From assembly GCA_947488345.1 (NCBI GenBank), contig CANKZQ010000002.1, positions 620,001-684,000 of the forward strand: 64,000 bases of DNA, read 5' to 3'. The stretch is from an uncultured Flavobacteriaceae bacterium. GTDB lineage: Bacteria; Bacteroidota; Bacteroidia; Flavobacteriales; Flavobacteriaceae. A program made the position numbers and the translations under genes. The notes below the pieces were generated by a model. The model made no database searches and was not told the origin of the DNA. It worked only from the letters and a program-made list of their open reading frames with translations. Positions within the stretch are counted from its first letter, which is position 1; every line of letters begins with the position of its first letter. Below, piece by piece: positions 1 to 64,000 of the stretch.

Positions 1-819
1 AAAATTCATATAGTTTCCAATCATAGCAACTTCCCCTTTGCAACCCTTTAAGTTGTATGGCCAATAATCAGGACCATCAACAGCAGGTGTATCTTCACAA
101 TAATCATTAAGCTTACAATCCTTTGAACCCCATAAGTGTAACAAGCCTAAGTAATGTCCCATTTCATGAGTTAACGTTCTACCAAATCTTGCATGACAAT
201 CTATGCTTGATTCTCCAAAGTGCACAGTATTAATGAGAATTCCTTCTGTATCATTAATTCCTGGAATATTTAATAAATGACTACCTGGCAAATCAGTATA
301 TGGTCCTGTTGAGCTACCTAATACTAAACAATCTGCCTCAGCAGGAAGTGGTGTTGTCCAAACATTAATGTAGTTGTTAGGGTTCCAATAATCATATTGA
401 GCAAAATGATTTTGATTGTACCCTAATTCTAACACATTTACTAGAGTCATATCTATTCTGTTTATTCCATTTGTAATTTTCCCATGCATATCTCTTTTTG
501 CCAATCTAAACTCTATTTTAGAGTCGCCTCCATTAGGGTCATTATTATAACCTCTTGTGCCTTCTTTTCTACGAAAATCCTCATTAAGTATCTCAATTTG
601 TCGTTGAATACGTTTTTCAGAAAGATTCGCACCCTCTCCAATAGATTCTCCCTTATGCAGCACATGCACCACTACTGGAAGATAGAAAATTTCATTTATA
701 GGATTTGGATCAGTTGGCACTAATCCTACTCTTTCTTCACTATTACAGGAAACAATGAATATTATTACTATTGGTAATATTATAAAATATATAATTTTTT
801 TTTTCACTAATAAGGACAT
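1..819 (-). CDS. M43-family (pappalysin/cytophagalysin-like) zinc metalloprotease lipoprotein, 3' end cut by the window
   Basis: This reading frame is absent from the ORF track because its stop lies outside the window. Translating the minus strand from the ATG at 819 gives 273 open codons. The N-terminus is a lipoprotein signal (basic start, hydrophobic run, IVSC lipobox around residue 25). Near residue 220 is HEMGHYLGLLH, the HExxHxxGxxH zinc site of metzincins, and at the window edge NYMNF fits the Met-turn that follows in M43 peptidases. The protein is therefore probably an outer-membrane-anchored or exported endopeptidase. Any C-terminal sorting domain would be beyond the edge. It follows the lipoprotein gene at 1005 on the same strand after 185 bp that contain an inverted repeat, so co-transcription is uncertain. 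Confidence 0.85.
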   Translation of the reverse strand, partial: MSLLVKKKIIYFIILPIVIIFIVSCNSEERVGLVPTDPNPINEIFYLPVVVHVLHKGESIGEGANLSEKRIQRQIEILNEDFRRKEGTRGYNNDPNGGDSKIEFRLAKRDMHGKITNGINRIDMTLVNVLELGYNQNHFAQYDYWNPNNYINVWTTPLPAEADCLVLGSSTGPYTDLPGSHLLNIPGINDTEGILINTVHFGESSIDCHARFGRTLTHEMGHYLGLLHLWGSKDCKLNDYCEDTPAVDGPDYWPYNLKGCKGEVAMIGNYMNF

Positions 820-863
820 ATTATTTAATTTTATTAAGGAATTTAGTCTACTCTTTATTCAAT

Positions 864-900
864 AACTGGCTTCCTTATAAAAATAAATAGGAAGCCTGTT
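864..900. repeat. Inverted repeat between two minus-strand genes
   Basis: The arms GGCTTCCT and AGGAAGCC pair perfectly, and three more base pairs follow beyond one T/T mismatch, around a loop of about 13 nt. It lies between the 182-aa lipoprotein gene and the M43 protease gene. No T-run follows on the minus strand, so it is not a classical terminator. It could attenuate or process the transcript. Confidence 0.4.
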
Positions 901-1004
901 ACTTTATGTGTTTTTAATAGAAAATTCTACTTTTTCTTTTAAATACTTTAGCAGTATTTCCCAGTAAAACTGATTTGTTTTAATCAAAAAAGTTAACCTA
1001 TATA

Positions 1005-1553
1005 TTAATTTAAGTTGATAGTAAACCCACAATCGAAAATGATAATATTATTATCAAATTGAGATAAATCTACTTCACCACTTACGGAAACCTTTCCCTG
1101 AACTCCTTCAAAATCGAAAGTTCCATCAAAGATGTTATCTTCTGTAGGTGTAAAGCTAGTTTCAAAATTTCCATTTGCCAGTGGCGTTTGCAACACCTCA
1201 TTTAATGAAGTAATGGTTCCTTTACCAGTAAAATTATATACCGTTATTACTTGTGATAAAAGCGAACCATCTTCAAATTCTTCTGTGCCTATGTCACAAT
1301 CTTCTAAAGTTCCTAAAACTTCTCCTGTTTCGGCATCAACCAAGTCCATTAAAAAGCAGAAAGCTTCTACTATTTCACCAGTTTTAGGGTTCACAATGTT
1401 TTTTACTTGCCCAACTGAAGTACCAACACCTTTCACATTTAATTGTGTAATCGGCGTAGGTTGATTATTGTTATAGTCATCATCATTATTGCAAGCAACG
1501 AATACAAATGAACTTAATACGATAGCGATAATTGTTTTACTAATGTTTTTCAT
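1005..1553 (-). CDS. Lipoprotein, possible allene-oxide-cyclase/dirigent-like barrel
   Basis: The 182-aa protein starts with a signal peptide ending in the lipobox FVAC followed by an Asn/Asp-rich linker, so it is probably a lipidated outer-membrane protein. The mature part has an F-x-D-x-x-TG-x-x-x-G segment, then GKGTI, then GTFDFEGVQGKVSVSGEVDL. This spacing resembles AOC-barrel/dirigent-type folds, but that reading comes from pattern only. Two cysteines around residues 86 and 105 and one near the C-terminus may form a disulphide. It is the last gene of a minus-strand run, 49 nt after the 66-aa membrane protein gene. The lipoprotein call is solid; the fold call is tentative. Confidence 0.75.
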   Translation of the reverse strand: MKNISKTIIAIVLSSFVFVACNNDDDYNNNQPTPITQLNVKGVGTSVGQVKNIVNPKTGEIVEAFCFLMDLVDAETGEVLGTLEDCDIGTEEFEDGSLLSQVITVYNFTGKGTITSLNEVLQTPLANGNFETSFTPTEDNIFDGTFDFEGVQGKVSVSGEVDLSQFDNNIIIFDCGFTINLN

Positions 1554-1602
1554 GATTTTAAATTTAATGTTTATGAATTTTTAATTTTAATAGTTTTAAT
1601 TT

Positions 1603-1803
1603 TTATCCGAATAGATTTATAATGAGTCTTCCTAATACATACATCCCTGGAAAGAAGGTAAGGCAAGCAATTACGATTACTATTCTTTGCCATGTTGTAT
1701 AGTTAGTTTCTGATGCATTCTCATCACGAGCATCTATGGAGTATTTCCATACTTTACCTGCGCTATTCATTTCAGAATTTTTGAGTTTACCTAAAAGCTT
1801 CAT
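1603..1803 (-). CDS. Small membrane protein (66 aa) coupled to the fatty acid hydroxylase
   Basis: The 66-aa product has a polar N-terminal half and one hydrophobic segment (about residues 40-63, IVIVIACLTFFPGMYVLG), so it is predicted to be a single-pass inner-membrane protein. I recognise no family. Its ATG overlaps the TAA of the upstream hydroxylase gene by one base (TAATG), a typical translational-coupling arrangement, which suggests the two are made together. It may be an accessory subunit or stabiliser of the hydroxylase, but that is inference from position only. Confidence 0.7.
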   Translation of the reverse strand: MKLLGKLKNSEMNSAGKVWKYSIDARDENASETNYTTWQRIVIVIACLTFFPGMYVLGRLIINLFG

Positions 1804-2576
1804 TATTCTTTTGTTGTTATATCTTTAAACAGCAGCATCTCAGTTATTTTAGCTGACGCACCTTCATAATATCCCGTTTCATGCTCATAGCCTTTTGGAT
1901 TTTTAAAGGTCCCGAAAAGCATATCTATAAGCGGTAAATCAGTATAGTTGTACCCGTGTATCCCTCTAGCATGATGTATAGTATGACTTTCTGGTCGTTG
2001 AACTATATAGCCCAACCACCGAGGGGTATTAATATTGGCATGTTGAAAAATACCTAAGAAAGTAAGCGTAAGTATAATTATCGTGATTGCCTGTGGAGAT
2101 AAACCCATAATTAAAGCAAAACTAACTGAACCCACCAATGATAAACCGATCATATCATTTATGCTAAATACAAAAGCACTCGGCACATCTAATCTTTCAG
2201 AACTATGATGCATTTGATGAGATATTCTGAATAAAAAATCAGATTTATGCATACTTATATGCCAACCATATTGTACCAATTCAAATAAAAATATCCCTAA
2301 CACAACCTGAACAAATAAGCTTTGAGAGCTTAGATTTAGTAATTGATAAGACGCTAGGAAATCATCCCATACCAATGGTATATATGTAGTCATTACTACA
2401 TATGCAAAGAAGAAAATAATCCCTCTAAGTCTCCATAGTTTTATTTTAGGTAATTCTCTGGCTGGAAAAACTGATTCCCAAACCATTAAAGCTCCAAATA
2501 TGGCCATTACGACCAAGGATACCGGGTCAATAACTATTTCAAGTGGTGTTGGTAAGCTTGCTATCAAATCTTTCAT
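1803..2576 (-). CDS. Fatty acid hydroxylase / sterol desaturase family membrane protein
   Basis: The 257-aa integral membrane protein has several hydrophobic spans and the histidine clusters of the fatty acid hydroxylase superfamily: HISMH, HQMHH, and HTIHH followed by HGYNYTDLPLIDMLFGTF. These ligate a di-iron centre that inserts oxygen into, or desaturates, lipid chains. The substrate cannot be read from sequence; fatty acid, sterol-like, hopanoid and carotenoid substrates are all known for the superfamily. The start at 2576 lies one base after the stop of a 33-codon ORF (2578-2679), and the gene ends in a one-base overlap with the 66-aa membrane protein gene, so it is embedded in a tight operon. 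Confidence 0.9.
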   Translation of the reverse strand: MKDLIASLPTPLEIVIDPVSLVVMAIFGALMVWESVFPARELPKIKLWRLRGIIFFFAYVVMTTYIPLVWDDFLASYQLLNLSSQSLFVQVVLGIFLFELVQYGWHISMHKSDFLFRISHQMHHSSERLDVPSAFVFSINDMIGLSLVGSVSFALIMGLSPQAITIIILTLTFLGIFQHANINTPRWLGYIVQRPESHTIHHARGIHGYNYTDLPLIDMLFGTFKNPKGYEHETGYYEGASAKITEMLLFKDITTKE

Positions 2577-2577
2577 A

Positions 2578-2679
2578 TCATAGTATTTTTTGATTGTTCA
2601 ACTTCTGTTTAAGATTCTCTTTTCTTCGTAACCAAATACTTTTCAAGGTCAATTGGTCTTCTCTTTTTTTTGCTCTCAT
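2578..2679 (-). CDS. Predicted 33-aa basic small protein, not in the ORF track
   Basis: Between the methyltransferase stop (2684) and the hydroxylase start (2576) the minus strand reads ATG AGA GCA AAA ... ATA CTA TGA, 33 codons. It begins four bases after the methyltransferase stop and its TGA ends one base before the hydroxylase ATG, so it fills the gap almost exactly. The product is Lys/Arg-rich (starts MRAKKREDQ, contains WLRRKENLKQK) with no hydrophobic segment, and would be a short cationic, probably helical peptide. The packing is the main evidence. It could instead be a leader ORF that only serves reinitiation at the hydroxylase gene. Confidence 0.5.
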   Translation of the reverse strand: MRAKKREDQLTLKSIWLRRKENLKQKLNNQKIL

Positions 2680-2683
2680 TTTT

Positions 2684-3757
2684 TTATTTTTCTGATATAT
2701 AATAAGCGTTCATAATATCCTTTTCGATACGCTTAACAACTGTCGATTTAAACCCGGCTTCTTTTAACATTTGCGCTGCTTTTTGTGTTCCCCACATGGT
2801 ACCAAGCCCCATTCCGCCCTGAGCTAAAGAGACCGTCATACAGTGCGCTGTAGATATCGAATACAATGATGGCGCTAAAGGATGCTCTAAATTCTCTTCT
2901 AAATTTGAGGAAGCATCTATATCCATCATCAAATAAGTACCGCCAACATTCAAATTGCTGTAGATGTTTTTTAACACCTTATTAGGAAAAGCCTGATCGT
3001 GAATAGCATCGAATGTGGTAATTAGATCGAACTTATTGTAGAAATCAAGTTCAGCTGCATCCATCTTTAAGAAGGTCGCATTATGCAGCTTTAACATGGT
3101 AGCATCTTTTACTGCTTGATCGATAGGCCCTTTGCAAAAATCAATACCTATAAAAGTACTGTTAGGAAAAACTTTTGCCAAAGTATTCATAGCAGTTCCA
3201 CTACCGCAACCAATGTCTAACACATTGATTCCTTTTTCAAGTTTTTCGATCATACCATCTATCAAGGGGATCATTTCAGTGATAAGATTGCTTTTGTAGT
3301 TTTGTCCGCTATCCTCAGCCATCACTGTATGGAATCTCTCAAATTTATCATATGAGACTCCACCTCCATTTTTAAAGCATTCGAGCAATTCATTTTCAAC
3401 ATTCGCCATTACTGGGATGTATTGAAATAAAGTTGCGAAGTTATCGCTACCCGCGTCTCTAGTTAAGAAGGCGGCATGTTCTGCTGGCAAAAAATATGTT
3501 TTGTTCTGGGAATCATACTTCACAATCTTACCAACAGTCATCGCCGCCAACCATTCTCTTACATAGCGTTCGTTTATACGATTTTTATTTGCAAATTCTT
3601 GAGATGTAATTTTACCAGACTCACTTAATAGATCGAAAAGCTTTGCCCTATGACCAATAGATATCATAACTGATAATGATGCTTTATTAAAAGTATCTAA
3701 CATAGCACCTGCAAATGCTTCTGCCTGTTCTAAGTTGATGTTACATAATTGACACAT
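2684..3757 (-). CDS. Class I SAM-dependent methyltransferase with N-terminal winged-helix domain (Rv2258c-like)
   Basis: The product is about 357 aa. Residues about 15-115 look like a winged-helix dimerisation domain, then comes the SAM-binding fold with motif I VLDIGCGSGTAMNTLA and the acidic residue at the end of strand 2 (IGIDF). This layout matches the Rv2258c-like group of small-molecule methyltransferases. The track starts at 3799, but a TAnnTTTG-type minus-10 box at 3797-3804 would put transcription start inside that extension, so I use the ATG at 3757 (MCQLCNINLE). It is the first gene of a compact set with the 33-aa ORF, the hydroxylase and the small membrane protein. The substrate is unknown; a lipid or terpenoid product of the hydroxylase is a guess. 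Confidence 0.85.
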   Translation of the reverse strand: MCQLCNINLEQAEAFAGAMLDTFNKASLSVMISIGHRAKLFDLLSESGKITSQEFANKNRINERYVREWLAAMTVGKIVKYDSQNKTYFLPAEHAAFLTRDAGSDNFATLFQYIPVMANVENELLECFKNGGGVSYDKFERFHTVMAEDSGQNYKSNLITEMIPLIDGMIEKLEKGINVLDIGCGSGTAMNTLAKVFPNSTFIGIDFCKGPIDQAVKDATMLKLHNATFLKMDAAELDFYNKFDLITTFDAIHDQAFPNKVLKNIYSNLNVGGTYLMMDIDASSNLEENLEHPLAPSLYSISTAHCMTVSLAQGGMGLGTMWGTQKAAQMLKEAGFKSTVVKRIEKDIMNAYYISEK

Positions 3758-3796
3758 GTTAAATTCATTTTTAAATGTTAGTATTAATTTGAGTGA

Positions 3797-3804
3797 CAAA
3801 AGTA
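3797..3804 (-). promoter_or_regulatory. Bacteroidetes-type -7 box (TACTTTTG) of the methyltransferase operon
   Basis: The minus strand reads TACTTTTG, matching TAnnTTTG. Nineteen bases upstream the sequence is TTC, one base from the TTG of the -33 element. The expected transcription start, near 3790, lies downstream of the track's start codon at 3799 and upstream of the ATG at 3757, which decides the start of the methyltransferase. Confidence 0.5.
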
Positions 3805-3870
3805 ATTGGGCGTTGAAGTATTTGAAAATAAACCAAGTAGACTCTAGGTAGTGGGCACTAATACTTTAAG

Positions 3871-3895
3871 TTAACAACTCAAATAGAGTTGTTAA
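3871..3895. repeat. Perfect 10-bp inverted repeat upstream of the methyltransferase promoter
   Basis: TTAACAACTC and GAGTTGTTAA are exact reverse complements separated by AAATA. The repeat is about 65 bp upstream of the -7 box and about 110 bp downstream of the TPR-LuxR gene stop. No T-run follows on either strand. It could be an operator, possibly for the neighbouring regulator, or a weak terminator. Confidence 0.45.
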
Positions 3896-4006
3896 TTTTC
3901 AGTAAACAACAAGTAGACAGTCCGATTTAAAATATTGAAAAACAGAATTTTAAAGAGTGTTAAATTTTAAGAAATTCTATTCAAAAAAAAGTGTAAAAAA
4001 ATAATT

Positions 4007-5698
4007 TTAAGCTCTTTCTAGTTGTAAAAAGTAGCTTAAAAGCTCATCTTCCGGGTCGAGATGTAGTTTTTTGCGAAGCCTATAACGTGCAGTTTTAGCA
4101 CTTTCGGGTGAGATTCCTAGAATACTAGCGGTTTCTTTAATGTTAAGGTTCAAACGGGTTAGTGTACAAATCTTCAAATCATTTGCACTTAGATCAGGAT
4201 GTTTTTCTTGTAATTTTTTATGAAAATCAACATGTACTTCTTCAAAAAATCGTTTAAAATCTTCCCAATCTCTATCAATATTTACATGCCGCTTGATTGT
4301 TCGACTTAGTTCATCAATAAGCTTATTTTGTTCTTTTACAGAAGAGTTTTTAGCTAAAATTGTCTTTTCTTGTAATTCTTGTAATAACTCATTTTTTTGA
4401 ACAAAATTCAAGGCATATGAGGTCAGTTCTTTATTTTTAAAATCTAGTTTTTGTTGTAATTCCTGTTGCTTAAGATGAGCATTTTCTAATGCTGCGTTGG
4501 CCAATTCTTCTTTAGAACCCAATAATTCTTGCTTACGTTCGGCTAACACTTTATTTCTAAGGTTTCTTTGTCTAAGACCGTTTATTACTAATAAACCTAT
4601 AATTGTAAGGGCAATTATACCAACAAACAAACTCCATTTAATAATTTTACTAGAACGTTCTTCCTCTTTTAACAAGGCTACTTCTTTTTCTTTTTTACTG
4701 AGTTCATTGTTAAATTCTAATGCCGCTATTTGCTTAGATTTATCAATATTGTAAATAGAATCTTTTAGAGCAATAAACTTGTCATAATACTCTAACGATT
4801 CTTTTAGCTTACCTTCTTGTTTATTAAGGATTTTTAATTCTTTATAAGCCTCTAGTTGATACTTACGTAATTTTTTTTTGTTAGCCTTATCTAAAGCTAA
4901 ATTGAAATGAATTCTAGCGGCTTCAAAATCTTTCTTTATAACCAACAACTTTCCAAACTGAATTAGACCACCTATAAGCCCATCTTCATCATTTATACGC
5001 TTACTCATGACAATTGCTCTACTAATGTGATGTGTTGCCTGCTCTAATTCATTTTGTAGCAAAAATAATTCCCCCAACTTATTATGTGCTTCGGCCATTC
5101 CATATGTGAAATCACTTTCGGAATGCATGTTCAGCGCATTCGTTAAATATTCTTTGGCATCATATAATTTATTCTGAAGAATTAAAACGGAACCAATTTT
5201 TGTAAAGGTCGTTGCCACTCTTTGTTTTAAGTTCAATTGAGAAAACTTTTCAATTGCCCTATCATAGATTTCTAAAGCTCTTTTAAAATCCTCTAAATCT
5301 GCATATACCATGCCTGTATTCATTAGGCTATTGGCATAGCCTGCTTCATCATTAATTTCCGCATACTTCTTTTGTGATTCAGTAAGATACTCAAGAGCTA
5401 ATTTAGGTTCACCTAAAGTCCAGTAAGCAACACCCAAGACTCTCTTAGCTTTAGCAACTCCTGAGTCGTATGACAACTCCTGAGATAACTTTAACGCTCG
5501 CTCTGCATAATCAATAGATTCTTGAGAATTTACAACCCAATAATTATAGCCGATTTGATTTAGTATATCTATCGTTTTTTCATTCTTATCTACAGTAATT
5601 TTTAATTCCTTTTGGAGGCTATCAATTGTTTTGAGTATTTGTCCATCTACCGAAAAAGTCGAGAATAAAACAAATATAAAGCAAAGAAAACGTTGCAT
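4007..5698 (-). CDS. TPR-containing membrane-anchored regulator with C-terminal LuxR-type helix-turn-helix
   Basis: The 563-aa protein has a signal peptide (to about residue 19), tetratricopeptide repeats over about residues 40-300, a transmembrane helix around 352-372 (WSLFVGIIALTIIGLLVING), a long coiled-coil linker, and a C-terminal DNA-binding domain (LSANDLKICTLTRLNLNIKE, then ILGISPESAKTARYRLRKKL). This periplasmic TPR / membrane / cytoplasmic HTH layout is a common Bacteroidetes regulator type. It is transcribed on the same strand and just upstream of the methyltransferase-hydroxylase cluster, so local control is plausible but unproven. A TATATTTG box lies at 5717-5724, close upstream of the ATG. 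Confidence 0.88.
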   Translation of the reverse strand: MQRFLCFIFVLFSTFSVDGQILKTIDSLQKELKITVDKNEKTIDILNQIGYNYWVVNSQESIDYAERALKLSQELSYDSGVAKAKRVLGVAYWTLGEPKLALEYLTESQKKYAEINDEAGYANSLMNTGMVYADLEDFKRALEIYDRAIEKFSQLNLKQRVATTFTKIGSVLILQNKLYDAKEYLTNALNMHSESDFTYGMAEAHNKLGELFLLQNELEQATHHISRAIVMSKRINDEDGLIGGLIQFGKLLVIKKDFEAARIHFNLALDKANKKKLRKYQLEAYKELKILNKQEGKLKESLEYYDKFIALKDSIYNIDKSKQIAALEFNNELSKKEKEVALLKEEERSSKIIKWSLFVGIIALTIIGLLVINGLRQRNLRNKVLAERKQELLGSKEELANAALENAHLKQQELQQKLDFKNKELTSYALNFVQKNELLQELQEKTILAKNSSVKEQNKLIDELSRTIKRHVNIDRDWEDFKRFFEEVHVDFHKKLQEKHPDLSANDLKICTLTRLNLNIKETASILGISPESAKTARYRLRKKLHLDPEDELLSYFLQLERA

Positions 5699-5716
5699 AT
5701 TTATAAGTTAGATAGG

Positions 5717-5724
5717 CAAATATA
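5717..5724 (-). promoter_or_regulatory. -7 box (TATATTTG) of the TPR-LuxR regulator gene
   Basis: The minus strand reads TATATTTG 18 nt before the ATG at 5698, an exact TAnnTTTG match. No TTG is found at the expected -33 spacing, so only half of the promoter is supported. Confidence 0.4.
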
Positions 5725-5946
5725 GTAATTGGAGGAAAATAAATAACCTGTAAAGTGTTAATTAAGAAAACTTTAAGCGCAAATCATAATAACGCTAAAT
5801 AATATTAAAAACGCTGTGTCATTCATAGAAACAATTAAGTGACACCTTCAGGGTAACTTCTTATTTCACATTATTTGATTTCAAATGAAATCAAAACAAG
5901 CTAAATAGAACAATGTTGGCTCCTGAACCCTACTTTTTTATACTTA

Positions 5947-5980
5947 AAAAGCCTACAAATAATATTATTTGTAGGCTTTT
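5947..5980. terminator. 34-bp perfect palindrome, probable bidirectional terminator
   Basis: AAAAGCCTACAAATAAT is followed directly by its exact reverse complement, so the arms have 17 bp with no fixed loop. The A-rich and T-rich ends give a U-run on both strands. On the minus strand it would stop transcripts that pass the tRNA-Ser remnant before they reach the regulator gene. Confidence 0.65.
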
Positions 5981-6003
5981 GTTGCTATTTGATAGCATTT
6001 TCA

Positions 6004-6017
6004 GCGGAGAAAGAGGG
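6004..6017 (-). repeat. Duplicate of the tRNA-Ser 3' end
   Basis: The 14 bases GCGGAGAAAGAGGG recur exactly at 6179-6192, where they form the acceptor-stem 3' end, discriminator and part of the T-arm of tRNA-Ser. Each copy is followed on the minus strand by a terminator-like hairpin. This fits a decayed tandem tRNA copy or an old integration scar. Confidence 0.55.
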
Positions 6018-6140
6018 TTACTCGCTTCGTTCGTGATCCCAAAAGAGAATCCTGGCCAAGCATAGAAACCTACAACAAGCTTCGCTTGCTAGTTTTTTGT
6101 TTCCACTTACTTGCAAAAGCAAGCTTTTGACGTTCGTGAA

Positions 6141-6172
6141 AACAAAAAACCCACAACTTTCGTTGTGGGTTT
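6141..6172 (-). terminator. Rho-independent terminator of tRNA-Ser
   Basis: On the minus strand an 11-bp stem AAACCCACAAC/GTTGTGGGTTT closes a GAAA tetraloop and runs into TTTTTTG, just downstream of the tRNA 3' end. Confidence 0.88.
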
Positions 6173-6179
6173 CCTTTTG

Positions 6180-6264
6180 CGGAGAAAGAGGGATTCGAAC
6201 CCCCGGACCTGTTACAGTCAACAGTTTTCAAGACTGCCGCATTCGACCACTCTGCCATTTCTCC
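6180..6264 (-). tRNA. tRNA-Ser (anticodon UGA)
   Basis: The minus strand folds as a class II tRNA: acceptor GGAGAAA pairing with TTTCTCC, D-arm GCAGAGTGGTCGAATGC, anticodon loop CTTGAAA (anticodon TGA), a long variable arm around GTTGACTGTAAC, and T-arm GGGGGTTCGAATCCC. The discriminator is G, as expected for serine. CCA is not encoded (the next bases are CAA). Confidence 0.96.
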
Positions 6265-6404
6265 TGGGTCTCATCAGGTATTCCCTGAATGCGGGTGCAA
6301 ATATAACAACCTTTTTCAATTACTCGAAATAAAAAAACGTTTTTTTTATGCAAGAATTAATCATAAATAAACTGTACTTTTATCAGCTTTATAACCAAAT
6401 CGTT

Positions 6405-7184
6405 ATGGAGTTTTCTTTTGACCTTCTTTTACTAGTTGTAATTGGTTTTATTGCTGGTGCTATTAATATACTCGCTGGAGGTGGTTCCTTATTAACATTA
6501 CCGATACTAATTTTTTTAGGCCTTCCTCCTAATGTCGCCAATGGTACCAACAGAATTGCCATTATCATACAAAATATTTTTGCCGTACGAGGTTTTCAAA
6601 GTAAAGGTGTTTCTGCATTTCCATACAGTATATATTTAGCTTTATCCGCCACCGTTGGTGCTATAATAGGCGCCTCATTGGCTGTAGATATTAAAGGTGA
6701 GTTATTTAATAAGATTCTAGCAGGAGTCATGATTCTTATTGTGATTTACATGCTATTCAAACCAAAAATTAATACTGAAGAGATTGTTGAACGAATAACA
6801 GGCAAGTATTTTTGGTTAGGAATCTTGGCCTTCTTTTTTGTTGGAATATATGGAGGTTTTATTCAGGCTGGCGTCGGTTTTATTATGCTTCTCTTTTTGT
6901 CGATTATAAATAAATACGCTCTTGTAAAGAGTAATGCCATTAAGGTCTTCGTAGCCCTCGTATACTCGCTGGCAGCAGTGGCCATATTCGCCTATAATGG
7001 TCTTATCGATTGGCAGTACGGACTCGTATTATCAATTGGCAATGCCTCAGGTGGATGGTTTATGAGCAGATATTCTGTGAAAAAAGGAGATGGTTTTGTA
7101 CGAATTGCAGTGATCGTAATGATTGTTGTGATGGCCCTAAAATTATTATTTCCTAATTTATTTTCTTTCAATTTCTCGAATTAG
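6405..7184 (+). CDS. TauE/SafE family membrane permease
   Basis: The product is about 259 aa with roughly seven to eight hydrophobic helices and the family's N-terminal signature, a hydrophobic helix leading into GAINILAGGGSLLTLP followed by NGTNRIAI. A second related half begins near IYGGFIQAGVGF, as expected for the internal duplication of this family. TauE/SafE proteins move sulfur-containing or organic anions across the inner membrane; the substrate here is unknown. I use the ATG at 6405 (MEFSFDLLLL) because the track's extra 19 residues are polar and atypical. aroC follows after 28 bp on the same strand. Confidence 0.88.
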   Translation: MEFSFDLLLLVVIGFIAGAINILAGGGSLLTLPILIFLGLPPNVANGTNRIAIIIQNIFAVRGFQSKGVSAFPYSIYLALSATVGAIIGASLAVDIKGELFNKILAGVMILIVIYMLFKPKINTEEIVERITGKYFWLGILAFFFVGIYGGFIQAGVGFIMLLFLSIINKYALVKSNAIKVFVALVYSLAAVAIFAYNGLIDWQYGLVLSIGNASGGWFMSRYSVKKGDGFVRIAVIVMIVVMALKLLFPNLFSFNFSN

Positions 7185-7212
7185 AAATTAAATCTTTGCT
7201 ATTTTTGTGCTT

Positions 7213-8274
7213 ATGAGCAACACTTTCGGAAAACTATTTACCTTAACTACATTTGGAGAATCTCATGGAACCGCAATTGGTGGTGTTATCGATGGCTGTC
7301 CGGCCGGATTAAAGATAGATCTTATCGCTATTCAGGCAGAATTAGATAGACGTAAACCCGGTCAGTCAAAAATAGTAACACAACGCAAAGAACCAGATCA
7401 AGTCGAGTTTTTATCGGGGATTTTTGAGGGTATAACTACAGGTACTTCTATTGGTTTTATTATTAAAAACACCAATCAGAAATCAAAAGACTATTCTGAT
7501 ATCAAAGAAACGTTTAGACCTTCACATGCCGATTATACTTATTCTAAGAAATATGGTCTACGCGACTATCGAGGTGGTGGACGCTCCTCAGCTCGTGAAA
7601 CTGCGAATTGGATTGTTGCTGGATCAATCGCTAAGCAATTACTTAGTAGTATACAAATTAATGCTTTTACCTCATCTGTTGGAAGTATTACTTTAGATAA
7701 AAAATATCAGGAGTTGGAGCTTTCGAATACCGAAAATAATATGGTGCGTTGTCCGGATAACGAAGCTGCAGAGCGAATGATTCAACATATCCAAGAAATA
7801 AAGAAACAGGGAGACACCATTGGTGGTACCATTACTTGTGTTGCTCAACATGTTCCTATCGGACTCGGCGAACCTATATTTGACAAACTACATGCCAGAT
7901 TAGGACAAGCAATGCTAGGATTAAATGCCGTTAAAGGATTTGAATATGGTAGCGGTTTCGAAGGAACAACTTTAAAAGGATCGGAACATAATGATGCATT
8001 TAATGGTGATGGTAGCACAAAGACTAATTTGTCTGGAGGAATTCAAGGAGGTATCTCCAATGGCATGGATATTTATTTCAAAGTTGCTTTTAAACCAGTA
8101 GCCACCCTTCTTCAAAAATACGATACCATCGACGCCGATGGAAATCATGTTGAAGTGCAAGGAAAAGGCAGGCACGACCCATGCGTAGTGCCGCGTGCCG
8201 TACCTATAGTCGAAGCCTTAACAGCCATGGTATTGGCTGACTTTTATTTGCTGGATAAATCAAGTAAACTGTAA
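7213..8274 (+). CDS. aroC: Chorismate synthase
   Basis: The 353-aa protein carries the family signatures [18 protein letters not shown] near the N-terminus, [12 protein letters not shown] around residue 120, and [16 protein letters not shown] near the C-terminus. It converts 5-enolpyruvylshikimate 3-phosphate to chorismate with reduced FMN, the last shared step to aromatic amino acids and folate precursors. The track start (7207, GTG) is two codons upstream; the ATG at 7213 gives the usual N-terminus [18 protein letters not shown] -7-like box ends at 7207, so the leader would be extremely short if it is used. Confidence 0.97.
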
Positions 8275-8342
8275 AGTTTATAAATTACTTTTTTGCTACA
8301 TTCTTAAGCTATCACGGCTATCTTTTTAAGCTAATTTTAAGC

Positions 8343-9416
8343 ATCGAAAAGAAAGCATACATCAAAGGTCGGGGAGCGCAAATCAATACCCATAATCGTT
8401 TTTTACAGCATCAACATACTGTAGAAGATGAGTTTCTTAATTATTGTTTGAAAGAAGGTGAAAATCCAGACAACAATAGAACACAATACATAGAAATATT
8501 TCCAAAAACCATCTTAAACAAAGTAAAAAGTATTGACATCGGCATGCCATACTCTATGAACCCATATCAAGGATGTGAACATGGATGTATTTATTGCTAT
8601 GCCAGAAACACCCATGAATATTGGGGTTATAGTGCTGGTTTAGATTTTGAAAGAAAAATTCTCTACAAAAAAAATGCTGCCGAATTACTAGAACAAAAAC
8701 TAAAAAGTAATAATTGGGAAGCTCAAAATATTATGCTCTCAGGTAATACAGATTGCTATCAACCATTAGAGAAAAAATTAGAGCTTACGCGGAAAATATT
8801 ACAAGTTTTTTTGAAATATCAACATCCGGTGAGCATCATTACCAAAAACGCATTAATTCTTAGAGATTTAGATATTTTAACTGAACTATCCAAATTAAAC
8901 CTATTACATGTGAGCATCTCTATTACCTCATTACAAGAAGAGACCAGGCGGGTTCTAGAACCAAGAACTGCCTCGATTCCTAAACGGCTGAAGACACTAG
9001 AAATATTGGCGAGTAATGGCATTCCAGTAAATGTGATGATGGCACCTATTATCCCAGCAATTAATAGCCATGAAATTTTCAATCTAGTAAAGAAAGTAAG
9101 TGAATTAGGTGCTGTGTCTGCTGCCTACACCATGGTACGATTGAACGGTGCCATTGGCAAACTATTTAGAGATTGGGTTTTAAAAACATTCCCCGACAGG
9201 GCAAAAAAAATACTACATCAAATAGAAGCGTGTCATGGCGGTCAGTTAAACGATTCTCGCTTCGGCAAGCGAATGCGTGGAGATGGCCAGATTGCTGATC
9301 AGGTTGCCATGCAATTTCGTTTAGCTAGAAAAAAATATTTAGCCGATACCAGTTTGCCTCCTTTTGACTACACATTGTACCAGAAACTAAAAAACCCTCA
9401 ATTAAAATTATTCTAA
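8343..9416 (+). CDS. PA0069-type radical SAM protein; apparent ATC start
   Basis: The track begins at a TTG (8448), but the frame stays open upstream to 8268 and encodes YIKGRGAQINTHNRF, the conserved N-terminus of PA0069-family radical SAM proteins. No ATG, GTG or TTG exists in that extension. The best-placed codon is ATC at 8343, giving (M)EKKAYIKGRGAQ, about 357 aa. The radical SAM cluster motif CEHGCIYC (CX3CX2C) follows. The family resembles spore photoproduct lyase-like proteins (SplB); its function is not established. The gene could use a rare start codon, or carry a start-codon mutation that lowers expression. It lies about 70 bp after aroC. Confidence 0.8.
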   Translation: MEKKAYIKGRGAQINTHNRFLQHQHTVEDEFLNYCLKEGENPDNNRTQYIEIFPKTILNKVKSIDIGMPYSMNPYQGCEHGCIYCYARNTHEYWGYSAGLDFERKILYKKNAAELLEQKLKSNNWEAQNIMLSGNTDCYQPLEKKLELTRKILQVFLKYQHPVSIITKNALILRDLDILTELSKLNLLHVSISITSLQEETRRVLEPRTASIPKRLKTLEILASNGIPVNVMMAPIIPAINSHEIFNLVKKVSELGAVSAAYTMVRLNGAIGKLFRDWVLKTFPDRAKKILHQIEACHGGQLNDSRFGKRMRGDGQIADQVAMQFRLARKKYLADTSLPPFDYTLYQKLKNPQLKLF

Positions 9417-9562
9417 AAATAAAAAGGATAGGGTAGGAATTTTTCTTGCTCAGTTGTTTCATCCTTGAGACTAGTTATATCTAGTTGTGAAAACAATGTA
9501 TACTAATTTGATATTTAAAACGTTTTCATTTTACGAGTTGAATATTAACTAAAACTTTTTAT

Positions 9563-12500
9563 ATGAAGAAAAGTTACTTAATATGTGCGCTCATAGGCAC
9601 ATTTTTTATCAACTCCCCTACACACGCTGATCCGCTAATAGAAAAATTAGAGGTTAAAAAATCCAACAACGTATCGTACGTAACCAGTGTTTCTAATACA
9701 GGGTGGTCTTATACATGTCAAGATGGTATAGACGTAGAATTATTGAGTCAAGGTATCAAAAACAATGTCCCTGCCTCAATTCCAATTCCAAATTCTGAAA
9801 ATGTTGAACGTATTGTTGTAGAGATTGTCTACAAGGGGCAAAATCCTGGAAGCACAATCACTATTCAAGATGCAGACGGTAATTCATATACAGCTAATAG
9901 AGAGGTGCCCGCAGGTGGTAGCTCTAATGTATGGTATTACAGAACCGAATTGCCAGCAACAACTTCTATTAACTATTCAAACACCAATAAAGCACACAAA
10001 GCACAATCAATGTTGGCTTATGTGTTTAGAAAGAAAAACAACGGTATTGGCAGCTCTGGAGTCTTTACGGCTATTGGAGGCTATAACAATATTGAAACGA
10101 TAAAAATACCAATCACTACCGATGTAGGCCCGAGAAGTGTAGATGTTGAATTACCTATATCTGAACTAACGCCAGATGGTCGTTATATTCATATTGAAGT
10201 GTCAGCCGCTGACGGTAGTTTTGCTGAATTAACAGAAAGAATTTATGATTTTCCTGACGGACAATGTTGTATCAAAATTTTTGAGTTAACCTTGGACAAT
10301 GTTGCGGGAAATGTAGATGAAATAGAAATAAAAATTGATACTAGAAATGGTCAAAATGGTTGTCTCAATGGACAATCATGGGTTATGGGCGGTGCAGTAA
10401 AAACAGATGTGCATTGTTCATGTTTGAATGATGACACACCTCCACAACCCGACGCTACAAGTTTAGTGACACTAACTGGTGAGTGTAGTGTTGCGGCTCC
10501 AGTGGCTCCAACAGCAAGTGATAATTGTGATGGTGAAGGTGTAATTACTGGAACAACGACAACTACTTTTCCAATAACAACACCAGGAACGACAACGGTG
10601 ACTTGGACCTTTACGGATACCGCGGGTAATAGCAGCACACAAACACAAAAAGTTGTGATAGAAGATGTGACAGCACCAGTAGCCGATAGCTCAGGCTTAG
10701 CAGATTTAACAGATGAATGTAGTATTGCCAACCCAACGGCACCTACCGCAACTGATAATTGTGATGGCACCATAACAGGAACCACTACTACAAGCTTTCC
10801 GATTACAACATCAGGAACAACAATAGTAACATGGACCTTTACCGATGCCGCGGGTAATAGCAGTATTCAAACTCAAAATGTAATTATAAATGATGTAACA
10901 GCTCCAGTGGCGAACATCGCGAGTTTACCAGATCTAACAGGAGAATGTAGCGTTTCAGCTCCATCAGCTCCAACGGCAACAGATAATTGTAATGGATCAG
11001 TCATAGGAACTACAACCGAGACCTTTCCAATTACAACACCAGGAACAACAGTCATCACATGGACGTACACCGATGTAGACGGTAATAGCTCCACGCAAAC
11101 ACAGCGAGTGATTATTCATGATGTAACAGCTCCTGTAGCAAATGCTACAAATTTAGCAGCTTTAACAGGAGAATGCAGTGTTGCTGCGCCAACCGCACCA
11201 ACAGCAACTGATAATTGTGATGGAACAATCACAGGAACGACTACAACGACTTTTCCAGTAACAACACCAGGAACTACGGTCATTACATGGACGTTTACAG
11301 ATGCAGAAGGAAATAGCAGTACGCAAACACAAAATGTAGTTATTAACGACGTTACAGCGCCAGTTGCTGATATAACGAACTTAGCAAATTTAACAGGTCA
11401 ATGTAGTGTTGCGGCTCCAACCGCTCCAACAGCAAGTGATAATTGTAATGGTACAATTTCAGGAACCACACCTACTGTCTTTCCTATAACAACACCGGGA
11501 ACTACAATAATCACATGGACGTTCACGGATGCTGCCGGTAATAGCAGTACTCAAACACAGAATGTTATTATTAGTGATGTGACTGCACCTGTGGCGAATG
11601 CCACCAACTTGCCAAATTTAGTTGGAGAGTGTAGCCCGCCTGCAACACCAACCGCTCCAACAGCAACAGATAATTGTGATGGTACGGTTACAGGAACCAC
11701 AACTACCGTTTTCCCGATAACATCGAATGGAACCACGGTCATAACATGGACGTTTACAGATAGTGCTGGCAACAGTAGTACACAAACACAGAATGTTATT
11801 ATTAATGATACGACACCTCCTGTAGCTGACGCTGCTAGTTTAGCAGATTTGACAAGCACATGTAGCATGTCGGCTCCAACGCCGCCAACTGCTACTGATA
11901 GCTGTGATAGTACAGGATCAATCATCGGAACAACGACAACGACGTTCCCAATAACAACACAAGGAACAACCGTAATAACATGGACCTTTACAGATACTGC
12001 TGGTAATAGTAGCACACAAACACAGAATGTTATTCTCAATGATGTGACACCACCAACTGCTGATAATTTAGAAGATAGCTTGTTAGTATTTGATTTTAAT
12101 AATTTACCAGAAGTTACATTTAGTGATGACTGTTCTGATGTTACAATAGAGTATACAGAATATGAGGCTATTCAGTCATGCTGGGCTGATTTTGGACCTG
12201 GTAATAGTACTACAAATGTACGTTTCGAAGGTGTTCCTTTTGATGAGAATCACCATTGGGAGAATGGCTATGTGATGAAGCTTTTAAATTTTGCACCTAA
12301 AGTTATTGGTAGAGTGGTCAACAATACTGATCCTACCTCGGGCTGGATTGTAGAGATTTACTTTGAATCATTGAAAAGCTATAATGCGTGGATCGCCTCA
12401 GGTGGTCAAACTGATAACGACAGTTTAGCAAACCAAAGGCAATATGCAAATGTTGACTTTACAAAACCTTATAGTTTCAAAGGGTTCGGTAGTTATACAA

Positions 12501-12778
12501 ATTCAACAATTACATTGTTAGAAAATACCGATCCTCATTATATTGAAATTGGTGAAAAAGCTGAATTCGGTACAAACGGAGCTGGCTTCAAAATAGCCTA
12601 TGAAGGTACGATAAACGGTGTTGCTATTGGCAACGGTGGAACTCAAAACATCGAGATGTTTGCTGCACTAGATAGATGTATCGATTTGAGAGGTAGATTA
12701 TTGGTTAGAGAATGGATTGTTACAGATGCCGCAGGAAACTCGCAGGTATTTATACAGCGATTAGAATCAGAAGAGTAA
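9563..12778 (+). CDS. Large secreted HYR-like repeat protein
   Basis: The 1071-aa protein starts with a signal peptide (cut after about residue 22, THA). Residues about 25-289 form a Cys-containing N-terminal region seen in other flavobacterial surface proteins. Seven repeats of about 77 aa follow (residues about 290-826), each running DVTAPVAD ... GECS ... TDNCDG ... TVITWTFTDAAGNSSTQTQNV, which matches HYR/Ig-like adhesive domains with a paired Cys in each. A C-terminal region of about 245 aa ends in another half-HYR motif. No T9SS sorting domain is visible at the C-terminus. The next gene, 32 nt downstream, does carry one, so the two may act together at the surface. Confidence 0.85.
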   Translation: MKKSYLICALIGTFFINSPTHADPLIEKLEVKKSNNVSYVTSVSNTGWSYTCQDGIDVELLSQGIKNNVPASIPIPNSENVERIVVEIVYKGQNPGSTITIQDADGNSYTANREVPAGGSSNVWYYRTELPATTSINYSNTNKAHKAQSMLAYVFRKKNNGIGSSGVFTAIGGYNNIETIKIPITTDVGPRSVDVELPISELTPDGRYIHIEVSAADGSFAELTERIYDFPDGQCCIKIFELTLDNVAGNVDEIEIKIDTRNGQNGCLNGQSWVMGGAVKTDVHCSCLNDDTPPQPDATSLVTLTGECSVAAPVAPTASDNCDGEGVITGTTTTTFPITTPGTTTVTWTFTDTAGNSSTQTQKVVIEDVTAPVADSSGLADLTDECSIANPTAPTATDNCDGTITGTTTTSFPITTSGTTIVTWTFTDAAGNSSIQTQNVIINDVTAPVANIASLPDLTGECSVSAPSAPTATDNCNGSVIGTTTETFPITTPGTTVITWTYTDVDGNSSTQTQRVIIHDVTAPVANATNLAALTGECSVAAPTAPTATDNCDGTITGTTTTTFPVTTPGTTVITWTFTDAEGNSSTQTQNVVINDVTAPVADITNLANLTGQCSVAAPTAPTASDNCNGTISGTTPTVFPITTPGTTIITWTFTDAAGNSSTQTQNVIISDVTAPVANATNLPNLVGECSPPATPTAPTATDNCDGTVTGTTTTVFPITSNGTTVITWTFTDSAGNSSTQTQNVIINDTTPPVADAASLADLTSTCSMSAPTPPTATDSCDSTGSIIGTTTTTFPITTQGTTVITWTFTDTAGNSSTQTQNVILNDVTPPTADNLEDSLLVFDFNNLPEVTFSDDCSDVTIEYTEYEAIQSCWADFGPGNSTTNVRFEGVPFDENHHWENGYVMKLLNFAPKVIGRVVNNTDPTSGWIVEIYFESLKSYNAWIASGGQTDNDSLANQRQYANVDFTKPYSFKGFGSYTNSTITLLENTDPHYIEIGEKAEFGTNGAGFKIAYEGTINGVAIGNGGTQNIEMFAALDRCIDLRGRLLVREWIVTDAAGNSQVFIQRLESEE
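10430..12040 (+). repeat. Seven tandem HYR-coding repeats of about 228-237 bp
   Basis: Seven in-frame units each begin near GATGTGACAGCACCAGT and encode one HYR-like domain. They are clearly related, but with many synonymous differences, so the array is older than the 297-bp repeats at 32014. Minus-strand ORFs here come from the repeat composition. Confidence 0.9.
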
Positions 12779-12810
12779 CAAACTATTAGTTTAAATTAAA
12801 ATTAGACACA

Positions 12811-13611
12811 ATGAAAAAATTAAATTTACTATATATATGCTGTTGCTTAGGTCTAATGACGCAAGCACAGATTCAAGAAGAAAATTTCGATGCTGCTACC
12901 CTACCTTCTGGTTGGTCGGTTACTAATAATAATGAATGTTCATGGAAGTTTGGTTATACAGACAACTTACCATTTATGAATCCGGCTACGCCAGTTAAAT
13001 TAGGCAGTGGTAGTGTGATCTTCAATGATAATAAATGCGGTGCATTTGTGAATAACAAACTAGAATTAGAAGGACCTGAAGTTGATTTATCTGCTGCAGG
13101 CGTATTCAAGGCGGCCATAGAGATTGTATACAATCACCAAGCTTTTGTGAATTCTGGAAACTTTATGGTTGATGTTTGGGATGGTGACGATTGGCAAAAT
13201 GTGCTTACCGTAGCCGATGATAGTCCAGCAAAAGGAAGTGCCGATATCGCTACAACCACAACAATAGATGTCTCAGATTATATAAACAGTGCGTTCAAAG
13301 TACGTTTCGCATATGATGACGAAAACACCAGAACATACGGTGTGGCTATTGATAACTATAAATTAATTAACACTGCCCCAACAGGTGGCTTTGTATATTA
13401 TCCGAATCCAGTGAATGACGATTTAAATATACGTGCAAGAGAAAATATCTCTATCATCAACGTATACAATTCAATCGGACAATTAGTAATGAGTAAGCGT
13501 CCGAGTGAAATCGCAACAAAACTAGAGATGGGCACCTTAGCCAGTGGCATGTACTTAGTGCAACTCGAAGCTGGAAGTTTAAAAGAGAATTTTAAAATAT
13601 TTAAAAAATAG
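12811..13611 (+). CDS. T9SS type A sorting-domain protein with choice-of-anchor J-like domain
   Basis: The 266-aa protein has a signal peptide (ends TQAQ, about residue 20). A jelly-roll-like domain begins ENFDAATLPSGWSVTNN, typical of choice-of-anchor J / MAM-like modules. The C-terminus (residues about 193-266) reads VYYPNPVNDDLNIRA ... INVYNSIGQLVMS ... GMYLVQLEAGSLKENFKIFKK, the type A sorting domain recognised by the type IX secretion system. It should be exported across the outer membrane and attached to the cell surface or released. The short 32-nt gap after the HYR protein suggests one transcript. A terminator follows at 13632. Confidence 0.9.
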   Translation: MKKLNLLYICCCLGLMTQAQIQEENFDAATLPSGWSVTNNNECSWKFGYTDNLPFMNPATPVKLGSGSVIFNDNKCGAFVNNKLELEGPEVDLSAAGVFKAAIEIVYNHQAFVNSGNFMVDVWDGDDWQNVLTVADDSPAKGSADIATTTTIDVSDYINSAFKVRFAYDDENTRTYGVAIDNYKLINTAPTGGFVYYPNPVNDDLNIRARENISIINVYNSIGQLVMSKRPSEIATKLEMGTLASGMYLVQLEAGSLKENFKIFKK

Positions 13612-13631
13612 AAGATTAATTGCCTTGTCTG

Positions 13632-13666
13632 AAAGCGTCTGTTCACTGCCGAACAGGCGCTTTTTA
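13632..13666 (+). terminator. Rho-independent terminator after the type A sorting-domain gene
   Basis: AAAGCGTCTGTTC and GAACAGGCGCTTT pair over 13 bp with one G-U wobble around a 6-nt loop, followed by a T-run, 20 nt past the stop codon. Confidence 0.85.
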
Positions 13667-13775
13667 TTTGTGTAAAAATGATCAAATTATAGCGAACATC
13701 ACATCAATATAAGCAGTAGTCACTTTAGAAGACCTAATAAATCTCAAATATGCGGTAATTATTAGGAAAAGTAGG

Positions 13776-13783
13776 TATCTTTG
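13776..13783 (+). promoter_or_regulatory. -7 box (TATCTTTG) of the dual prolyl isomerase gene
   Basis: An exact TAnnTTTG match sits 20 nt before the ATG at 13804. No TTG occurs at the expected -33 distance. Confidence 0.4.
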
Positions 13784-13803
13784 CGCATCTTAAAATTAAT
13801 AAA

Positions 13804-14736
13804 ATGACAGACGGATTATACGCAAAATTCAACACCTCAAAAGGTGCTATTTTAGTGAATTTAGAATTTGAAAAAACTCCTGGTACTGTAGGTAACTTTG
13901 TTGCTTTAGCAGAAGGAAATCTAGAAAACTCGGCAAAACCTCAAGGAAATCCTTACTATAACGGTTTGAAATTTCATAGAGTGATTGCTGACTTTATGAT
14001 TCAAGGTGGATGCCCTCAAGGTACAGGTACAGGAAACCCGGGATATAGCTTCGATGACGAATTTCATCCAGAATTAAAACATGATAAACCAGGTATATTA
14101 TCAATGGCCAACTCTGGTCCTGCAACGAATGGTAGCCAATTTTTTATTACGCATGTAGAAACACCTTGGTTAGACAATAAACATACGGTTTTTGGAAATG
14201 TAATTGAAGGACAAGATATCGTTGATGCTATTCAACAAAATGATGAGTTGACATCTATAGAGATTTTGAAAGTGGGCGCTTCCGCGGAAGCATTCAATCC
14301 TATTGAGGCTTTTAGAAAATTTGAAGGTGGTAGAGCTGAACGTGAAGCGGTTGAAAGAGAAGCTCAAGAAAAAATTTTAAATGACGCTTCGGCTGGGTTT
14401 AAAAAGACAGATAGTGGCTTACGTTATCAGATTATCCAAGAAGGTAACGGCGCTCAAGCAACCAAAGGAGCGATGGTCTCTGTGCACTATAAAGGACAAT
14501 TATTGGATGGAACTGTTTTCGATTCTTCTTATAAGAGAAAAGAACCGATTGATTTTACCATTGGTGTAGGTCAAGTTATTCCAGGATGGGATGAAGGAAT
14601 TCAATTACTCAAAGTTGGTGATAAAGCCCGCATGGTAATACCTTCTGACTTAGCATATGGTTCAAGAGGCGCAGGTGGTGTAATTCCTCCAAATGCTCCA
14701 TTAATTTTTGACGTAGAATTGGTAAACGTAAAATAA
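13804..14736 (+). CDS. Dual-domain peptidyl-prolyl cis-trans isomerase (cyclophilin-FKBP fusion)
   Basis: The 310-aa protein joins two unrelated prolyl isomerase folds. Residues about 1-165 are cyclophilin: [22 protein letters not shown], and the late [15 protein letters not shown] charged helical linker (about 165-200) leads to an FKBP domain: [59 protein letters not shown]. No signal peptide is present, so it probably folds or remodels cytoplasmic proteins. Both active-site regions look intact. The gene stands alone between two terminators. Confidence 0.93.
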
Positions 14737-14782
14737 AGCCAATCAAAACATACGAAAGCAAACGTAATAATCGTTTATATAG

Positions 14783-14813
14783 ATCCCAGCCTGTTTTTAG
14801 CTGGGATTTTTAT
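14783..14813 (+). terminator. Rho-independent terminator after the dual prolyl isomerase
   Basis: ATCCCAGC and GCTGGGAT form an 8-bp stem around a 9-nt loop, followed by TTTTTATTT, about 50 nt downstream of the stop. Confidence 0.85.
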
Positions 14814-14856
14814 TTGAATGCTTTTTTTTATTATATTAGTTGAATAATAGGACTTT

Positions 14857-15414
14857 ATGCAACGTCTAAAACCATCGAAAGGAAAATTATTAGTAGCCGA
14901 ACCGTCTATTTTAAATGACACGTCGTTTAATAGATCGATTGTGCTACTTTCTGAACATAATGATGAAGGCGCGATTGGTTTTATTATCAACAAACCTTCA
15001 GAATTCACTATCAGCGATATCATTCCTGAGATCGAATCTAGCCTTAGAATCTATATTGGTGGTCCGGTTGCCACTGAAAACCTCTATTTTGTGCATCGTA
15101 TGCCCGAATTAATTTCGGACAGTATTGAAATTGGTGATGGTATTTTTTGGGGAGGTAATTTTGACAACGTACAACAGTTGTTAGACAATGATGTTTTAAC
15201 AAACGATGATATTCGATTCTTTCTTGGTTATTCTGGCTGGAGTAAAGATCAGTTACAAGATGAATTGAATACAACTTCTTGGAAAGTCATTGAAAATAGT
15301 CACCAAAATATTTTTGACATTTCACATAAATCTTTCTGGAAAGATGAACTGATGAAATTTGGTGGTGAATATCAGATCTGGGCAAACGCCCCTGAAAATC
15401 CTAGTTTAAATTAG
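14857..15414 (+). CDS. YqgE/AlgH family protein
   Basis: The 185-aa cytoplasmic protein matches the YqgE/AlgH family along its length: GKLLVAEPSILNDTSFNRSIVLLSEH at the N-terminus, GAIGFIINKPS, YIGGPVATENLYFVHR and FLGYSGWSKDQLQDEL. The biochemical role of the family is not established. The start follows the usual MQRLKPSKGKLLVA pattern. A small lipoprotein gene begins 9 nt after the stop, so the two may be co-transcribed. Confidence 0.93.
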   Translation: MQRLKPSKGKLLVAEPSILNDTSFNRSIVLLSEHNDEGAIGFIINKPSEFTISDIIPEIESSLRIYIGGPVATENLYFVHRMPELISDSIEIGDGIFWGGNFDNVQQLLDNDVLTNDDIRFFLGYSGWSKDQLQDELNTTSWKVIENSHQNIFDISHKSFWKDELMKFGGEYQIWANAPENPSLN

Positions 15415-15423
15415 TAAGCGAAC

Positions 15424-16113
15424 TTGACAGTCATTACTAAATCCTCTTTATTCAAAACATATATATTCAGTACTTTTCTCCTATTTATTATTTCATGTAG
15501 TCATGAAGAAGTCGCAACAAAAAGCTACCATTATTCAGGAAACAGTAGACCAACATCGGATTCGTTAAAAGTGAATATCCAATTAAGTGACTTAAGTAAT
15601 TTCAACCAGTTATTCACTAAAATTGACTCTGTTGTTTGTTTAGGTGAAAATAAAAGACCGATTTTAATCATAGAGAAAAATGACACAATCTACAACTTAG
15701 AAGCCGCAAATTATTGTCCGATGAATAGTGTTATCGGTTGTTATAATGAACGCTACGAAATATCAATCAAACCCGATTCTATTTATGTGAGTATCGATTA
15801 TATAATCGCGATCGATAGTTTAAAATCTATTCTAGACAAACATATCATTAATGAAAATAACGATTATCAATTTTCCAATTCTCCGCAAAAAGCAATTATT
15901 TCATTTAGCGCAGACAGTATTACTGATATCAAAACAATAGAAAAAACCCTATTAAATACTTTTGAGCATTTTAATGCTATAAATGCCAGAAAAGGAGATA
16001 GTCTACCGCTCCATATTAGATTTGAAAAAGAACTATGGATTGATTATATGAGAAGTCTAGGTCCACTGCCTCCACCTCCACCCCTTATAAAAGAAGTTGA
16101 AGTTATCAACTAG
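15424..16113 (+). CDS. Hypothetical lipoprotein, probable TTG start
   Basis: The 229-aa protein has a hydrophobic N-terminus ending in a lipobox-like FIISC, so it is predicted to be lipidated. The mature part is polar with alternating short beta-like segments and ends in a proline run (PLPPPPPL). The central Cys-rich stretch (NYCPMNSVIGCYNE) may hold a disulphide. I recognise no family; the late segment with VSIDYIIAID and the proline end vaguely recall TonB-linked or BlaR-type periplasmic proteins, without support. The only available start is TTG at 15424, 9 nt after yqgE. The gene overlaps the convergent aminotransferase gene by 4 nt. Confidence 0.7.
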   Translation: MTVITKSSLFKTYIFSTFLLFIISCSHEEVATKSYHYSGNSRPTSDSLKVNIQLSDLSNFNQLFTKIDSVVCLGENKRPILIIEKNDTIYNLEAANYCPMNSVIGCYNERYEISIKPDSIYVSIDYIIAIDSLKSILDKHIINENNDYQFSNSPQKAIISFSADSITDIKTIEKTLLNTFEHFNAINARKGDSLPLHIRFEKELWIDYMRSLGPLPPPPPLIKEVEVIN

Positions 16114-16937
16114 CCTAATAAAGCCGAAGCTCTTAGTTTAGTACCAATCTCTCTTGACACTTGTACCTCATAAGTCTTACGACGGTATTTCGTTACTGGT
16201 TGAATACCTATGATAGCGTTTGTAATAAAGACTTCGTCAGCCTTTTGTAATTCAAAAGGTGAGATTTCAGTTTCTTCAATACTATAATTCGGGTCCTTTT
16301 GAAGTTGTTCAATGATTTTCTTTCGGATGATGCCTTTAATACAACCTTCGGTTAAGGCGGGTGTCATAATTGTAGTGCCTTTGACTAAAAAGATATTGCC
16401 ATTTGTGGCTTCCGCCAATCGCTTTTGTTCATTCAACAATAGTAAATTGTCATAGCCATTTTCTTCTCTAAAAACGTTTGCTATAACGTTGATCAATCTA
16501 TTGGTTGATTTTATGGTAGATAATAATCCCGCATATACATAGTGATCTTTATACAATTCTATCTCATAAGGCTCTTTGAGGGCGTTTTTTAATTCACTTG
16601 CTTCGATTAAAAAGTCAGTTTCATTAGTAGTTGGCGTATACAAGCCGCCCGTTTTTCTAAAGACCGAGAATCGAATTCGAGCATTACTTAACTTGAGCGC
16701 TTCAACAAGATTTAGAATTTCTTCTTCAAAATATTCTAGGGTGAAGTGCATGGCTATGTGCATGCGAAGCATGCGTGATGAAGCCATCAATCTAAAATAA
16801 TGATCTTCGGCAAAAATTACCTTTTTATGTTCTACCTTAATGGTTTCAAAAATTCCGTCTCCATATTTGAAAGCACGGTTATCAGGAGAAATAGATACTT
16901 CTTCTTTCGATAAGATTCTCCCATTATAATTTAGCAT
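16110..16937 (-). CDS. Class IV PLP-dependent aminotransferase (PabC/IlvE-like)
   Basis: The 275-aa protein belongs to fold-type IV PLP enzymes: N-terminal NYNGRILSKEEVSISPDNRAF, KYGDGIFETIKV, the active-site region around NRLINVIANV, and EATNGNIFLV with TPALTEGCIKGIIRK. These motifs fit aminodeoxychorismate lyase (folate) or branched-chain/D-amino-acid aminotransferase, and length alone does not separate them. A lyase role would link to chorismate made by AroC. I use the ATG at 16937; the track's GTG is two codons upstream. It overlaps the plus-strand lipoprotein gene by 4 nt tail to tail. Confidence 0.88.
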   Translation of the reverse strand: MLNYNGRILSKEEVSISPDNRAFKYGDGIFETIKVEHKKVIFAEDHYFRLMASSRMLRMHIAMHFTLEYFEEEILNLVEALKLSNARIRFSVFRKTGGLYTPTTNETDFLIEASELKNALKEPYEIELYKDHYVYAGLLSTIKSTNRLINVIANVFREENGYDNLLLLNEQKRLAEATNGNIFLVKGTTIMTPALTEGCIKGIIRKKIIEQLQKDPNYSIEETEISPFELQKADEVFITNAIIGIQPVTKYRRKTYEVQVSREIGTKLRASALLG

Positions 16938-16965
16938 ACTCACATTTTTTCAGGGTACAAAGCTA

Positions 16966-16996
16966 ATTAAAAAAAGCCTTGATTTCTCAAGGCTTT
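16966..16996 (-). terminator. Rho-independent terminator of the START-like gene
   Basis: AAAGCCTTGA and TCAAGGCTTT pair over 10 bp around a 4-nt loop. On the minus strand the hairpin runs into a T-run. It lies 21 nt after the stop of the gene at 17018. Confidence 0.88.
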
Positions 16997-17017
16997 AGAT
17001 AATAAATCGTTGTTGTA

Positions 17018-17398
17018 TTAAGCACCGATTGTATGTTTCAATTCACTAATTTGATTTTCCCAAAACATCTTAGATTCTTCAACTTCATCATCGTCTGCAA
17101 AAGCGGTTACAATAAGCGAAACATCTTTCGTAATGGCATCGACCTCAATTCTAAACTCAAAAAATGTATCATCATCTTCTGCGAGCCATTTATAACGAAT
17201 ACGCTCATTTGTTTTATAAGATACTCGTTTCGCTTCCTCCTCTGAATCGTCCCAAATGAATGTAAATAAATCACTTCTGGAATTTACATTATCAGCAAAC
17301 CATTCTGCCAAACCATCAGGTGTAGACAAGTACTGATACAAGAACGCTGGAGATGAGTGTATGGGAAACTCTATATCGAATTTAATTTTTTCTGACAT
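17018..17398 (-). CDS. START-like / AHSA1-type domain protein
   Basis: The 126-aa protein follows the small START/SRPBCC pattern common in Bacteroidetes: FDIEFPIHSSPAFLYQYLSTPDGLAEWFADNV, then FIWDDSEEEAKRV, then a final helix (MFWENQISELKHTIG). Such domains form a hydrophobic ligand-binding cavity. No ligand or partner can be named. It is a single-gene unit with its own terminator, transcribed away from the tRNA-Met gene. Confidence 0.9.
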   Translation of the reverse strand: MSEKIKFDIEFPIHSSPAFLYQYLSTPDGLAEWFADNVNSRSDLFTFIWDDSEEEAKRVSYKTNERIRYKWLAEDDDTFFEFRIEVDAITKDVSLIVTAFADDDEVEESKMFWENQISELKHTIGA

Positions 17399-17481
17399 TT
17401 AATTTTTTTTTCTCTAGGAGTGACAATATATATATTATTTATTTGATAAAAAACTTTTTGCAAAAATTTAAACATTCATGC

Positions 17482-17511
17482 TTGTGTCAACTAAATTTGT
17501 TTTTATATTTG
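17482..17511 (+). promoter_or_regulatory. Promoter of tRNA-Met: TTG-N19-TATATTTG
   Basis: TTG at 17482-17484 and TATATTTG at 17504-17511 are separated by 19 bp, matching the Bacteroidetes primary sigma consensus. Transcription would start about 5 nt before the tRNA. The rpmH promoter has the same spacing. Confidence 0.75.
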
Positions 17512-17523
17512 CAACCGCGAAAT

Positions 17524-17597
17524 GGCGAGGTAGCTCAGATGGTTAGAGCGCAGGATTCATAACCCTGAGGTCGGCAGTTCAATTCTGCTCCTCGCTA
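17524..17597 (+). tRNA. tRNA-Met (anticodon CAU)
   Basis: A 74-nt cloverleaf: acceptor GGCGAGG with CCTCGCT, D-arm GCTCAGATGGTTAGAGC, anticodon loop TTCATAA, and T-arm with TTCAATT. G1-U72 is a wobble pair rather than the unpaired end typical of initiator tRNA, so an elongator is likelier; an Ile tRNA with modified C34 is possible. CCA is not encoded. Confidence 0.95.
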
Positions 17598-17601
17598 CAA
17601 G

Positions 17602-17630
17602 AAAAAGCTCCAAAATTGGAGCTTTTTTTA
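17602..17630 (+). terminator. Rho-independent terminator of tRNA-Met
   Basis: AAAAAGCTCCA and TGGAGCTTTTT form an uninterrupted stem around a 4-nt loop, followed by a T-run, 5 nt after the tRNA. Confidence 0.9.
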
Positions 17631-17682
17631 TTTCGAAAAACGTAGCAAGCTTGCTTGTTTAAGTTTAGAGAAATAAAAAATG

Positions 17683-17708
17683 AGCAACACAAAAAGTGTT
17701 GCTTTTTC
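17683..17708 (+). terminator. Second terminator-like hairpin
   Basis: AGCAACAC and GTGTTGCT form an 8-bp stem with an AAAAA loop and are followed by TTTTC. No gene lies between it and the tRNA terminator. It may be a back-up terminator or the end of an unseen small RNA. Confidence 0.6.
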
Positions 17709-17927
17709 TTGTAAAACTTGCCCCATTCAGAACCAGCGAAGCTAATTCCTGTTCAAAACTCAAAATACTTATACTATACGAAGGTGATTCGTTTTCTTGT
17801 AAAGCATCTTCAACTCAGCATCAGCAAAATCAATTCTTAACAAACGAAGTAAGGACATCCCAACTTTAATTACTCCAGATACGCAACCAACACTCAACTT
17901 TTTAATCTTCTAAGAAAGCAACCAGTC

Positions 17928-18308
17928 ATGAAAAAAATAAGCTATTTCATTTTTATTGTATTCTTCGGGCTTACAGGATGTAACAGCGATGAATCTATCT
18001 CTCAAGAAAGTGAACTTAAGACCTTACAAGAACAGTTTGAAGAAATTACGGACATGATTGAAGGTGTGACTTGCAGTGATCCTGATAATTGGACTTTTAC
18101 TGCATATGGCAGTAAAGCATGCGGTGGCCCCCAAGGTTTTATAGCCTATCCTCTTGCAATTGATACCGTCACCTTTCTCGAAAAAATAGAAGCTTATACG
18201 CTTGCAGAGGAAGAATTCAATACAAAATGGGGTGTCATCTCTGATTGTGCGGTAGTTCCAAGCCCAGGAAGTGTGACCTGCGAAAATGGAAAACCTGTTC
18301 TCAAATAA
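17928..18308 (+). CDS. Small hypothetical lipoprotein
   Basis: The 126-aa protein has a clear lipoprotein signal (MKKISYFIFIVFFGLTGC). The mature part begins with an acidic helix (SELKTLQEQFEEITDMIE), then a Cys-containing region (TCSDPDNWTFTAYGSKACGG, DCAVVPSPGSVTCENGKP) with four Cys that could form two disulphides. The compact Cys pattern recalls small secreted inhibitors, but I recognise no family. It is an isolated gene; the convergent neighbour is the M15 peptidase. Confidence 0.8.
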   Translation: MKKISYFIFIVFFGLTGCNSDESISQESELKTLQEQFEEITDMIEGVTCSDPDNWTFTAYGSKACGGPQGFIAYPLAIDTVTFLEKIEAYTLAEEEFNTKWGVISDCAVVPSPGSVTCENGKPVLK

Positions 18309-18337
18309 TCATTTTAGTGAACCCAACATTTCATTCT

Positions 18338-18373
18338 TAAAAAAGAAAAAACCCAAGTAGCACAACTTGGGTT
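18338..18373 (-). terminator. Terminator of the M15 peptidase gene
   Basis: AACCCAAGT and ACTTGGGTT form a 9-bp stem around a 6-nt loop. On the minus strand the hairpin runs into TTTTTTCTTTTTT. It lies 23 nt beyond the peptidase stop. Confidence 0.85.
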
Positions 18374-18396
18374 CTTTACAAGGGAGAAAGTAATCT

Positions 18397-19140
18397 CTAA
18401 AATAGTAGGCTTCTATTGATGCCTAAAATATTATCCTTTGTATAGGTATTCAAGAAACTATCTGTAAAATGATTTTTACCTAATAAAGGCTGTTTCTTTA
18501 ATATCGCCTGAATATCTCTTTGACTGTAATCTTCTAACATGGGCTTTGCTAATTCTGCAAAACTATAGTGCCATGGCTCATATTTAAACCCTTTACGACT
18601 ATGATCATTAGTATACACTCTATAATAGCCATATTTATGTGCATTGGTATCCATCCATTCTCTAAAAGATTTATAAATACCATATCCGTGAAAATTCTTG
18701 GTACTTAATGGATATCTCGATGTTTTAATACTTCCATCAACAACATCTATTTCTGTACCCCAATGATGTCTAGAACTTCCTGGTATCGCTGTATATCTTA
18801 TATTATACAATACCGCATGCTTAGATGACAAATTTCTAGAGCGGTATCTTTTATATTTACGAGTCCATATCAAGTTTTGATGATTAAAACTTCTATAGCT
18901 AGATACGACTCTAATATTCATTCCACTCTTTCGAGCCGCATAATTCATTTCTAAAAAGGCTTGATGGGCCTTTTTTTGCAATTTATATCCCGTTCCGTAA
19001 AGTTTAGGGTTGCCTTTACCTATCAAATCACTTTCTGAAAAAATAGATGTTTTGGTATTGGTAAATGCCAAATTTGGACTTGATATCACTACAATACCTG
19101 CAAAAGCGGAGTTTTTTAAAAATTTTCTTCTTGAATTCAC
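18397..19140 (-). CDS. M15 family (VanY-like) D-Ala-D-Ala carboxypeptidase with Tat-like leader
   Basis: The 247-aa protein carries the zinc-peptidase signatures SSRHHWGTEIDVV (SxHHxGxAxD type) around residue 122 and EPWHYSF near residue 193, as in VanY/DacB-like enzymes that trim peptidoglycan stem peptides. The N-terminus (MNSRRKFLKNSAFAGIVVIS) has twin arginines in an RRKFLK context followed by a weakly hydrophobic stretch, which fits Tat export; tatC is in this window. The start is GTG at 19140. The 5' leader contains an imperfect 10-bp hairpin (19174-19209). Confidence 0.9.
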   Translation of the reverse strand: MNSRRKFLKNSAFAGIVVISSPNLAFTNTKTSIFSESDLIGKGNPKLYGTGYKLQKKAHQAFLEMNYAARKSGMNIRVVSSYRSFNHQNLIWTRKYKRYRSRNLSSKHAVLYNIRYTAIPGSSRHHWGTEIDVVDGSIKTSRYPLSTKNFHGYGIYKSFREWMDTNAHKYGYYRVYTNDHSRKGFKYEPWHYSFAELAKPMLEDYSQRDIQAILKKQPLLGKNHFTDSFLNTYTKDNILGINRSLLF

Positions 19141-19525
19141 CTGAATTTGATTCTTTAATTAAACACGATTAAACTAATCCGCCAAACTCCTTCCCTAAAG
19201 GCGAATTAGATTTAATACAATTCTGTGTAACTAAAATAATTAATATCTCAGGGGGTTTTTAACCTGATTTTTGCAGTTATTAACATTTTGAATGTTTATT
19301 TAATGTTAATAAAATCAAGAACTAAAAATAGTTCTACTATATTTTAAAGTGATGATAATCAATATTTTAAATTTAATATTTAATCATATATACATGTTGC
19401 AGTTATCAACAATATTGAATTTTCATGAATTTCATCAACAAAATGGAAACAGAAAAATAGGGCGATTACTATATGCCCTTATTCAAAATATGATGTAAAA
19501 ACAACTTTAGTAAGCAGTCGTTTTT
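19141..19525 (-). other. Intergenic region upstream of the M15 peptidase
   Basis: About 385 bp without a credible ORF. It holds the terminator of the THUMP methyltransferase gene (19497-19525) and a leader hairpin in front of the peptidase: CTAATTCGCC and GGCGGATTAG on the minus strand, 10 bp with one U-G pair, arms 19174-19183 and 19200-19209. I find no TAnnTTTG match for the peptidase. Confidence 0.5.
19497..19525 (-). terminator. Terminator of the THUMP methyltransferase gene
   Basis: On the minus strand AAAACGACT and AGTTGTTTT pair over 9 bp with one G-U wobble, directly after the stop codon, and the right arm ends in a T-run. Confidence 0.65.
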
Positions 19526-20695
19526 TTAAGCTTTCTTGGGTTGTTTTTTTGCTTTTTTGCTCCCCTCATACATTTCATATTTCACAAATCGACAATCAAG
19601 CTTTCCGTTGTAGACTTGAATTTTTTTAGAGGTTCGTAAGCCTACATTTTTTAAACCCTGCTGAAAGTCAGAAGTAATTAACCAAGCATCTGTATTAGGG
19701 TATCCATGTTTTAAGGTATTACCAATCTCTCGATAAAAAATAGGAACGTCGATCTCCAATCGTTCACCGTAGGGCGGATTGAATAAGACAATTGTTTTTC
19801 CTTCTAAATCTTTCTCTGTATTAAAGAAATTTTCATGTTTGATGTCGATAAACTCCTCTAAATGTGCGTTTTTAACATTATCTACTGCCTTTCGTACAGC
19901 AGACGGTGCTTTGTCATAACCAATTATTTTACGATAAGATTCTCTTGTTTTTTTCAACAAAGATTCGCGAATTTTCTCAAATAACTCTGCATCAAAATCA
20001 TTCCATTTTTCAAAACCGAATTCACGTCTATTGATATTTGCTGGAATATTGTTTGCAATCATTGCCGCCTCAATTAGAATGGTGCCACTACCACACATTG
20101 GGTCTATAAAATGTTGTGTGCCATCATAACCAGAATGCAATACCAATCCCGCTGCTAATACTTCATTAATCGGAGCTATATTCGTAGCACTTCTATAACC
20201 TCTTTTATGCAAAGAATCACCCGAGCTATCTAATGAAACTGTACAAAACTGCTTTTGAATATGAATATTTAACTGCACGTCGGGATGTTTAATATCAATA
20301 TTAGGTCGTTTCCCAAATTTATCACGGAAATAATCGACAATGGCATCTTTAGATTTTAATGCTGTATAGTGTGAATGTGTGAAATTATCAGAATTGACAA
20401 CGGCATCTATAGCGAATGTTCCGTTTTCACTAAAATAGCGTTCCCATTTGATCAACTGTAATTGATTGTATAATTCATCTTCGGAGTTTACTCTGAATTT
20501 TTTAATTGGTTTTAATATCCTAACGGCCGTGCGAAGCGCCAAACTAGCTTTATACATAAAACCGTTATCGCCGACAAAAGAAACGTTTCTAATACCTTCA
20601 CGCACATCCATCGCACCTAATTGTCTTAACTCCTTCGCTAATAAGCCTTCAAAACCAAACATGGTTTTAGCTACCATTTTAAAATTATCACCCAT
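19526..20695 (-). CDS. THUMP-domain class I RNA methyltransferase (RlmL/RlmK-type, guanine-N2)
   Basis: The 389-aa protein has an N-terminal THUMP RNA-binding region (about residues 1-165, starting KMVAKTMFGFEGLLAKEL) and a SAM methyltransferase domain with DPMCGSGTILIEAAMIA around residue 198 and the N6/N2-amino motif NPPYGERL near residue 308. This is the layout of the 23S rRNA m2G2445 enzyme family. I start at the ATG at 20695; the track's TTG is one codon upstream. A TTG-N18-TATTTTTG promoter lies just before it, giving a very short leader. It is divergent from another methyltransferase gene. Confidence 0.92.
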   Translation of the reverse strand: MGDNFKMVAKTMFGFEGLLAKELRQLGAMDVREGIRNVSFVGDNGFMYKASLALRTAVRILKPIKKFRVNSEDELYNQLQLIKWERYFSENGTFAIDAVVNSDNFTHSHYTALKSKDAIVDYFRDKFGKRPNIDIKHPDVQLNIHIQKQFCTVSLDSSGDSLHKRGYRSATNIAPINEVLAAGLVLHSGYDGTQHFIDPMCGSGTILIEAAMIANNIPANINRREFGFEKWNDFDAELFEKIRESLLKKTRESYRKIIGYDKAPSAVRKAVDNVKNAHLEEFIDIKHENFFNTEKDLEGKTIVLFNPPYGERLEIDVPIFYREIGNTLKHGYPNTDAWLITSDFQQGLKNVGLRTSKKIQVYNGKLDCRFVKYEMYEGSKKAKKQPKKA

Positions 20696-20711
20696 CAAAA
20701 AATATTTGCTA

Positions 20712-20740
20712 CAAAAATACCCATTTTTAAAATGCTACAA
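20712..20740 (-). promoter_or_regulatory. Promoter of the THUMP methyltransferase: TTG-N18-TATTTTTG
   Basis: On the minus strand TTG (20740-20738) and TATTTTTG (20719-20712) are 18 bp apart. It predicts a transcript start about 10 nt before the ATG. Confidence 0.65.
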
Positions 20741-20750
20741 TTTGATTTCT

Positions 20751-20758
20751 TACTTTTG
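20751..20758 (+). promoter_or_regulatory. -7 box (TACTTTTG) of the plus-strand methyltransferase
   Basis: An exact TAnnTTTG match lies 28 nt before the ATG at 20787, divergent from the THUMP gene promoter within a 91-bp region. It confirms that the 107-residue upstream extension in the ORF track is not translated. Confidence 0.5.
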
Positions 20759-20786
20759 TTGCCTTATTAATTTTATACAACAAAAA

Positions 20787-21503
20787 ATGGAGTGGTTTCA
20801 ACATTGGTTTGATACAACATATTACCATATTCTCTATCAAGACCGAAATGATGAAGAAGCACAATTATTTATGTGCAACCTTACTTCTTTTTTAAACCTG
20901 AAGAAGAATAGTAAAGTCTTGGATTTACCTTGTGGGAAAGGCAGACATTCGATTTTCTTAAATTCATTAGGTTTTGATGTTATTGGTGCAGACCTATCTA
21001 AAAACAGCATCGCCCATGCTAAAAACTTTGAGAATGAATCACTAAGTTTCGAAGTACATGATATGAGAGATCCTTTCAAAACTAAATTTGACGCTATTCT
21101 TAATCTGTTTACCAGTTTTGGTTATTTCGATGAAGATGAAGTAAATATTAAGGTTCTGAAAAACTTAAAAAACGGACTCTCAGAGAATGGTGTACTAGTG
21201 ATCGATTTTATGAATGTAGCTTTCGTAGAAAAAAAGTTGGTGAAAGAAGAGGTGATTACAAAAAATTCTATCGATTTTAATATACATAGATCCATAGAAA
21301 ATGGCTTTATAAAGAAAGATATTCGCTTTCACGCAGACGGAAATGAGCACCATTACAACGAATACGTTCGTTACATTACGCTCAGCACTTTTAAAAAGTA
21401 TATTGCTGCCGCAGGTTTAAAATTAAAACATACTTTTGGTGATTATGATTTGAATGCGTTTGATATTGAAAATTCGAATCGATTAATATTAGTACTAGAA
21501 TGA
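20787..21503 (+). CDS. Class I SAM-dependent methyltransferase
   Basis: The 238-aa protein has motif I VLDLPCGKGRHSIFLNSLG followed by VIGADLS, typical of small-molecule class I methyltransferases, and a later FDAILNLFTSFGYF region. The substrate cannot be told. The track ORF begins at 20466, but its first 107 residues are antisense to the THUMP gene; the ATG at 20787 (MEWFQHWFDTTYYH) follows a -7 box and fits the family N-terminus. Its TGA overlaps the ATG of the zinc transporter gene (ATGA), so the two are translationally coupled. Confidence 0.9.
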   Translation: MEWFQHWFDTTYYHILYQDRNDEEAQLFMCNLTSFLNLKKNSKVLDLPCGKGRHSIFLNSLGFDVIGADLSKNSIAHAKNFENESLSFEVHDMRDPFKTKFDAILNLFTSFGYFDEDEVNIKVLKNLKNGLSENGVLVIDFMNVAFVEKKLVKEEVITKNSIDFNIHRSIENGFIKKDIRFHADGNEHHYNEYVRYITLSTFKKYIAAAGLKLKHTFGDYDLNAFDIENSNRLILVLE

Positions 21504-22189
21504 ACTATATAGCGCTTATCGCCTCTGTTTTGGTCGGCTACCTAGTTGTTATTTTGGCCAAGCCAAAAGGAAAATCAACACAATTATTACTCTCATTTAG
21601 TGGGGCTTACCTCCTATCTACAACGGTGTTGCATTTACTACCAGAAGTATTTGAATCTCACCAAGAGCATATCGGAGCCTATATTCTCGTAGGTATTTTA
21701 TTACAAACCATTCTAGAATATTTTTCAAAAGGTGTTGAGCATGGGCACGTTCATATTCATAGTCATATCAACAAAATTCCATGGCTCCTATTTTTGAGTT
21801 TGTATATTCATGCTTTTGTTGAAGGCATTCCATTAGCTACTATTGAAAATAGTACTCTTTTATGGGCCATTGTCGTGCATAAAATTCCAATTAGTATTGT
21901 ACTAGTAGCTTTCTTATTGAAATCTGATTTCCTTAAGAAACATGCATTGATGCTCATCATTCTATTTGCATTGATGAGTCCCTTAGGTTCTTTTTTAAGT
22001 GAGAAAATTCCGTTTTTCGCCACCTATCAGCATGCCATAACCGCTATTGTAATTGGTGTATTTTTGCATATTGCTACGGCTATTTTATTTGAAACCACAG
22101 AAAACCATCAATTTAACATAAAGAAATTTGTAGTGGTGTTATTGGGATTTGGAACGGCTATGTTAACCACATATATGATTGGTCACTAA
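21500..22189 (+). CDS. ZIP family metal transporter
   Basis: The 229-aa membrane protein has about eight hydrophobic segments and the ZIP features: an early LLSFSGAYLLSTTVLHLLPE helix, a His-rich cytoplasmic loop (HGHVHIHSHIN), and the metal-site helices with HAFVEGIPLA and VVHKIPISI. It should import zinc or another divalent metal. The start overlaps the upstream methyltransferase by 4 nt and its end overlaps the convergent recQ gene by 4 nt. Confidence 0.92.
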   Translation: MNYIALIASVLVGYLVVILAKPKGKSTQLLLSFSGAYLLSTTVLHLLPEVFESHQEHIGAYILVGILLQTILEYFSKGVEHGHVHIHSHINKIPWLLFLSLYIHAFVEGIPLATIENSTLLWAIVVHKIPISIVLVAFLLKSDFLKKHALMLIILFALMSPLGSFLSEKIPFFATYQHAITAIVIGVFLHIATAILFETTENHQFNIKKFVVVLLGFGTAMLTTYMIGH

Positions 22190-24378
22190 TTGGCTACATT
22201 ACTCAAAAACTTGATCCGCATTAAGCGCAACTCTTCTTCATCATAATCGCCATCAAATTCATCTAAGGCCATTTGAATTTTGTCGCTATCGGCCTCCATA
22301 AAGTAATCATAGATTTCTTCTTGCTGATCTTCGTCTAATAAATCATTAAGACTATAATCAATATTGAGTTTCGTACCAGAATAAACAATACGCTCCATTT
22401 CCTTGGTCAATTCATCCATTGATAGACCTTTAGAACTCGCAATATCAATTAATGGTAGTTTCCTATCTGTATTTTGAATGATGTACAGTTTTAAAGCAGA
22501 ATTCATTCCTGTACTTTTGACGACCAAATCATCAGGACGGGTAATATCATTCTCATCAACATACGTAGAAATTATTGCTAAGAATTCCTTCCCAAATTTC
22601 TTCGCTTTACCATCACCTACGCCGTGCACATTCGACAGTTCTTCAATTGAAATTGGATACTTCAATGTCATATCTTCCAATGATGGATCTTGGAAAACTG
22701 CAAAAGGAGGAACACCTAATTTTTTTCCTACTTTTTTACGTAAATCTTTGAGCATCGCCATCAACTGTTCATCTACGACACCTCCAGAACCTTTTGCATT
22801 TGTGACGATATTCGTATCATCACCCATGGCATACACATGATCTTCAGTCATCATAAACGATTCTGGCTTTTCAAGAAAATCTCTTCCTTTTTCGGTCACT
22901 TTCAATACACCATATTGTTCAATTTCTTTACTCACGTAGCCGGCCACTAATATTTGTCGTATCAAAGCCATCCAATGATTTGCTTCTTTACTCGAACCGG
23001 TTCCGAAAAATGACTGACTATCGGTTTTTCTTGACTTTAGTAATGCATTACTTTTACCAACAATAGTATTGACAACTTCTTTAGACTTATACTCTTGATT
23101 GGTATCTCTTATCACTTCCAATAACAACTTCACATCATCTTGCGCTTCAAACTTCTTTTTCGGATTCCGTACATTGTCATCCATATCAGCACCTTCCCCA
23201 TTCACTTCATCAAATTCTTCACCAAAATAATGTAACAGAAATTTTCGCCTCGACATAGACGTTTCTGCATAAGAAACAACTTCTTGCAGCAATGCATGTC
23301 CTATCTCTTGCTCAGCAACTGGTTTCCCAGATAAAAACTTCTCTAACTTCTCAATGTCCTTATAGGCATAAAATGCCAAACAATAGCCTTCTCCTCCATC
23401 TCGTCCTGCTCTACCCGTTTCTTGATAATAGCTTTCTAAACTCTTTGGGATATCATGATGAATTACAAAACGAACATCTGGCTTGTCTATTCCCATCCCG
23501 AAGGCAATAGTAGCTACTACAACATCGACATCTTCCATCAAAAACATATCTTGATGTTTTGCTCTTTTTTTAGCATCTAAACCCGCATGATATGGTACTG
23601 CTTTGACACCATTTACCTGAAGTATTTGTGCTATTTCCTCGACCTTCTTCCTACTCAAGCAATAGATGATTCCTGATTTTCCCTGGTACTGACGTACGAA
23701 GCGAATAATATCTTTATCGATATCTTTAGTTTTAGGACGCACGTCATAAAAAAGATTTGCTCTATTAAACGAAGCTTTAAAGGTAGTTGCTCCTGTCATT
23801 CCCAAGTTTTTCAAAATATCCTCTTGAACTTTTGGTGTGGCCGTTGCAGTCAACCCAATAATAGGCACATCATCAATTTTCTTAATGATATTTTTTAGGT
23901 TTCTATACTCTGGTCGGAAATCATGTCCCCATTCTGAAATACAATGTGCTTCGTCAATAGCCACAAAAGATATTTTTTGATCTTTTAAGAAGTCAACATA
24001 TTCTTCCTTTGTCAAACTTTCGGGTGCTACATATAATAATTTTGTGATACCATTTCTAATATCATTCATTACTTGAGCGACTTCCGTTTTATTCAAAGAA
24101 GAATTTAACACATGAGCAATACCATGCTCTGATGAGATCCCTCGTATGGCATCTACTTGATTTTTCATTAAAGCGATCAGTGGTGAAACAACAATTGCTG
24201 TTCCTTCTTGAATTAATGCAGGTAATTGATAACACAATGATTTTCCACCACCTGTAGGCATAATAACAAAGGTATTTTCTTTGTTGATTAGACTAGTAAT
24301 CACCTGTTCCTGCAATCCTTTAAATTGACCGAAACCAAAATACTTTTTTAAAGCACTGTGTAAGTCGTTTTTTGTCAC
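22186..24378 (-). CDS. recQ: ATP-dependent DNA helicase RecQ
   Basis: The 730-aa protein shows the RecQ order: helicase domain with Walker A MPTGGGKSLCYQLPA, the DEAH box in IDEAHCISEWGHDFRPEY, motif III LTATATP, motif VI QETGRAGRDG, then RecQ-C/winged helix and an HRDC domain (PPFAVFQDPSLEDM...HGVG) around residues 550-630. An acidic C-terminal tail of about 100 aa follows. The zinc-binding Cys cluster usual in E. coli RecQ is not evident: the stretch after YAETSMSRRKFLLHYFGEEFDE lacks the expected Cys. The start is GTG. It unwinds recombination and repair intermediates. Confidence 0.96.
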   Translation of the reverse strand: MTKNDLHSALKKYFGFGQFKGLQEQVITSLINKENTFVIMPTGGGKSLCYQLPALIQEGTAIVVSPLIALMKNQVDAIRGISSEHGIAHVLNSSLNKTEVAQVMNDIRNGITKLLYVAPESLTKEEYVDFLKDQKISFVAIDEAHCISEWGHDFRPEYRNLKNIIKKIDDVPIIGLTATATPKVQEDILKNLGMTGATTFKASFNRANLFYDVRPKTKDIDKDIIRFVRQYQGKSGIIYCLSRKKVEEIAQILQVNGVKAVPYHAGLDAKKRAKHQDMFLMEDVDVVVATIAFGMGIDKPDVRFVIHHDIPKSLESYYQETGRAGRDGGEGYCLAFYAYKDIEKLEKFLSGKPVAEQEIGHALLQEVVSYAETSMSRRKFLLHYFGEEFDEVNGEGADMDDNVRNPKKKFEAQDDVKLLLEVIRDTNQEYKSKEVVNTIVGKSNALLKSRKTDSQSFFGTGSSKEANHWMALIRQILVAGYVSKEIEQYGVLKVTEKGRDFLEKPESFMMTEDHVYAMGDDTNIVTNAKGSGGVVDEQLMAMLKDLRKKVGKKLGVPPFAVFQDPSLEDMTLKYPISIEELSNVHGVGDGKAKKFGKEFLAIISTYVDENDITRPDDLVVKSTGMNSALKLYIIQNTDRKLPLIDIASSKGLSMDELTKEMERIVYSGTKLNIDYSLNDLLDEDQQEEIYDYFMEADSDKIQMALDEFDGDYDEEELRLMRIKFLSNVAN

Positions 24379-24408
24379 TCTGAATTATTATTATCTGTAT
24401 ATTTTAAA

Positions 24409-24416
24409 TACATTTG
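24409..24416 (+). promoter_or_regulatory. -7 box (TACATTTG) of the KdsD-like gene
   Basis: An exact TAnnTTTG match sits 43 nt before the TTG start at 24460, in the gap shared with the divergent recQ gene. No TTG at the -33 distance. Confidence 0.4.
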
Positions 24417-24459
24417 CAATTAAAGATACTACTTATTTTTATTCTGAAAAAATCAAATT

Positions 24460-25425
24460 TTGAAAATCAAAAAAAATATTTTAGCCATTGCAAAAGAAAC
24501 TATTTCTACTGAAAGTAAAGCGATTGCGAATTTAATAAATTTTTTGGATACCGACTTTGAAAAAGCGGTTAACTTCATCTTAGAAGCGAAAGGAAGGGTG
24601 ATTGTTACTGGTATCGGTAAAAGTGCCAATATTGCCACTAAAATAGTAGCGACCTTAAATTCTACCGGTACGCCTGCGATTTTTATGCACGCTGCTGATG
24701 CCATTCATGGAGATTTAGGAATTGTACAGAAAGATGACGTCGTTATTTGTATTTCTAAAAGTGGAAATACACCAGAAGTAAAAGTATTAGTGCCTTTGAT
24801 CAAAAACTCAAACAACAAAATTATAGCCATTACCGGAAATACGAGTTCTTATTTAGCAACGCATGCCGACTTCACTTTAAATACTTTTGTGGAGCACGAA
24901 GCTTGTCCGAATAATTTAGCTCCAACTACCAGTACCACCGCCCAGTTAGTAATGGGAGATGCCTTGGCTGTTGCCTTATTAGAAATGCGAGCTTTTACGA
25001 GTGAAGATTTTGCGAAATATCACCCTGGCGGTACTTTGGGTAAGCGGTTATACCTTAGGGTTCAAGATCTTGTTGAAAAAAATGAGGCTCCGCAAGTAAG
25101 TTCTACAAGTAATATTCGAGATGTTATCATCGAAATATCTGAAAAACGCTTAGGGACAACTGCTGTGGTTCAAAATGATCGTATTGTTGGAATTATTACT
25201 GATGGTGATATTAGAAGAATGTTAAAAAACAATCAAGATATTGAACATTTGACTGCGAAAGATATCATGAGTAAAGACCCAAAAACAATCGATGTGAATG
25301 CAATGGCCATTGACGCGTTAGAAGTTATGGAAACCCACAATATAACCCAGATTTTGGCTGTTGAAAATGAAACGTATGTAGGTGTTGTTCATTTACATGA
25401 TTTATTAAAAGAAGGAATTATTTAA
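24460..25425 (+). CDS. kdsD: KpsF/GutQ family arabinose-5-phosphate isomerase
   Basis: The 321-aa protein has an SIS sugar-isomerase domain (VIVTGIGKSANIATKIVATLNSTGTPA, CISKSGNTPEV, YHPGGTLGKRL) and two C-terminal CBS domains (about residues 205-320). It interconverts ribulose 5-phosphate and arabinose 5-phosphate, the entry to Kdo for LPS. The frame has no ATG; TTG at 24460 gives the expected (M)KIKKNILAIAKETI and is the probable start. tatC begins one base after its stop, and lptB, also an LPS function, lies downstream on the same strand. Confidence 0.9.
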   Translation: MKIKKNILAIAKETISTESKAIANLINFLDTDFEKAVNFILEAKGRVIVTGIGKSANIATKIVATLNSTGTPAIFMHAADAIHGDLGIVQKDDVVICISKSGNTPEVKVLVPLIKNSNNKIIAITGNTSSYLATHADFTLNTFVEHEACPNNLAPTTSTTAQLVMGDALAVALLEMRAFTSEDFAKYHPGGTLGKRLYLRVQDLVEKNEAPQVSSTSNIRDVIIEISEKRLGTTAVVQNDRIVGIITDGDIRRMLKNNQDIEHLTAKDIMSKDPKTIDVNAMAIDALEVMETHNITQILAVENETYVGVVHLHDLLKEGII

Positions 25426-25426
25426 G

Positions 25427-26248
25427 ATGAGTACAGAAAAAAATGAAATGTCATTTTTAGATCATCTTGAGGTATTGAGATGGACTTTAGTAAGATCGGC
25501 TGCTGCCGTTTTCGTAGTGAGTATTTTTGCCTTCCTCATGAAGGATTTTATTTTTAATAGCATTATTCTTTCTCCGAAGGATGCAACTTTTTGGACCTAC
25601 GAGTTCTTATGTAATATTTCTAAAAAGTTTGGAACTGAAGGTTTATGTATTGACGAAATACCTTTCATCGTACAAAGTAGAACCATGGCCGGTCAATTTT
25701 CGGCGCACATATGGACTTCTATTACAGCAGGTTTCATCTTAGCATTTCCTTTCATTCTATGGGAAATATGGAAATTTATCAAGCCTGGATTGTATCCAAA
25801 AGAACGTAAAAATGCCAGGAGCTTCATTATCATTTCCTCTTTTCTATTCTTTGTTGGAATTCTATTTGGTTACTACGTAATTACGCCATTATCTGTGAAC
25901 TTTTTAGGTGCCTATCGCGTTGCGGACGAGGTAAAAAATAATATCGACTTGGCATCTTATATAGGATTATTAAGAGCTTCGGTACTTTCTGCTGGTCTAA
26001 TTTTCGAAATGCCTATCATTATTTTCTTTTTAACGAAAATGGGCTTAGTTACTCCAGAATTCCTTAGAAAGTACAGGAAATATACGCTCGTAATAGTGCT
26101 TATTTTAGCAGCTTTAATAACTCCTCCAGATGTTATTAGCCAGATCATTGTAGCCATACCAATGATGATCCTCTATGAAATAAGTATTACGATTTCTAAA
26201 GTTATCATCCGAAAAGAAAAAAAGGAAGCTGGTTTAAGAAAATCATAA
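25427..26248 (+). CDS. tatC: Sec-independent protein translocase TatC
   Basis: The 273-aa integral membrane protein has six hydrophobic spans and the TatC landmarks MSFLDHLEVLRWTLVRS at the N-terminus, FPFILWEIWKFIKPGLYPKERK after span 2, and ALITPPDVISQ in the last loop. It recognises twin-arginine signals and exports folded proteins. An insertion between spans 1 and 2 (about residues 45-85, with two Cys) is longer than in E. coli TatC and seems typical of this phylum. No tatA is visible nearby. It is the second gene after the KdsD-like isomerase. Confidence 0.95.
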   Translation: MSTEKNEMSFLDHLEVLRWTLVRSAAAVFVVSIFAFLMKDFIFNSIILSPKDATFWTYEFLCNISKKFGTEGLCIDEIPFIVQSRTMAGQFSAHIWTSITAGFILAFPFILWEIWKFIKPGLYPKERKNARSFIIISSFLFFVGILFGYYVITPLSVNFLGAYRVADEVKNNIDLASYIGLLRASVLSAGLIFEMPIIIFFLTKMGLVTPEFLRKYRKYTLVIVLILAALITPPDVISQIIVAIPMMILYEISITISKVIIRKEKKEAGLRKS

Positions 26249-26301
26249 CACCTTATCAATGAACTTTATGTATTTTTGTTAGAGAACTAAATTTTGCTTT
26301 T

Positions 26302-26889
26302 ATGAAAATGGCAACCTCCGTTGAGGAATATATTGAAAGTCAAGAGGTCTATAAAAAAGGCTTAGAAATATTGCGCGAGTTAATGCTATCGACAGACTTA
26401 CAAGAAACGGTAAAATGGGGCATGCCAACATATACCATAAATAATAAAAATGTAATAGGAATTAGCGCCTTTAAGCACCATTTTGGTATTTGGTTTTTCA
26501 ATGGGGTTTTCTTGACAGATCCACATCAGATATTATACAATGCCCAAGAAGGAAAAACAAAAGGTTTACGTCAATTGAGATATACGGATGTTAACGAAAT
26601 CGATAAAAGTATTATTTTAGCTTATGTGTACGAAGCAATTGACAATCAACGAAAAGGGCTAGAAATAAAACCAGCTAAAAAAGCGATAGTAATTCCGAAG
26701 GAATTGGCCAACGTACTTGCTGAAAACGACAAATTAGCCGGACTATTTGAAAGCCTAACCGTAGGAAAGAAAAAGGAATTCGCGGAGTATATTAACAGTG
26801 CGAAAAGAGAAGATACAAAGATGAAGAGATTAGAGAAGATCATTCCAATGATTCTAAATAATATCGGACTGAATGATAAATACAGATAA
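26302..26889 (+). CDS. DUF1801 / YdeI-OmpD-associated family protein
   Basis: The 195-aa protein has an N-terminal DUF1801-type domain (LQETVKWGMPTYTINNKNVIGISAFKHHFGIWFF) and a C-terminal helical YdeI/OmpD-associated segment (FAEYINSAKREDTKMKRLEKIIPMI). Such proteins are soluble and of unknown function. A TATTTTTG box at 26270-26277 suggests its own promoter, although it lies between tatC and lptB on the same strand. lptB begins 6 nt after the stop, so it probably shares the transcript. Confidence 0.88.
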   Translation: MKMATSVEEYIESQEVYKKGLEILRELMLSTDLQETVKWGMPTYTINNKNVIGISAFKHHFGIWFFNGVFLTDPHQILYNAQEGKTKGLRQLRYTDVNEIDKSIILAYVYEAIDNQRKGLEIKPAKKAIVIPKELANVLAENDKLAGLFESLTVGKKKEFAEYINSAKREDTKMKRLEKIIPMILNNIGLNDKYR

Positions 26890-26895
26890 GAACGC

Positions 26896-27636
26896 ATGAT
26901 ATTAAGAGCAGAAAATATTCAAAAAATATATGGTAGTCGAAAGGTCGTGAAAGGTATCTCCTTACAGGTTGAGCAAGGTGAAATTATAGGACTTTTAGGT
27001 CCGAATGGAGCTGGTAAGACGACGTCTTTCTATATGATTGTAGGAATGGTAAAGCCAAATGAAGGTAATATTTATTTAGACGACGAAGATATTACGCAAG
27101 ATTCTATGTACAAACGTGCTCAAAAAGGGGTGGGTTATCTCGCACAAGAAGCCTCTGTTTTTAGAAAGTTATCTGTAGAAGATAATATTTTATCTGTACT
27201 GCAGTTTACTGAGCTTTCGAAAGCGCAGCAAAAAGAAAAATTAGAATCGTTGATAGATGAGTTCAGTTTAGGGCATGTCCGTAAAAATCGTGGTGATTTA
27301 CTATCGGGTGGAGAACGTAGAAGAACCGAAATAGCTAGAGCACTTGCTTCAGACCCCAAATTCATTTTGTTGGATGAACCCTTTGCTGGTGTAGACCCCA
27401 TTGCCGTAGAAGACATTCAAAGTATCGTAGCGCATTTAAAAGATAGAAATATTGGCATTTTAATTACTGATCACAACGTACAAGAAACTCTGGCAATAAC
27501 CGACAAAACTTATTTAATGTTTGAAGGAGGAATTTTGAAAGAAGGAACACCTCAAGAATTGGCTGAAGATGAAATGGTTCGAAAAGTATACTTAGGCGAA
27601 AGCTTTGAGCTAAAAAAGAATCGATTTTATACTTAA
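26896..27636 (+). CDS. lptB: LPS export ABC transporter ATP-binding protein LptB
   Basis: The 246-aa ATPase has Walker [20 protein letters not shown], the LptB-type [15 protein letters not shown] segment (Q-loop), signature [16 protein letters not shown], Walker [17 protein letters not shown], and H-loop [10 protein letters not shown]. The family name rests on these specific stretches. It powers LPS extraction from the inner membrane together with LptF/G, which are not in this window. It shares its region with a KdsD-like gene. Confidence 0.96.
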
Positions 27637-27675
27637 TTTTAATTCAATTTCTTGTTACAATTCTAATCTTTTTTC

Positions 27676-29304
27676 ATGAAGCTTCTTTGTTCTTTTTGTT
27701 GCATCTGTTTTTTGTTTATAACGATTGTTGGCGCTCAAAAAATCGAAACTATATCCCAAAAAGAACGCGTTTTTTCAATTTCAGAAAGAGCTAATCATTA
27801 TTTAGAGACTCTACAAATTCACTATAAAAACGGAGATTATGACCTTCACAAGGTTTATAGTGATTCCCTCTACGAGATTTCCAAAGAGAACGATTTGACC
27901 AAAATGCATGTATTAGCATTAACGAATCAAGCAGTATTTTTCAAGAATCAAGGACAACTTCAAAAAGCCATAGAAAATTATTATGAAGCACTCGAAAAAT
28001 GTAAATTAATTCCGGATGATCATCGATCTAAACTAATAGTACTGGTCAACATGGGTAATACATACCATCGCATAGGCTCCTATAACAAGGCAAATAAAAC
28101 TATGAGAGCCGTTTTATCAACTTCTTATAAATTAGAGAAGCCAGATAAAATCAAGGCGGCGGCATTTCTTGGTATTTCAAATAATTATGCCGAACTGAAT
28201 GAATATAACAATTCTTTAGTTTACGCAGATAGTGCTCGGATACTCGGCGAAAAAATGAATAGTGAAGGTATTGTAATAACCTCCATAAATAGTATTAGTG
28301 AATCTTATCTTGAATTAGGACAGTATAAAAAAGCACTCGAAATAATTAGCCCAGCTCTAGAAATCCCTTCTTTGAAAAACCCTACAAAAAAGAGAGCGAC
28401 TGCCCTCTTAACCATAGGTATTGCAAACTTTCACCTAAATAATATTGACAAGTCTTTTAATACACTCAAGGAATGTAAGGAGTTATCTCGAGATAAAAAA
28501 TTACTCGAAATAGAAATGGTGAGTTATGAATATTTGGCGAAAATCTATGAAATAAAAAATGATTTTAAAGCATCTTATGAGGCTCAGAAAAAATACTCCA
28601 GCCTGAAAAACACATTATTAACTCAAACCAACGAAGCAAATAACACCGACCTAAAGAAGGATATAGTCGCTAAAAATCAGAAAATAGAACTGAACAACGA
28701 AAAATTAAAAATAAGTGCAGACAATAAATTTAAAATTTTGTTGTCGAGCGGTCTCATAGTTTTGATTCTAATTACGTCTCTCTATTTTTATGCACGAAAG
28801 AAAAAACAAATCGAACTAGAGCAAAAGAAGTTACAATTGCAATATCAAGAATTAAAAGAATCTATTCGTGAGATTGATGCAAATTTCCCCTCCTCTATTT
28901 CCAATAAGGTACCTGAACAGGAATTTAAGTCAGTATCTTATCAAAATTCGTCCTTAACCTCGACAGATTATAAAAAATACAAAAAGAGCATACTCTCCTA
29001 CATAGAAAAGGAAAAGCCTTATCTTAATCCTGATCTTAAACAAGTTGATTTGGCAAAAAATTTAGGACTTACAAGTCATCATTTTTCTGAGATATTGAAT
29101 GTCTGTTTCAATCAGAATTTTTATAATTTCATCAATTCTTACAGAGTTCTAGAAGCTCAAACCTTAATAAAAAAAGATAGTTATTCAGATGTAAAGATGA
29201 TTGCCATTGCTTTTGATTCAGGTTTTAAAAGTAAGACTTCTTTCAATCGTGTATTTAAAAAACATACAGGTTTAACTCCCTCAGACTACAAAAAAAGTAT
29301 TTAA
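27676..29304 (+). CDS. TPR-containing membrane-bound AraC-family regulator
   Basis: The 542-aa protein has a signal peptide, periplasmic tetratricopeptide repeats (about residues 50-310), one transmembrane helix (about 356-373, ILLSSGLIVLILITSLYFYA), a coiled coil, and a C-terminal AraC-type double HTH (LAKNLGLTSHHFSEILNVCFNQ, FDSGFKSKTSFNRVFKKHTGLTPSDYKK). It is parallel in plan to the TPR-LuxR protein at 4007. It is followed after about 110 bp by the large T9SS adhesin gene on the same strand and is a candidate local regulator of it. Confidence 0.9.
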   Translation: MKLLCSFCCICFLFITIVGAQKIETISQKERVFSISERANHYLETLQIHYKNGDYDLHKVYSDSLYEISKENDLTKMHVLALTNQAVFFKNQGQLQKAIENYYEALEKCKLIPDDHRSKLIVLVNMGNTYHRIGSYNKANKTMRAVLSTSYKLEKPDKIKAAAFLGISNNYAELNEYNNSLVYADSARILGEKMNSEGIVITSINSISESYLELGQYKKALEIISPALEIPSLKNPTKKRATALLTIGIANFHLNNIDKSFNTLKECKELSRDKKLLEIEMVSYEYLAKIYEIKNDFKASYEAQKKYSSLKNTLLTQTNEANNTDLKKDIVAKNQKIELNNEKLKISADNKFKILLSSGLIVLILITSLYFYARKKKQIELEQKKLQLQYQELKESIREIDANFPSSISNKVPEQEFKSVSYQNSSLTSTDYKKYKKSILSYIEKEKPYLNPDLKQVDLAKNLGLTSHHFSEILNVCFNQNFYNFINSYRVLEAQTLIKKDSYSDVKMIAIAFDSGFKSKTSFNRVFKKHTGLTPSDYKKSI

Positions 29305-29415
29305 ATAAAGAAATCTTCAAAAAAGAGGTACCACTCGTTCGGTTGGTACAATTGCTATAATTTTCTTCTTAATTTAACGTTTGATACTCAAATTCAACCT
29401 AACTCAATACCTATC

Positions 29416-32400
29416 ATGACAAGAGAGAAGTTCATCTTTCTGTTACTTTTTGCAGCACTTTTTATAAAAGTTAATGCTCAGACCACACCTGTACCTGATG
29501 CAAATTTCGAGCAATTTCTTATCGATCAAGGTTTTGATACGAATGGACTCAATGGTAACATTCTCAATACTGATGCCCAAGCGGTAACAAGTATAAATAC
29601 CAATAGAAACGACATTACTGATTTTAGTGGTCTGGAGGCTTTCATAAATGTAACTACTATGAATTTAGGTACAAATCAGTTTGCCACGCTACCTTTAACG
29701 AATCTTACCGCCCTAGAAGAATTAGTATTTAATCAAAATGTCGTTTTAGCAACGTTGGATGTTTCTTCGAATACCAATTTAAGAATATTAGACATGAGGG
29801 CCAATGGTGGCGCTAATGCGGCTCCAATAAGCACATTAGATTTATCGAACAACCTCTTACTAGAACGTATTCATATCTATAATTTCAAGAATCTCTTCAC
29901 AGTTATATATCCAAATACTGATACCGTTGTTTATGTGTATATGCTCATTTTCGCTGACATAAATGTAGATTTTTCAGGCTATGATAATTTAGAAACATTG
30001 GCTTTAAGTGTGAATTTTAGTAACACTCTAACTATTACCGTTGCACTCCCAAATAATCCGAACACCTTAAAATCAGCGTCTTTTCAAGGTGGTAACATTG
30101 TAAACGCAGACCTATCTAATAGTTTAGCTTTAGAATTCTTGTCTTTTCAAACTAGCAATACCGAAACGATACAATTACCTATTACAAATACACTTAAAAG
30201 GATTCGAATATCTGGTCATAATATCGATAATATCTCTTTTGAAAATGCAGCAATGTTGGAAGATTTAGACATTTCTAATAAGGCAACTCCAACTCCTTTA
30301 AATCTAGACGTTACCAAAAATATTGCCTTAAAAGATTTGACGGCAAGAAGTAACTATATGACCAATGTAGATATCACTCAAAATGTCAATTTAGAAGACG
30401 CAAATTTCAGTAACAACGTGCTTACGACTATCAACACGAGTCAGAATATTTTAATGACAAGTTTAACTGCAACAAACAACCAAATTAATAATTTAGATTT
30501 ATCGACCAATGTAGCTCTTGAAAGTCTTGTCTTAACCCAAAACCTTCTACCTACATTAGATTTAACAACAAATATTGAATTAGGCAATGTAAGATTAGGT
30601 GAGAACTTATTGCCAGCTCTCGACGTGACTACGAATACTAAACTTCGTAGACTTTATATAAACAATAACTTGTTCACCGGAACGGGTCTAGATCTGACTC
30701 AAAATATTGAATTAGAAGAAATAAATGCTTCATTTAATCAAATTGAAGAACTTGATATCAGCAAAAATTTTGAAATTCAAGAAGTTGTAATTAACAATAA
30801 TCTATTTTCTGGCAACACTATACTAAATCAGTTTTATCAAAATTTCATCGATTCAAATCGAAAATTTGTTTGGAATCATAAACTAATTGTACATAACAAT
30901 AATTTATCAGGTGATATTCCAGATTTCGCGTCTTTAGTAGATCAAACTCCTGGAGTTGGTGTAGATACCTATTGGTTTCATTTGGAGTTTGAAGAGAACA
31001 ACTTTCATTTTGGCGATTTTGAAGATCAACATAGTCAATATTTATTCTTCTTAAACAATGGTTCTCCCGACTATAGTGGAAGCTTAAACTACTTTAGAAC
31101 TTACAACTATGCCCCTCAAGCCAAAGTAAACGCAATCGAAAACCCAAACGTAAATGCTGGTAATGATATCACATTGACGACTACAGTAAGAGGCTCTCAA
31201 AATCATTACAAATGGTTCAAAGATGGTGTTGAAATTCCTGATGCTCAAGACGCTCCTACATTAACATTAACTGATGTGAATACTTGTGATGCTGGCGTAT
31301 ATCATAGTGAAATAACTAGTGATTTGGTTCCTTTCGAAAATTCGAATCCACCTGGTACCTCTGGCAAAAATCTATTACTTATACGTAATGACATTACCTT
31401 AACCATAAATGTGACTAAAGACTGCGTTGATTTAGTAAAACCATTAAATGGCGCAACCAATATACCAATAAATACAGGGATTGAATGGGAAGATAATCCT
31501 GGTGCTTGTGGTTATAAAATTAGGGTTGGGACGACAACCGGGGGTACCGATGTGGTCAATAACGAAGACGTAGGAGAAGTGACCGTATATAACTTCGCTG
31601 GAGATTTAGACCCAAACCAGCAATATTTTGTTACCATAACCCCATATTTTGATGATGGAGATTTTGGAGGTTGTATTGAACAGACTTTTACAACGAATGC
31701 TACGACTGTAGTGCCCGACTGTACTGTATTATTATCACCCGCGAACGGTGCTGTCGACATTAGGAATGACTTAGCTAGCATCAGTTGGAATCCGGCAAAC
31801 GGTGCTGATGAATATCGCGTTTCTGTTACTGGAAGTTCAAGTACTTTGAACAATATTACGGATCAAATCATTACAGGGAATTCTTATAATTTTTCAAACA
31901 ATTTTGATAATGGAGAAACTGTTACAGTTACAATAACGCCGCTTAATAGTATTGGTGATGCTGTAGGATGCACCGCTGAGAGTTTTACCATTGTTACTGC
32001 TACTCCAACCTTACCCAACTGTACCAATTTAGATAATCCTGCAAATACCGCAACTGATATTGCCGTTGATACCAATATCTCATGGGATGCCATATCGGAT
32101 GCTACAGGATATAGAATTTCAATCAACTCAACAAGTGGTAACAACGACATCACCGATTTCGATAATGGAAATAGTACCACGTATAATCCACCTGCTGATT
32201 TCGACAATGACGATGTGGTGAATGTAACCATCACTCCATACAATGCGACTGGACCAGCAACTGGATGTACTGCTGAGAGTTTCACCATTATTGCAGCTAC
32301 TCCAACCGTACCCAACTGTACCAATTTAGATAACCCTGCAAATACCGCAACTGATATTGCCGTTGATACCAATATCTCTTGGGATGCCATATCGGATGCT

Positions 32401-33792
32401 ACAGGATATAGAATTTCAATCAACTCAACAAGTGGTAACAACGACATCACCGATTTCGATAATGGAAATAGTACCACGTATAATCCACCTGCTGATTTCG
32501 ACAATGACGATGTGGTGAATGTAACCATCACTCCATACAATGCGACTGGACCAGCAACTGGATGTACTGCTGAGAGTTTCACCATTATTGCTGCTACTCC
32601 AACCGTACCCAACTGTACCAATTTAGATAATCCTGCAAATACCGCAACTGATATTGCCGTTGATACCAATATCTCTTGGGATGCCATATCGGATGCGACA
32701 GGATATAGAATTTCAATCAACTCAACAAGTGGTAACAACGACATTACCGATTTTGATAATGGAAATAGCACTAGTTACAATCCACCTGCTGATTTTGATA
32801 ATGACGATGTGGTGAATGTAACCATCACTCCATACAATGCGACTGGATCAGCAACTGGATGTGTCGCTGAGAGTTTCACCATTGTTGCTGCTACTCCAAC
32901 AGTCCCCAACTGTACCAATTTAGATAACCCTGCAAATACCGCAACTGATATTGCCGTTGACACCAATATCTCATGGGATGCCATATCGGATGCGACAGGA
33001 TATAGAATTTCAATCAACTCAACAAGTGGTAACAACAACATTACCGATTTTGATAATGGAAACAGCACTAGTTACAATCCACCTGCTGATTTTGATAATG
33101 ACGATGTGGTGAATGTAAACATCACTCCATACAATGCGACTGGACCAGCAACTGGATGTGTCGCTGAGAGTTTCACCATTATTGCTGCTACTCCAACCGT
33201 ACCCAACTGTGCCAATTTAGATAACCCTGCAAATACTGCAACAGATATTGCTGTTGATACTAATATCTCATGGGATGCCATATCGGATGCGACAGGATAT
33301 AGAATTTCAATCAACTCAACAAGTGGTAACAACGACATCACCGATTTTGATAATGGAAATAGTACCACGTATAATCCACCTGCTGATTTTGATAATGACG
33401 ATGTGGTGAATGTAACCATCACTCCATACAATGCAACGGGACCAGCAACTGGATGTGTCGCTGAGAGTTTTATCATAGAAGAAGAAATTATACCAGAAGA
33501 TGACACTAAATACGGATTTTCCCCAAATGGAGATGGCATTAGAGATACCTGGAAAATTGCTAATATCGAGAACTACCCAAATAATAGAGTAACCATTTAT
33601 AATCGTTGGGGAAATGTTGTTTTTGAAACTGTTGGTTATAACAATACCTCAAGAGTATTTGACGGAACTGCAAACAAATTAACTGGTTTTGGTGCTGGTG
33701 AGCTTCCTCCTGGTACATACTTTTTCAATATCGAAATTCAAGGTAGTCACAATTTAAAAAAGCTGAAAGGTTTTATAGCACTAAAACGATAA
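29416..33792 (+). CDS. Giant LRR/FN3-like surface protein with T9SS type B sorting domain
   Basis: The 1458-aa protein has a signal peptide (ends VNAQ), a leucine-rich-repeat region of roughly 21-aa units (about residues 45-500: LDLSTNVALESLVLTQNLLPT and relatives), an Ig-like domain (about 570-670, HYKWFKDGVEIPDAQDAPTL), and seven fibronectin-III-like domains: two diverged, then five nearly identical 99-aa copies starting PNCTNLDNPANTATDIAVDTN. The end (residues about 1370-1458: YGFSPNGDGIRDTWKI ... VTIYNRWGNVVFE ... LPPGTYFFNIEI ... GFIALKR) is the gliding-motility-associated type B CTD. It is probably exported by T9SS with the adjacent PorP/SprF-like protein and works as an adhesin. Confidence 0.93.
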   Translation: MTREKFIFLLLFAALFIKVNAQTTPVPDANFEQFLIDQGFDTNGLNGNILNTDAQAVTSINTNRNDITDFSGLEAFINVTTMNLGTNQFATLPLTNLTALEELVFNQNVVLATLDVSSNTNLRILDMRANGGANAAPISTLDLSNNLLLERIHIYNFKNLFTVIYPNTDTVVYVYMLIFADINVDFSGYDNLETLALSVNFSNTLTITVALPNNPNTLKSASFQGGNIVNADLSNSLALEFLSFQTSNTETIQLPITNTLKRIRISGHNIDNISFENAAMLEDLDISNKATPTPLNLDVTKNIALKDLTARSNYMTNVDITQNVNLEDANFSNNVLTTINTSQNILMTSLTATNNQINNLDLSTNVALESLVLTQNLLPTLDLTTNIELGNVRLGENLLPALDVTTNTKLRRLYINNNLFTGTGLDLTQNIELEEINASFNQIEELDISKNFEIQEVVINNNLFSGNTILNQFYQNFIDSNRKFVWNHKLIVHNNNLSGDIPDFASLVDQTPGVGVDTYWFHLEFEENNFHFGDFEDQHSQYLFFLNNGSPDYSGSLNYFRTYNYAPQAKVNAIENPNVNAGNDITLTTTVRGSQNHYKWFKDGVEIPDAQDAPTLTLTDVNTCDAGVYHSEITSDLVPFENSNPPGTSGKNLLLIRNDITLTINVTKDCVDLVKPLNGATNIPINTGIEWEDNPGACGYKIRVGTTTGGTDVVNNEDVGEVTVYNFAGDLDPNQQYFVTITPYFDDGDFGGCIEQTFTTNATTVVPDCTVLLSPANGAVDIRNDLASISWNPANGADEYRVSVTGSSSTLNNITDQIITGNSYNFSNNFDNGETVTVTITPLNSIGDAVGCTAESFTIVTATPTLPNCTNLDNPANTATDIAVDTNISWDAISDATGYRISINSTSGNNDITDFDNGNSTTYNPPADFDNDDVVNVTITPYNATGPATGCTAESFTIIAATPTVPNCTNLDNPANTATDIAVDTNISWDAISDATGYRISINSTSGNNDITDFDNGNSTTYNPPADFDNDDVVNVTITPYNATGPATGCTAESFTIIAATPTVPNCTNLDNPANTATDIAVDTNISWDAISDATGYRISINSTSGNNDITDFDNGNSTSYNPPADFDNDDVVNVTITPYNATGSATGCVAESFTIVAATPTVPNCTNLDNPANTATDIAVDTNISWDAISDATGYRISINSTSGNNNITDFDNGNSTSYNPPADFDNDDVVNVNITPYNATGPATGCVAESFTIIAATPTVPNCANLDNPANTATDIAVDTNISWDAISDATGYRISINSTSGNNDITDFDNGNSTTYNPPADFDNDDVVNVTITPYNATGPATGCVAESFIIEEEIIPEDDTKYGFSPNGDGIRDTWKIANIENYPNNRVTIYNRWGNVVFETVGYNNTSRVFDGTANKLTGFGAGELPPGTYFFNIEIQGSHNLKKLKGFIALKR
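32014..33474 (+). repeat. Five 297-bp in-frame tandem repeats (FN3-like domains)
   Basis: Unit starts at 32014, 32311, 32608, 32905 and 33202 are exactly 297 bp (99 codons) apart; the last unit is cut short where it joins the sorting domain. Units 1 and 2 differ at only three bases by my reading. Units 3 and 4 share their own variants (GATTTTGATAATG, AGCACTAGTTACAAT). Unit 5 mixes both sets, which indicates recombination or gene conversion. A more diverged repeat lies upstream. Confidence 0.95.
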
Positions 33793-33798
33793 AAGTTC

Positions 33799-34725
33799 AT
33801 GAGAAATTACCCCGCAATAGTAGTGTTACTAATCGTTTTTGGCCTATACTTCAATGACATACATTCGCAGCAAACTCCTAGTTTCTCTGAATATAATTTC
33901 AATCCGTTTATCATTAATTCTGCTTACGCTGGATTTGAAAATTCAGCGGAAATAACGATGAGTACAAATGGAATCGTAAATCAATTTGATGGAAGCCCGC
34001 GTAGTTTTGTATTTTCTGCAAATGCACCATTAAATTCTGATAAAATTGGTCTAGGTGGTGGAGTTTTAAGAGACCAAATAGGTGTTACTTCAATTACAAG
34101 TCTATATGGAGCGTATTCTTACAAAATATATTTTGACCTTAAAAAAGATAGGCCAGCATGGGAAGTATTTACCGAAAATGTTATTTCTTTTGGTATTACG
34201 GCGGGTATGCAATTCTACAATGATAATTTATTGGAACTAGGCATTGATGATGATGAGAATTTCAATCAGAACATACAGGCTGTAATTCCGACAATAGGTG
34301 CTGGATTTTTATGGAATAATGAACAGTTTTACATTGGTCTTTCCTCACCTAATCTATTAGGAAGTCGTCTTAGTAACAATGAACAGATTCAACTTAAAAA
34401 TACATATTATGCGTATTCTGGATATCGTTTCTTTACAACTCCATTTCAAAAGGTGTTAGTCAAACCAAGTATATTAATAAAATATGAGCAAGGCGCTCCA
34501 ATTCAAGCAGATTTAAACACCTCGATAACTTACAACAACAAACTCGAATTTGGAATTGGTTTCAGAACGACTTCAACGGTTAATGCTCTTATAGGTTTTT
34601 ATGCCTTGAAGAACCTACGATTTATATACAACTACAATCAAGCAATGGGTAATTCATTATTGACAAGCACACATGGTGTTGTGCTCAGCTACCGTTTCGG
34701 AGATGGATTCAAAAATAATAATTAA
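33799..34725 (+). CDS. PorP/SprF family T9SS outer membrane protein
   Basis: The 308-aa protein has a signal peptide and the PorP/SprF N-terminus (QQTPSFSEYNFNPFIINSAYAGFENSAEI), repeated glycine-rich amphipathic strands (IGLGGGVLRDQIGVTSITSLYGAYSYKI) and a C-terminal strand ending VVLSYRFGDGF, fitting an outer membrane beta-barrel. SprF-like proteins pair with a specific type B substrate for secretion and surface attachment. It begins 6 nt after the stop of the 1458-aa adhesin, so it is almost certainly that protein's partner. Confidence 0.93.
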   Translation: MRNYPAIVVLLIVFGLYFNDIHSQQTPSFSEYNFNPFIINSAYAGFENSAEITMSTNGIVNQFDGSPRSFVFSANAPLNSDKIGLGGGVLRDQIGVTSITSLYGAYSYKIYFDLKKDRPAWEVFTENVISFGITAGMQFYNDNLLELGIDDDENFNQNIQAVIPTIGAGFLWNNEQFYIGLSSPNLLGSRLSNNEQIQLKNTYYAYSGYRFFTTPFQKVLVKPSILIKYEQGAPIQADLNTSITYNNKLEFGIGFRTTSTVNALIGFYALKNLRFIYNYNQAMGNSLLTSTHGVVLSYRFGDGFKNNN

Positions 34726-34806
34726 TAATAGTTCTTCATTTTTTTTAATATTTTGTGTTACTTTTTTCTTGTTTTTTCGTCTTAAAAGTATCAAATCAAT
34801 CACACC

Positions 34807-35526
34807 ATGAAAAATACTCGTTTTCTCAACATTTTTATCGTTGTTTTTTTCTTAACTGCTTTGAGTTGCACTTCCAATTCTAACGATCCTGAATTTCTGA
34901 ACAAGGTAGAAGGACGTTATTTATATACTGCCGACGAAGTGGTGGAAGTACATTCTAAAGATAATATTCTTTTAATGAATTGGCGCGGAGCCAATGACAT
35001 TGCGCCATCCAAATTGAATGATGATACATTTTATGTGAAAGAAATGAATGCAAAAATTCAATTTCTTACGAATCCAGAAGATCAAAATTTATATCTAATA
35101 TTTCTGCCGAAAGACTCAAAAGATAGTATTGAATTTATTCATAAAAAACTAGAGACTAACGAAAAAACACCGAATGAGTACTTAGAGAATCATGAGTTCG
35201 ACAAAGCACTAGACGGTTACTTGGCAATCAAGGCGAAAGATTCTATGAGTCCCTTGCTAGACTATTGGTATTTTGACAGAAAAGGTCGAAAGTATTTAGA
35301 AAATGATAGCCTAGAAGTTGCAATGAAAATCTTCGAAATGAACGCCAAATTGCACCCAAAAGTTTCAAATGTTTATGTCAGATTAGGAAGAACGTATCTA
35401 AAAAGTAAGGATACAGTAAATGCGCTGACTAACTACAAAAAGGCCCTTATTTATGACTCTGGAAATAGACGTCTTAAAGAAAGAATCGAAAAATTAGAAA
35501 ACAAAGAAGTCGAAAAGTCCAATTAA
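34807..35526 (+). CDS. TPR lipoprotein
   Basis: The 239-aa protein has a lipobox (LTALSC, about residue 22). Residues about 25-110 are a beta-rich region (GRYLYTADEVVEVHSKDNILLMNWRG) resembling a small barrel module. The C-terminal half carries two to three tetratricopeptide-like helices (PNEYLENHEFDKALDGYLAIK, VSNVYVRLGRTYLKSKDTVNALTNYKKAL). It probably mediates protein contacts at the envelope. It follows the porP/sprF gene on the same strand after about 80 bp, so it may be part of the surface unit. No specific function is known to me. Confidence 0.8.
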   Translation: MKNTRFLNIFIVVFFLTALSCTSNSNDPEFLNKVEGRYLYTADEVVEVHSKDNILLMNWRGANDIAPSKLNDDTFYVKEMNAKIQFLTNPEDQNLYLIFLPKDSKDSIEFIHKKLETNEKTPNEYLENHEFDKALDGYLAIKAKDSMSPLLDYWYFDRKGRKYLENDSLEVAMKIFEMNAKLHPKVSNVYVRLGRTYLKSKDTVNALTNYKKALIYDSGNRRLKERIEKLENKEVEKSN

Positions 35527-35531
35527 GGCAT

Positions 35532-35539
35532 TATATTTG
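35532..35539 (+). promoter_or_regulatory. -7 box (TATATTTG) before the secreted hypothetical gene
   Basis: An exact TAnnTTTG match 33 nt upstream of ATG 35573. Transcription from it would begin after the track's start (35537), which supports 35573. Confidence 0.4.
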
Positions 35540-35572
35540 ATGCATATTTTAGTTGAGGCTTCAATTAGCATT

Positions 35573-36268
35573 ATGCGTACATCAAATACTAAAAATACCA
35601 TTTTTTTTCTCTTACTCATTGTAGGATTTCTATGCTCATATCACAATACATATGCGCAAAATGATACAATCAAAAAGAAGTCTAAGAATAAAACTTTGTT
35701 AGATTCAAGAAAAAAAGCCGATGGTATTACAATTGCGATTCCTTCTAAAGTAAACCCTTTATTTGATGTCAATAAAAAGAAAGCTCCAGTCTTAAAACCT
35801 CTAAGTTATTATTTAAACTTAGGAAGTAGTTCTTCTTCCAAACAACCCAATTTTATGTCACCTAGAAAGGTCGACTCAGATGTTTATGTTCAACGAAATT
35901 TTAATGGTCAGGATACTAGTAATCCGAAGTTATCCAGTGATGCAGCTTTAGGTACCATAGAAAGCTCCACTAAATTTGTAAAAATAGAATTTAGAGATCA
36001 TGGCTTGGTCGATGGTGATCGCATACGCATTTACTTAAACGAAAAAGTCGTTGATGCAAATACAACCTTAAAGGGTTTGTCGGCATTCATTACTATACCA
36101 CTTGAAAAAGGATATAATAGAATTGATTTCAAAGCATTGAATCAGGGCTTAGTTGGTCCTAATACCGCTCAGTTTTTTGTCTATGATGATAAAGGCGCGT
36201 TGGTCAAAGCTCAGGCATGGAATTTAGCTACAGGGAAAGTGGCTACCTTAGGTGTTATTCGTTACTAA
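35573..36268 (+). CDS. Hypothetical secreted protein
   Basis: With the start at 35573 the protein is 231 aa and has a signal peptide (NTIFFLLLIVGFLCSYHNTYAQ). A basic stretch (IKKKSKNKTLLDSRKK) follows, then a Ser-rich linker. The last 100 residues (FVKIEFRDHGLVDGDRIRIYLNEKVVDANTTLKGLSAF, GYNRIDFKALNQGLVGPNTAQFFVYDDKG) look like a beta-sandwich that might bind ligand. Such proteins occur next to surface genes in Flavobacteria; I know no function. I chose 35573 because a -7 box lies at 35532. Confidence 0.8.
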   Translation: MRTSNTKNTIFFLLLIVGFLCSYHNTYAQNDTIKKKSKNKTLLDSRKKADGITIAIPSKVNPLFDVNKKKAPVLKPLSYYLNLGSSSSSKQPNFMSPRKVDSDVYVQRNFNGQDTSNPKLSSDAALGTIESSTKFVKIEFRDHGLVDGDRIRIYLNEKVVDANTTLKGLSAFITIPLEKGYNRIDFKALNQGLVGPNTAQFFVYDDKGALVKAQAWNLATGKVATLGVIRY

Positions 36269-36279
36269 AACTATAAAAA

Positions 36280-36825
36280 TTGGAAGTCCCAACACTCGAA
36301 CAATTAAAATACCCGATAGGTCAAGCGAATATTCCAAGCACCATTTCAGAAGAACAGATAAAATCTTGGATAGGTATTTTGGAAGAATTTCCAGCGAAGT
36401 TAAAAGCCTTAGTCACCCCTTTAAATGATCAGCAATTAGATACACCCTATCGAAAAGATGGCTGGACGGTCAGACAGGTAGTTCATCATTTAGCCGATAG
36501 TCATCATCACAGTTATATTCGTTTTAAATGGACTTTAACCGAAAATAACCCCACGATAAAAGCTTATTTTGAACAACATTGGGCTGAATTGCACGATAGC
36601 AAATCTGCACCTATAGACCTTTCTTTAAATGCTTTAGCATCAACACATGCAAAACTGGTGTACTTTCTAAAAGGAGTTTCCAATGAAGAATTAGAGCAGC
36701 ATTTCGTACATCCAGAAACGAATGCAGAGGTTAAATTAAACACTAACATTGGTATTTACGCCTGGCATTCTCAACATCATTATGCGCATATTGAGAGTCT
36801 TATGAGACGAAAAGGATGGATGTAG
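36280..36825 (+). CDS. YfiT-type bacillithiol transferase (DinB fold)
   Basis: The 181-aa protein has the DinB four-helix metal-binding layout with histidines in GWTVRQVVHHLADSHHHSYIR and AWHSQHHYAHIESL, and the family N-terminus LKYPIGQANIPSTISEEQIKSWI. YfiT proteins are putative metal-dependent, thiol-linked detoxification transferases, named for bacillithiol; whether this organism makes bacillithiol cannot be read here. The start is TTG at 36280, 11 nt after the preceding stop, as no ATG precedes the conserved N-terminus. Confidence 0.9.
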   Translation: MEVPTLEQLKYPIGQANIPSTISEEQIKSWIGILEEFPAKLKALVTPLNDQQLDTPYRKDGWTVRQVVHHLADSHHHSYIRFKWTLTENNPTIKAYFEQHWAELHDSKSAPIDLSLNALASTHAKLVYFLKGVSNEELEQHFVHPETNAEVKLNTNIGIYAWHSQHHYAHIESLMRRKGWM

Positions 36826-36844
36826 ATTGTCAGCAGCGTTTACA

Positions 36845-37063
36845 TCAAAACAATTTGTGTTCTAATTGTTTTTTCTCTTCTAAAAATGATGCTTTCGCTT
36901 CAGAAAGTTGAGCTTCTTTTTCGGTATTCATCAAGTCTGTGTTCTTTTTCAAAGTTGCTTTCAAAGCTGTAAATGCGTTCTCGATTGCTTTTAAATGGTC
37001 TCTTTGTCCTTCGCTAAATAGTTTTAATTCCTTCAATCCCATCGTTTTTTTTGTACTATGCAT
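36845..37063 (-). CDS. Small coiled-coil protein downstream of the thioredoxin-like gene
   Basis: The 72-aa product is almost wholly helical and charged (LKLFSEGQRDHLKAIENAFTALKATLKK ... NTEKEAQLSEAKASFLEEKKQLEHKLF), a likely coiled coil. No membrane segment or known motif. It starts 12 nt after the thioredoxin-like gene on the same strand, so it is translated from the same message. Start at ATG 37063; the track's GTG is one codon earlier. Family unknown. Confidence 0.65.
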   Translation of the reverse strand: MHSTKKTMGLKELKLFSEGQRDHLKAIENAFTALKATLKKNTDLMNTEKEAQLSEAKASFLEEKKQLEHKLF

Positions 37064-37075
37064 CACTAAAATCGA

Positions 37076-37633
37076 CTATACTTTCCATTTAATATTACAG
37101 CCTATACTCGGCTTCTGCACTTCGACATTCTCTTTACCCTCTATTAAACAGTCTAAAGCATGTCTTAAATCCTTTCCGTTTACCGGAATTCCATTGCCAG
37201 GTCTAGAATCATCTAGTTGACCACGATAAGCAAGTCTTAAATTCTTGTCAAACACATAAATATCTGGCGTACAGGCCGCATCATAACTCAACGCTACTTC
37301 TTGAGATTCATCATATAAATAAGGAAACGGGTATGATAGTTCTTTCGCCCTCTTTCGCATTAAATAAGGAGCATCATCAGGATAGTTCAATACATCATTA
37401 GATGAAATCGCAATACAATTCACTTTCTTGTTCGTGTAATCATTCGCAATAGAGACCAACTCTTCATTTACATGGATCACAAACGGACAATGATTGCAAA
37501 TAAAAAACAACACAGTCGCCACGTCTCCACGTAATTCAAACAATGAAAGTTCATCTCCCGAAACAGTATCATATAGCGTAAAACCAGGAGCCACAGTACC
37601 TAAAGGAATCATATTTGAAGCCGTCCTTGCCAT
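37076..37633 (-). CDS. Thioredoxin-like (redoxin/AhpC-TSA) protein
   Basis: The 185-aa cytoplasmic protein fits the peroxiredoxin-like family: IPLGTVAPGFTLYDTVSGDELSLFELRG, then VATVLFFICNHCPFVIHV with a CxxC (CNHC) active site, and TPDIYVFDKNLRLAYRGQLDDSRPGN with the cis-proline region. It is probably a thiol-disulphide oxidoreductase or peroxidase. Its first position and the adjacent coiled-coil protein gene suggest a two-gene unit. It is divergent from the Mpo1-like gene. Confidence 0.92.
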   Translation of the reverse strand: MARTASNMIPLGTVAPGFTLYDTVSGDELSLFELRGDVATVLFFICNHCPFVIHVNEELVSIANDYTNKKVNCIAISSNDVLNYPDDAPYLMRKRAKELSYPFPYLYDESQEVALSYDAACTPDIYVFDKNLRLAYRGQLDDSRPGNGIPVNGKDLRHALDCLIEGKENVEVQKPSIGCNIKWKV

Positions 37634-37713
37634 TTAATATCTTTCTAAATTTTGACACATTAAAGATATAAAAAAATTGTATTTTTAAACACAATTAACT
37701 AGAATTAACATTA

Positions 37714-38172
37714 ATGAGAACACTACAACAATGGTTTGATGAATATGCGGTCAGCCATCAAAATGAGACGAACATTTCTATTCACTATATCTGCGTACCA
37801 GCTATCTTTTTTAGCCTTGTAGGCGTGATCATGTCTATACCTTCTGCACCTCTACAGCAAGTGTTCGGCTTCGAAAGTCCGATGTTGCTTAACTGGGCAA
37901 CCCTAATGCTTGTGTTATACTTACTCTTCTACTTACGATTATCTTTCTCAATGTTTTTAAAGATGTTCGTATTTTCGGCGCTATGTGTAGTAGGCAACTA
38001 TTTCTTAGGGCAATATCTTCCTTTACTATACACATCTATTGCTATTTTCGTTCTAGCATGGATTGGGCAATTTTATGGTCATAAAATAGAAGGAGCTAAA
38101 CCTTCTTTTTTAAAGGATGTGCAATTTCTATTAATCGGTCCGGCTTGGGTAGTTAAAAAAATGTTTGGTTAA
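37714..38172 (+). CDS. Mpo1-like (DUF962) membrane protein
   Basis: The 152-aa protein has four hydrophobic segments and matches the DUF962/YGL010w family: MRTLQQWFDEYAVSHQNETNISIHYICVPAIFF, and the late GHKIEGAKPSFLKDVQFLLIGPAWVVKK. The His residues of SIHYI and GHKIEG correspond to the metal-binding ones of yeast Mpo1, a 2-hydroxy fatty acid dioxygenase, so a lipid-oxidation role is plausible. Its TAA overlaps the start of the next gene by one base. Confidence 0.9.
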   Translation: MRTLQQWFDEYAVSHQNETNISIHYICVPAIFFSLVGVIMSIPSAPLQQVFGFESPMLLNWATLMLVLYLLFYLRLSFSMFLKMFVFSALCVVGNYFLGQYLPLLYTSIAIFVLAWIGQFYGHKIEGAKPSFLKDVQFLLIGPAWVVKKMFG

Positions 38173-38510
38173 TGAGCACGACAATATCCTTCGAAGACTT
38201 TACAAAAGTTGATATTCGCATAGGTACAATTATAGAAGTAGCTGATTTCCCGAAAGCAAGAAAACCGGCATATCAACTCAAAATTGATTTTGGAACTTTA
38301 GGGATTAAAAATTCAAGCGCCCAAATAACAGATCTCTATTCGAAAAAAGAATTACTAAATCGGCAAATAACCGCCATTGTAAATTTTAAACCGAAACAGA
38401 TCGCTAATTTTATGAGCGAATGCTTGGTACTGGGCGTTGCGAATGCTAAAGGTGAAATTGTGTTGCTAAAAGCTAGTACCACTATTAAAAACGGAGAACA
38501 GGTAAGTTAA
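38172..38510 (+). CDS. CsaA-like tRNA-binding domain protein
   Basis: The 112-aa protein is a stand-alone OB-fold tRNA-binding (EMAP II/TRBP111) domain: VDIRIGTIIEVADFPKARKPAYQLKIDFG, NSSAQITDLYSKKELLNRQITAIVNFKPKQIANFMSECLVLG. Stand-alone members bind tRNA or behave as chaperones (CsaA). It overlaps the preceding stop by one base (TAATG) and precedes the oxidoreductase gene by one base, so the three genes are read together. Confidence 0.92.
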   Translation: MSTTISFEDFTKVDIRIGTIIEVADFPKARKPAYQLKIDFGTLGIKNSSAQITDLYSKKELLNRQITAIVNFKPKQIANFMSECLVLGVANAKGEIVLLKASTTIKNGEQVS

Positions 38511-38511
38511 C

Positions 38512-41433
38512 ATGCAACAAGTTATTTCGAACAATAAATTACAACAGCTTTCCGAAGAATTGAATGGAGCGCTTTTTTTTGACAGCTTACACAAAACACT
38601 CTATGCAACGGATGCCTCTGTTTATCGAAAGATTCCTTTAGCTGTCGCCTTCCCTAAAAATTCGAACGACATCAAGCAATTGATTGCTTTTGCCAATATG
38701 CACCATATTACGTTGATTCCAAGGGCCGCGGGAACTTCGTTAGCCGGACAATGTGTGGGAGAAGGAATTGTGGTTGATCTATCGAAGCATTTCACCAACA
38801 TCATCGGATTTGATGAAAAAAATAAAACCGTTACCGTAGAGCCCGGAGTTATCAGAGATGAATTGAATGTTTTTCTAAAACCATATGGTTTATTTTTTGG
38901 ACCAAATACGTCTACGAGCAATCGGTGTATGCTCGGCGGTATGGTTGGAAACAACTCTTCAGGAACTACCTCTATTAAATACGGTGTTACACGTGACAAA
39001 ATAGTGTCGTTAGAAGCCATTTTATCAGACGGATCTGAAGTCATGTTTTCTGCGCTTTCCGCGGAAGAATTCAAGCAAAAACGATTGAGTCAAGGTTTGG
39101 AAGGAACCATTTACAAGACTATTTTTACCGAACTCTCAAAACCCGAAGTACAAACTGAAATCCAAGAACAATTTCCAAAAAAAACCATCCATAGGCGCAA
39201 TACCGGATACGCCTTAGATATACTTTTAGATAGCAACATTTTTTCTAATAATGACAAAGACATAAATATTGCCCAGTTCTTATGTGGTAGTGAAGGTACC
39301 CTGGCATTTACAACGGCCATAACATTACAATTAGAAGAATTACCACCGGCACACAAGGTAATTGTAGCATCGCATTTCACGAGTATTCAAGAAAGTTTGG
39401 AGGCCGTTTTAATTGCTATGAAACATGACCTGTACACCTGTGAATTGATGGATAAAACTATCTTAGATTGTACAAAAAACAATAGAGAACAATTAAAAAA
39501 CCGCTTCTTTGTCAACGGCGATCCCGAAGCTATTTTATTGCTAGAAGTAGCAAGTGACTCAAAAGAAGAAGCTATCAAATTAGCAGATCGATTAATCGAA
39601 AATTTAGAAACCTTAAATATGGGGTATGCACACCCCAAATTAGTGGGGCAAGATATCGACAAGGCTCTGGAATTAAGAAAAGCTGGTTTAGGATTGTTAG
39701 GAAATATTGTAGGTGACGCCAAAGCTGTGGCCTGTATTGAAGATACTGCCGTTGACCTGCAAGATTTACCTAATTATATTACAGAATTCACTCAAATGAT
39801 GGATGATTTTGGTCAAAAAGCCGTCTATTATGCACATGCTGGTGCTGGTGAGCTACACCTCCGCCCTATTCTAGATTTGAAACAGAGTAGAGATGTTGAG
39901 CTTTTCCGTAAAATTACGACAGAAACAGCAAAATTGGTAAAAAAATACAAAGGTTCTTTTAGTGGCGAACACGGCGACGGTATTGTCCGCGCAGAATTTT
40001 TACCCTTAATGATCGGAGACAGCAACTATCAATTATTAAAACGTATTAAAAAAGCATTTGACCCCAACACAATTTTTAACAAAGGAAAAATCGTAGATGC
40101 ATATCCTATGGATGCTTCATTGCGCTATGAAGTTGACCGAAAAGAACCCAAAGTCGATACCTTACTTGACTTTTCGGATTCCTTAGGGATTTTGAGAGCT
40201 TCCGAAAAATGTAACGGCTCTGGAGATTGCAGAAAGCTTCCAAACGCTGGAGGTATGATGTGTCCGAGCTACCGCGCGACACGCGATGAAAAAGATACCA
40301 CACGAGCTAGAGCGAATACACTGCGTGAAATCTTAACGACTTCCGATAAGGAAAATAAATTTGATCATCCCGAACTAAAAGAGGTTTTTGATCTATGTTT
40401 AAGTTGTAAAGCATGCGCTGGAGAATGCCCAAGTAATGTTGATGTAGCCAGTTTTAAAGCGGAGTTTCTCTATCAATATCAAAAAGTAAACCCGCCTTCT
40501 TTTCGTACAAAGATGTTTGCCAATAATGTGAAATATAATAAATTGGGAAGCCTTTTTCCGACATTGACGAATGCAATTCTAAACACCTCACTATCAAAAT
40601 ATGTTTTCGGTATTGCAAAGCGAAGGAGTGTTCCAAAATTGGCATCTCAAACCCTTAGAAGATGGTATGCGAAGCATAGAACGCGTCTTGAAAAGGTTGC
40701 TACCAATAAAGGTCGTCTCTATTTATTTGTGGATGAATTTACGAATTATTATGATGTTCAAATTGGAATAGACTCTATCGAATTGCTCACCAAACTAGGA
40801 TACAAAGTAACTATTATTGAGCATGACGAAAGCGGCAGAAGTCATTTATCAAAAGGGTTTCTCGATGAAGCGAAAGTAATTGCGAATACCAATATCGATA
40901 TTTTTTCAACGCTGGTTTCAGAAGAAGCTCCTCTTATTGGTATTGAACCTTCGGCCATCTTATCGTTTAGAGATGAGTATATCCGTTTAGCAGATGATCA
41001 ACAAGCTGCTAAAAAACTAGCTCAACATACGTTTAGTATTGAAGAATTTATCAAAAATGAAGCGACAAAAGGAAATATCGACAGAAACAGTTTTAGCAAT
41101 CGCTCGATGACCGTAAAAATTCATGGGCATTGTCATCAAAAAGCACTGAGCAGCACCGAGCCCACTTTCTTTATATTGAACCTTCCTAAAAATTACTCGG
41201 TGAGTATCTTAAACACAGGATGTTGTGGCATGGCTGGTTCATTTGGGTATGAAAAAGAGCATTATCAAGTAAGTATGCAGGTCGGAGAAGATACATTGTT
41301 CCCTAAGCTGAGAAAGTTACCCTCTTCAGTACAAATTGCAGCTTCAGGCACAAGTTGTCGCCATCAAGTGTTAGATGGTACCAATCGGATTGCCGAACAT
41401 CCAGTGAGTATTTTGAGGAAAGCTTTAAAATAA
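38512..41433 (+). CDS. FAD-binding and [Fe-S]-binding oxidoreductase (GlcD-GlpC fusion, YdiJ-type)
   Basis: The 973-aa protein is a single-chain flavin/iron-sulfur dehydrogenase. It has an FAD_binding_4 domain (LIPRAAGTSLAGQCVGEGIVVDLS, GLFFGPNTSTSNRCMLGGMVGNNSSG), an FAD-oxidase C-terminal domain (HAGAGELHLRPILDL, GEHGDGIVRAEFLP), a ferredoxin-like region (CLSCKACAGECPSNV, with a preceding Cys in CNGSGDCRK) and a CCG-type domain (HGHCHQKAL, NTGCCGMAGSFGYEK). It probably oxidises D-lactate or D-2-hydroxyglutarate into the quinone pool. Start at 38512 is one base after csaA. Confidence 0.95.
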   Translation: MQQVISNNKLQQLSEELNGALFFDSLHKTLYATDASVYRKIPLAVAFPKNSNDIKQLIAFANMHHITLIPRAAGTSLAGQCVGEGIVVDLSKHFTNIIGFDEKNKTVTVEPGVIRDELNVFLKPYGLFFGPNTSTSNRCMLGGMVGNNSSGTTSIKYGVTRDKIVSLEAILSDGSEVMFSALSAEEFKQKRLSQGLEGTIYKTIFTELSKPEVQTEIQEQFPKKTIHRRNTGYALDILLDSNIFSNNDKDINIAQFLCGSEGTLAFTTAITLQLEELPPAHKVIVASHFTSIQESLEAVLIAMKHDLYTCELMDKTILDCTKNNREQLKNRFFVNGDPEAILLLEVASDSKEEAIKLADRLIENLETLNMGYAHPKLVGQDIDKALELRKAGLGLLGNIVGDAKAVACIEDTAVDLQDLPNYITEFTQMMDDFGQKAVYYAHAGAGELHLRPILDLKQSRDVELFRKITTETAKLVKKYKGSFSGEHGDGIVRAEFLPLMIGDSNYQLLKRIKKAFDPNTIFNKGKIVDAYPMDASLRYEVDRKEPKVDTLLDFSDSLGILRASEKCNGSGDCRKLPNAGGMMCPSYRATRDEKDTTRARANTLREILTTSDKENKFDHPELKEVFDLCLSCKACAGECPSNVDVASFKAEFLYQYQKVNPPSFRTKMFANNVKYNKLGSLFPTLTNAILNTSLSKYVFGIAKRRSVPKLASQTLRRWYAKHRTRLEKVATNKGRLYLFVDEFTNYYDVQIGIDSIELLTKLGYKVTIIEHDESGRSHLSKGFLDEAKVIANTNIDIFSTLVSEEAPLIGIEPSAILSFRDEYIRLADDQQAAKKLAQHTFSIEEFIKNEATKGNIDRNSFSNRSMTVKIHGHCHQKALSSTEPTFFILNLPKNYSVSILNTGCCGMAGSFGYEKEHYQVSMQVGEDTLFPKLRKLPSSVQIAASGTSCRHQVLDGTNRIAEHPVSILRKALK

Positions 41434-41556
41434 AGAAGTTTCAACCCTCACCCGAAAGCGCAGTTCACGCATTCTTCTGGTTCATTTACTTAAGATCAAT
41501 TTCATTCGTAGATTTTTGAAATTACATTCGTGTTATTAATTAATCTCTTAAATCAA

Positions 41557-42270
41557 ATGATGATGAACACAAAAATCGATCTTCAAATTAGTAATCCTTG
41601 CACTCAACAATTTAATCAATTTAAAAAAACAACAGCCGGCGGCTACTGTGCCGCTTGTCAGAAAGAGGTTGTTGATTTTACCAACATGACACCGAAAGAA
41701 ATCATGAACTTTTTTACAAATAAAGAAGAAAGTATATGCGGGAGTTTTAAAACGTCCCAATTAAAAACATACACCAGTAATTCAATGCCCAGAGCTCGTA
41801 GATTTAGCTTTCTTGGTGGATTGAGTTTTCTGGTACTTGCCTTAGGTACTGTAGGAGCCACTTTTGCGCAAACTCAAAAGCAACCAACCGTTATTGTCAA
41901 AAAAGACAGTGCACAAACAATTCAAGGAAAAGTCTATGCGCAAAAAGCGCATACTATTTCTGGCATCGTATCAGATACATTTGGTCCTCTACCCGGTGCC
42001 AGTATCTTATTACAGGGAACCGTCATCGGTACCGAAACTGATTTCGATGGAAAATTTGTATTTCCAAAGAAATTAAAGAAGGGAGACGTCTTACTAATTA
42101 GCTTCATCGGATATGAGACTAAAAAGATCGTAATTTCGGGTGATCAAAAAAATTTACAACTAGCAATGAAAATTAAAATGATCGCTAGTTCTTGCAACAT
42201 TCTTGGCGAAGTGGAAGTCAAAAAAGTATATAAATCAAAGAAATCATTGTGGAGAAAGTTAAAATCATAA
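41557..42270 (+). CDS. Cys-motif membrane protein with CarboxypepD_reg-like domain
   Basis: The product is about 237 aa. The N-terminal cytoplasmic part has a Cys motif (SNPCTQQFNQFKKTTAGGYCAACQKEVVDFTNMT), followed by a transmembrane helix (FLGGLSFLVLALGTVGATFAQ, about residue 86-106) and a CarboxypepD_reg-like beta domain (ISGIVSDTFGPLPGASILLQGTVIGTETDFDGKFVFP) that is usual at the N-terminus of TonB receptors. The track's GTG start at 41530 gives a different N-terminus; ATG codons at 41557, 41560 and 41563 are likelier. It overlaps the transglutaminase-like gene by 22 nt. Confidence 0.8.
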   Translation: MMMNTKIDLQISNPCTQQFNQFKKTTAGGYCAACQKEVVDFTNMTPKEIMNFFTNKEESICGSFKTSQLKTYTSNSMPRARRFSFLGGLSFLVLALGTVGATFAQTQKQPTVIVKKDSAQTIQGKVYAQKAHTISGIVSDTFGPLPGASILLQGTVIGTETDFDGKFVFPKKLKKGDVLLISFIGYETKKIVISGDQKNLQLAMKIKMIASSCNILGEVEVKKVYKSKKSLWRKLKS

Positions 42271-43262
42271 TTCTATTTCTATGGAGTCTTTCTGGTTATG
42301 CACAAATAGATGACTTTAAGGGAGTAAACTTTCGTGAAGCAGACAGTATTGCCAATCACTATAAAGGTGAAGATCTGAGAAACTTACCATTATTGACCCA
42401 TAAATTGACAGCTACATTACCCACCGAAGCAGCAAAATTTAGAGCAATTTATACATGGGTAAGTACCAATATTACCAATGATTTTGGAGGTGCAGCCAAG
42501 AATCAGCGAAAACGTAAAAAAATCATAAATGATGATAAGGCACTCGATGAATGGAATACACTCTTTAAAGATAAGGTCTTTAAAAAACTTTTGAAAGATA
42601 AAAAAACCGTTTGCACAGGATATGCCTATTTAGTGAAAGAATTAGCAACAATCGCCGATATCGAGTGTAGAATTATTGATGGATACGGACGAACAATTGA
42701 CTCGAATATTGGTGGACCTGCCTTTGCAAATCATTCTTGGAATGCAGTTAAACTAAATGACAAGTGGTATCTCTGCGATGCCACTTGGTCTAGTGGATAT
42801 ATCAACATACCAAGTTATGAATTCAAACAAGATTATAACCAAGGGTATTTTTTGACTCGCCCCGAACTATTTGTACAAAATCATTATCCTCTTGAAACAA
42901 AGTGGTTACTTCTAGAGCAACCTCCCAGTCTCGATAGTTTTTTACACGCTCCATTAATCTATGGCGAAGCATTTAAACACAAAATCATGCCCTTAATGCC
43001 CAACAAGATGTATTTCGAAACCGTAAAACAACGAAAGAATAAATTCGCATTGAAGATTTTTAAGCCCTTTCAACTAGAAGATTTACGATTAGAAATCGTC
43101 CTTGGGTCAACCAACAAGATTATCAAAGTACCTAAGGCCTCGATTAACGAACATGTTCTAGAATTTGACTATACCTTTAATGGTGCGGGTCACTATGATT
43201 TTCATATCAAAGTAAAGGACAAAGTAATCGCTACGTATCTCGTTAAAGTCAAACGAAAGTAA
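42249..43262 (+). CDS. Secreted transglutaminase-like protein
   Basis: The 337-aa protein has a signal peptide (ends GYAQ) and a transglutaminase-core fold with the catalytic order Cys (KTVCTGYAYLVKEL), His (FANHSWNAVKLN) and Asp (WYLCDATWSSG). Members act as proteases or peptide cross-linkers; this clade's substrates are unknown. A C-terminal beta domain of about 100 aa follows. The start is GTG at 42249, inside the preceding gene (22-nt overlap), which implies translational coupling with the CarboxypepD_reg protein. Confidence 0.88.
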   Translation: MEKVKIIILFLWSLSGYAQIDDFKGVNFREADSIANHYKGEDLRNLPLLTHKLTATLPTEAAKFRAIYTWVSTNITNDFGGAAKNQRKRKKIINDDKALDEWNTLFKDKVFKKLLKDKKTVCTGYAYLVKELATIADIECRIIDGYGRTIDSNIGGPAFANHSWNAVKLNDKWYLCDATWSSGYINIPSYEFKQDYNQGYFLTRPELFVQNHYPLETKWLLLEQPPSLDSFLHAPLIYGEAFKHKIMPLMPNKMYFETVKQRKNKFALKIFKPFQLEDLRLEIVLGSTNKIIKVPKASINEHVLEFDYTFNGAGHYDFHIKVKDKVIATYLVKVKRK

Positions 43263-43347
43263 CAAACATCATAGAGTCAAATGACACTGAGTTAAGGTTC
43301 AAATTAAATTCGTATTTTTAATCTCAACGAATTCAAATACGAACCTC

Positions 43348-44793
43348 ATGAAAACGAAACCCTTTTTGGTATTATTATGCCTTTTATTAAGTTTCGCTGT
43401 AAGCGGACAAAAAAAGAAAAAACTTTCAAAAAATAAAGCCGCAATTCTCGCATCAACAGCGAAACACAAAGCCGCCCTAATTGAAATTTCGGATAAAATA
43501 TGGGCAAGCGCAGAAACAGCATTTGAAGAATACAATTCTTCAGAAATATTAGCAAGCTATGCCGAAAAAAATGGATTTACAGTAGAACGTGGTGTCGCCG
43601 GAATGCCCACTGCATTCGTAGCCACATATGGCTCAGGAAAACCAGTTATTAGTGTGTTAGGGGAATTTGATGCCTTACCGGGAATCTCTCAAAAAGCACA
43701 GCCAACAAAGGAAGCACTCGAAGAAGGGGCTGGCGGACATGGGTGTGGTCATAACTTATTCGGAACTGGTAGTTTAGGTGCAGCCATCGCCGTGAAAGAA
43801 TTGATAGAAAGGGGTAAACTAAAAGGTACCATAAAATTTATGGGGACCCCTTCTGAAGAGAAATTTTTTGGAAAAATATGGATGGTGCGCGAAGGTATTT
43901 GGGATGATGTTGATGTGAATATAAGCTGGCATCCATCGGCAGCTATTCGAGCCGATGTGCAGAGTTCGTTAGCACTAGTAGATTTTAAAATAGAGTTTTT
44001 CGGTCAGGCAGCACATGCTTCTGCTGATCCGTGGAATGGTAGGAGTGCGTCTGACGCATTAGAATTATATACGCAAGGTGTGAATTACTATCGTGAACAT
44101 GTAAAACCAACGGTAAGAATGCATTATCATATACAGGATGGCGGACAAGTAGTCAATGTAGTACCTGATTATTCGCGCTTATGGATGCGCGTTCGCGACA
44201 CCAAACGCGAAGGGATGATGCCAGTATATGAACGTGTACAAAAAATGGCCCAAGGCGCTGCTATCTTAGCCAATGTAGATTACAAAGTTTCCTTGATTTC
44301 TGGTATTTATGAAGTCTTGGTCAACCGCGCAGGTGGTGAAATTATGCAACAAAACCTAGAACTTTTGGGGCCTATTAACTACACCCAAGAGGAGATTGCA
44401 TTTGGTAAAAAAATACAAGAGGTAACGGGTAAGGAACAGGTAGGTATGGACAGTGCTATCGAACCTTTAGAAGCTACAAAAGAACATCCAGGAGGTGGCT
44501 CTACAGATGTCGGTGATGTAAGTTGGAATGTTGCCAATATCAATTTAAGTGTAACAACAGCACCAAAAGATACCCCCTGGCACTCATGGGCCGTTGTGGC
44601 CTGCGGTGGAATGAGTATCGGACACAAAGGAATGATTTATGCCTCGAATGCTATGGCAATGACGATGGTTGATCTTTTCGAAAATCCAAAACTTGTAGCC
44701 AAAGTAAAAGCTGAGTATAAAGAACGAAAAGGAGATACGGTATATAAAGCGATCGTACCAGATGGCCCTCCTCCGATTCCTGTAAAGAAATAA
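43348..44793 (+). CDS. Exported M20-family amidohydrolase (AbgB-like)
   Basis: The 481-aa protein has a signal peptide (LLCLLLSFAVSG) and the M20 amidohydrolase fold: VLGEFDALPGISQ, the GGHGCGHNLFGTG metal site, GTPSEEKFFGK, and a lid domain in the middle (HASADPWNGRSASDALELY). It resembles the p-aminobenzoyl-glutamate hydrolase B subunit and related N-acyl amino acid hydrolases. The signal peptide places it in the periplasm or outside, which is less common for the AbgB group. It is probably transcribed alone. Confidence 0.9.
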   Translation: MKTKPFLVLLCLLLSFAVSGQKKKKLSKNKAAILASTAKHKAALIEISDKIWASAETAFEEYNSSEILASYAEKNGFTVERGVAGMPTAFVATYGSGKPVISVLGEFDALPGISQKAQPTKEALEEGAGGHGCGHNLFGTGSLGAAIAVKELIERGKLKGTIKFMGTPSEEKFFGKIWMVREGIWDDVDVNISWHPSAAIRADVQSSLALVDFKIEFFGQAAHASADPWNGRSASDALELYTQGVNYYREHVKPTVRMHYHIQDGGQVVNVVPDYSRLWMRVRDTKREGMMPVYERVQKMAQGAAILANVDYKVSLISGIYEVLVNRAGGEIMQQNLELLGPINYTQEEIAFGKKIQEVTGKEQVGMDSAIEPLEATKEHPGGGSTDVGDVSWNVANINLSVTTAPKDTPWHSWAVVACGGMSIGHKGMIYASNAMAMTMVDLFENPKLVAKVKAEYKERKGDTVYKAIVPDGPPPIPVKK

Positions 44794-44850
44794 CTTAAAT
44801 AGTAGCAACTATTTGATTTGTCAAAAAAGTTGAATCAAAAAGTCCACGTT

Positions 44851-45396
44851 ATGAAACGATTTATATGCCTAGCACTTATCTTATTTTGCTCGTGTCAGTC
44901 CTCCAATGATGCTATTGAGGGGTGGCAAAAAGTCTTTCAAAATGATGCAAATGGAAGCGTAAGTTTCGGTGATAAGTCAGCGCTCATTGATGCTGTAAGA
45001 CGGGGATATCCCGTTCGCATTGGTTGGGGTGGTAATCGTGTAGAACATGTCGCGGAAGCAGAATTTCTCACCATTTTTCAAGGAGAAGTTTTTGCGCAAA
45101 TAAAGACGATTCTTGGTCAGGCACCGCGTATAGACGGAGATTCTATAAAAATTCGATTTCGAACTCAGAATCATTGGACTAAAATTGCAGGAACTAATGG
45201 GTATTCAACTGCTTTTATGACCGATTACTTTAAAGATAGTCTAGTAGGTGGTGGTACCGATAGATATACAGCCACCACATGGTATGTATATTATCCTAAA
45301 AATTCGTCAGATATTGAAGCCCGTCCGCTTTGGAGAAAAGAATCTCCTAATTGGGAAAATTGGAACAAAACTAACTATAAGGATACTTCACGCTAA
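44851..45396 (+). CDS. Hypothetical lipoprotein
   Basis: The 181-aa protein starts at 44851 with a lipoprotein signal (MKRFICLALILFCSC). The mature part (GWQKVFQNDANGSVSFGDKSALIDAVRRGYPVRIGWGGNRVEHVAEAEFLTIFQGEVFAQI ... PLWRKESPNWENWNKTNY) is a small alpha/beta domain, rich in Trp. I recognise no family with confidence. It begins about 58 bp after the M20 gene, and a 55-aa membrane protein gene follows. Confidence 0.75.
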   Translation: MKRFICLALILFCSCQSSNDAIEGWQKVFQNDANGSVSFGDKSALIDAVRRGYPVRIGWGGNRVEHVAEAEFLTIFQGEVFAQIKTILGQAPRIDGDSIKIRFRTQNHWTKIAGTNGYSTAFMTDYFKDSLVGGGTDRYTATTWYVYYPKNSSDIEARPLWRKESPNWENWNKTNYKDTSR

Positions 45397-45415
45397 AATT
45401 AGAAAAACGAACATT

Positions 45416-45583
45416 ATGAATAAAAACAAGGTATTAATTCTTTCTTCTATTGCTATATTTTTATTAGGTATTGTGATGATTTATATCGGAGGTTTCTATG
45501 CACCCAAACCAATGCTCCCTCCTATTATTACTGGTGTTGGCTTTTTTATCATTGCCTGGGCACTTAAAGCTATTAGATCATAG
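45416..45583 (+). CDS. Small two-helix membrane protein (55 aa)
   Basis: The start at 45416 is inside track ORF 45248. The 55-aa product (MNKNKVLILSSIAIFLLGIV, IITGVGFFIIAWALK) has two hydrophobic helices joined by a short Pro-rich loop (YAPKPMLPP). The ATG is 20 nt after the previous stop and the ORF ends 4 nt before the next ATG, so the packing supports a real gene. Unknown function. Confidence 0.6.
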   Translation: MNKNKVLILSSIAIFLLGIVMIYIGGFYAPKPMLPPIITGVGFFIIAWALKAIRS

Positions 45584-45587
45584 ACAT

Positions 45588-46019
45588 ATGCTATTTCGAA
45601 AAAAGGTAATCTTTTATTTGGTACTTATCTATTCGATGCAAAGTTATGGACAAGAAATAGAAAAGAATCAATGGAAAAATCGTGTACTCATCATACTAAC
45701 TAACGATACAAAGAATGCTGAATATAACAAGCAGCTCCGTGAGTTTGATCGTGAGCTTCTTAACTTTAACGAACGAAAATTGATTGTTTATCGTGTAACT
45801 CCTGCATCATACAGCATAGGGCTGAAACCATCTGTAAAATCTATTTCATCGAAGCTTTATAAAAACTATAAAAAAACAAAAAGTGGCTTTGAGGTTATTT
45901 TAATCGGTCTTGATGGAGGCACAAAATTACGTAAAGACTCGCTACTCACTAAACAAGAATTGTACAGACTTATTGATAGCATGCCAATGCGAAAAAATGA
46001 AATTAAAAATAACGGCTAA
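45588..46019 (+). CDS. DUF4174-family secreted protein
   Basis: The 143-aa protein has a signal peptide (VIFYLVLIYSMQSYGQ). The mature part follows the DUF4174 pattern: WKNRVLIILTNDTKNAEYNKQLREFDRELLNFNERKLIVY, and FEVILIGLDGGTKLRKDSLLTKQELYRLIDSMPMRKNEI. This is a thioredoxin-like fold of unknown role. I start at 45588 (MLFRKK), because the track's extended start at 45498 lies within the preceding membrane protein gene. Confidence 0.85.
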   Translation: MLFRKKVIFYLVLIYSMQSYGQEIEKNQWKNRVLIILTNDTKNAEYNKQLREFDRELLNFNERKLIVYRVTPASYSIGLKPSVKSISSKLYKNYKKTKSGFEVILIGLDGGTKLRKDSLLTKQELYRLIDSMPMRKNEIKNNG

Positions 46020-46046
46020 TTATATATAGTTAAACATAAATTGGTT

Positions 46047-46975
<929 letters not shown>

Positions 46976-47061
46976 TAGCTGTACGTTTAATTATTTCAAA
47001 AACAATGCCTCGTTCGTTTGACTTAACGGTTTACCAAATATAAACGAATAAACAGCATACA

Positions 47062-48705
47062 TTAGGCATTCTTACGTTTCTTATAAGCGCTATATCCAAA
47101 CCAAAGTGCCAAAAAACCTAAGAAATAATAGAGATACGAAACACGTTCACCTGTTCCCGAAACAGTCGTGAACATACGATCCCAGCGAATCTTACTCGCA
47201 CCTTTACCATTCGTTTCCCAACTCAGCCAAATAAAGACAGGCTTTCCAACTACATGATCAAAAGGCACATATCCCCAGTATCGCGCATCCAACGAGTTTT
47301 GACGATTGTCACCCATCATCCAGTAATAATCTTGTTTAAAAGTATAACTGGTTACCTGTTCTCCATTGATAAAAATCTCATCTCCGTTAGCAATCAAGTC
47401 ATTGCGCTCATATTCTGAGATCAAACGTTTATAAAAAGGCAAGGTTTCTTTTGTTAAAGCGACCGTGGCTCCCTTTTTAGGAATATATAGCGGACCATAG
47501 TTATCATTATTCCAATCTAAATTGGCATTTCTCGGAAACACATCTCCGGCAACACCTTTCGGTTGTAATCTTTTTGTTACACTCTTCACATTTGGATTCT
47601 TGGCAATTTTAGCTGCTTCTTCATCGGTTAACGTGAGATAATACCCTACTTCTCCTCTATTATCACCTAAAACGAACCGACCATTATCGTCTACCAAACC
47701 TTCTCTTGCTCCATATCTATTTCGTAAAGACACACCACTAATTGTTTTGCCTTCTGTATTTATAAAAAAGTTATATTGTGTTCTCGCTCTATCGGGTAAT
47801 TCAGAGCGCTTTCCATTGATATATACGTAGCCATCAATTATCTGCAAGGTATCTCCAGCAATAGCTACACAGCGTTTCACCAAATTGGTTTTCTTATCTA
47901 TTGGTTTGTAAAAGTTCCTTTTCGGATGAAAGTCATTCATATCCTTCAAGGTATCTGCGGGTTGATTAAATACTACAATATCATTGCGTTTAATTTTCTG
48001 AAAGCCCGGCATTCGCATATATGGCAATTGAAATTTGTTCCAAAAAGAAGTTTTCTTTTTCGTCACATCGTCATCAAACACATACGACTTGAATTTTTTA
48101 GTCAATTTTTTCTTTGTAAAAGGTACGGGGATCGCTGGAATAGTATCATGTACCATCGGTGCGGCAACGGTTGTCATAGGAACTCGCGCACCGTAATGAA
48201 ACTTGCTCACCAGTAAAAAATCACCTATGTATAAAGATTTCTCTAAAGACGAAGATGGTATGGTAAAGGGTTGCATAAAATAGGTATGTACTAAGGTAGC
48301 CGCGATAATCGCAAATGCAATGGAACTTACCCATTCCCCAAGACTCGAACGAGGCACCAAGCTCCGATCTTTAATATAGGCGGCATCTGTTGCATAATTG
48401 ATATAGAAAAGATAGAATCCTAGGGTAACTATCACTAAAAAACTATCCAAACGTTTCGTAAAGCCGAAGCTACGGATGGTCTCAATCCACACCACTGGAA
48501 ACATCAATAGATTGATGATAGGTAAAAAGAGTAAGATAGTCCACCATTTGGGTCTATTTATAATTTTCATCAATACAATAGCATTGTAAACCGGTACAAT
48601 GGCCTCCCAAGCTTTTCTTCCTGCTCTGACATACAATTTCCATGTGCCTAAAAAGTGAATCACTTGAATCACTGAGAAAAATAGTAACCAACCCGTAAAT
48701 GTCAT
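47062..48705 (-). CDS. lepB: Signal peptidase I (long Bacteroidetes type)
   Basis: The 547-aa protein has several N-terminal helices (residues about 1-125), then the S26 catalytic regions: the Ser box FTIPSSSLEKSLYIGDFLLVSKFHYGARVP (usually PSxSM-type), the Lys box KRCVAIAGDTLQI, and the late motif YYWMMGDNRQNSLDARYWGYVPFDHVVGKP. A long insert sits between them. It cleaves Sec signal peptides. The size is much larger than E. coli LepB, but typical of this phylum. It lies 75 nt after dapB on the same strand. Confidence 0.93.
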   Translation of the reverse strand: MTFTGWLLFFSVIQVIHFLGTWKLYVRAGRKAWEAIVPVYNAIVLMKIINRPKWWTILLFLPIINLLMFPVVWIETIRSFGFTKRLDSFLVIVTLGFYLFYINYATDAAYIKDRSLVPRSSLGEWVSSIAFAIIAATLVHTYFMQPFTIPSSSLEKSLYIGDFLLVSKFHYGARVPMTTVAAPMVHDTIPAIPVPFTKKKLTKKFKSYVFDDDVTKKKTSFWNKFQLPYMRMPGFQKIKRNDIVVFNQPADTLKDMNDFHPKRNFYKPIDKKTNLVKRCVAIAGDTLQIIDGYVYINGKRSELPDRARTQYNFFINTEGKTISGVSLRNRYGAREGLVDDNGRFVLGDNRGEVGYYLTLTDEEAAKIAKNPNVKSVTKRLQPKGVAGDVFPRNANLDWNNDNYGPLYIPKKGATVALTKETLPFYKRLISEYERNDLIANGDEIFINGEQVTSYTFKQDYYWMMGDNRQNSLDARYWGYVPFDHVVGKPVFIWLSWETNGKGASKIRWDRMFTTVSGTGERVSYLYYFLGFLALWFGYSAYKKRKNA

Positions 48706-48780
48706 ATCTATATTTTAAAAATTATATTCCTGTTTTTTTTAATGGATCTTTACTTGCGCAGAAAGATGTCCGTCAAGGTA

Positions 48781-49482
48781 CTACAAATCCAACACATCTT
48801 TCATGGTATATACTCCATGCTTATGCTGTAACCACTCTGCGGCTATAATCGCGCCCAAGGCAAAACCATCTCTATTCTTTGCTGTATGTTTAATTTCAAT
48901 CTCATCAACTAAAGAATTATAAGCTACGGTATGTGTACCTGGTACTTTATCTATTCGTTTCGCTACAATAGGTATTTCATTCTTGTTTTTTGTTACATCT
49001 AATGCCCAATTATCTTTCGACGAATGGGCTATAATCCCTTCCGCAAGACTGATGGCTGTACCACTTGGAGCATCTAATTTTTGTGTATGATGTATTTCTT
49101 CTAATTGCACATCATACACATCAAAACGAGCCATCATTTTGGCTAGTTGTTTATTTAATTCAAAAAATAAATTAACACCTAGACTAAAGTTAGAAGCATA
49201 GATGAAAGCGCCATTTTCTTTGATGCAATTTGCCTTTGCCTCTTCGAATTTATCTAACCAACCCGTGGTACCTGAGACAATCGGAATCTTTAAGTTGAAA
49301 CACGTATTTATATTATTAAAAGCTTCTGATGGAATACTAAAATCAATCGCTACATCTGCCGATTCTAGCAGACCTTCTATACTTTCTCTATGTATTTTAG
49401 CACAAATTTCATGGCCTCTTTCCATGGCTAATCGTTCAATGGTCTTACCCATTTTACCATATCCAAACAATGCTATTTTCAT
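48781..49482 (-). CDS. dapB: 4-hydroxy-tetrahydrodipicolinate reductase
   Basis: The 233-aa protein has the NAD(P)-binding start IALFGYGKMGKTIERLA, the IPIVSGTTGWL strand, ASNFSLGVNLFFEL, the catalytic EIHHTQKLDAPSGTA, and a C-terminal substrate domain with GFALGAIIAAEWL. It makes tetrahydrodipicolinate for lysine and diaminopimelate. It starts 3 nt after the DUF5683 gene stop, inside a dense minus-strand cluster with partition genes. Confidence 0.97.
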   Translation of the reverse strand: MKIALFGYGKMGKTIERLAMERGHEICAKIHRESIEGLLESADVAIDFSIPSEAFNNINTCFNLKIPIVSGTTGWLDKFEEAKANCIKENGAFIYASNFSLGVNLFFELNKQLAKMMARFDVYDVQLEEIHHTQKLDAPSGTAISLAEGIIAHSSKDNWALDVTKNKNEIPIVAKRIDKVPGTHTVAYNSLVDEIEIKHTAKNRDGFALGAIIAAEWLQHKHGVYTMKDVLDL

Positions 49483-49485
49483 CTG

Positions 49486-50079
49486 TTAAAAATTAAAGTT
49501 TAGGGTAAATCCCATCATGGGACGATTGGTGTAAGATTCTGTAAATAATGAAGGTCTGAATGATAAGTTTTTGTCTAATGCTTTATCGGGTAAATGCGCA
49601 TCTACATTCGCTTCTAATATATTTAAGGCATACAAACCGATGGTAATAAATAAGGATAAATCTCTATTCTTTTTCAGTACTTCTTGCGCTCGCACCAAGC
49701 CATCTTCGCTAACTAAGATTGTACCATCCTCTCTGACGAACTCATCTCGTTGTCCGGCTCTTCGTAACTTAAAAGCTGTACGATATCGCTTAAACTCTTT
49801 ATCATTATCAACATAAAAATACACGCCTGTTCCTACAGCCGCCCAAACAATAGGCGCTTTCCAAAACTTTTTATTGTATAATTGACCTAAGCCAGGTAAT
49901 ACAGCTGAATAAAAAGCTGCTCGCGATGGCGACAATGGATCAATACCCTTGAAAGTTGTTATTTTTCTTTGTGTTCGCACTGTAGAGTCCTTTTCTACTA
50001 GCAACTCATCTTCTTGTCCACTAACCATCGTAGTAAACACTAAAAAAAACAGCACAATGTACAGTTGCTTTGTTTGCAT
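49486..50079 (-). CDS. DUF5683 membrane/secreted protein
   Basis: The 197-aa protein has a signal peptide (LYIVLFFLVFTTMVSGQ) and the DUF5683 core: PSRAAFYSAVLPGLGQLYNKKFWKAPIVWAAVGTGVYFYVDNDKEFKRYRTAFKLRRAG, and a later hydrophobic helix (LSLFITIGLYALNILEANVDAH). It ends MMGFTLNFNF, a possible outer-membrane strand. The role is unknown. Its position between parB and dapB is conserved in Flavobacteria. Gaps to its neighbours are 2-3 nt. Confidence 0.88.
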   Translation of the reverse strand: MQTKQLYIVLFFLVFTTMVSGQEDELLVEKDSTVRTQRKITTFKGIDPLSPSRAAFYSAVLPGLGQLYNKKFWKAPIVWAAVGTGVYFYVDNDKEFKRYRTAFKLRRAGQRDEFVREDGTILVSEDGLVRAQEVLKKNRDLSLFITIGLYALNILEANVDAHLPDKALDKNLSFRPSLFTESYTNRPMMGFTLNFNF

Positions 50080-50081
50080 GC

Positions 50082-50984
50082 TTACTGCAATAGCTTAATA
50101 ATCCTATTAAAATCTTCTTCTGAATGAAAAGGGATGGTGATCTTCCCTTTATCTTTTCCTGATAATTTCACAGCTACTTTATGTCCGAAAAAATCGCTGA
50201 TATCTTGTGTGCCATTGCGTATAAAAGAAGGAACCTCCTCTTTTTCTTTAGCGGCGGCACCGCTTGTCATAGGTTTCCCCTCTCTCAATGATTTTACCAA
50301 TTCTTCTGTTTGACGTACTGATAACTTATCACGGATGATCTTTTCGTATATATCCAGCTGGCTATCTTGATTCTCAACGGTTATCAAGGCTCTACCATGC
50401 CCCATGCTTAAGAAACCATCGCGCATGCCCGTTTGAACAATAGGATCTAACTTTAACAAACGTAAATAATTGGTGACGGTCGAACGATTTTTACCCACGC
50501 GTGTACTTAACTGTTCTTGTGTTAATTGTATCTCATCTATCAAACGTTGATATGAGAGTGCCACTTCAATAGGGTCTAAATCTTGTCGTTGTATATTCTC
50601 TACCAAGGCCATTTCTAGCATTTCTTGGTCATTTGCTAATCGTATGTATGCTGGAATCGTAGTTAAACCAATCAATTTAGAGGCCCTAAAACGACGTTCT
50701 CCAGAGACTAATTGAAATGTATTCGTATCCAATTTACGAACTGTAATTGGTTGAATAACTCCCAGTTCTTTAATCGAACTCGCTAGCTCTCTTAAGGCTT
50801 CCTCATTAAAATAGGTTCTTGGTTGAAACGGATTCACCTCCACCTTACTGATCTCTATTTCAACAATACTACCTACAACTTTATCGGCATTCTTATCTTG
50901 AATAGAATTGATATCATCAACAGAGTCCTTTAATAAAGCAGATAATCCTCTACCTAACGCTTGCTTTTTTACTGCTTTGGCCAT
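50082..50984 (-). CDS. parB: Chromosome partition protein ParB
   Basis: The 300-aa protein has the ParB N-terminus (ALGRGLSALLKD), the conserved NPFQPRTYFNEEALRELASSIKELGVIQPITVR and CTPase-type boxes (GERRFRASKLIGL, ALVENIQRQDLDPIEVALSYQRLIDE), a helix-turn-helix (TQEQLSTRVGKNRSTVTNYLRLLKLD) and a C-terminal dimerisation region. It spreads from parS sites. The start overlaps the parA coding region by 35 nt. I see no clear parS site here. Confidence 0.96.
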   Translation of the reverse strand: MAKAVKKQALGRGLSALLKDSVDDINSIQDKNADKVVGSIVEIEISKVEVNPFQPRTYFNEEALRELASSIKELGVIQPITVRKLDTNTFQLVSGERRFRASKLIGLTTIPAYIRLANDQEMLEMALVENIQRQDLDPIEVALSYQRLIDEIQLTQEQLSTRVGKNRSTVTNYLRLLKLDPIVQTGMRDGFLSMGHGRALITVENQDSQLDIYEKIIRDKLSVRQTEELVKSLREGKPMTSGAAAKEKEEVPSFIRNGTQDISDFFGHKVAVKLSGKDKGKITIPFHSEEDFNRIIKLLQ

Positions 50985-51747
50985 GTGTATTCTTTTTTAG
51001 AATTTCGTGCGCTAAATTAATATAATTTACCGCTCCTTTACTTGTTGCATCATATGCAATGATACTTTCTCCATAACTCGGTGCTTCACCAAGCCTAATA
51101 TTACGTTGTATAATGGTTTTGAAAACCATAGAATGAAAATGCTTCTTTACTTCGGCCACTACTTGATTTGATAAACGTAATCGAGAATCATACATAGTGA
51201 GTAGCAGACCTTCAATATCTAAATCGGCATTATGCACTTTTTGTACACTCTTAATGGTATTCAATAATTTACCAAGGCCTTCTAAGGCATAGTATTCACA
51301 TTGAATCGGTATAATCACGGCATTTGCGGCCGTCAAGGCATTTAACGTAATCAATCCTAAGGAAGGTGCACAATCAATAACAATATAATCGTAGATATGT
51401 TGAATAGGCTCTAATGCCTTTCTTAACATGTACTCTCTTTCATCTTTATCAACAAGTTCAATTTCAATAGCAACGAGATCGATATGCGCTGGAATGATAT
51501 CTACATTCGGCGAATTCGTCTTAACAATGGCCTCTTTTGCCGATATGGTATGCTCTAAAATCTGATAGGTTCCGTTGGTGACGCTCTCTACATCAATACC
51601 CAAACCAGATGTTGCATTAGCCTGAGGATCAGCATCTATAAGCAACACACGTTGCTCTAACACACCCAATGCTGCTGCTAGATTCACCGTTGTTGTTGTC
51701 TTGCCTACGCCCCCTTTTTGATTAGCAATTGCTATAATTTTCCCCAT
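50950..51747 (-). CDS. parA: Chromosome partition ATPase ParA/Soj
   Basis: The 265-aa protein starts IIAIANQKGGVGKTTTTVNLAAALG (deviant Walker A) and has VLLIDADPQANATSGLG, IDCAPSLGLITLNALTAANAV, and a conserved LLTMYDSRLRLSNQVVAEVKKHF region, as in Soj/ParA. It moves ParB-parS complexes. It is the first gene of the cluster; a terminator for the M16 gene separates it from the gene upstream. Confidence 0.97.
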   Translation of the reverse strand: MGKIIAIANQKGGVGKTTTTVNLAAALGVLEQRVLLIDADPQANATSGLGIDVESVTNGTYQILEHTISAKEAIVKTNSPNVDIIPAHIDLVAIEIELVDKDEREYMLRKALEPIQHIYDYIVIDCAPSLGLITLNALTAANAVIIPIQCEYYALEGLGKLLNTIKSVQKVHNADLDIEGLLLTMYDSRLRLSNQVVAEVKKHFHSMVFKTIIQRNIRLGEAPSYGESIIAYDATSKGAVNYINLAHEILKKNTHGQSSKKASVR

Positions 51748-51810
51748 TAAAAAATATAATTTTTCTGGCTATAAAAATACGATTATTTGGCAGTAATAAA
51801 AATGAAGTTT

Positions 51811-51853
51811 TGAACAAAAAAGAAAGCTGTTAATATGTCAAAATTAACAGCTT
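51811..51853 (-). terminator. Rho-independent terminator of the M16 peptidase gene
   Basis: AAGCTGTTAAT and ATTAACAGCTT pair over 11 bp around an 8-nt loop, and on the minus strand a T-rich run (TTCTTTTTTG) follows. It lies 27 nt past the stop. Confidence 0.85.
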
Positions 51854-51879
51854 CCTCTAAACCACTAGTAGTGTGATTC

Positions 51880-54726
51880 TTACTTTTTATCTTCAGGGTA
51901 TAATACCATTAAGATATGTCCTTTAGATAAGTACTTTTTCGCAACAGCTTGGATATCTTTAGCATTAATGCCATCGATATCTTTGGTGGCACGAACAATT
52001 TTTAACTTATCTGTCTTATTATAATCAGCGTTTTTCAATCCGTTGATCCAATATCTATTCTTCTTTAGATTCTCTTTATACTCTAATAATTGTGCTTCTT
52101 TTATTTTAGCAACATCCTTTTCTTCTGGACCATTATCAATAATTTGCTGTAATTCTTTTAAGGCAGCATCTTTTAATTTCGTCACATTTTCTGGCCCACA
52201 AGGAAAAGAAATAGAAAAATTATAAGAACCATAAGGAATCTTATTCATACTTCCTCGAGCTCCAGCACCGTATACACCCGCTTCTTCCTCTCGAAGTTTC
52301 TCGATCAATTTTATAGATAAGATCTCACCCAAACTCTTCAACATATGGTTTTCTTTACCATTGTATTCTGTTTCACCTCTAAAGCTCATTACCACCGTAC
52401 TTTTGGGTTCGGTACCTTTCTTTACAATCTTCTCATGTGACCCAGAACGAGGTCTAAAACTATGTTCTTTGTACGTCTCTCTGGTCTCGCTACTTGGTAA
52501 ACTAGCTATGTATAATTTGGCGTATTCTTTGATTTTAGCTTCATCCAAATTTCCTACAAAATAGAATTTAAAATCTCCTGCATTCGCAAAACGTTCCTTG
52601 TATTTTTCATAGGCTAATGCGTAATCTGCTTTATCTAAAGCTTCGGGTGTAGGAAATCCTAAATAACGTGCATTACCTTCGTTCATAAATTTTCCCGTTT
52701 CTATTTGAAAATAGATATTCGGATTTGATAATACATTTCCTAAAAACGCTTTCTGCTTGGCAATAAACGAATTAAACGCTTTATCATCCTTATTCAACGA
52801 AGTAAAGTATAAATGCGTTAATTGAAACAAGGTTTCTAGATCTTTCGGTGTTGATGATCCGCTAAGGCCTTCACTATTTTGACCAATAAATGGACGCACT
52901 CGTGCAATTTTACCTGACATCATCTTGCCCATTTCAATCTTGTTCATGCCGTTGATACCAGCCTCTGTCAAACCGCCATTCGCAACGCCAATTTTCTTCA
53001 CATCAGCATCAGAATATAAAGAAGTACCACCATAGCTAAACGCTTCCATCAATACTTCATCATCTTTATAATCAGTTTTCTTGTAGACAACTGTTGCACC
53101 ATTCACTAAAGTCAAGGTCATCGTTCCTAAATCCTCATTCTTCACTTGTTTAATAATCGCTCCAGCTTTCGGTAGCTCGCTCATTAAAGATTCCGCTACT
53201 TCTGTATCTTCATAAGGCTTGATCTCAGCACTTTCAACAGACGCCAATAAGTCCAGTACTTGTTTTTCCGTAGGCTTTACTACCCCCTCTTTTTCTGCTC
53301 CTGTGAATACTACAACTCTATTGTCTTTACGCAGATAATCTTTGATCAAGGCGTTCATTTCATTCAATTGAATCGAAGGCACCGCACGCTTGGTGAAATT
53401 ATATTCCCATTCAATACCTGGCATTGCTTCTTTTTGGAAAAAATTTCGAATATACTCGCCCGCATATCGTGCCGACTGTGTCTTATCTTTATTTTGAAAA
53501 GCCTTTTCCATACTCGCCAAGATATCTTTCTTCGCTCTTTTAAATTCACCCGCTTGAAAACCATAGCGCTTTACACGCTCATTTTCTTCCAATAAAGCTT
53601 TCAAGGCTGTTAATTGTCCTGTACCACTCGTCATGGCAAAAGACTGATAGGCACTCTTCCCTCTTGCGAAAGTACCACCATGCGACGAAGAACCGAAAAC
53701 GAATGGAGGATTCTCACTCTCTACTAACTCTCCTAAACGATTATTAATCATTTGAGAAAATAATCTTTTTACAATTGACTTTCTATATTCCTCTACCGTT
53801 GCTGCTGGCTTAGACGATGTTTTGTCTTTATACATCAAACGTACCTGATTAAAGGTAGATTCTTTATCTGTTTCAATAGAGACAAAGGTTTCTTCGTGAT
53901 TTGGTACGTCAAAAACCGTACGTTCTCTTGGATTTACAGCCGCTGGCACTTTACCAAAATGTGCTTTTATTTTTGCTTCTAGCTTGTCGACATCGACATC
54001 TCCAACAGCAACTACTGCCATTAAATCAGGACGATACCAATCTTTCTTGAATCGGCGTAAAGCCTCATAACTAAAATTCTCTAAAATTTTCTTTTTCCCA
54101 ATAGGCAAACGCTTTGCATATTTTGAGTTGTTCATCATTTTTGGCAAATAATTGGCCATCATTCTTTTATCGGCACCCAGGCCCAAACGATACTCTTCTA
54201 GTACCACACCTCTTTCCTTGTCGATTTCTTCATCAGTAAGATTGGTGTTAAAGGCCCAGTCTTCTAAAATTTGAAACCCCTTGTCTAGTTTTGCTTCGTC
54301 TTCACTCGGAATCGGCAAAATATATACGGTTTCGTCGAAACCTGTATAGGCATTTAAATGCGCTCCAAACTTCACTCCAATGCTCTGTAAGTAATCTACA
54401 AGTTCGTTTTTCTTGAAGTTTTTGGTACCATTAAAATTCATATGCTCCATAAAATGTGCCAATCCTTGTTGATCGTCATCTTCTAGAATAGAACCGGCAT
54501 TGACGGCCAAGCGCAATACGACTTTATTTTCTGGTTTACCATTATTTCTAATGTAATAGGTCAATCCGTTTTCTAGGGTACCCGTGCGTACATTCGGATC
54601 TACCGGAATTAAACCATCTTTGATTTCTATGGCTTTTTCTTTCGCGTCTTTAATGACGGTCTCTTGACTAAAACCTGCAACAACAAAAAGAAAAATTGCT
54701 GCTACATTTAATACTATTTTTTTCAT
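51880..54726 (-). CDS. M16 family zinc metallopeptidase (two-domain, pitrilysin-like)
   Basis: The 948-aa protein has a signal peptide (IFLFVVAGFSQ). The first M16 domain holds the inverted zinc motif GLAHFMEHMNFNGTKNF (HxxEH) near residue 85 and the late glutamate in GVVLEEYRLG. The C-terminal domain (PKSTVVMSFRGETEYN... EKLREEEAGVYGAGARGS) is the inactive partner half. It should be a periplasmic or outer-membrane-associated endopeptidase. I use ATG 54726 because the track extension (MSLINSFINHNH) is not a signal peptide. Confidence 0.92.
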   Translation of the reverse strand: MKKIVLNVAAIFLFVVAGFSQETVIKDAKEKAIEIKDGLIPVDPNVRTGTLENGLTYYIRNNGKPENKVVLRLAVNAGSILEDDDQQGLAHFMEHMNFNGTKNFKKNELVDYLQSIGVKFGAHLNAYTGFDETVYILPIPSEDEAKLDKGFQILEDWAFNTNLTDEEIDKERGVVLEEYRLGLGADKRMMANYLPKMMNNSKYAKRLPIGKKKILENFSYEALRRFKKDWYRPDLMAVVAVGDVDVDKLEAKIKAHFGKVPAAVNPRERTVFDVPNHEETFVSIETDKESTFNQVRLMYKDKTSSKPAATVEEYRKSIVKRLFSQMINNRLGELVESENPPFVFGSSSHGGTFARGKSAYQSFAMTSGTGQLTALKALLEENERVKRYGFQAGEFKRAKKDILASMEKAFQNKDKTQSARYAGEYIRNFFQKEAMPGIEWEYNFTKRAVPSIQLNEMNALIKDYLRKDNRVVVFTGAEKEGVVKPTEKQVLDLLASVESAEIKPYEDTEVAESLMSELPKAGAIIKQVKNEDLGTMTLTLVNGATVVYKKTDYKDDEVLMEAFSYGGTSLYSDADVKKIGVANGGLTEAGINGMNKIEMGKMMSGKIARVRPFIGQNSEGLSGSSTPKDLETLFQLTHLYFTSLNKDDKAFNSFIAKQKAFLGNVLSNPNIYFQIETGKFMNEGNARYLGFPTPEALDKADYALAYEKYKERFANAGDFKFYFVGNLDEAKIKEYAKLYIASLPSSETRETYKEHSFRPRSGSHEKIVKKGTEPKSTVVMSFRGETEYNGKENHMLKSLGEILSIKLIEKLREEEAGVYGAGARGSMNKIPYGSYNFSISFPCGPENVTKLKDAALKELQQIIDNGPEEKDVAKIKEAQLLEYKENLKKNRYWINGLKNADYNKTDKLKIVRATKDIDGINAKDIQAVAKKYLSKGHILMVLYPEDKK

Positions 54727-54851
54727 GTGATTGTGATTAATGAATGAATTAATTAAACTCAATATCTGATAGATTTTGAGAGTGTTAAAAATATTAAATT
54801 TTATCTGAAATTAGCTATCAAAAAATAATTTTAATTTTTTAAACTATTCTA

Positions 54852-54881
54852 TTGCTATACACAAAAGGATTTGTATATTTG
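54852..54881 (+). promoter_or_regulatory. Promoter of rpmH: TTG-N19-TATATTTG
   Basis: TTG at 54852-54854 and TATATTTG at 54874-54881 have the exact 19-bp spacing also seen at tRNA-Met. It predicts a leader of about 70 nt before rpmH. Confidence 0.75.
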
Positions 54882-54956
54882 CGCACGATTTTAGCGACGA
54901 CTTTTGAGACGTTGTTAACTCAAAAAGATACAAATACATTTATAAAGATATAAGTA

Positions 54957-55118
54957 ATGAGTAAAAGAACGTTTCAACCATCGAAGAGAAAGAGAAGAAA
55001 TAAACACGGCTTTATGGAAAGAATGGCAAGTGTTAATGGTAGAAAGGTATTAGCTAGAAGAAGAGCTAAAGGCAGAAAGAGACTGACTGTGTCATCTGAC
55101 CCAAGACCAAAGAAATAA
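54957..55118 (+). CDS. rpmH: 50S ribosomal protein L34
   Basis: The ORF is too short for the track: 53 aa starting [19 protein letters not shown] and ending in a basic tail ([14 protein letters not shown] then SSDPRPKK). The motif [23 protein letters not shown] is the L34 signature. The C-terminal SSDPRPKK extension lengthens it slightly over E. coli L34 (46 aa). It has its own promoter and a strong terminator, and carB follows. Confidence 0.97.
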
Positions 55119-55141
55119 TGATATTCTCATCAATCATATAC

Positions 55142-55175
55142 AAGGTGTTACTTTTTTAAGTAACACCTTTTTTTA
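55142..55175 (+). terminator. Rho-independent terminator of rpmH
   Basis: AAGGTGTTACTT and AAGTAACACCTT are a perfect 12-bp stem around a TTTT loop and are followed by a T-run. Confidence 0.92.
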
Positions 55176-55274
55176 TATCTTTTTAATAAGTTTTTTATCA
55201 TCAGTAAGAATTACACTTTGAAATTTAAAATATTTGTAACCCAAAAAAATAACTTGTAAACCTTTTATTTAGAA

Positions 55275-58124
55275 ATGCCGAAAAATAACAACATCAAATC
55301 AATTTTAATTATAGGTTCAGGTCCAATCATCATTGGGCAAGCATGCGAATTTGACTATTCAGGCTCTCAGTCGTTACGTTCTCTAACAGAAGAAGGTATC
55401 GAAACCATTCTGATCAATTCAAATCCGGCAACGATTATGACCGATCCTACCATGGCCGATCACGTATACCTATTACCGTTAACGACCAAATCTATCATTC
55501 AAATACTCAAAGAGCATCCTCAGATCGATGCCGTACTACCCACGATGGGTGGACAAACAGCTTTGAACTTATGTATTGAAGCCGATAATAAAGGTATTTG
55601 GAAAGATTTTGACGTGCAACTGATTGGTGTTGATATTGATGCGATTAATGTTACAGAAGACAGAGAGCAGTTTCGAAATTTAATGGGCGAAATTGGGGTA
55701 GCAATGGCTCCACAAGCAACGGCGACATCCTTTTTAAAAGGGAAGGAAATAGCACAAGAGTTTGGCTTTCCATTGGTGATTCGCTCTTCATATACCTTAG
55801 GAGGTGCGGGTGCCTCAATTGTATACGAACCAGAAGATTTTGATGAATTATTGCGTAGAGGCTTAGAGGCATCTCCCATTCATGAAGTGATGATTGACAA
55901 AGCGATGATGGGTTGGAAAGAATATGAATTAGAACTCTTACGTGACAAAAATGACAATGTGGTCATAATTTGTGCCATTGAAAATATGGATCCTATGGGG
56001 ATTCACACGGGTGATTCGATTACGGTAGCGCCTACAATGACCTTGAGCGACCAAACCTATCAGCGTATGCGCGATATGGCCATTCATATGATGCGCTCTA
56101 TTGGCGATTTTGAAGGTGGTTGTAACGTACAGTTTGCGGTAAGCCCAGATGAAAAAGAAGATATTATTGCGATTGAAATCAACCCAAGAGTTTCACGTTC
56201 TTCTGCCTTGGCAAGTAAGGCTACGGGATATCCTATTGCTAAAATCGCTACAAAGCTAGCCATCGGATATACGCTAGACGAGTTAGACAATCAAATTACC
56301 AAAACAACCTCAGCCTTGTTTGAGCCAACACTCGATTATGTCATTGTGAAAATTCCGCGATGGAACTTCGACAAGTTCGAAGGTTCTGATCGCACTTTAG
56401 GATTGCAAATGAAAGCCGTTGGTGAAGTGATGGGTATCGGTAGATCATTCCAGGAAGCTTTACATAAAGCAACGCAATCTCTTGAAATTAAGCGTAATGG
56501 AATTGGTGCCGATGGCAAAGGGTATAAAGATTATAATCAGATCATCGACAAGCTAAAAAATGCAAGTTGGGATCGCGTTTTTGTGATTTATGATGCCATT
56601 CAAATGGGAATTCCTTTGAGTAGAATTCATGAGATCACTAAAATAGACATGTGGTATTTAAAACAATATGAAGAACTACTTGCCATTGAAAAAGAAATTT
56701 CGAGCCATGACCTTGAGACATTGCCGAAAGATTTATTATTAGAAGCGAAGCAAAAAGGTTATGGTGATCGACAAATAGCGCATATGTTAGATTGTTTAGA
56801 AAGCGAAGTCTATAATAAGCGTCAAGAACTCGATATCAATAGAGTGTATAAATTGGTAGATACTTGTGCCGCTGAGTTTAGTGCACAAACACCTTACTAC
56901 TACTCTACTTTCGAAAATAATAGTATTCGAAATGGGGTCGCTTTCGCGGAAAATGAATCGGTAGTGACCGATAAAAAGAAAATCGTAGTACTTGGCTCTG
57001 GCCCGAATAGAATCGGTCAAGGTATAGAATTCGATTACTGTTGTGTTCATGGGGTTTTAGCTGCCAAAGAAGCGGGTTATGAGACCATCATGATCAACTG
57101 TAATCCTGAAACGGTATCAACCGATTTTGACACAGCCGATAAATTGTATTTCGAGCCTGTTTTTTGGGAACATATTTATGACATTATTCAGCACGAAAAG
57201 CCCGAAGGTGTTATAGTACAGCTCGGTGGGCAAACCGCCTTAAAACTGGCTGAAAAGCTCTCTAAATATGGTGTTAAGATTATAGGCACATCTTTTGAAG
57301 CCTTAGATTTAGCCGAAGATAGAGGGCGTTTCTCTACCCTGTTAAAAGAACTCGATATCCCTTATCCACAATTTGGAACCGCTACAACGGCCGATGAAGC
57401 CTTGGCGATTGCCGATGAACTAGATTTTCCAATTTTAGTACGACCGTCGTATGTATTGGGCGGACAAGGCATGAAGATTGTTATTAACAAAGAAGAACTC
57501 GAAGAGCATGTGGTAGATTTACTTCGTAAAATACCGAACAACGTGCTATTACTTGATCATTATCTCGATGGAGCGATCGAAGCCGAGGCAGATTCTATTT
57601 GTGATGGTGAAGATGTGCAGATTATCGGGATTATGGAGCATATAGAACCTTGCGGTGTGCATTCGGGAGATTCGAATGCTACTTTACCGCCCTTCAACTT
57701 AGGTGAATTCGTGATGCAACAAATCAAAGACCATACGGTGAAAATTGCCAAAGCCTTAAAAACGGTTGGTTTGATCAACATCCAATTTGCAGTCAAAGAC
57801 GATGTGGTCTATATCATTGAAGCGAATCCGAGAGCTTCACGTACTGTCCCATTTATTGCCAAGGCCTATAAACAACCATATGTAAATTATGCAACGAAGG
57901 TGATGCTTGGCGAAATGAAAGTGAAAGACATCAAATACAATCCGCAGTTAGAAGGGTATGCGATTAAGCAACCTGTATTCTCGTTTAATAAGTTCCCGAA
58001 TGTTGATAAACGTTTAGGACCAGAGATGAAATCTACCGGAGAGAGTATTTTATTCATCGATAGTTTAAAAGACGATCAGTTTTACGAATTATACTCGCGA
58101 CGCAAGATGTATTTGAGTAAGTAA
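55275..58124 (+). CDS. carB: Carbamoyl-phosphate synthase large subunit without C-terminal MGS domain
   Basis: The 949-aa protein has the two homologous ATP-grasp halves: first SILIIGSGPIIIGQACEFDYSGSQ, IEINPRVSRSSALASKATGYPIAKIA; second VVLGSGPNRIGQGIEFDYCCVHG, IQFAVKDDVVYIIEANPRASRTVPFIAKA. It makes carbamoyl phosphate for pyrimidines and arginine with the small subunit, which is not in this window. E. coli CarB has about 1073 aa; this one ends just after GPEMKSTGESI, where the methylglyoxal-synthase-like allosteric domain would begin. The coding end is clean with a normal stop and a terminator. Confidence 0.97.
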   Translation: MPKNNNIKSILIIGSGPIIIGQACEFDYSGSQSLRSLTEEGIETILINSNPATIMTDPTMADHVYLLPLTTKSIIQILKEHPQIDAVLPTMGGQTALNLCIEADNKGIWKDFDVQLIGVDIDAINVTEDREQFRNLMGEIGVAMAPQATATSFLKGKEIAQEFGFPLVIRSSYTLGGAGASIVYEPEDFDELLRRGLEASPIHEVMIDKAMMGWKEYELELLRDKNDNVVIICAIENMDPMGIHTGDSITVAPTMTLSDQTYQRMRDMAIHMMRSIGDFEGGCNVQFAVSPDEKEDIIAIEINPRVSRSSALASKATGYPIAKIATKLAIGYTLDELDNQITKTTSALFEPTLDYVIVKIPRWNFDKFEGSDRTLGLQMKAVGEVMGIGRSFQEALHKATQSLEIKRNGIGADGKGYKDYNQIIDKLKNASWDRVFVIYDAIQMGIPLSRIHEITKIDMWYLKQYEELLAIEKEISSHDLETLPKDLLLEAKQKGYGDRQIAHMLDCLESEVYNKRQELDINRVYKLVDTCAAEFSAQTPYYYSTFENNSIRNGVAFAENESVVTDKKKIVVLGSGPNRIGQGIEFDYCCVHGVLAAKEAGYETIMINCNPETVSTDFDTADKLYFEPVFWEHIYDIIQHEKPEGVIVQLGGQTALKLAEKLSKYGVKIIGTSFEALDLAEDRGRFSTLLKELDIPYPQFGTATTADEALAIADELDFPILVRPSYVLGGQGMKIVINKEELEEHVVDLLRKIPNNVLLLDHYLDGAIEAEADSICDGEDVQIIGIMEHIEPCGVHSGDSNATLPPFNLGEFVMQQIKDHTVKIAKALKTVGLINIQFAVKDDVVYIIEANPRASRTVPFIAKAYKQPYVNYATKVMLGEMKVKDIKYNPQLEGYAIKQPVFSFNKFPNVDKRLGPEMKSTGESILFIDSLKDDQFYELYSRRKMYLSK

Positions 58125-58158
58125 GTCATCGACAGCACTCAAAAGCAACCATTTAAAG

Positions 58159-58193
58159 GCAATTGTATCATACCAATACAATTGCTTTTTTTT
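58159..58193 (+). terminator. Rho-independent terminator of carB
   Basis: GCAATTGTAT and ATACAATTGC form a 10-bp stem around a 7-nt loop, followed by TTTTTTTT. The T-run ends directly at the ATG of the next lipoprotein gene. Confidence 0.85.
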
Positions 58194-58676
58194 ATGTCTA
58201 CTAAAATTTGTTTGAAATCTATATTCGTTTGTGCTATAGTCATTTTTATAATGACCTTGACCAGTTGTGATAGCGATGATCGCTATACTATAGAGAATGC
58301 AAAAACCCTGGATTTACAAAGTTTTACCTTGCAAGTGCCACAAGATTGGACAAGTTTCCCATTACAAGGAACCGATACTTATTATGGAGGCTTGACCAAT
58401 CAAGTAGACACCTTATATTTTGATTTTGGTTATCTATCTTTCGGATCGTTGGATAATATTGAACAAAATGACGAAACCCTATCTTTTCAGCGCTTGCTTA
58501 TTAATGGAGTGGATGCCAAAATAGTAAAAGAAAAAAGAGCCGAAGATTCAGAAATTCGGTATTCGGTATTTTTAGACAAAGGCGACAATGAACGTCTCAA
58601 TTGGATTTTTGGATATGGGGTAACCGATGAGAAATTAGTAAAGTCGATCTTTTTAAGTCATCGATTTACCGACTAA
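58194..58676 (+). CDS. Hypothetical lipoprotein
   Basis: The 160-aa protein starts at 58194 and has a lipobox (MTLTSC). The mature part (LDLQSFTLQVPQDWTSFPLQGTDTYYGGLTNQVDTLYFDFGYLS ... LSFQRLLINGVDAKIVKEKRAEDS) looks like a PsbP/DUF1795-type fold: a protein-insertion-like alpha/beta module, without a family I can name. Because the carB terminator touches its start codon, it depends either on read-through or on an unseen promoter. Convergent with the cytochrome gene. Confidence 0.7.
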   Translation: MSTKICLKSIFVCAIVIFIMTLTSCDSDDRYTIENAKTLDLQSFTLQVPQDWTSFPLQGTDTYYGGLTNQVDTLYFDFGYLSFGSLDNIEQNDETLSFQRLLINGVDAKIVKEKRAEDSEIRYSVFLDKGDNERLNWIFGYGVTDEKLVKSIFLSHRFTD

Positions 58677-59024
58677 CTACTCTTTAAATCCTCCTGCTTG
58701 CCAATCTTTGACAAGTTGTATTTCATCATCTGTTAATTTTGGACGATTCCCTGGGGGCATGGTACCATTTTCAATACGCGTAACGAGTGCACTATTTTCA
58801 ATAGCGCTTTTCACTTCGGTAGCTGTGACTAACGAAATGGGTGCTCCGTTGACAGGCGGATCTCCATGACAAGAGAGACAGTAATCTTGCATGATGATTT
58901 TTACGGTACCGTTAAACGTGACAGAAGCATCTCCGGGTGGGCGCGTCGGACCGTCATCCTCAGACGAACAATTCGTTGCTAGTAGGGCTGCACAAACGAC
59001 TAGGAATGTTGTTATTTTTTTCAT
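58677..59024 (-). CDS. Mono-heme c-type cytochrome-like lipoprotein
   Basis: The 115-aa protein starts at 59024 with a lipobox (LLATNC) and has a single heme-binding CxxCH (DYCLSCHGDPPVNG) near residue 50 and a distal Met in GTMPPGNRPKLTDDEIQLVKDWQAGG. The fold resembles the cytochrome c (planctomycete-type or DUF1588-like) domains found in secreted proteins. It probably passes electrons at the outer envelope. No operon partner is visible. Confidence 0.88.
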   Translation of the reverse strand: MKKITTFLVVCAALLATNCSSEDDGPTRPPGDASVTFNGTVKIIMQDYCLSCHGDPPVNGAPISLVTATEVKSAIENSALVTRIENGTMPPGNRPKLTDDEIQLVKDWQAGGFKE

Positions 59025-59160
59025 AATGAGGTTTATTAAGATTGCAAAAAATTGATACAATTCTTTATTAATAACTGCGTAAATTCGTATTTAGTATGGA
59101 AATATGTTAGTTTCTAGGCATCTATCCTACCAATACAATAACCTTTAGCCGAGTCGACCT

Positions 59161-59511
59161 ATGGAACTCTTATGTATATACAATGCCAAATCTGATCGTT
59201 TTAATGCCTTGTTCGACTTTGCCCATAAAATAGTGAGCCCTTCTACCTATGCTTGCGACTTGTGCAAGCTTACGCATAGTAATTTTGGAGAGCGTGCCGC
59301 TTGGAAAGCCTTTACGGAAACTTCCAACATCCCATTGACCTTCTATCATTTAGACGAATTTGAAAGACAATATTCCGAAACCTTTACCTATCCTGTAATC
59401 TTAAAAAAGGAAGCGAATACACTTGCTGTTTTATTAAATACCGAGGCTATTGCGCGTTTTAAAACCACTGAAGAATTAATTGAAGGGATTCAAGAGTTGG
59501 TTGATGGTTGA
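59161..59511 (+). CDS. Hypothetical protein with CxxC motif
   Basis: The 116-aa soluble protein (MELLCIYNAKSDRFNALFDFAHKIVSPSTYACDLCKLTHSNFGERAAW) has a CxxC (CDLC) after a conserved start. Related flavobacterial proteins exist, sometimes labelled GTPase without a G-motif in sight; no nucleotide-binding motif is seen here. The CDLC could bind metal or act in redox chemistry. It is followed by about 120 bp with a weak hairpin and no gene. Confidence 0.75.
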   Translation: MELLCIYNAKSDRFNALFDFAHKIVSPSTYACDLCKLTHSNFGERAAWKAFTETSNIPLTFYHLDEFERQYSETFTYPVILKKEANTLAVLLNTEAIARFKTTEELIEGIQELVDG

Positions 59512-59632
59512 TGGTTGATAGTTCTTAGATATGCTAAGACCTCTTGTCATTCGGTGAGCTTTCTTTGCTCCTTTCTTTTTTGTAGTTAGAAGAAAGCGCT
59601 TGGAAAAAAACGCTTTGTTCTTTACTAAAATA

Positions 59633-61426
59633 TCATTTAGCTTCTAACCACGCCCCCCTTTTTTTCTCAATTCTCTTTTTTACCTTTTCTTGTAACGTAG
59701 TGGTATACGAAGGATTCGCATCAAAGGTTAGTTGTGTTTCTTTTTGTTCATTAAAACGTTTAAAAACTACGGTCACCGTTTGATTGGGTTTAAATTGTGT
59801 TAAGAAGTTTGTAGACTTCATTTCTGGAGTGATGGCCATGTCATGCACCGATATCAACTGATCTCCATTTTCTAAGCCCGCTTTATAGGCCGCACTGCCT
59901 TTATGCGGATTCGATACGAGTTTAAAATCAGCATTCAAACGAACACCTAAACTAGCCTCAACTAACTTCGCCTGTTCAAAAGTCACTCCTACACTTTCAA
60001 ATAGTTTTTTATAATCTGGCATCTGGCTATCAAAAATGTATTTCTTAAAAAAATCGTCACTAAATTCCGCACCAGCGTAGCCACTCAAAGCATCTTGTAA
60101 ATCCCGAATTGTATAGGGTATTTCAGGTTTTCCATAAGTTTGCCATACCAATCTCATAAAGGCATCGAGGTTTTTATCGCCTTCTAAATTCCGTAACGAC
60201 AGATCTAAGGCCAAACCTAATACAGAACCGTAAGTATAATACGAGATAAAGGTGTTTTCTCTATTCACAGGATCTACAGAGCGCGCAGCATCCACAAACG
60301 GAGCCTGGTAACTCATCTCAATCGGATTAAAAAAGTCTCGCCCAGGGGAATTCCACACATAATTGAGTCCACCTGCTAAGCGCTTGATATAGTCTTCCTG
60401 CGAAAGCAAACCTGCTCTACATAAAATCAAGTTTGTATAGTAGCTGGTAAAACCCTCGGCAAACCATAATTCGCCTGACATATTCGTCTCAGTATAATCA
60501 AAAGGTTCGAGTGATTTCGGACGTATCCGCTCTACATTCCAAGCATGGAAAAATTCATGTGATACCGTTCCCATATTAGGTTGCATACCGCCATTTGCCA
60601 AACTACGCGTACTTGTCAATATGGTAGAATTTCGGTGTTCCATACCATCTCCTGAAGCATTCGGAATATAACAGGCTAAAAAAGTATACGCGCCATAATC
60701 AAAATTTGGAAGTTCACCATAAACTGCTTTTTGTTGTAATACCACCTTTTTAACTCCCTCAAAATAGTCATCCAATTCGGCATCAGTACCATTGTGATGT
60801 AAGACAAATCGTATGATTTGTTCTTTGCCAGCATCTGCCACCTGGAAACTTCTTACTGCATGATTACTGATCTCTGTCGGAGAATCCATAAAATAATGTA
60901 AATCAGGCGCATAATAAGTGTTTCCTGATGCATTTTTTAACTGCGTAGCAACTTTCCATCCAAGGTCTTTACGGACGTTAAAGGTCACATTAATAGGACG
61001 TTTATCATAGGCCGGGGCATAGATAAAAGTTGCAGGAATATTTAAATGCGCATGCGTTTCATCAACTTGCGAATACGTACCTCCTCCTCTATTTGCATAT
61101 AAGGTATAACGCACTTGTACCGTTCCATCATGCCCTGAGATATTCCATTGATAAGGATTTGGACGCGTTACAATCAATTCTTTGCCTTTACTGTCAAATG
61201 CTTTTAATGCATATACATTCTTCGCGAATTCATGCAAGGCATAACGGCCAGGAGATGTTCTGCTCATTCTTAGCGCCAATACTTTATGCTCTAAATTCTT
61301 AAATTCGGCTGTAATCTCGGCCTCATGGTGCACAGCGTTCTCGAAAGATATGGTGTAGGTATTTTTTGTTTGACTTACCACGGTCGTTGCCACCAGCAGT
61401 AAAAAGATTGAGATCAAATTTTTCAT
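59633..61426 (-). CDS. M61 family glycyl aminopeptidase-like protein with PDZ domain
   Basis: The 597-aa protein has a signal peptide (LISIFLLLVATTVVSQ), an N-terminal beta domain, the M61 zinc site VSHEFFHAWNVERIRP (HExxH around residue 291) with ELWFAEGFTSYYTN downstream, and a PDZ domain (about residues 490-570: VSNPHKGSAAYKAGLENGDQLISVHDM). It is probably a periplasmic or cell-surface aminopeptidase. The gene is flanked by long non-coding regions and seems monocistronic. Confidence 0.93.
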   Translation of the reverse strand: MKNLISIFLLLVATTVVSQTKNTYTISFENAVHHEAEITAEFKNLEHKVLALRMSRTSPGRYALHEFAKNVYALKAFDSKGKELIVTRPNPYQWNISGHDGTVQVRYTLYANRGGGTYSQVDETHAHLNIPATFIYAPAYDKRPINVTFNVRKDLGWKVATQLKNASGNTYYAPDLHYFMDSPTEISNHAVRSFQVADAGKEQIIRFVLHHNGTDAELDDYFEGVKKVVLQQKAVYGELPNFDYGAYTFLACYIPNASGDGMEHRNSTILTSTRSLANGGMQPNMGTVSHEFFHAWNVERIRPKSLEPFDYTETNMSGELWFAEGFTSYYTNLILCRAGLLSQEDYIKRLAGGLNYVWNSPGRDFFNPIEMSYQAPFVDAARSVDPVNRENTFISYYTYGSVLGLALDLSLRNLEGDKNLDAFMRLVWQTYGKPEIPYTIRDLQDALSGYAGAEFSDDFFKKYIFDSQMPDYKKLFESVGVTFEQAKLVEASLGVRLNADFKLVSNPHKGSAAYKAGLENGDQLISVHDMAITPEMKSTNFLTQFKPNQTVTVVFKRFNEQKETQLTFDANPSYTTTLQEKVKKRIEKKRGAWLEAK

Positions 61427-61829
61427 TTCGTTTGTTTTTTTAATTCATCATTTCTTTTTCTACCATAAAAAAGAAAGAAGCAAAGAAAAATCACCGCTGG
61501 CTGTTATAAGCGCTAAAAATTCTTTCATACCTCTAAAATAAAAGAACTCTCCCAATATTTTGGGGTTAGACAGCTTTTATTTTTTAATGTTCTATTCAAG
61601 GATTTTCTTAACGTCTTTTTCCAGTGACGGAAAAGGTCTTATGAACAACCTTTGCATTAATGCAAAGTCGTAAGTGTTTTTTTTAGCATCTTTCAAGACT
61701 GTTCAAAACTATTCGGTAGAGGAGGTCTTATAAGTCGGAAGCTGGTCAGACCCAAATTTTCTTAGAAGTAATACAATAATTCGATACGGAAATACTTGAA
61801 AAGGTGAGCTTGTCTAAAAGTAAGACACT
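61427..61829. other. Intergenic region between M61 peptidase and WbqC gene
   Basis: About 400 bp without a credible gene. It contains an 18-bp palindrome (61650-61667) flanked by partial CTTA/TAAG arms and followed by a T-run, a hairpin at the 3' end of the WbqC gene (GTCTAAA/TTTAGAC, 61812-61835), and repeated AAGAAAG-type sequence near the M61 start. Confidence 0.5.
61650..61667. repeat. 18-bp perfect palindrome CTTTGCATTAATGCAAAG
   Basis: Each half (CTTTGCATT) is the exact complement of the other. A run of eight T starts about 10 nt downstream, so it could be a terminator on the plus strand or an operator. No gene directly needs a plus-strand terminator here. Confidence 0.4.
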
Positions 61830-62591
61830 TTAGACGTTTGTTTTTACCGCTTCTTCTATACCCACTAAATTATAACTATCGATAATATCGTGTGCTTCGC
61901 TTTTAGAATTCCACATCAAGACATCTAATATTGATAAGCGTTCTTCAAAATCTGCTCTTTTTTGATCATATGCTTTATCGTTATAATTTAAAAAATTGAG
62001 TTCAATATCTTCTTCTACCCAATCTTCCCCGCGAAACATATGATGTCCCATGCATGGGTTAACATATTTTTTGGCATTCACAGTTTTACATATTTGTAAT
62101 CCCCAATCACCAGAATGTCTCACCGTGGTTGGATCAAAATCTAAAGTCGACAATTTGGTGTGGTTGAATGGAATGTCTAGATATTCGCACACCTTAGCCA
62201 TCGCAGCAATATTGATATCAATCAAATGTGTATGATTAGGTGCCAATATTTCTTCAACCAGATTGATGACATCCTTAAAATGTGGAGCATTCATTTTATA
62301 ATATTCAAATTGCCTTAAAAATTTAGGCTTCCATTCAATTTCATTCTGAATTTCTATTTCTGAATACAAGGCGCTACGGCTATGCTTTTTAGTAGGCGCA
62401 CTAATCCAAGATAAGCCCTCTGGATGTTTTAAAATTCTATTTCTATTTCCCCATGATTGTTTTCTATACTGGGTTTCATCAAAAACAATCCAATTATTCG
62501 TTGCCTTGATCAACGAAAAATATCCAGCATAAGGCAAAAAATAGGGTTGCATGATGCCAAATGAAGCATCACTAGAAGTTGTAGTATTCAT
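61830..62591 (-). CDS. WbqC family protein
   Basis: The 253-aa protein has the family start ASFGIMQPYFLPYAGYFSLIKATNNWIVFDETQYRKQSWGNRNRILKHPEGLSWISAP and a conserved late HSGDWGLQICKTVNAKKYVNPCMGHHMF. WbqC-like proteins are found in surface polysaccharide contexts and their reaction is not settled. I use ATG 62591, three codons after the track's TTG start. It is longer than and only distantly like the WbqC protein at 46361. Confidence 0.87.
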   Translation of the reverse strand: MNTTTSSDASFGIMQPYFLPYAGYFSLIKATNNWIVFDETQYRKQSWGNRNRILKHPEGLSWISAPTKKHSRSALYSEIEIQNEIEWKPKFLRQFEYYKMNAPHFKDVINLVEEILAPNHTHLIDINIAAMAKVCEYLDIPFNHTKLSTLDFDPTTVRHSGDWGLQICKTVNAKKYVNPCMGHHMFRGEDWVEEDIELNFLNYNDKAYDQKRADFEERLSILDVLMWNSKSEAHDIIDSYNLVGIEEAVKTNV

Positions 62592-62930
62592 TCTTTTCAA
62601 TTAAATCTATATAATATCCTTTTCATAACTCATAAACATACATAGTAACCTATTAAATGTTTGTTATCTAAGTTCTTATATAATTAGCAATTTTCTTACA
62701 ATAGTACGATAAAATACTTAAAAATGGTTAAAAACGAATCGAAAAAATCACAAAATTACAAGCAAATTATTTCTTATATTTAATTACAATACACTGTAAA
62801 TCAACTACTTAAATTTAAAATTCTATTTACCTGAATCATTTTAAAATGTATAATTTTTTTAATTTAGTAATTGTTTTTCTTTTAAAGAAACTATATTTAT
62901 CATCAAATTGCTATAAAAACATCTTATATT
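62592..62930. other. Intergenic region before the TPR gene
   Basis: This very AT-rich stretch of about 340 bp separates divergent genes. I see no ORF, tRNA or convincing TAnnTTTG promoter pair. Confidence 0.5.
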
Positions 62931-64000
62931 ATGAAAAAGAAACTATTGATACTGGGTATCTTAGGAGCGCTCGCTGTCGTTGCTTTTTTGAGTAGAAAAA
63001 AGCTAAAAACGCCTTTAAAAATAGCGGCAGAAGTTATTACCTGTACTTCTAATAATTTTTTATCCAGTAAAGACATTGACACCACCAAACAAATTGCTCC
63101 TTTATTAAAAAATGTTGGAGCCCATACATTTCCATTAAACACCAAAAGTGAAGAAGCGCAAGTATATTTTAATCAGGGATTGAATTTGGTGTATGGATTT
63201 AATCATACAGAGTCTCATCGCTCTTTTTTAGAAGCGTCACGTTTAGACCCTACTTTAGCCATGGCTCATTGGGGGCAAGCGTTGGCATTAGGACCAAATA
63301 TTAATGATCGTAATATTAGTGATGAACGCAAAAAAGACGCTTACAAAGCTATTCAAAAAGCAAAAGAATTAAGTGATAATCAAAGTTCTAAAGAAAAGGC
63401 ATTGATTGAGGCTTTATCAACTCGCTATGGTAAGTATGCTGCATTGGAAAAAGCGAAACTAGATATGGCCTATGTCAACGCGATGTCTGAGGTTGTGGCT
63501 CAATTTCCAGATGATACCGATGTCTTAACCTTATATGCGTCGGCGATTATGAATACGGTACCATGGAACTATTGGGATAAAGATGATAAGCCAGCGCCAA
63601 ATATTGAAAAAGCAAAAGCGAGTCTAGAACATGCGTTGAAGATAGATCCTAATCATCCTGGAGCGAATCACTATTATATTCATTTGGTAGAAGCGAGTAA
63701 ACCCGATCTTGGCATTGCAAGTGCGGAGAAATTAGAGTCTTTAAATCTAAATTCTGGGCATTTAACCCATATGCCTTCTCATATATATGTAAGAGTTGGT
63801 CGCTATGAAGAGGCTGTTAAAGTGAATCAGTTGGCCATTTTAGCCGACGAAGATTATATTACGCAATGCTTTTCTCAAGGCCTTTATCCTCTAGAATATT
63901 ACCCTCATAATATTTTATTTTTATGGTCAGCGGCGAGTATGATGGGCAATAGTGAATTAACCATCGATGCAGGAAAAAAGATACTTGAAAAAATTACACT
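62931..64000 (+). CDS. Tetratricopeptide-repeat protein, 3' end cut by the window
   Basis: Not in the track, because the frame has no stop before the edge. The frame from 62931 (ATG AAA AAG AAA) gives 356 codons. It has an N-terminal signal or anchor (LLILGILGALAVVAFLSRKK) and then TPR-like helical repeats: YFNQGLNLVYGFNHTESHRSFLEASRLDPTLAMAHWGQALALGPN, LEHALKIDPNHPGANHYYIHLVEAS, HMPSHIYVRVGRYEEAVKVNQLA. The NHYYIHLVEAS and HMPSHIY motifs mark a defined but uncharacterised family of exported TPR proteins. Confidence 0.85.
   Translation, partial: MKKKLLILGILGALAVVAFLSRKKLKTPLKIAAEVITCTSNNFLSSKDIDTTKQIAPLLKNVGAHTFPLNTKSEEAQVYFNQGLNLVYGFNHTESHRSFLEASRLDPTLAMAHWGQALALGPNINDRNISDERKKDAYKAIQKAKELSDNQSSKEKALIEALSTRYGKYAALEKAKLDMAYVNAMSEVVAQFPDDTDVLTLYASAIMNTVPWNYWDKDDKPAPNIEKAKASLEHALKIDPNHPGANHYYIHLVEASKPDLGIASAEKLESLNLNSGHLTHMPSHIYVRVGRYEEAVKVNQLAILADEDYITQCFSQGLYPLEYYPHNILFLWSAASMMGNSELTIDAGKKILEKIT

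Follow-up and report, generated by a model that had tools for sequence, protein, structure and literature searches.

A tRNA-Ser-associated operon built around a membrane hydroxylase and a barrel lipoprotein in a flavobacterium

What would bring a methyltransferase, a membrane hydroxylase, two small proteins and a lipoprotein together in one compact flavobacterial operon, and where does that operon begin and end? The locus lies in a 64,000-nucleotide stretch of DNA from an uncultured Flavobacteriaceae bacterium, referred to here as the window. A sequence-only reading had proposed five co-transcribed genes downstream of a TPR-LuxR regulator and linked them to a modified-lipid or oxylipin-like pathway.

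The extent of the operon and its place beside tRNA-Ser

All five of the proposed open reading frames are present on the minus strand at the proposed coordinates, with gaps of +4, +1, -1 and +49 nt. The operon extends past window position 1, where DNA of the same genome (L079) completes an M43 metalloprotease lipoprotein gene; 33 nt further on comes the gene of a PhnD-like lipoprotein. The full unit is thus made up of eight genes, namely the TPR-LuxR regulator and seven operon genes, with 249 nt between the end of the regulator gene and the downstream methyltransferase gene:

L079:6939-7850, beyond the window start, same strand as the M43 gene: PhnD-like lipoprotein gene
1-819, minus: M43 metalloprotease lipoprotein gene, 5' part (whole gene L079:7884-8819)
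1005-1553, minus: barrel lipoprotein, 182 aa, AOC/dirigent-type by structure model, lipobox Cys21
1603-1803, minus: 66-aa single-TM-like protein, an orphan ORF whose start overlaps the hydroxylase stop
1803-2576, minus: PF04116 membrane fatty acid hydroxylase-like protein, 257 aa (Pfam)
2578-2679, minus: small basic protein of 33 aa, which TPR-type loci conserve immediately ahead of the hydroxylase start
2684-3757, minus: Rv2258c-like SAM methyltransferase, 357 aa (ORF from ATG 3757, Pfam), an apparent local addition
4007-5698, minus: TPR-LuxR type regulator, 563 aa (ORF with TPR domains and a weak C-terminal HTH)

Chance ORFs are ruled out because most of the genes recur in the same order in other genera, where the hydroxylase, lipoprotein, 33-aa ORF and TPR gene occur together more than chance would allow. 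A single transcription unit with its regulator upstream is backed by the compact spacing and by a conserved promoter architecture, and the operon genes are probably co-transcribed.

The unit has borders defined by a direct repeat and a tRNA gene:

L079:6657-6728, outside the window: left copy of a 72-bp direct repeat, 97% identical to the right copy
5946-6017, plus: right copy of the repeat, ending in GCGGAGAAAGAGGG
6179-6264, minus: tRNA-Ser (anticodon TGA), found with ARAGORN; the sister genomes have the same tRNA

The two repeat copies both finish with GCGGAGAAAGAGGG, which is also the 3' end of tRNA-Ser, and apart from the regulator and the seven genes of the operon nothing of size lies between them. 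Two sister species (G015 and G016) match both flanks, the match stopping near L079:6.8 kb and resuming at window position 6179. Between these points they carry other DNA, about 28 kb in G015 and about 7.6 kb in G016, the latter with ABC-exporter and TolC-like genes. The locus has features of a tRNA-site genomic island, in that a duplication of the tRNA 3' end flanks an insert and the contents differ between sisters. Inspection of the cassette ORFs revealed no integrase, and the barrel lipoprotein is absent from all other genomes of the genus sample. Flanking sequence and gene content together indicate that the flavobacterium acquired the eight-gene unit as a self-contained cassette at tRNA-Ser.

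The hydroxylase and its neighbours

The hydroxylase passes the Pfam model PF04116 with 84.1 bits against a gathering cut-off of 31 (E = 1.5e-23), and the residues of its histidine boxes (HX3H, HX2HH and HX2HH), that is H106/H110, H120/H123/H124, H179 and H198/H201/H202, are invariant among 17 sequences. The nearest NCBIfam model is that of the ornithine lipid hydroxylase OlsE, where the protein scores 51.7 bits against an equivalog cut-off of 475, so far below that it is not OlsE. A fold search with its structure model (pLDDT 71.7) gave no significant PDB match, and a plasmid search returned only two remote matches. Enzymes of PF04116 act on many substrates; because of this diversity, "lipid" as the substrate is a prior.

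Which genes accompany the hydroxylase elsewhere? A search of 301 family genomes detected the hydroxylase in 22 (E<=1e-20) and the barrel lipoprotein in 9 (E<=1e-5). Six of the nine lipoprotein-bearing genomes have both (Fisher p=5.5e-6), in each case within about 2.4 kb of one another, and a lipoprotein profile detected nothing further in 295 class genomes. The expectation of a conserved neighbourhood therefore holds for the hydroxylase and the lipoprotein. It fails for the combination of hydroxylase, 66-aa protein and methyltransferase, as no other genome has the 66-aa protein (201 sampled) or, at the thresholds used, this methyltransferase (201 family and 295 class genomes).

All-against-all clustering of the neighbours at 35 relative hydroxylase loci returned regulators of Crp type (16), TetR type (8), TPR-LuxR type (4) and another TPR type (4), along with a methyltransferase that we take to be METTL7-like (12), an M43 protease (11) and the barrel lipoprotein (7). 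Other neighbours are PHB-depolymerase-like and alpha/beta esterases, beta-lactamase-fold hydrolases, a TonB-type outer membrane protein and PhnD-like proteins. The M43 protein of the window is 59-65% identical to those of 10 hydroxylase loci, and its PhnD-like protein is 59% identical to those of L014 and L019, where the gene order is Crp - hydroxylase - M43 - (hydrolase) - PhnD-like. Judged by gene content, the recurring core joins a one-component regulator and a PF04116 hydroxylase to exported partners (barrel lipoprotein, M43 protease, esterases, PhnD-like protein), and a methyltransferase of another kind is often present. Related units with swapped parts appear across flavobacteria and probably act on a fatty or otherwise hydrophobic molecule. 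Two genomes (G034, twice, and G136) encode the hydroxylase in one frame with a lipobox-like segment, a TIG domain and an NHL propeller, in proteins of more than 700 aa, a fusion that points to joint action of the hydroxylase and an exported partner. These hydroxylase-TIG-NHL fusions lie at loci L065, L066 and L067.

The methyltransferase seems to have a different history. Its proposed Rv2258c-like identity proved correct, as Pfam finds an HTH_65 domain (Rv2258c-like winged HTH, 7.7e-33) and a class I methyltransferase domain, and near-full-length matches are obtained to Rv2258c of M. tuberculosis (PDB 5f8c, E=9.6e-103) and to TnmJ (8g5s, 1.2e-37). At E<=1e-50, no other genome among 201 family and 295 class (Bacteroidia) genomes contains it, a cyanobacterial plasmid protein is 51.5% identical to it, and the neighbours of its plasmid homologs are unrelated and without a common theme. 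FmtB of B. pertussis, a fatty acid methyltransferase (PMC5426589), was considered as a lead and dropped, since that paper merely cites the Rv2258c structure and offers no link. The 66-aa protein has no relative in the 201 family genomes and matches no family over cut-off. From these distributions the methyltransferase looks horizontally recruited, and it and the 66-aa protein are best read as local additions.

The 33-aa ORF has no Pfam match. Its matches among the loci occur only between the TPR gene and the hydroxylase, abutting the hydroxylase start. Intact relatives have 34-36 codons and share the pattern T..(I/L)W..R+...K(L) in L025, L026 and L061, more weakly in L017, L049 and L063, and the L015 version has a frame break. 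Three silent changes and one conservative change separate the close copies in L025 and L026. The ORF is real in part of the family. A roseobacter plasmid, on which a homologous methyltransferase gene is followed by one for a DUF1127 protein, raised the option of a DUF1127 identity; it was rejected, as the ORF is without the DIGL end and the Pfam match.

The barrel lipoprotein and the predicted operator

The lipoprotein reaches no Pfam family cut-off and has no PDB sequence match; AOC and dirigent Pfam models likewise give no match to lipoprotein sequences other than a weak Dirigent match (E 0.082) in the tandem relative L075. Its AlphaFold2 model, built from eight sequences, is a ten-strand barrel with a pLDDT of 84.5, for which the high-probability Foldseek matches in the PDB are PloI4, AbyU, Cyc15, PodA, AOC and dirigent proteins (best match E 4.4e-4, probability 1.00; TM 0.4-0.6, 12-17% identity). 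OmpA-type matches have low probability, and the best structure match in a viral library is named "Allene oxide cyclase superfamily protein". The earlier guess of an AOC/dirigent-type barrel is thus borne out by the model, which places the lipoprotein in the AOC/dirigent/AbyU/PodA fold; this fold alone does not confer AOC activity. The fold includes enzymes with unusual chemistry. PodA, one of its members, is a barrel enzyme that inactivates pyocyanin.

Relatives of the lipoprotein show further arrangements. The protein at L075:1387-2514 has 375 aa and apparently two tandem barrel domains. At L074:1489-2205 (the L047 locus), the remnant of a second hydroxylase N-terminus is in frame with the barrel lipoprotein, and an intact hydroxylase gene adjoins. 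In L068 and L072, from genomes in which no hydroxylase was detected, the lipoprotein lies beside METTL7-like methyltransferase or SCO1/TonB-type genes, neighbours that also occur in hydroxylase loci.

Orthologs of the TPR-LuxR regulator, 49-66% identical, lie upstream of the hydroxylase in eight other loci. In the window, the DNA between the regulator and the operon contains the following elements:

3797-3804, minus: -7 promoter element TACTTTTG (TAnnTTTG)
3835-3842, minus: predicted operator, proximal half-site GTCTACTT, at -38 from the -7 box
3900-3918, minus: predicted operator, distal half-site pair GTCTAC/GTTTAC with an 11-nt period, at -114 and -103 from the -7 box

Nine TPR-type loci (the window, L015, L017, L025, L026, L049, L059, L061 and L063) share same-strand half-sites GTNYACY at -114, -103, -71, -49 and -38 from TAnnTTTG, with spacings of 11, 32, 22 and 11 nt that correspond to near whole helical turns. 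The background identity of these loci is 29-70%, the sets are incomplete in some of them, and the -49 site of the window is poor. None of 2000 sequence rotations reached the observed scores, for a pattern that was chosen after viewing the sequences and in loci that are related by descent. A strict search for the distal pair gives just two places in the genome of 3.8 Mb, and the second was discarded as lying inside a coding gene. In relatives, the genes after TAnnTTTG are the 33-aa ORF and the hydroxylase; in the window the methyltransferase comes first and so separates the promoter from the conserved genes.

The hydroxylase tree pairs the window protein with a Crp-linked one (81% identity) and has TPR-LuxR-linked members in both main groups, a topology indicating that the pairing of regulator and hydroxylase has been reshuffled. 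TetR-linked loci (L008, L009, L010, L022, L024, L027, L031 and L038) have a palindrome-like element of the ACAGACTAGTTGGTA ... TACCAACTAGTCTGT type upstream of the hydroxylase, which is a likely TetR operator. A TetR protein from the hydroxylase loci of relatives is weakly like AcuR and ScbR, with scores far below the equivalog cut-offs.

Function and comparison with known systems

The reading that we place first, and hold tentatively, is that of an acquired, self-contained operon that oxidises and tailors a hydrophobic metabolite, probably an acyl lipid. In the chemistry and step order that we infer for such a substrate, the TPR-LuxR protein would respond to a signal by activating, rather than repressing, the operon through the phased half-sites that lie ahead of a Bacteroidota-type promoter. 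In the inner membrane, the di-iron hydroxylase would add a hydroxyl group to the substrate, and the Rv2258c-like methyltransferase may methylate this molecule or one related to it. The AOC/PodA-type barrel lipoprotein, located beyond the inner membrane, could bind or rearrange (isomerise) the product, and the other exported proteins may act on the same target. Features seen in the sequence or the models count in favour of tailoring: the invariant histidines, the barrel fold, the co-occurrence of hydroxylase and lipoprotein, the recurrent partners, the fusions, the bounded cassette and the shared promoter. Against it count the methyltransferase and the 66-aa protein, which are not conserved with the hydroxylase, the unrelated contexts of the plasmid methyltransferase homologs, the distant barrel alignments, and the M43 and PhnD-like proteins, which do not suggest lipid chemistry.

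It is possible, if on the unlikely side, that the cassette serves detoxification, oxidising, capping or binding an external hydrophobic or electrophilic compound (e.g. an algal metabolite) sensed by the regulators, with a PodA-like lipoprotein. The accessory position at tRNA-Ser, where a sister genome has exporter genes, is consistent with this, as are PodA among the top fold matches and the varied regulators of the relatives' loci, including the TetR protein; however, the low TetR scores, a cassette without an efflux pump, and M43 and PhnD-like lipoproteins ill-suited to simple detoxification all speak against it.

We consider it unlikely that the genes are a loose assemblage with a mobile site and a promoter in common and no single pathway, in which the unit would be hydroxylase plus regulator and the rest cargo. 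Partners do differ widely among loci, close hydroxylases have different regulators, and within the samples only the window genome has the methyltransferase and the 66-aa protein. Against such an assemblage stand the association of hydroxylase and lipoprotein, the M43 proteins of 59-65% identity in 10 loci, of which two share the PhnD-like gene as well, and the fused hydroxylase forms.

A bolder extension of the tailoring reading, which we regard as improbable, is an envelope pathway of a new class, in which a lipid oxidised by the inner-membrane hydroxylase would be cyclised or isomerised, beyond that membrane, by AOC-barrel lipoproteins. The product would be an oxylipin-like bacterial signal or protectant, and flavobacteria would pass the pathway on to each other in cassettes of regulator plus operon. 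A true oxylipin-like pathway, with the lipoprotein cyclising an unsaturated oxidised fatty acid like plant AOC, is very improbable: AOC structures are among the fold matches and a fatty acid hydroxylase-type enzyme adjoins the lipoprotein, but the cassette showed neither a lipoxygenase nor an allene-oxide synthase, and the AOC matches are no better than those to Diels-Alderases or PodA.

Whatever its product, the locus reveals a recurring Flavobacteriaceae gene neighbourhood, centred on a membrane hydroxylase, that is not known to have been described, and adds a new lipoprotein family that the model assigns to the AOC/AbyU/PodA fold. Because the operator prediction for the TPR-LuxR regulator is concrete, the inducer and the operon product can be sought directly. 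Literature outside subscription journals on hydroxylase operons, bacterial AOC barrels and TPR-LuxR promoters yielded no description of such a system, which is weak evidence.

Each part of the operon has known counterparts. The cassette resembles tRNA-associated genomic islands in its tRNA-Ser site, its repeats ending in tRNA 3' sequence and its varying contents in sisters, but has no integrase and spans only about 7.3 kb. The regulator shares an N-terminal TPR array and a C-terminal HTH-like segment with the SusR and BT3442 families of Bacteroidota TPR-LuxR regulators, while scoring far below their equivalog cut-offs and having phased half-sites predicted for it. Like Rv2258c and TnmJ, the methyltransferase combines a winged HTH with a class I methyltransferase domain across nearly its full length, and differs in its placement in a hydroxylase operon. 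The predicted barrel of the lipoprotein has high-probability PDB matches that are all of the AOC/dirigent/AbyU-PloI4 cyclase/PodA kind, whereas the protein itself is a Flavobacteriaceae lipoprotein without a Pfam model and of low identity to the solved members. With the PF04116 hydroxylase/sterol desaturase superfamily the hydroxylase shares a helical, membrane-type build, all of the histidines and a score over the Pfam cut-off, and it is set apart by belonging to a Bacteroidota group found with exported partners.
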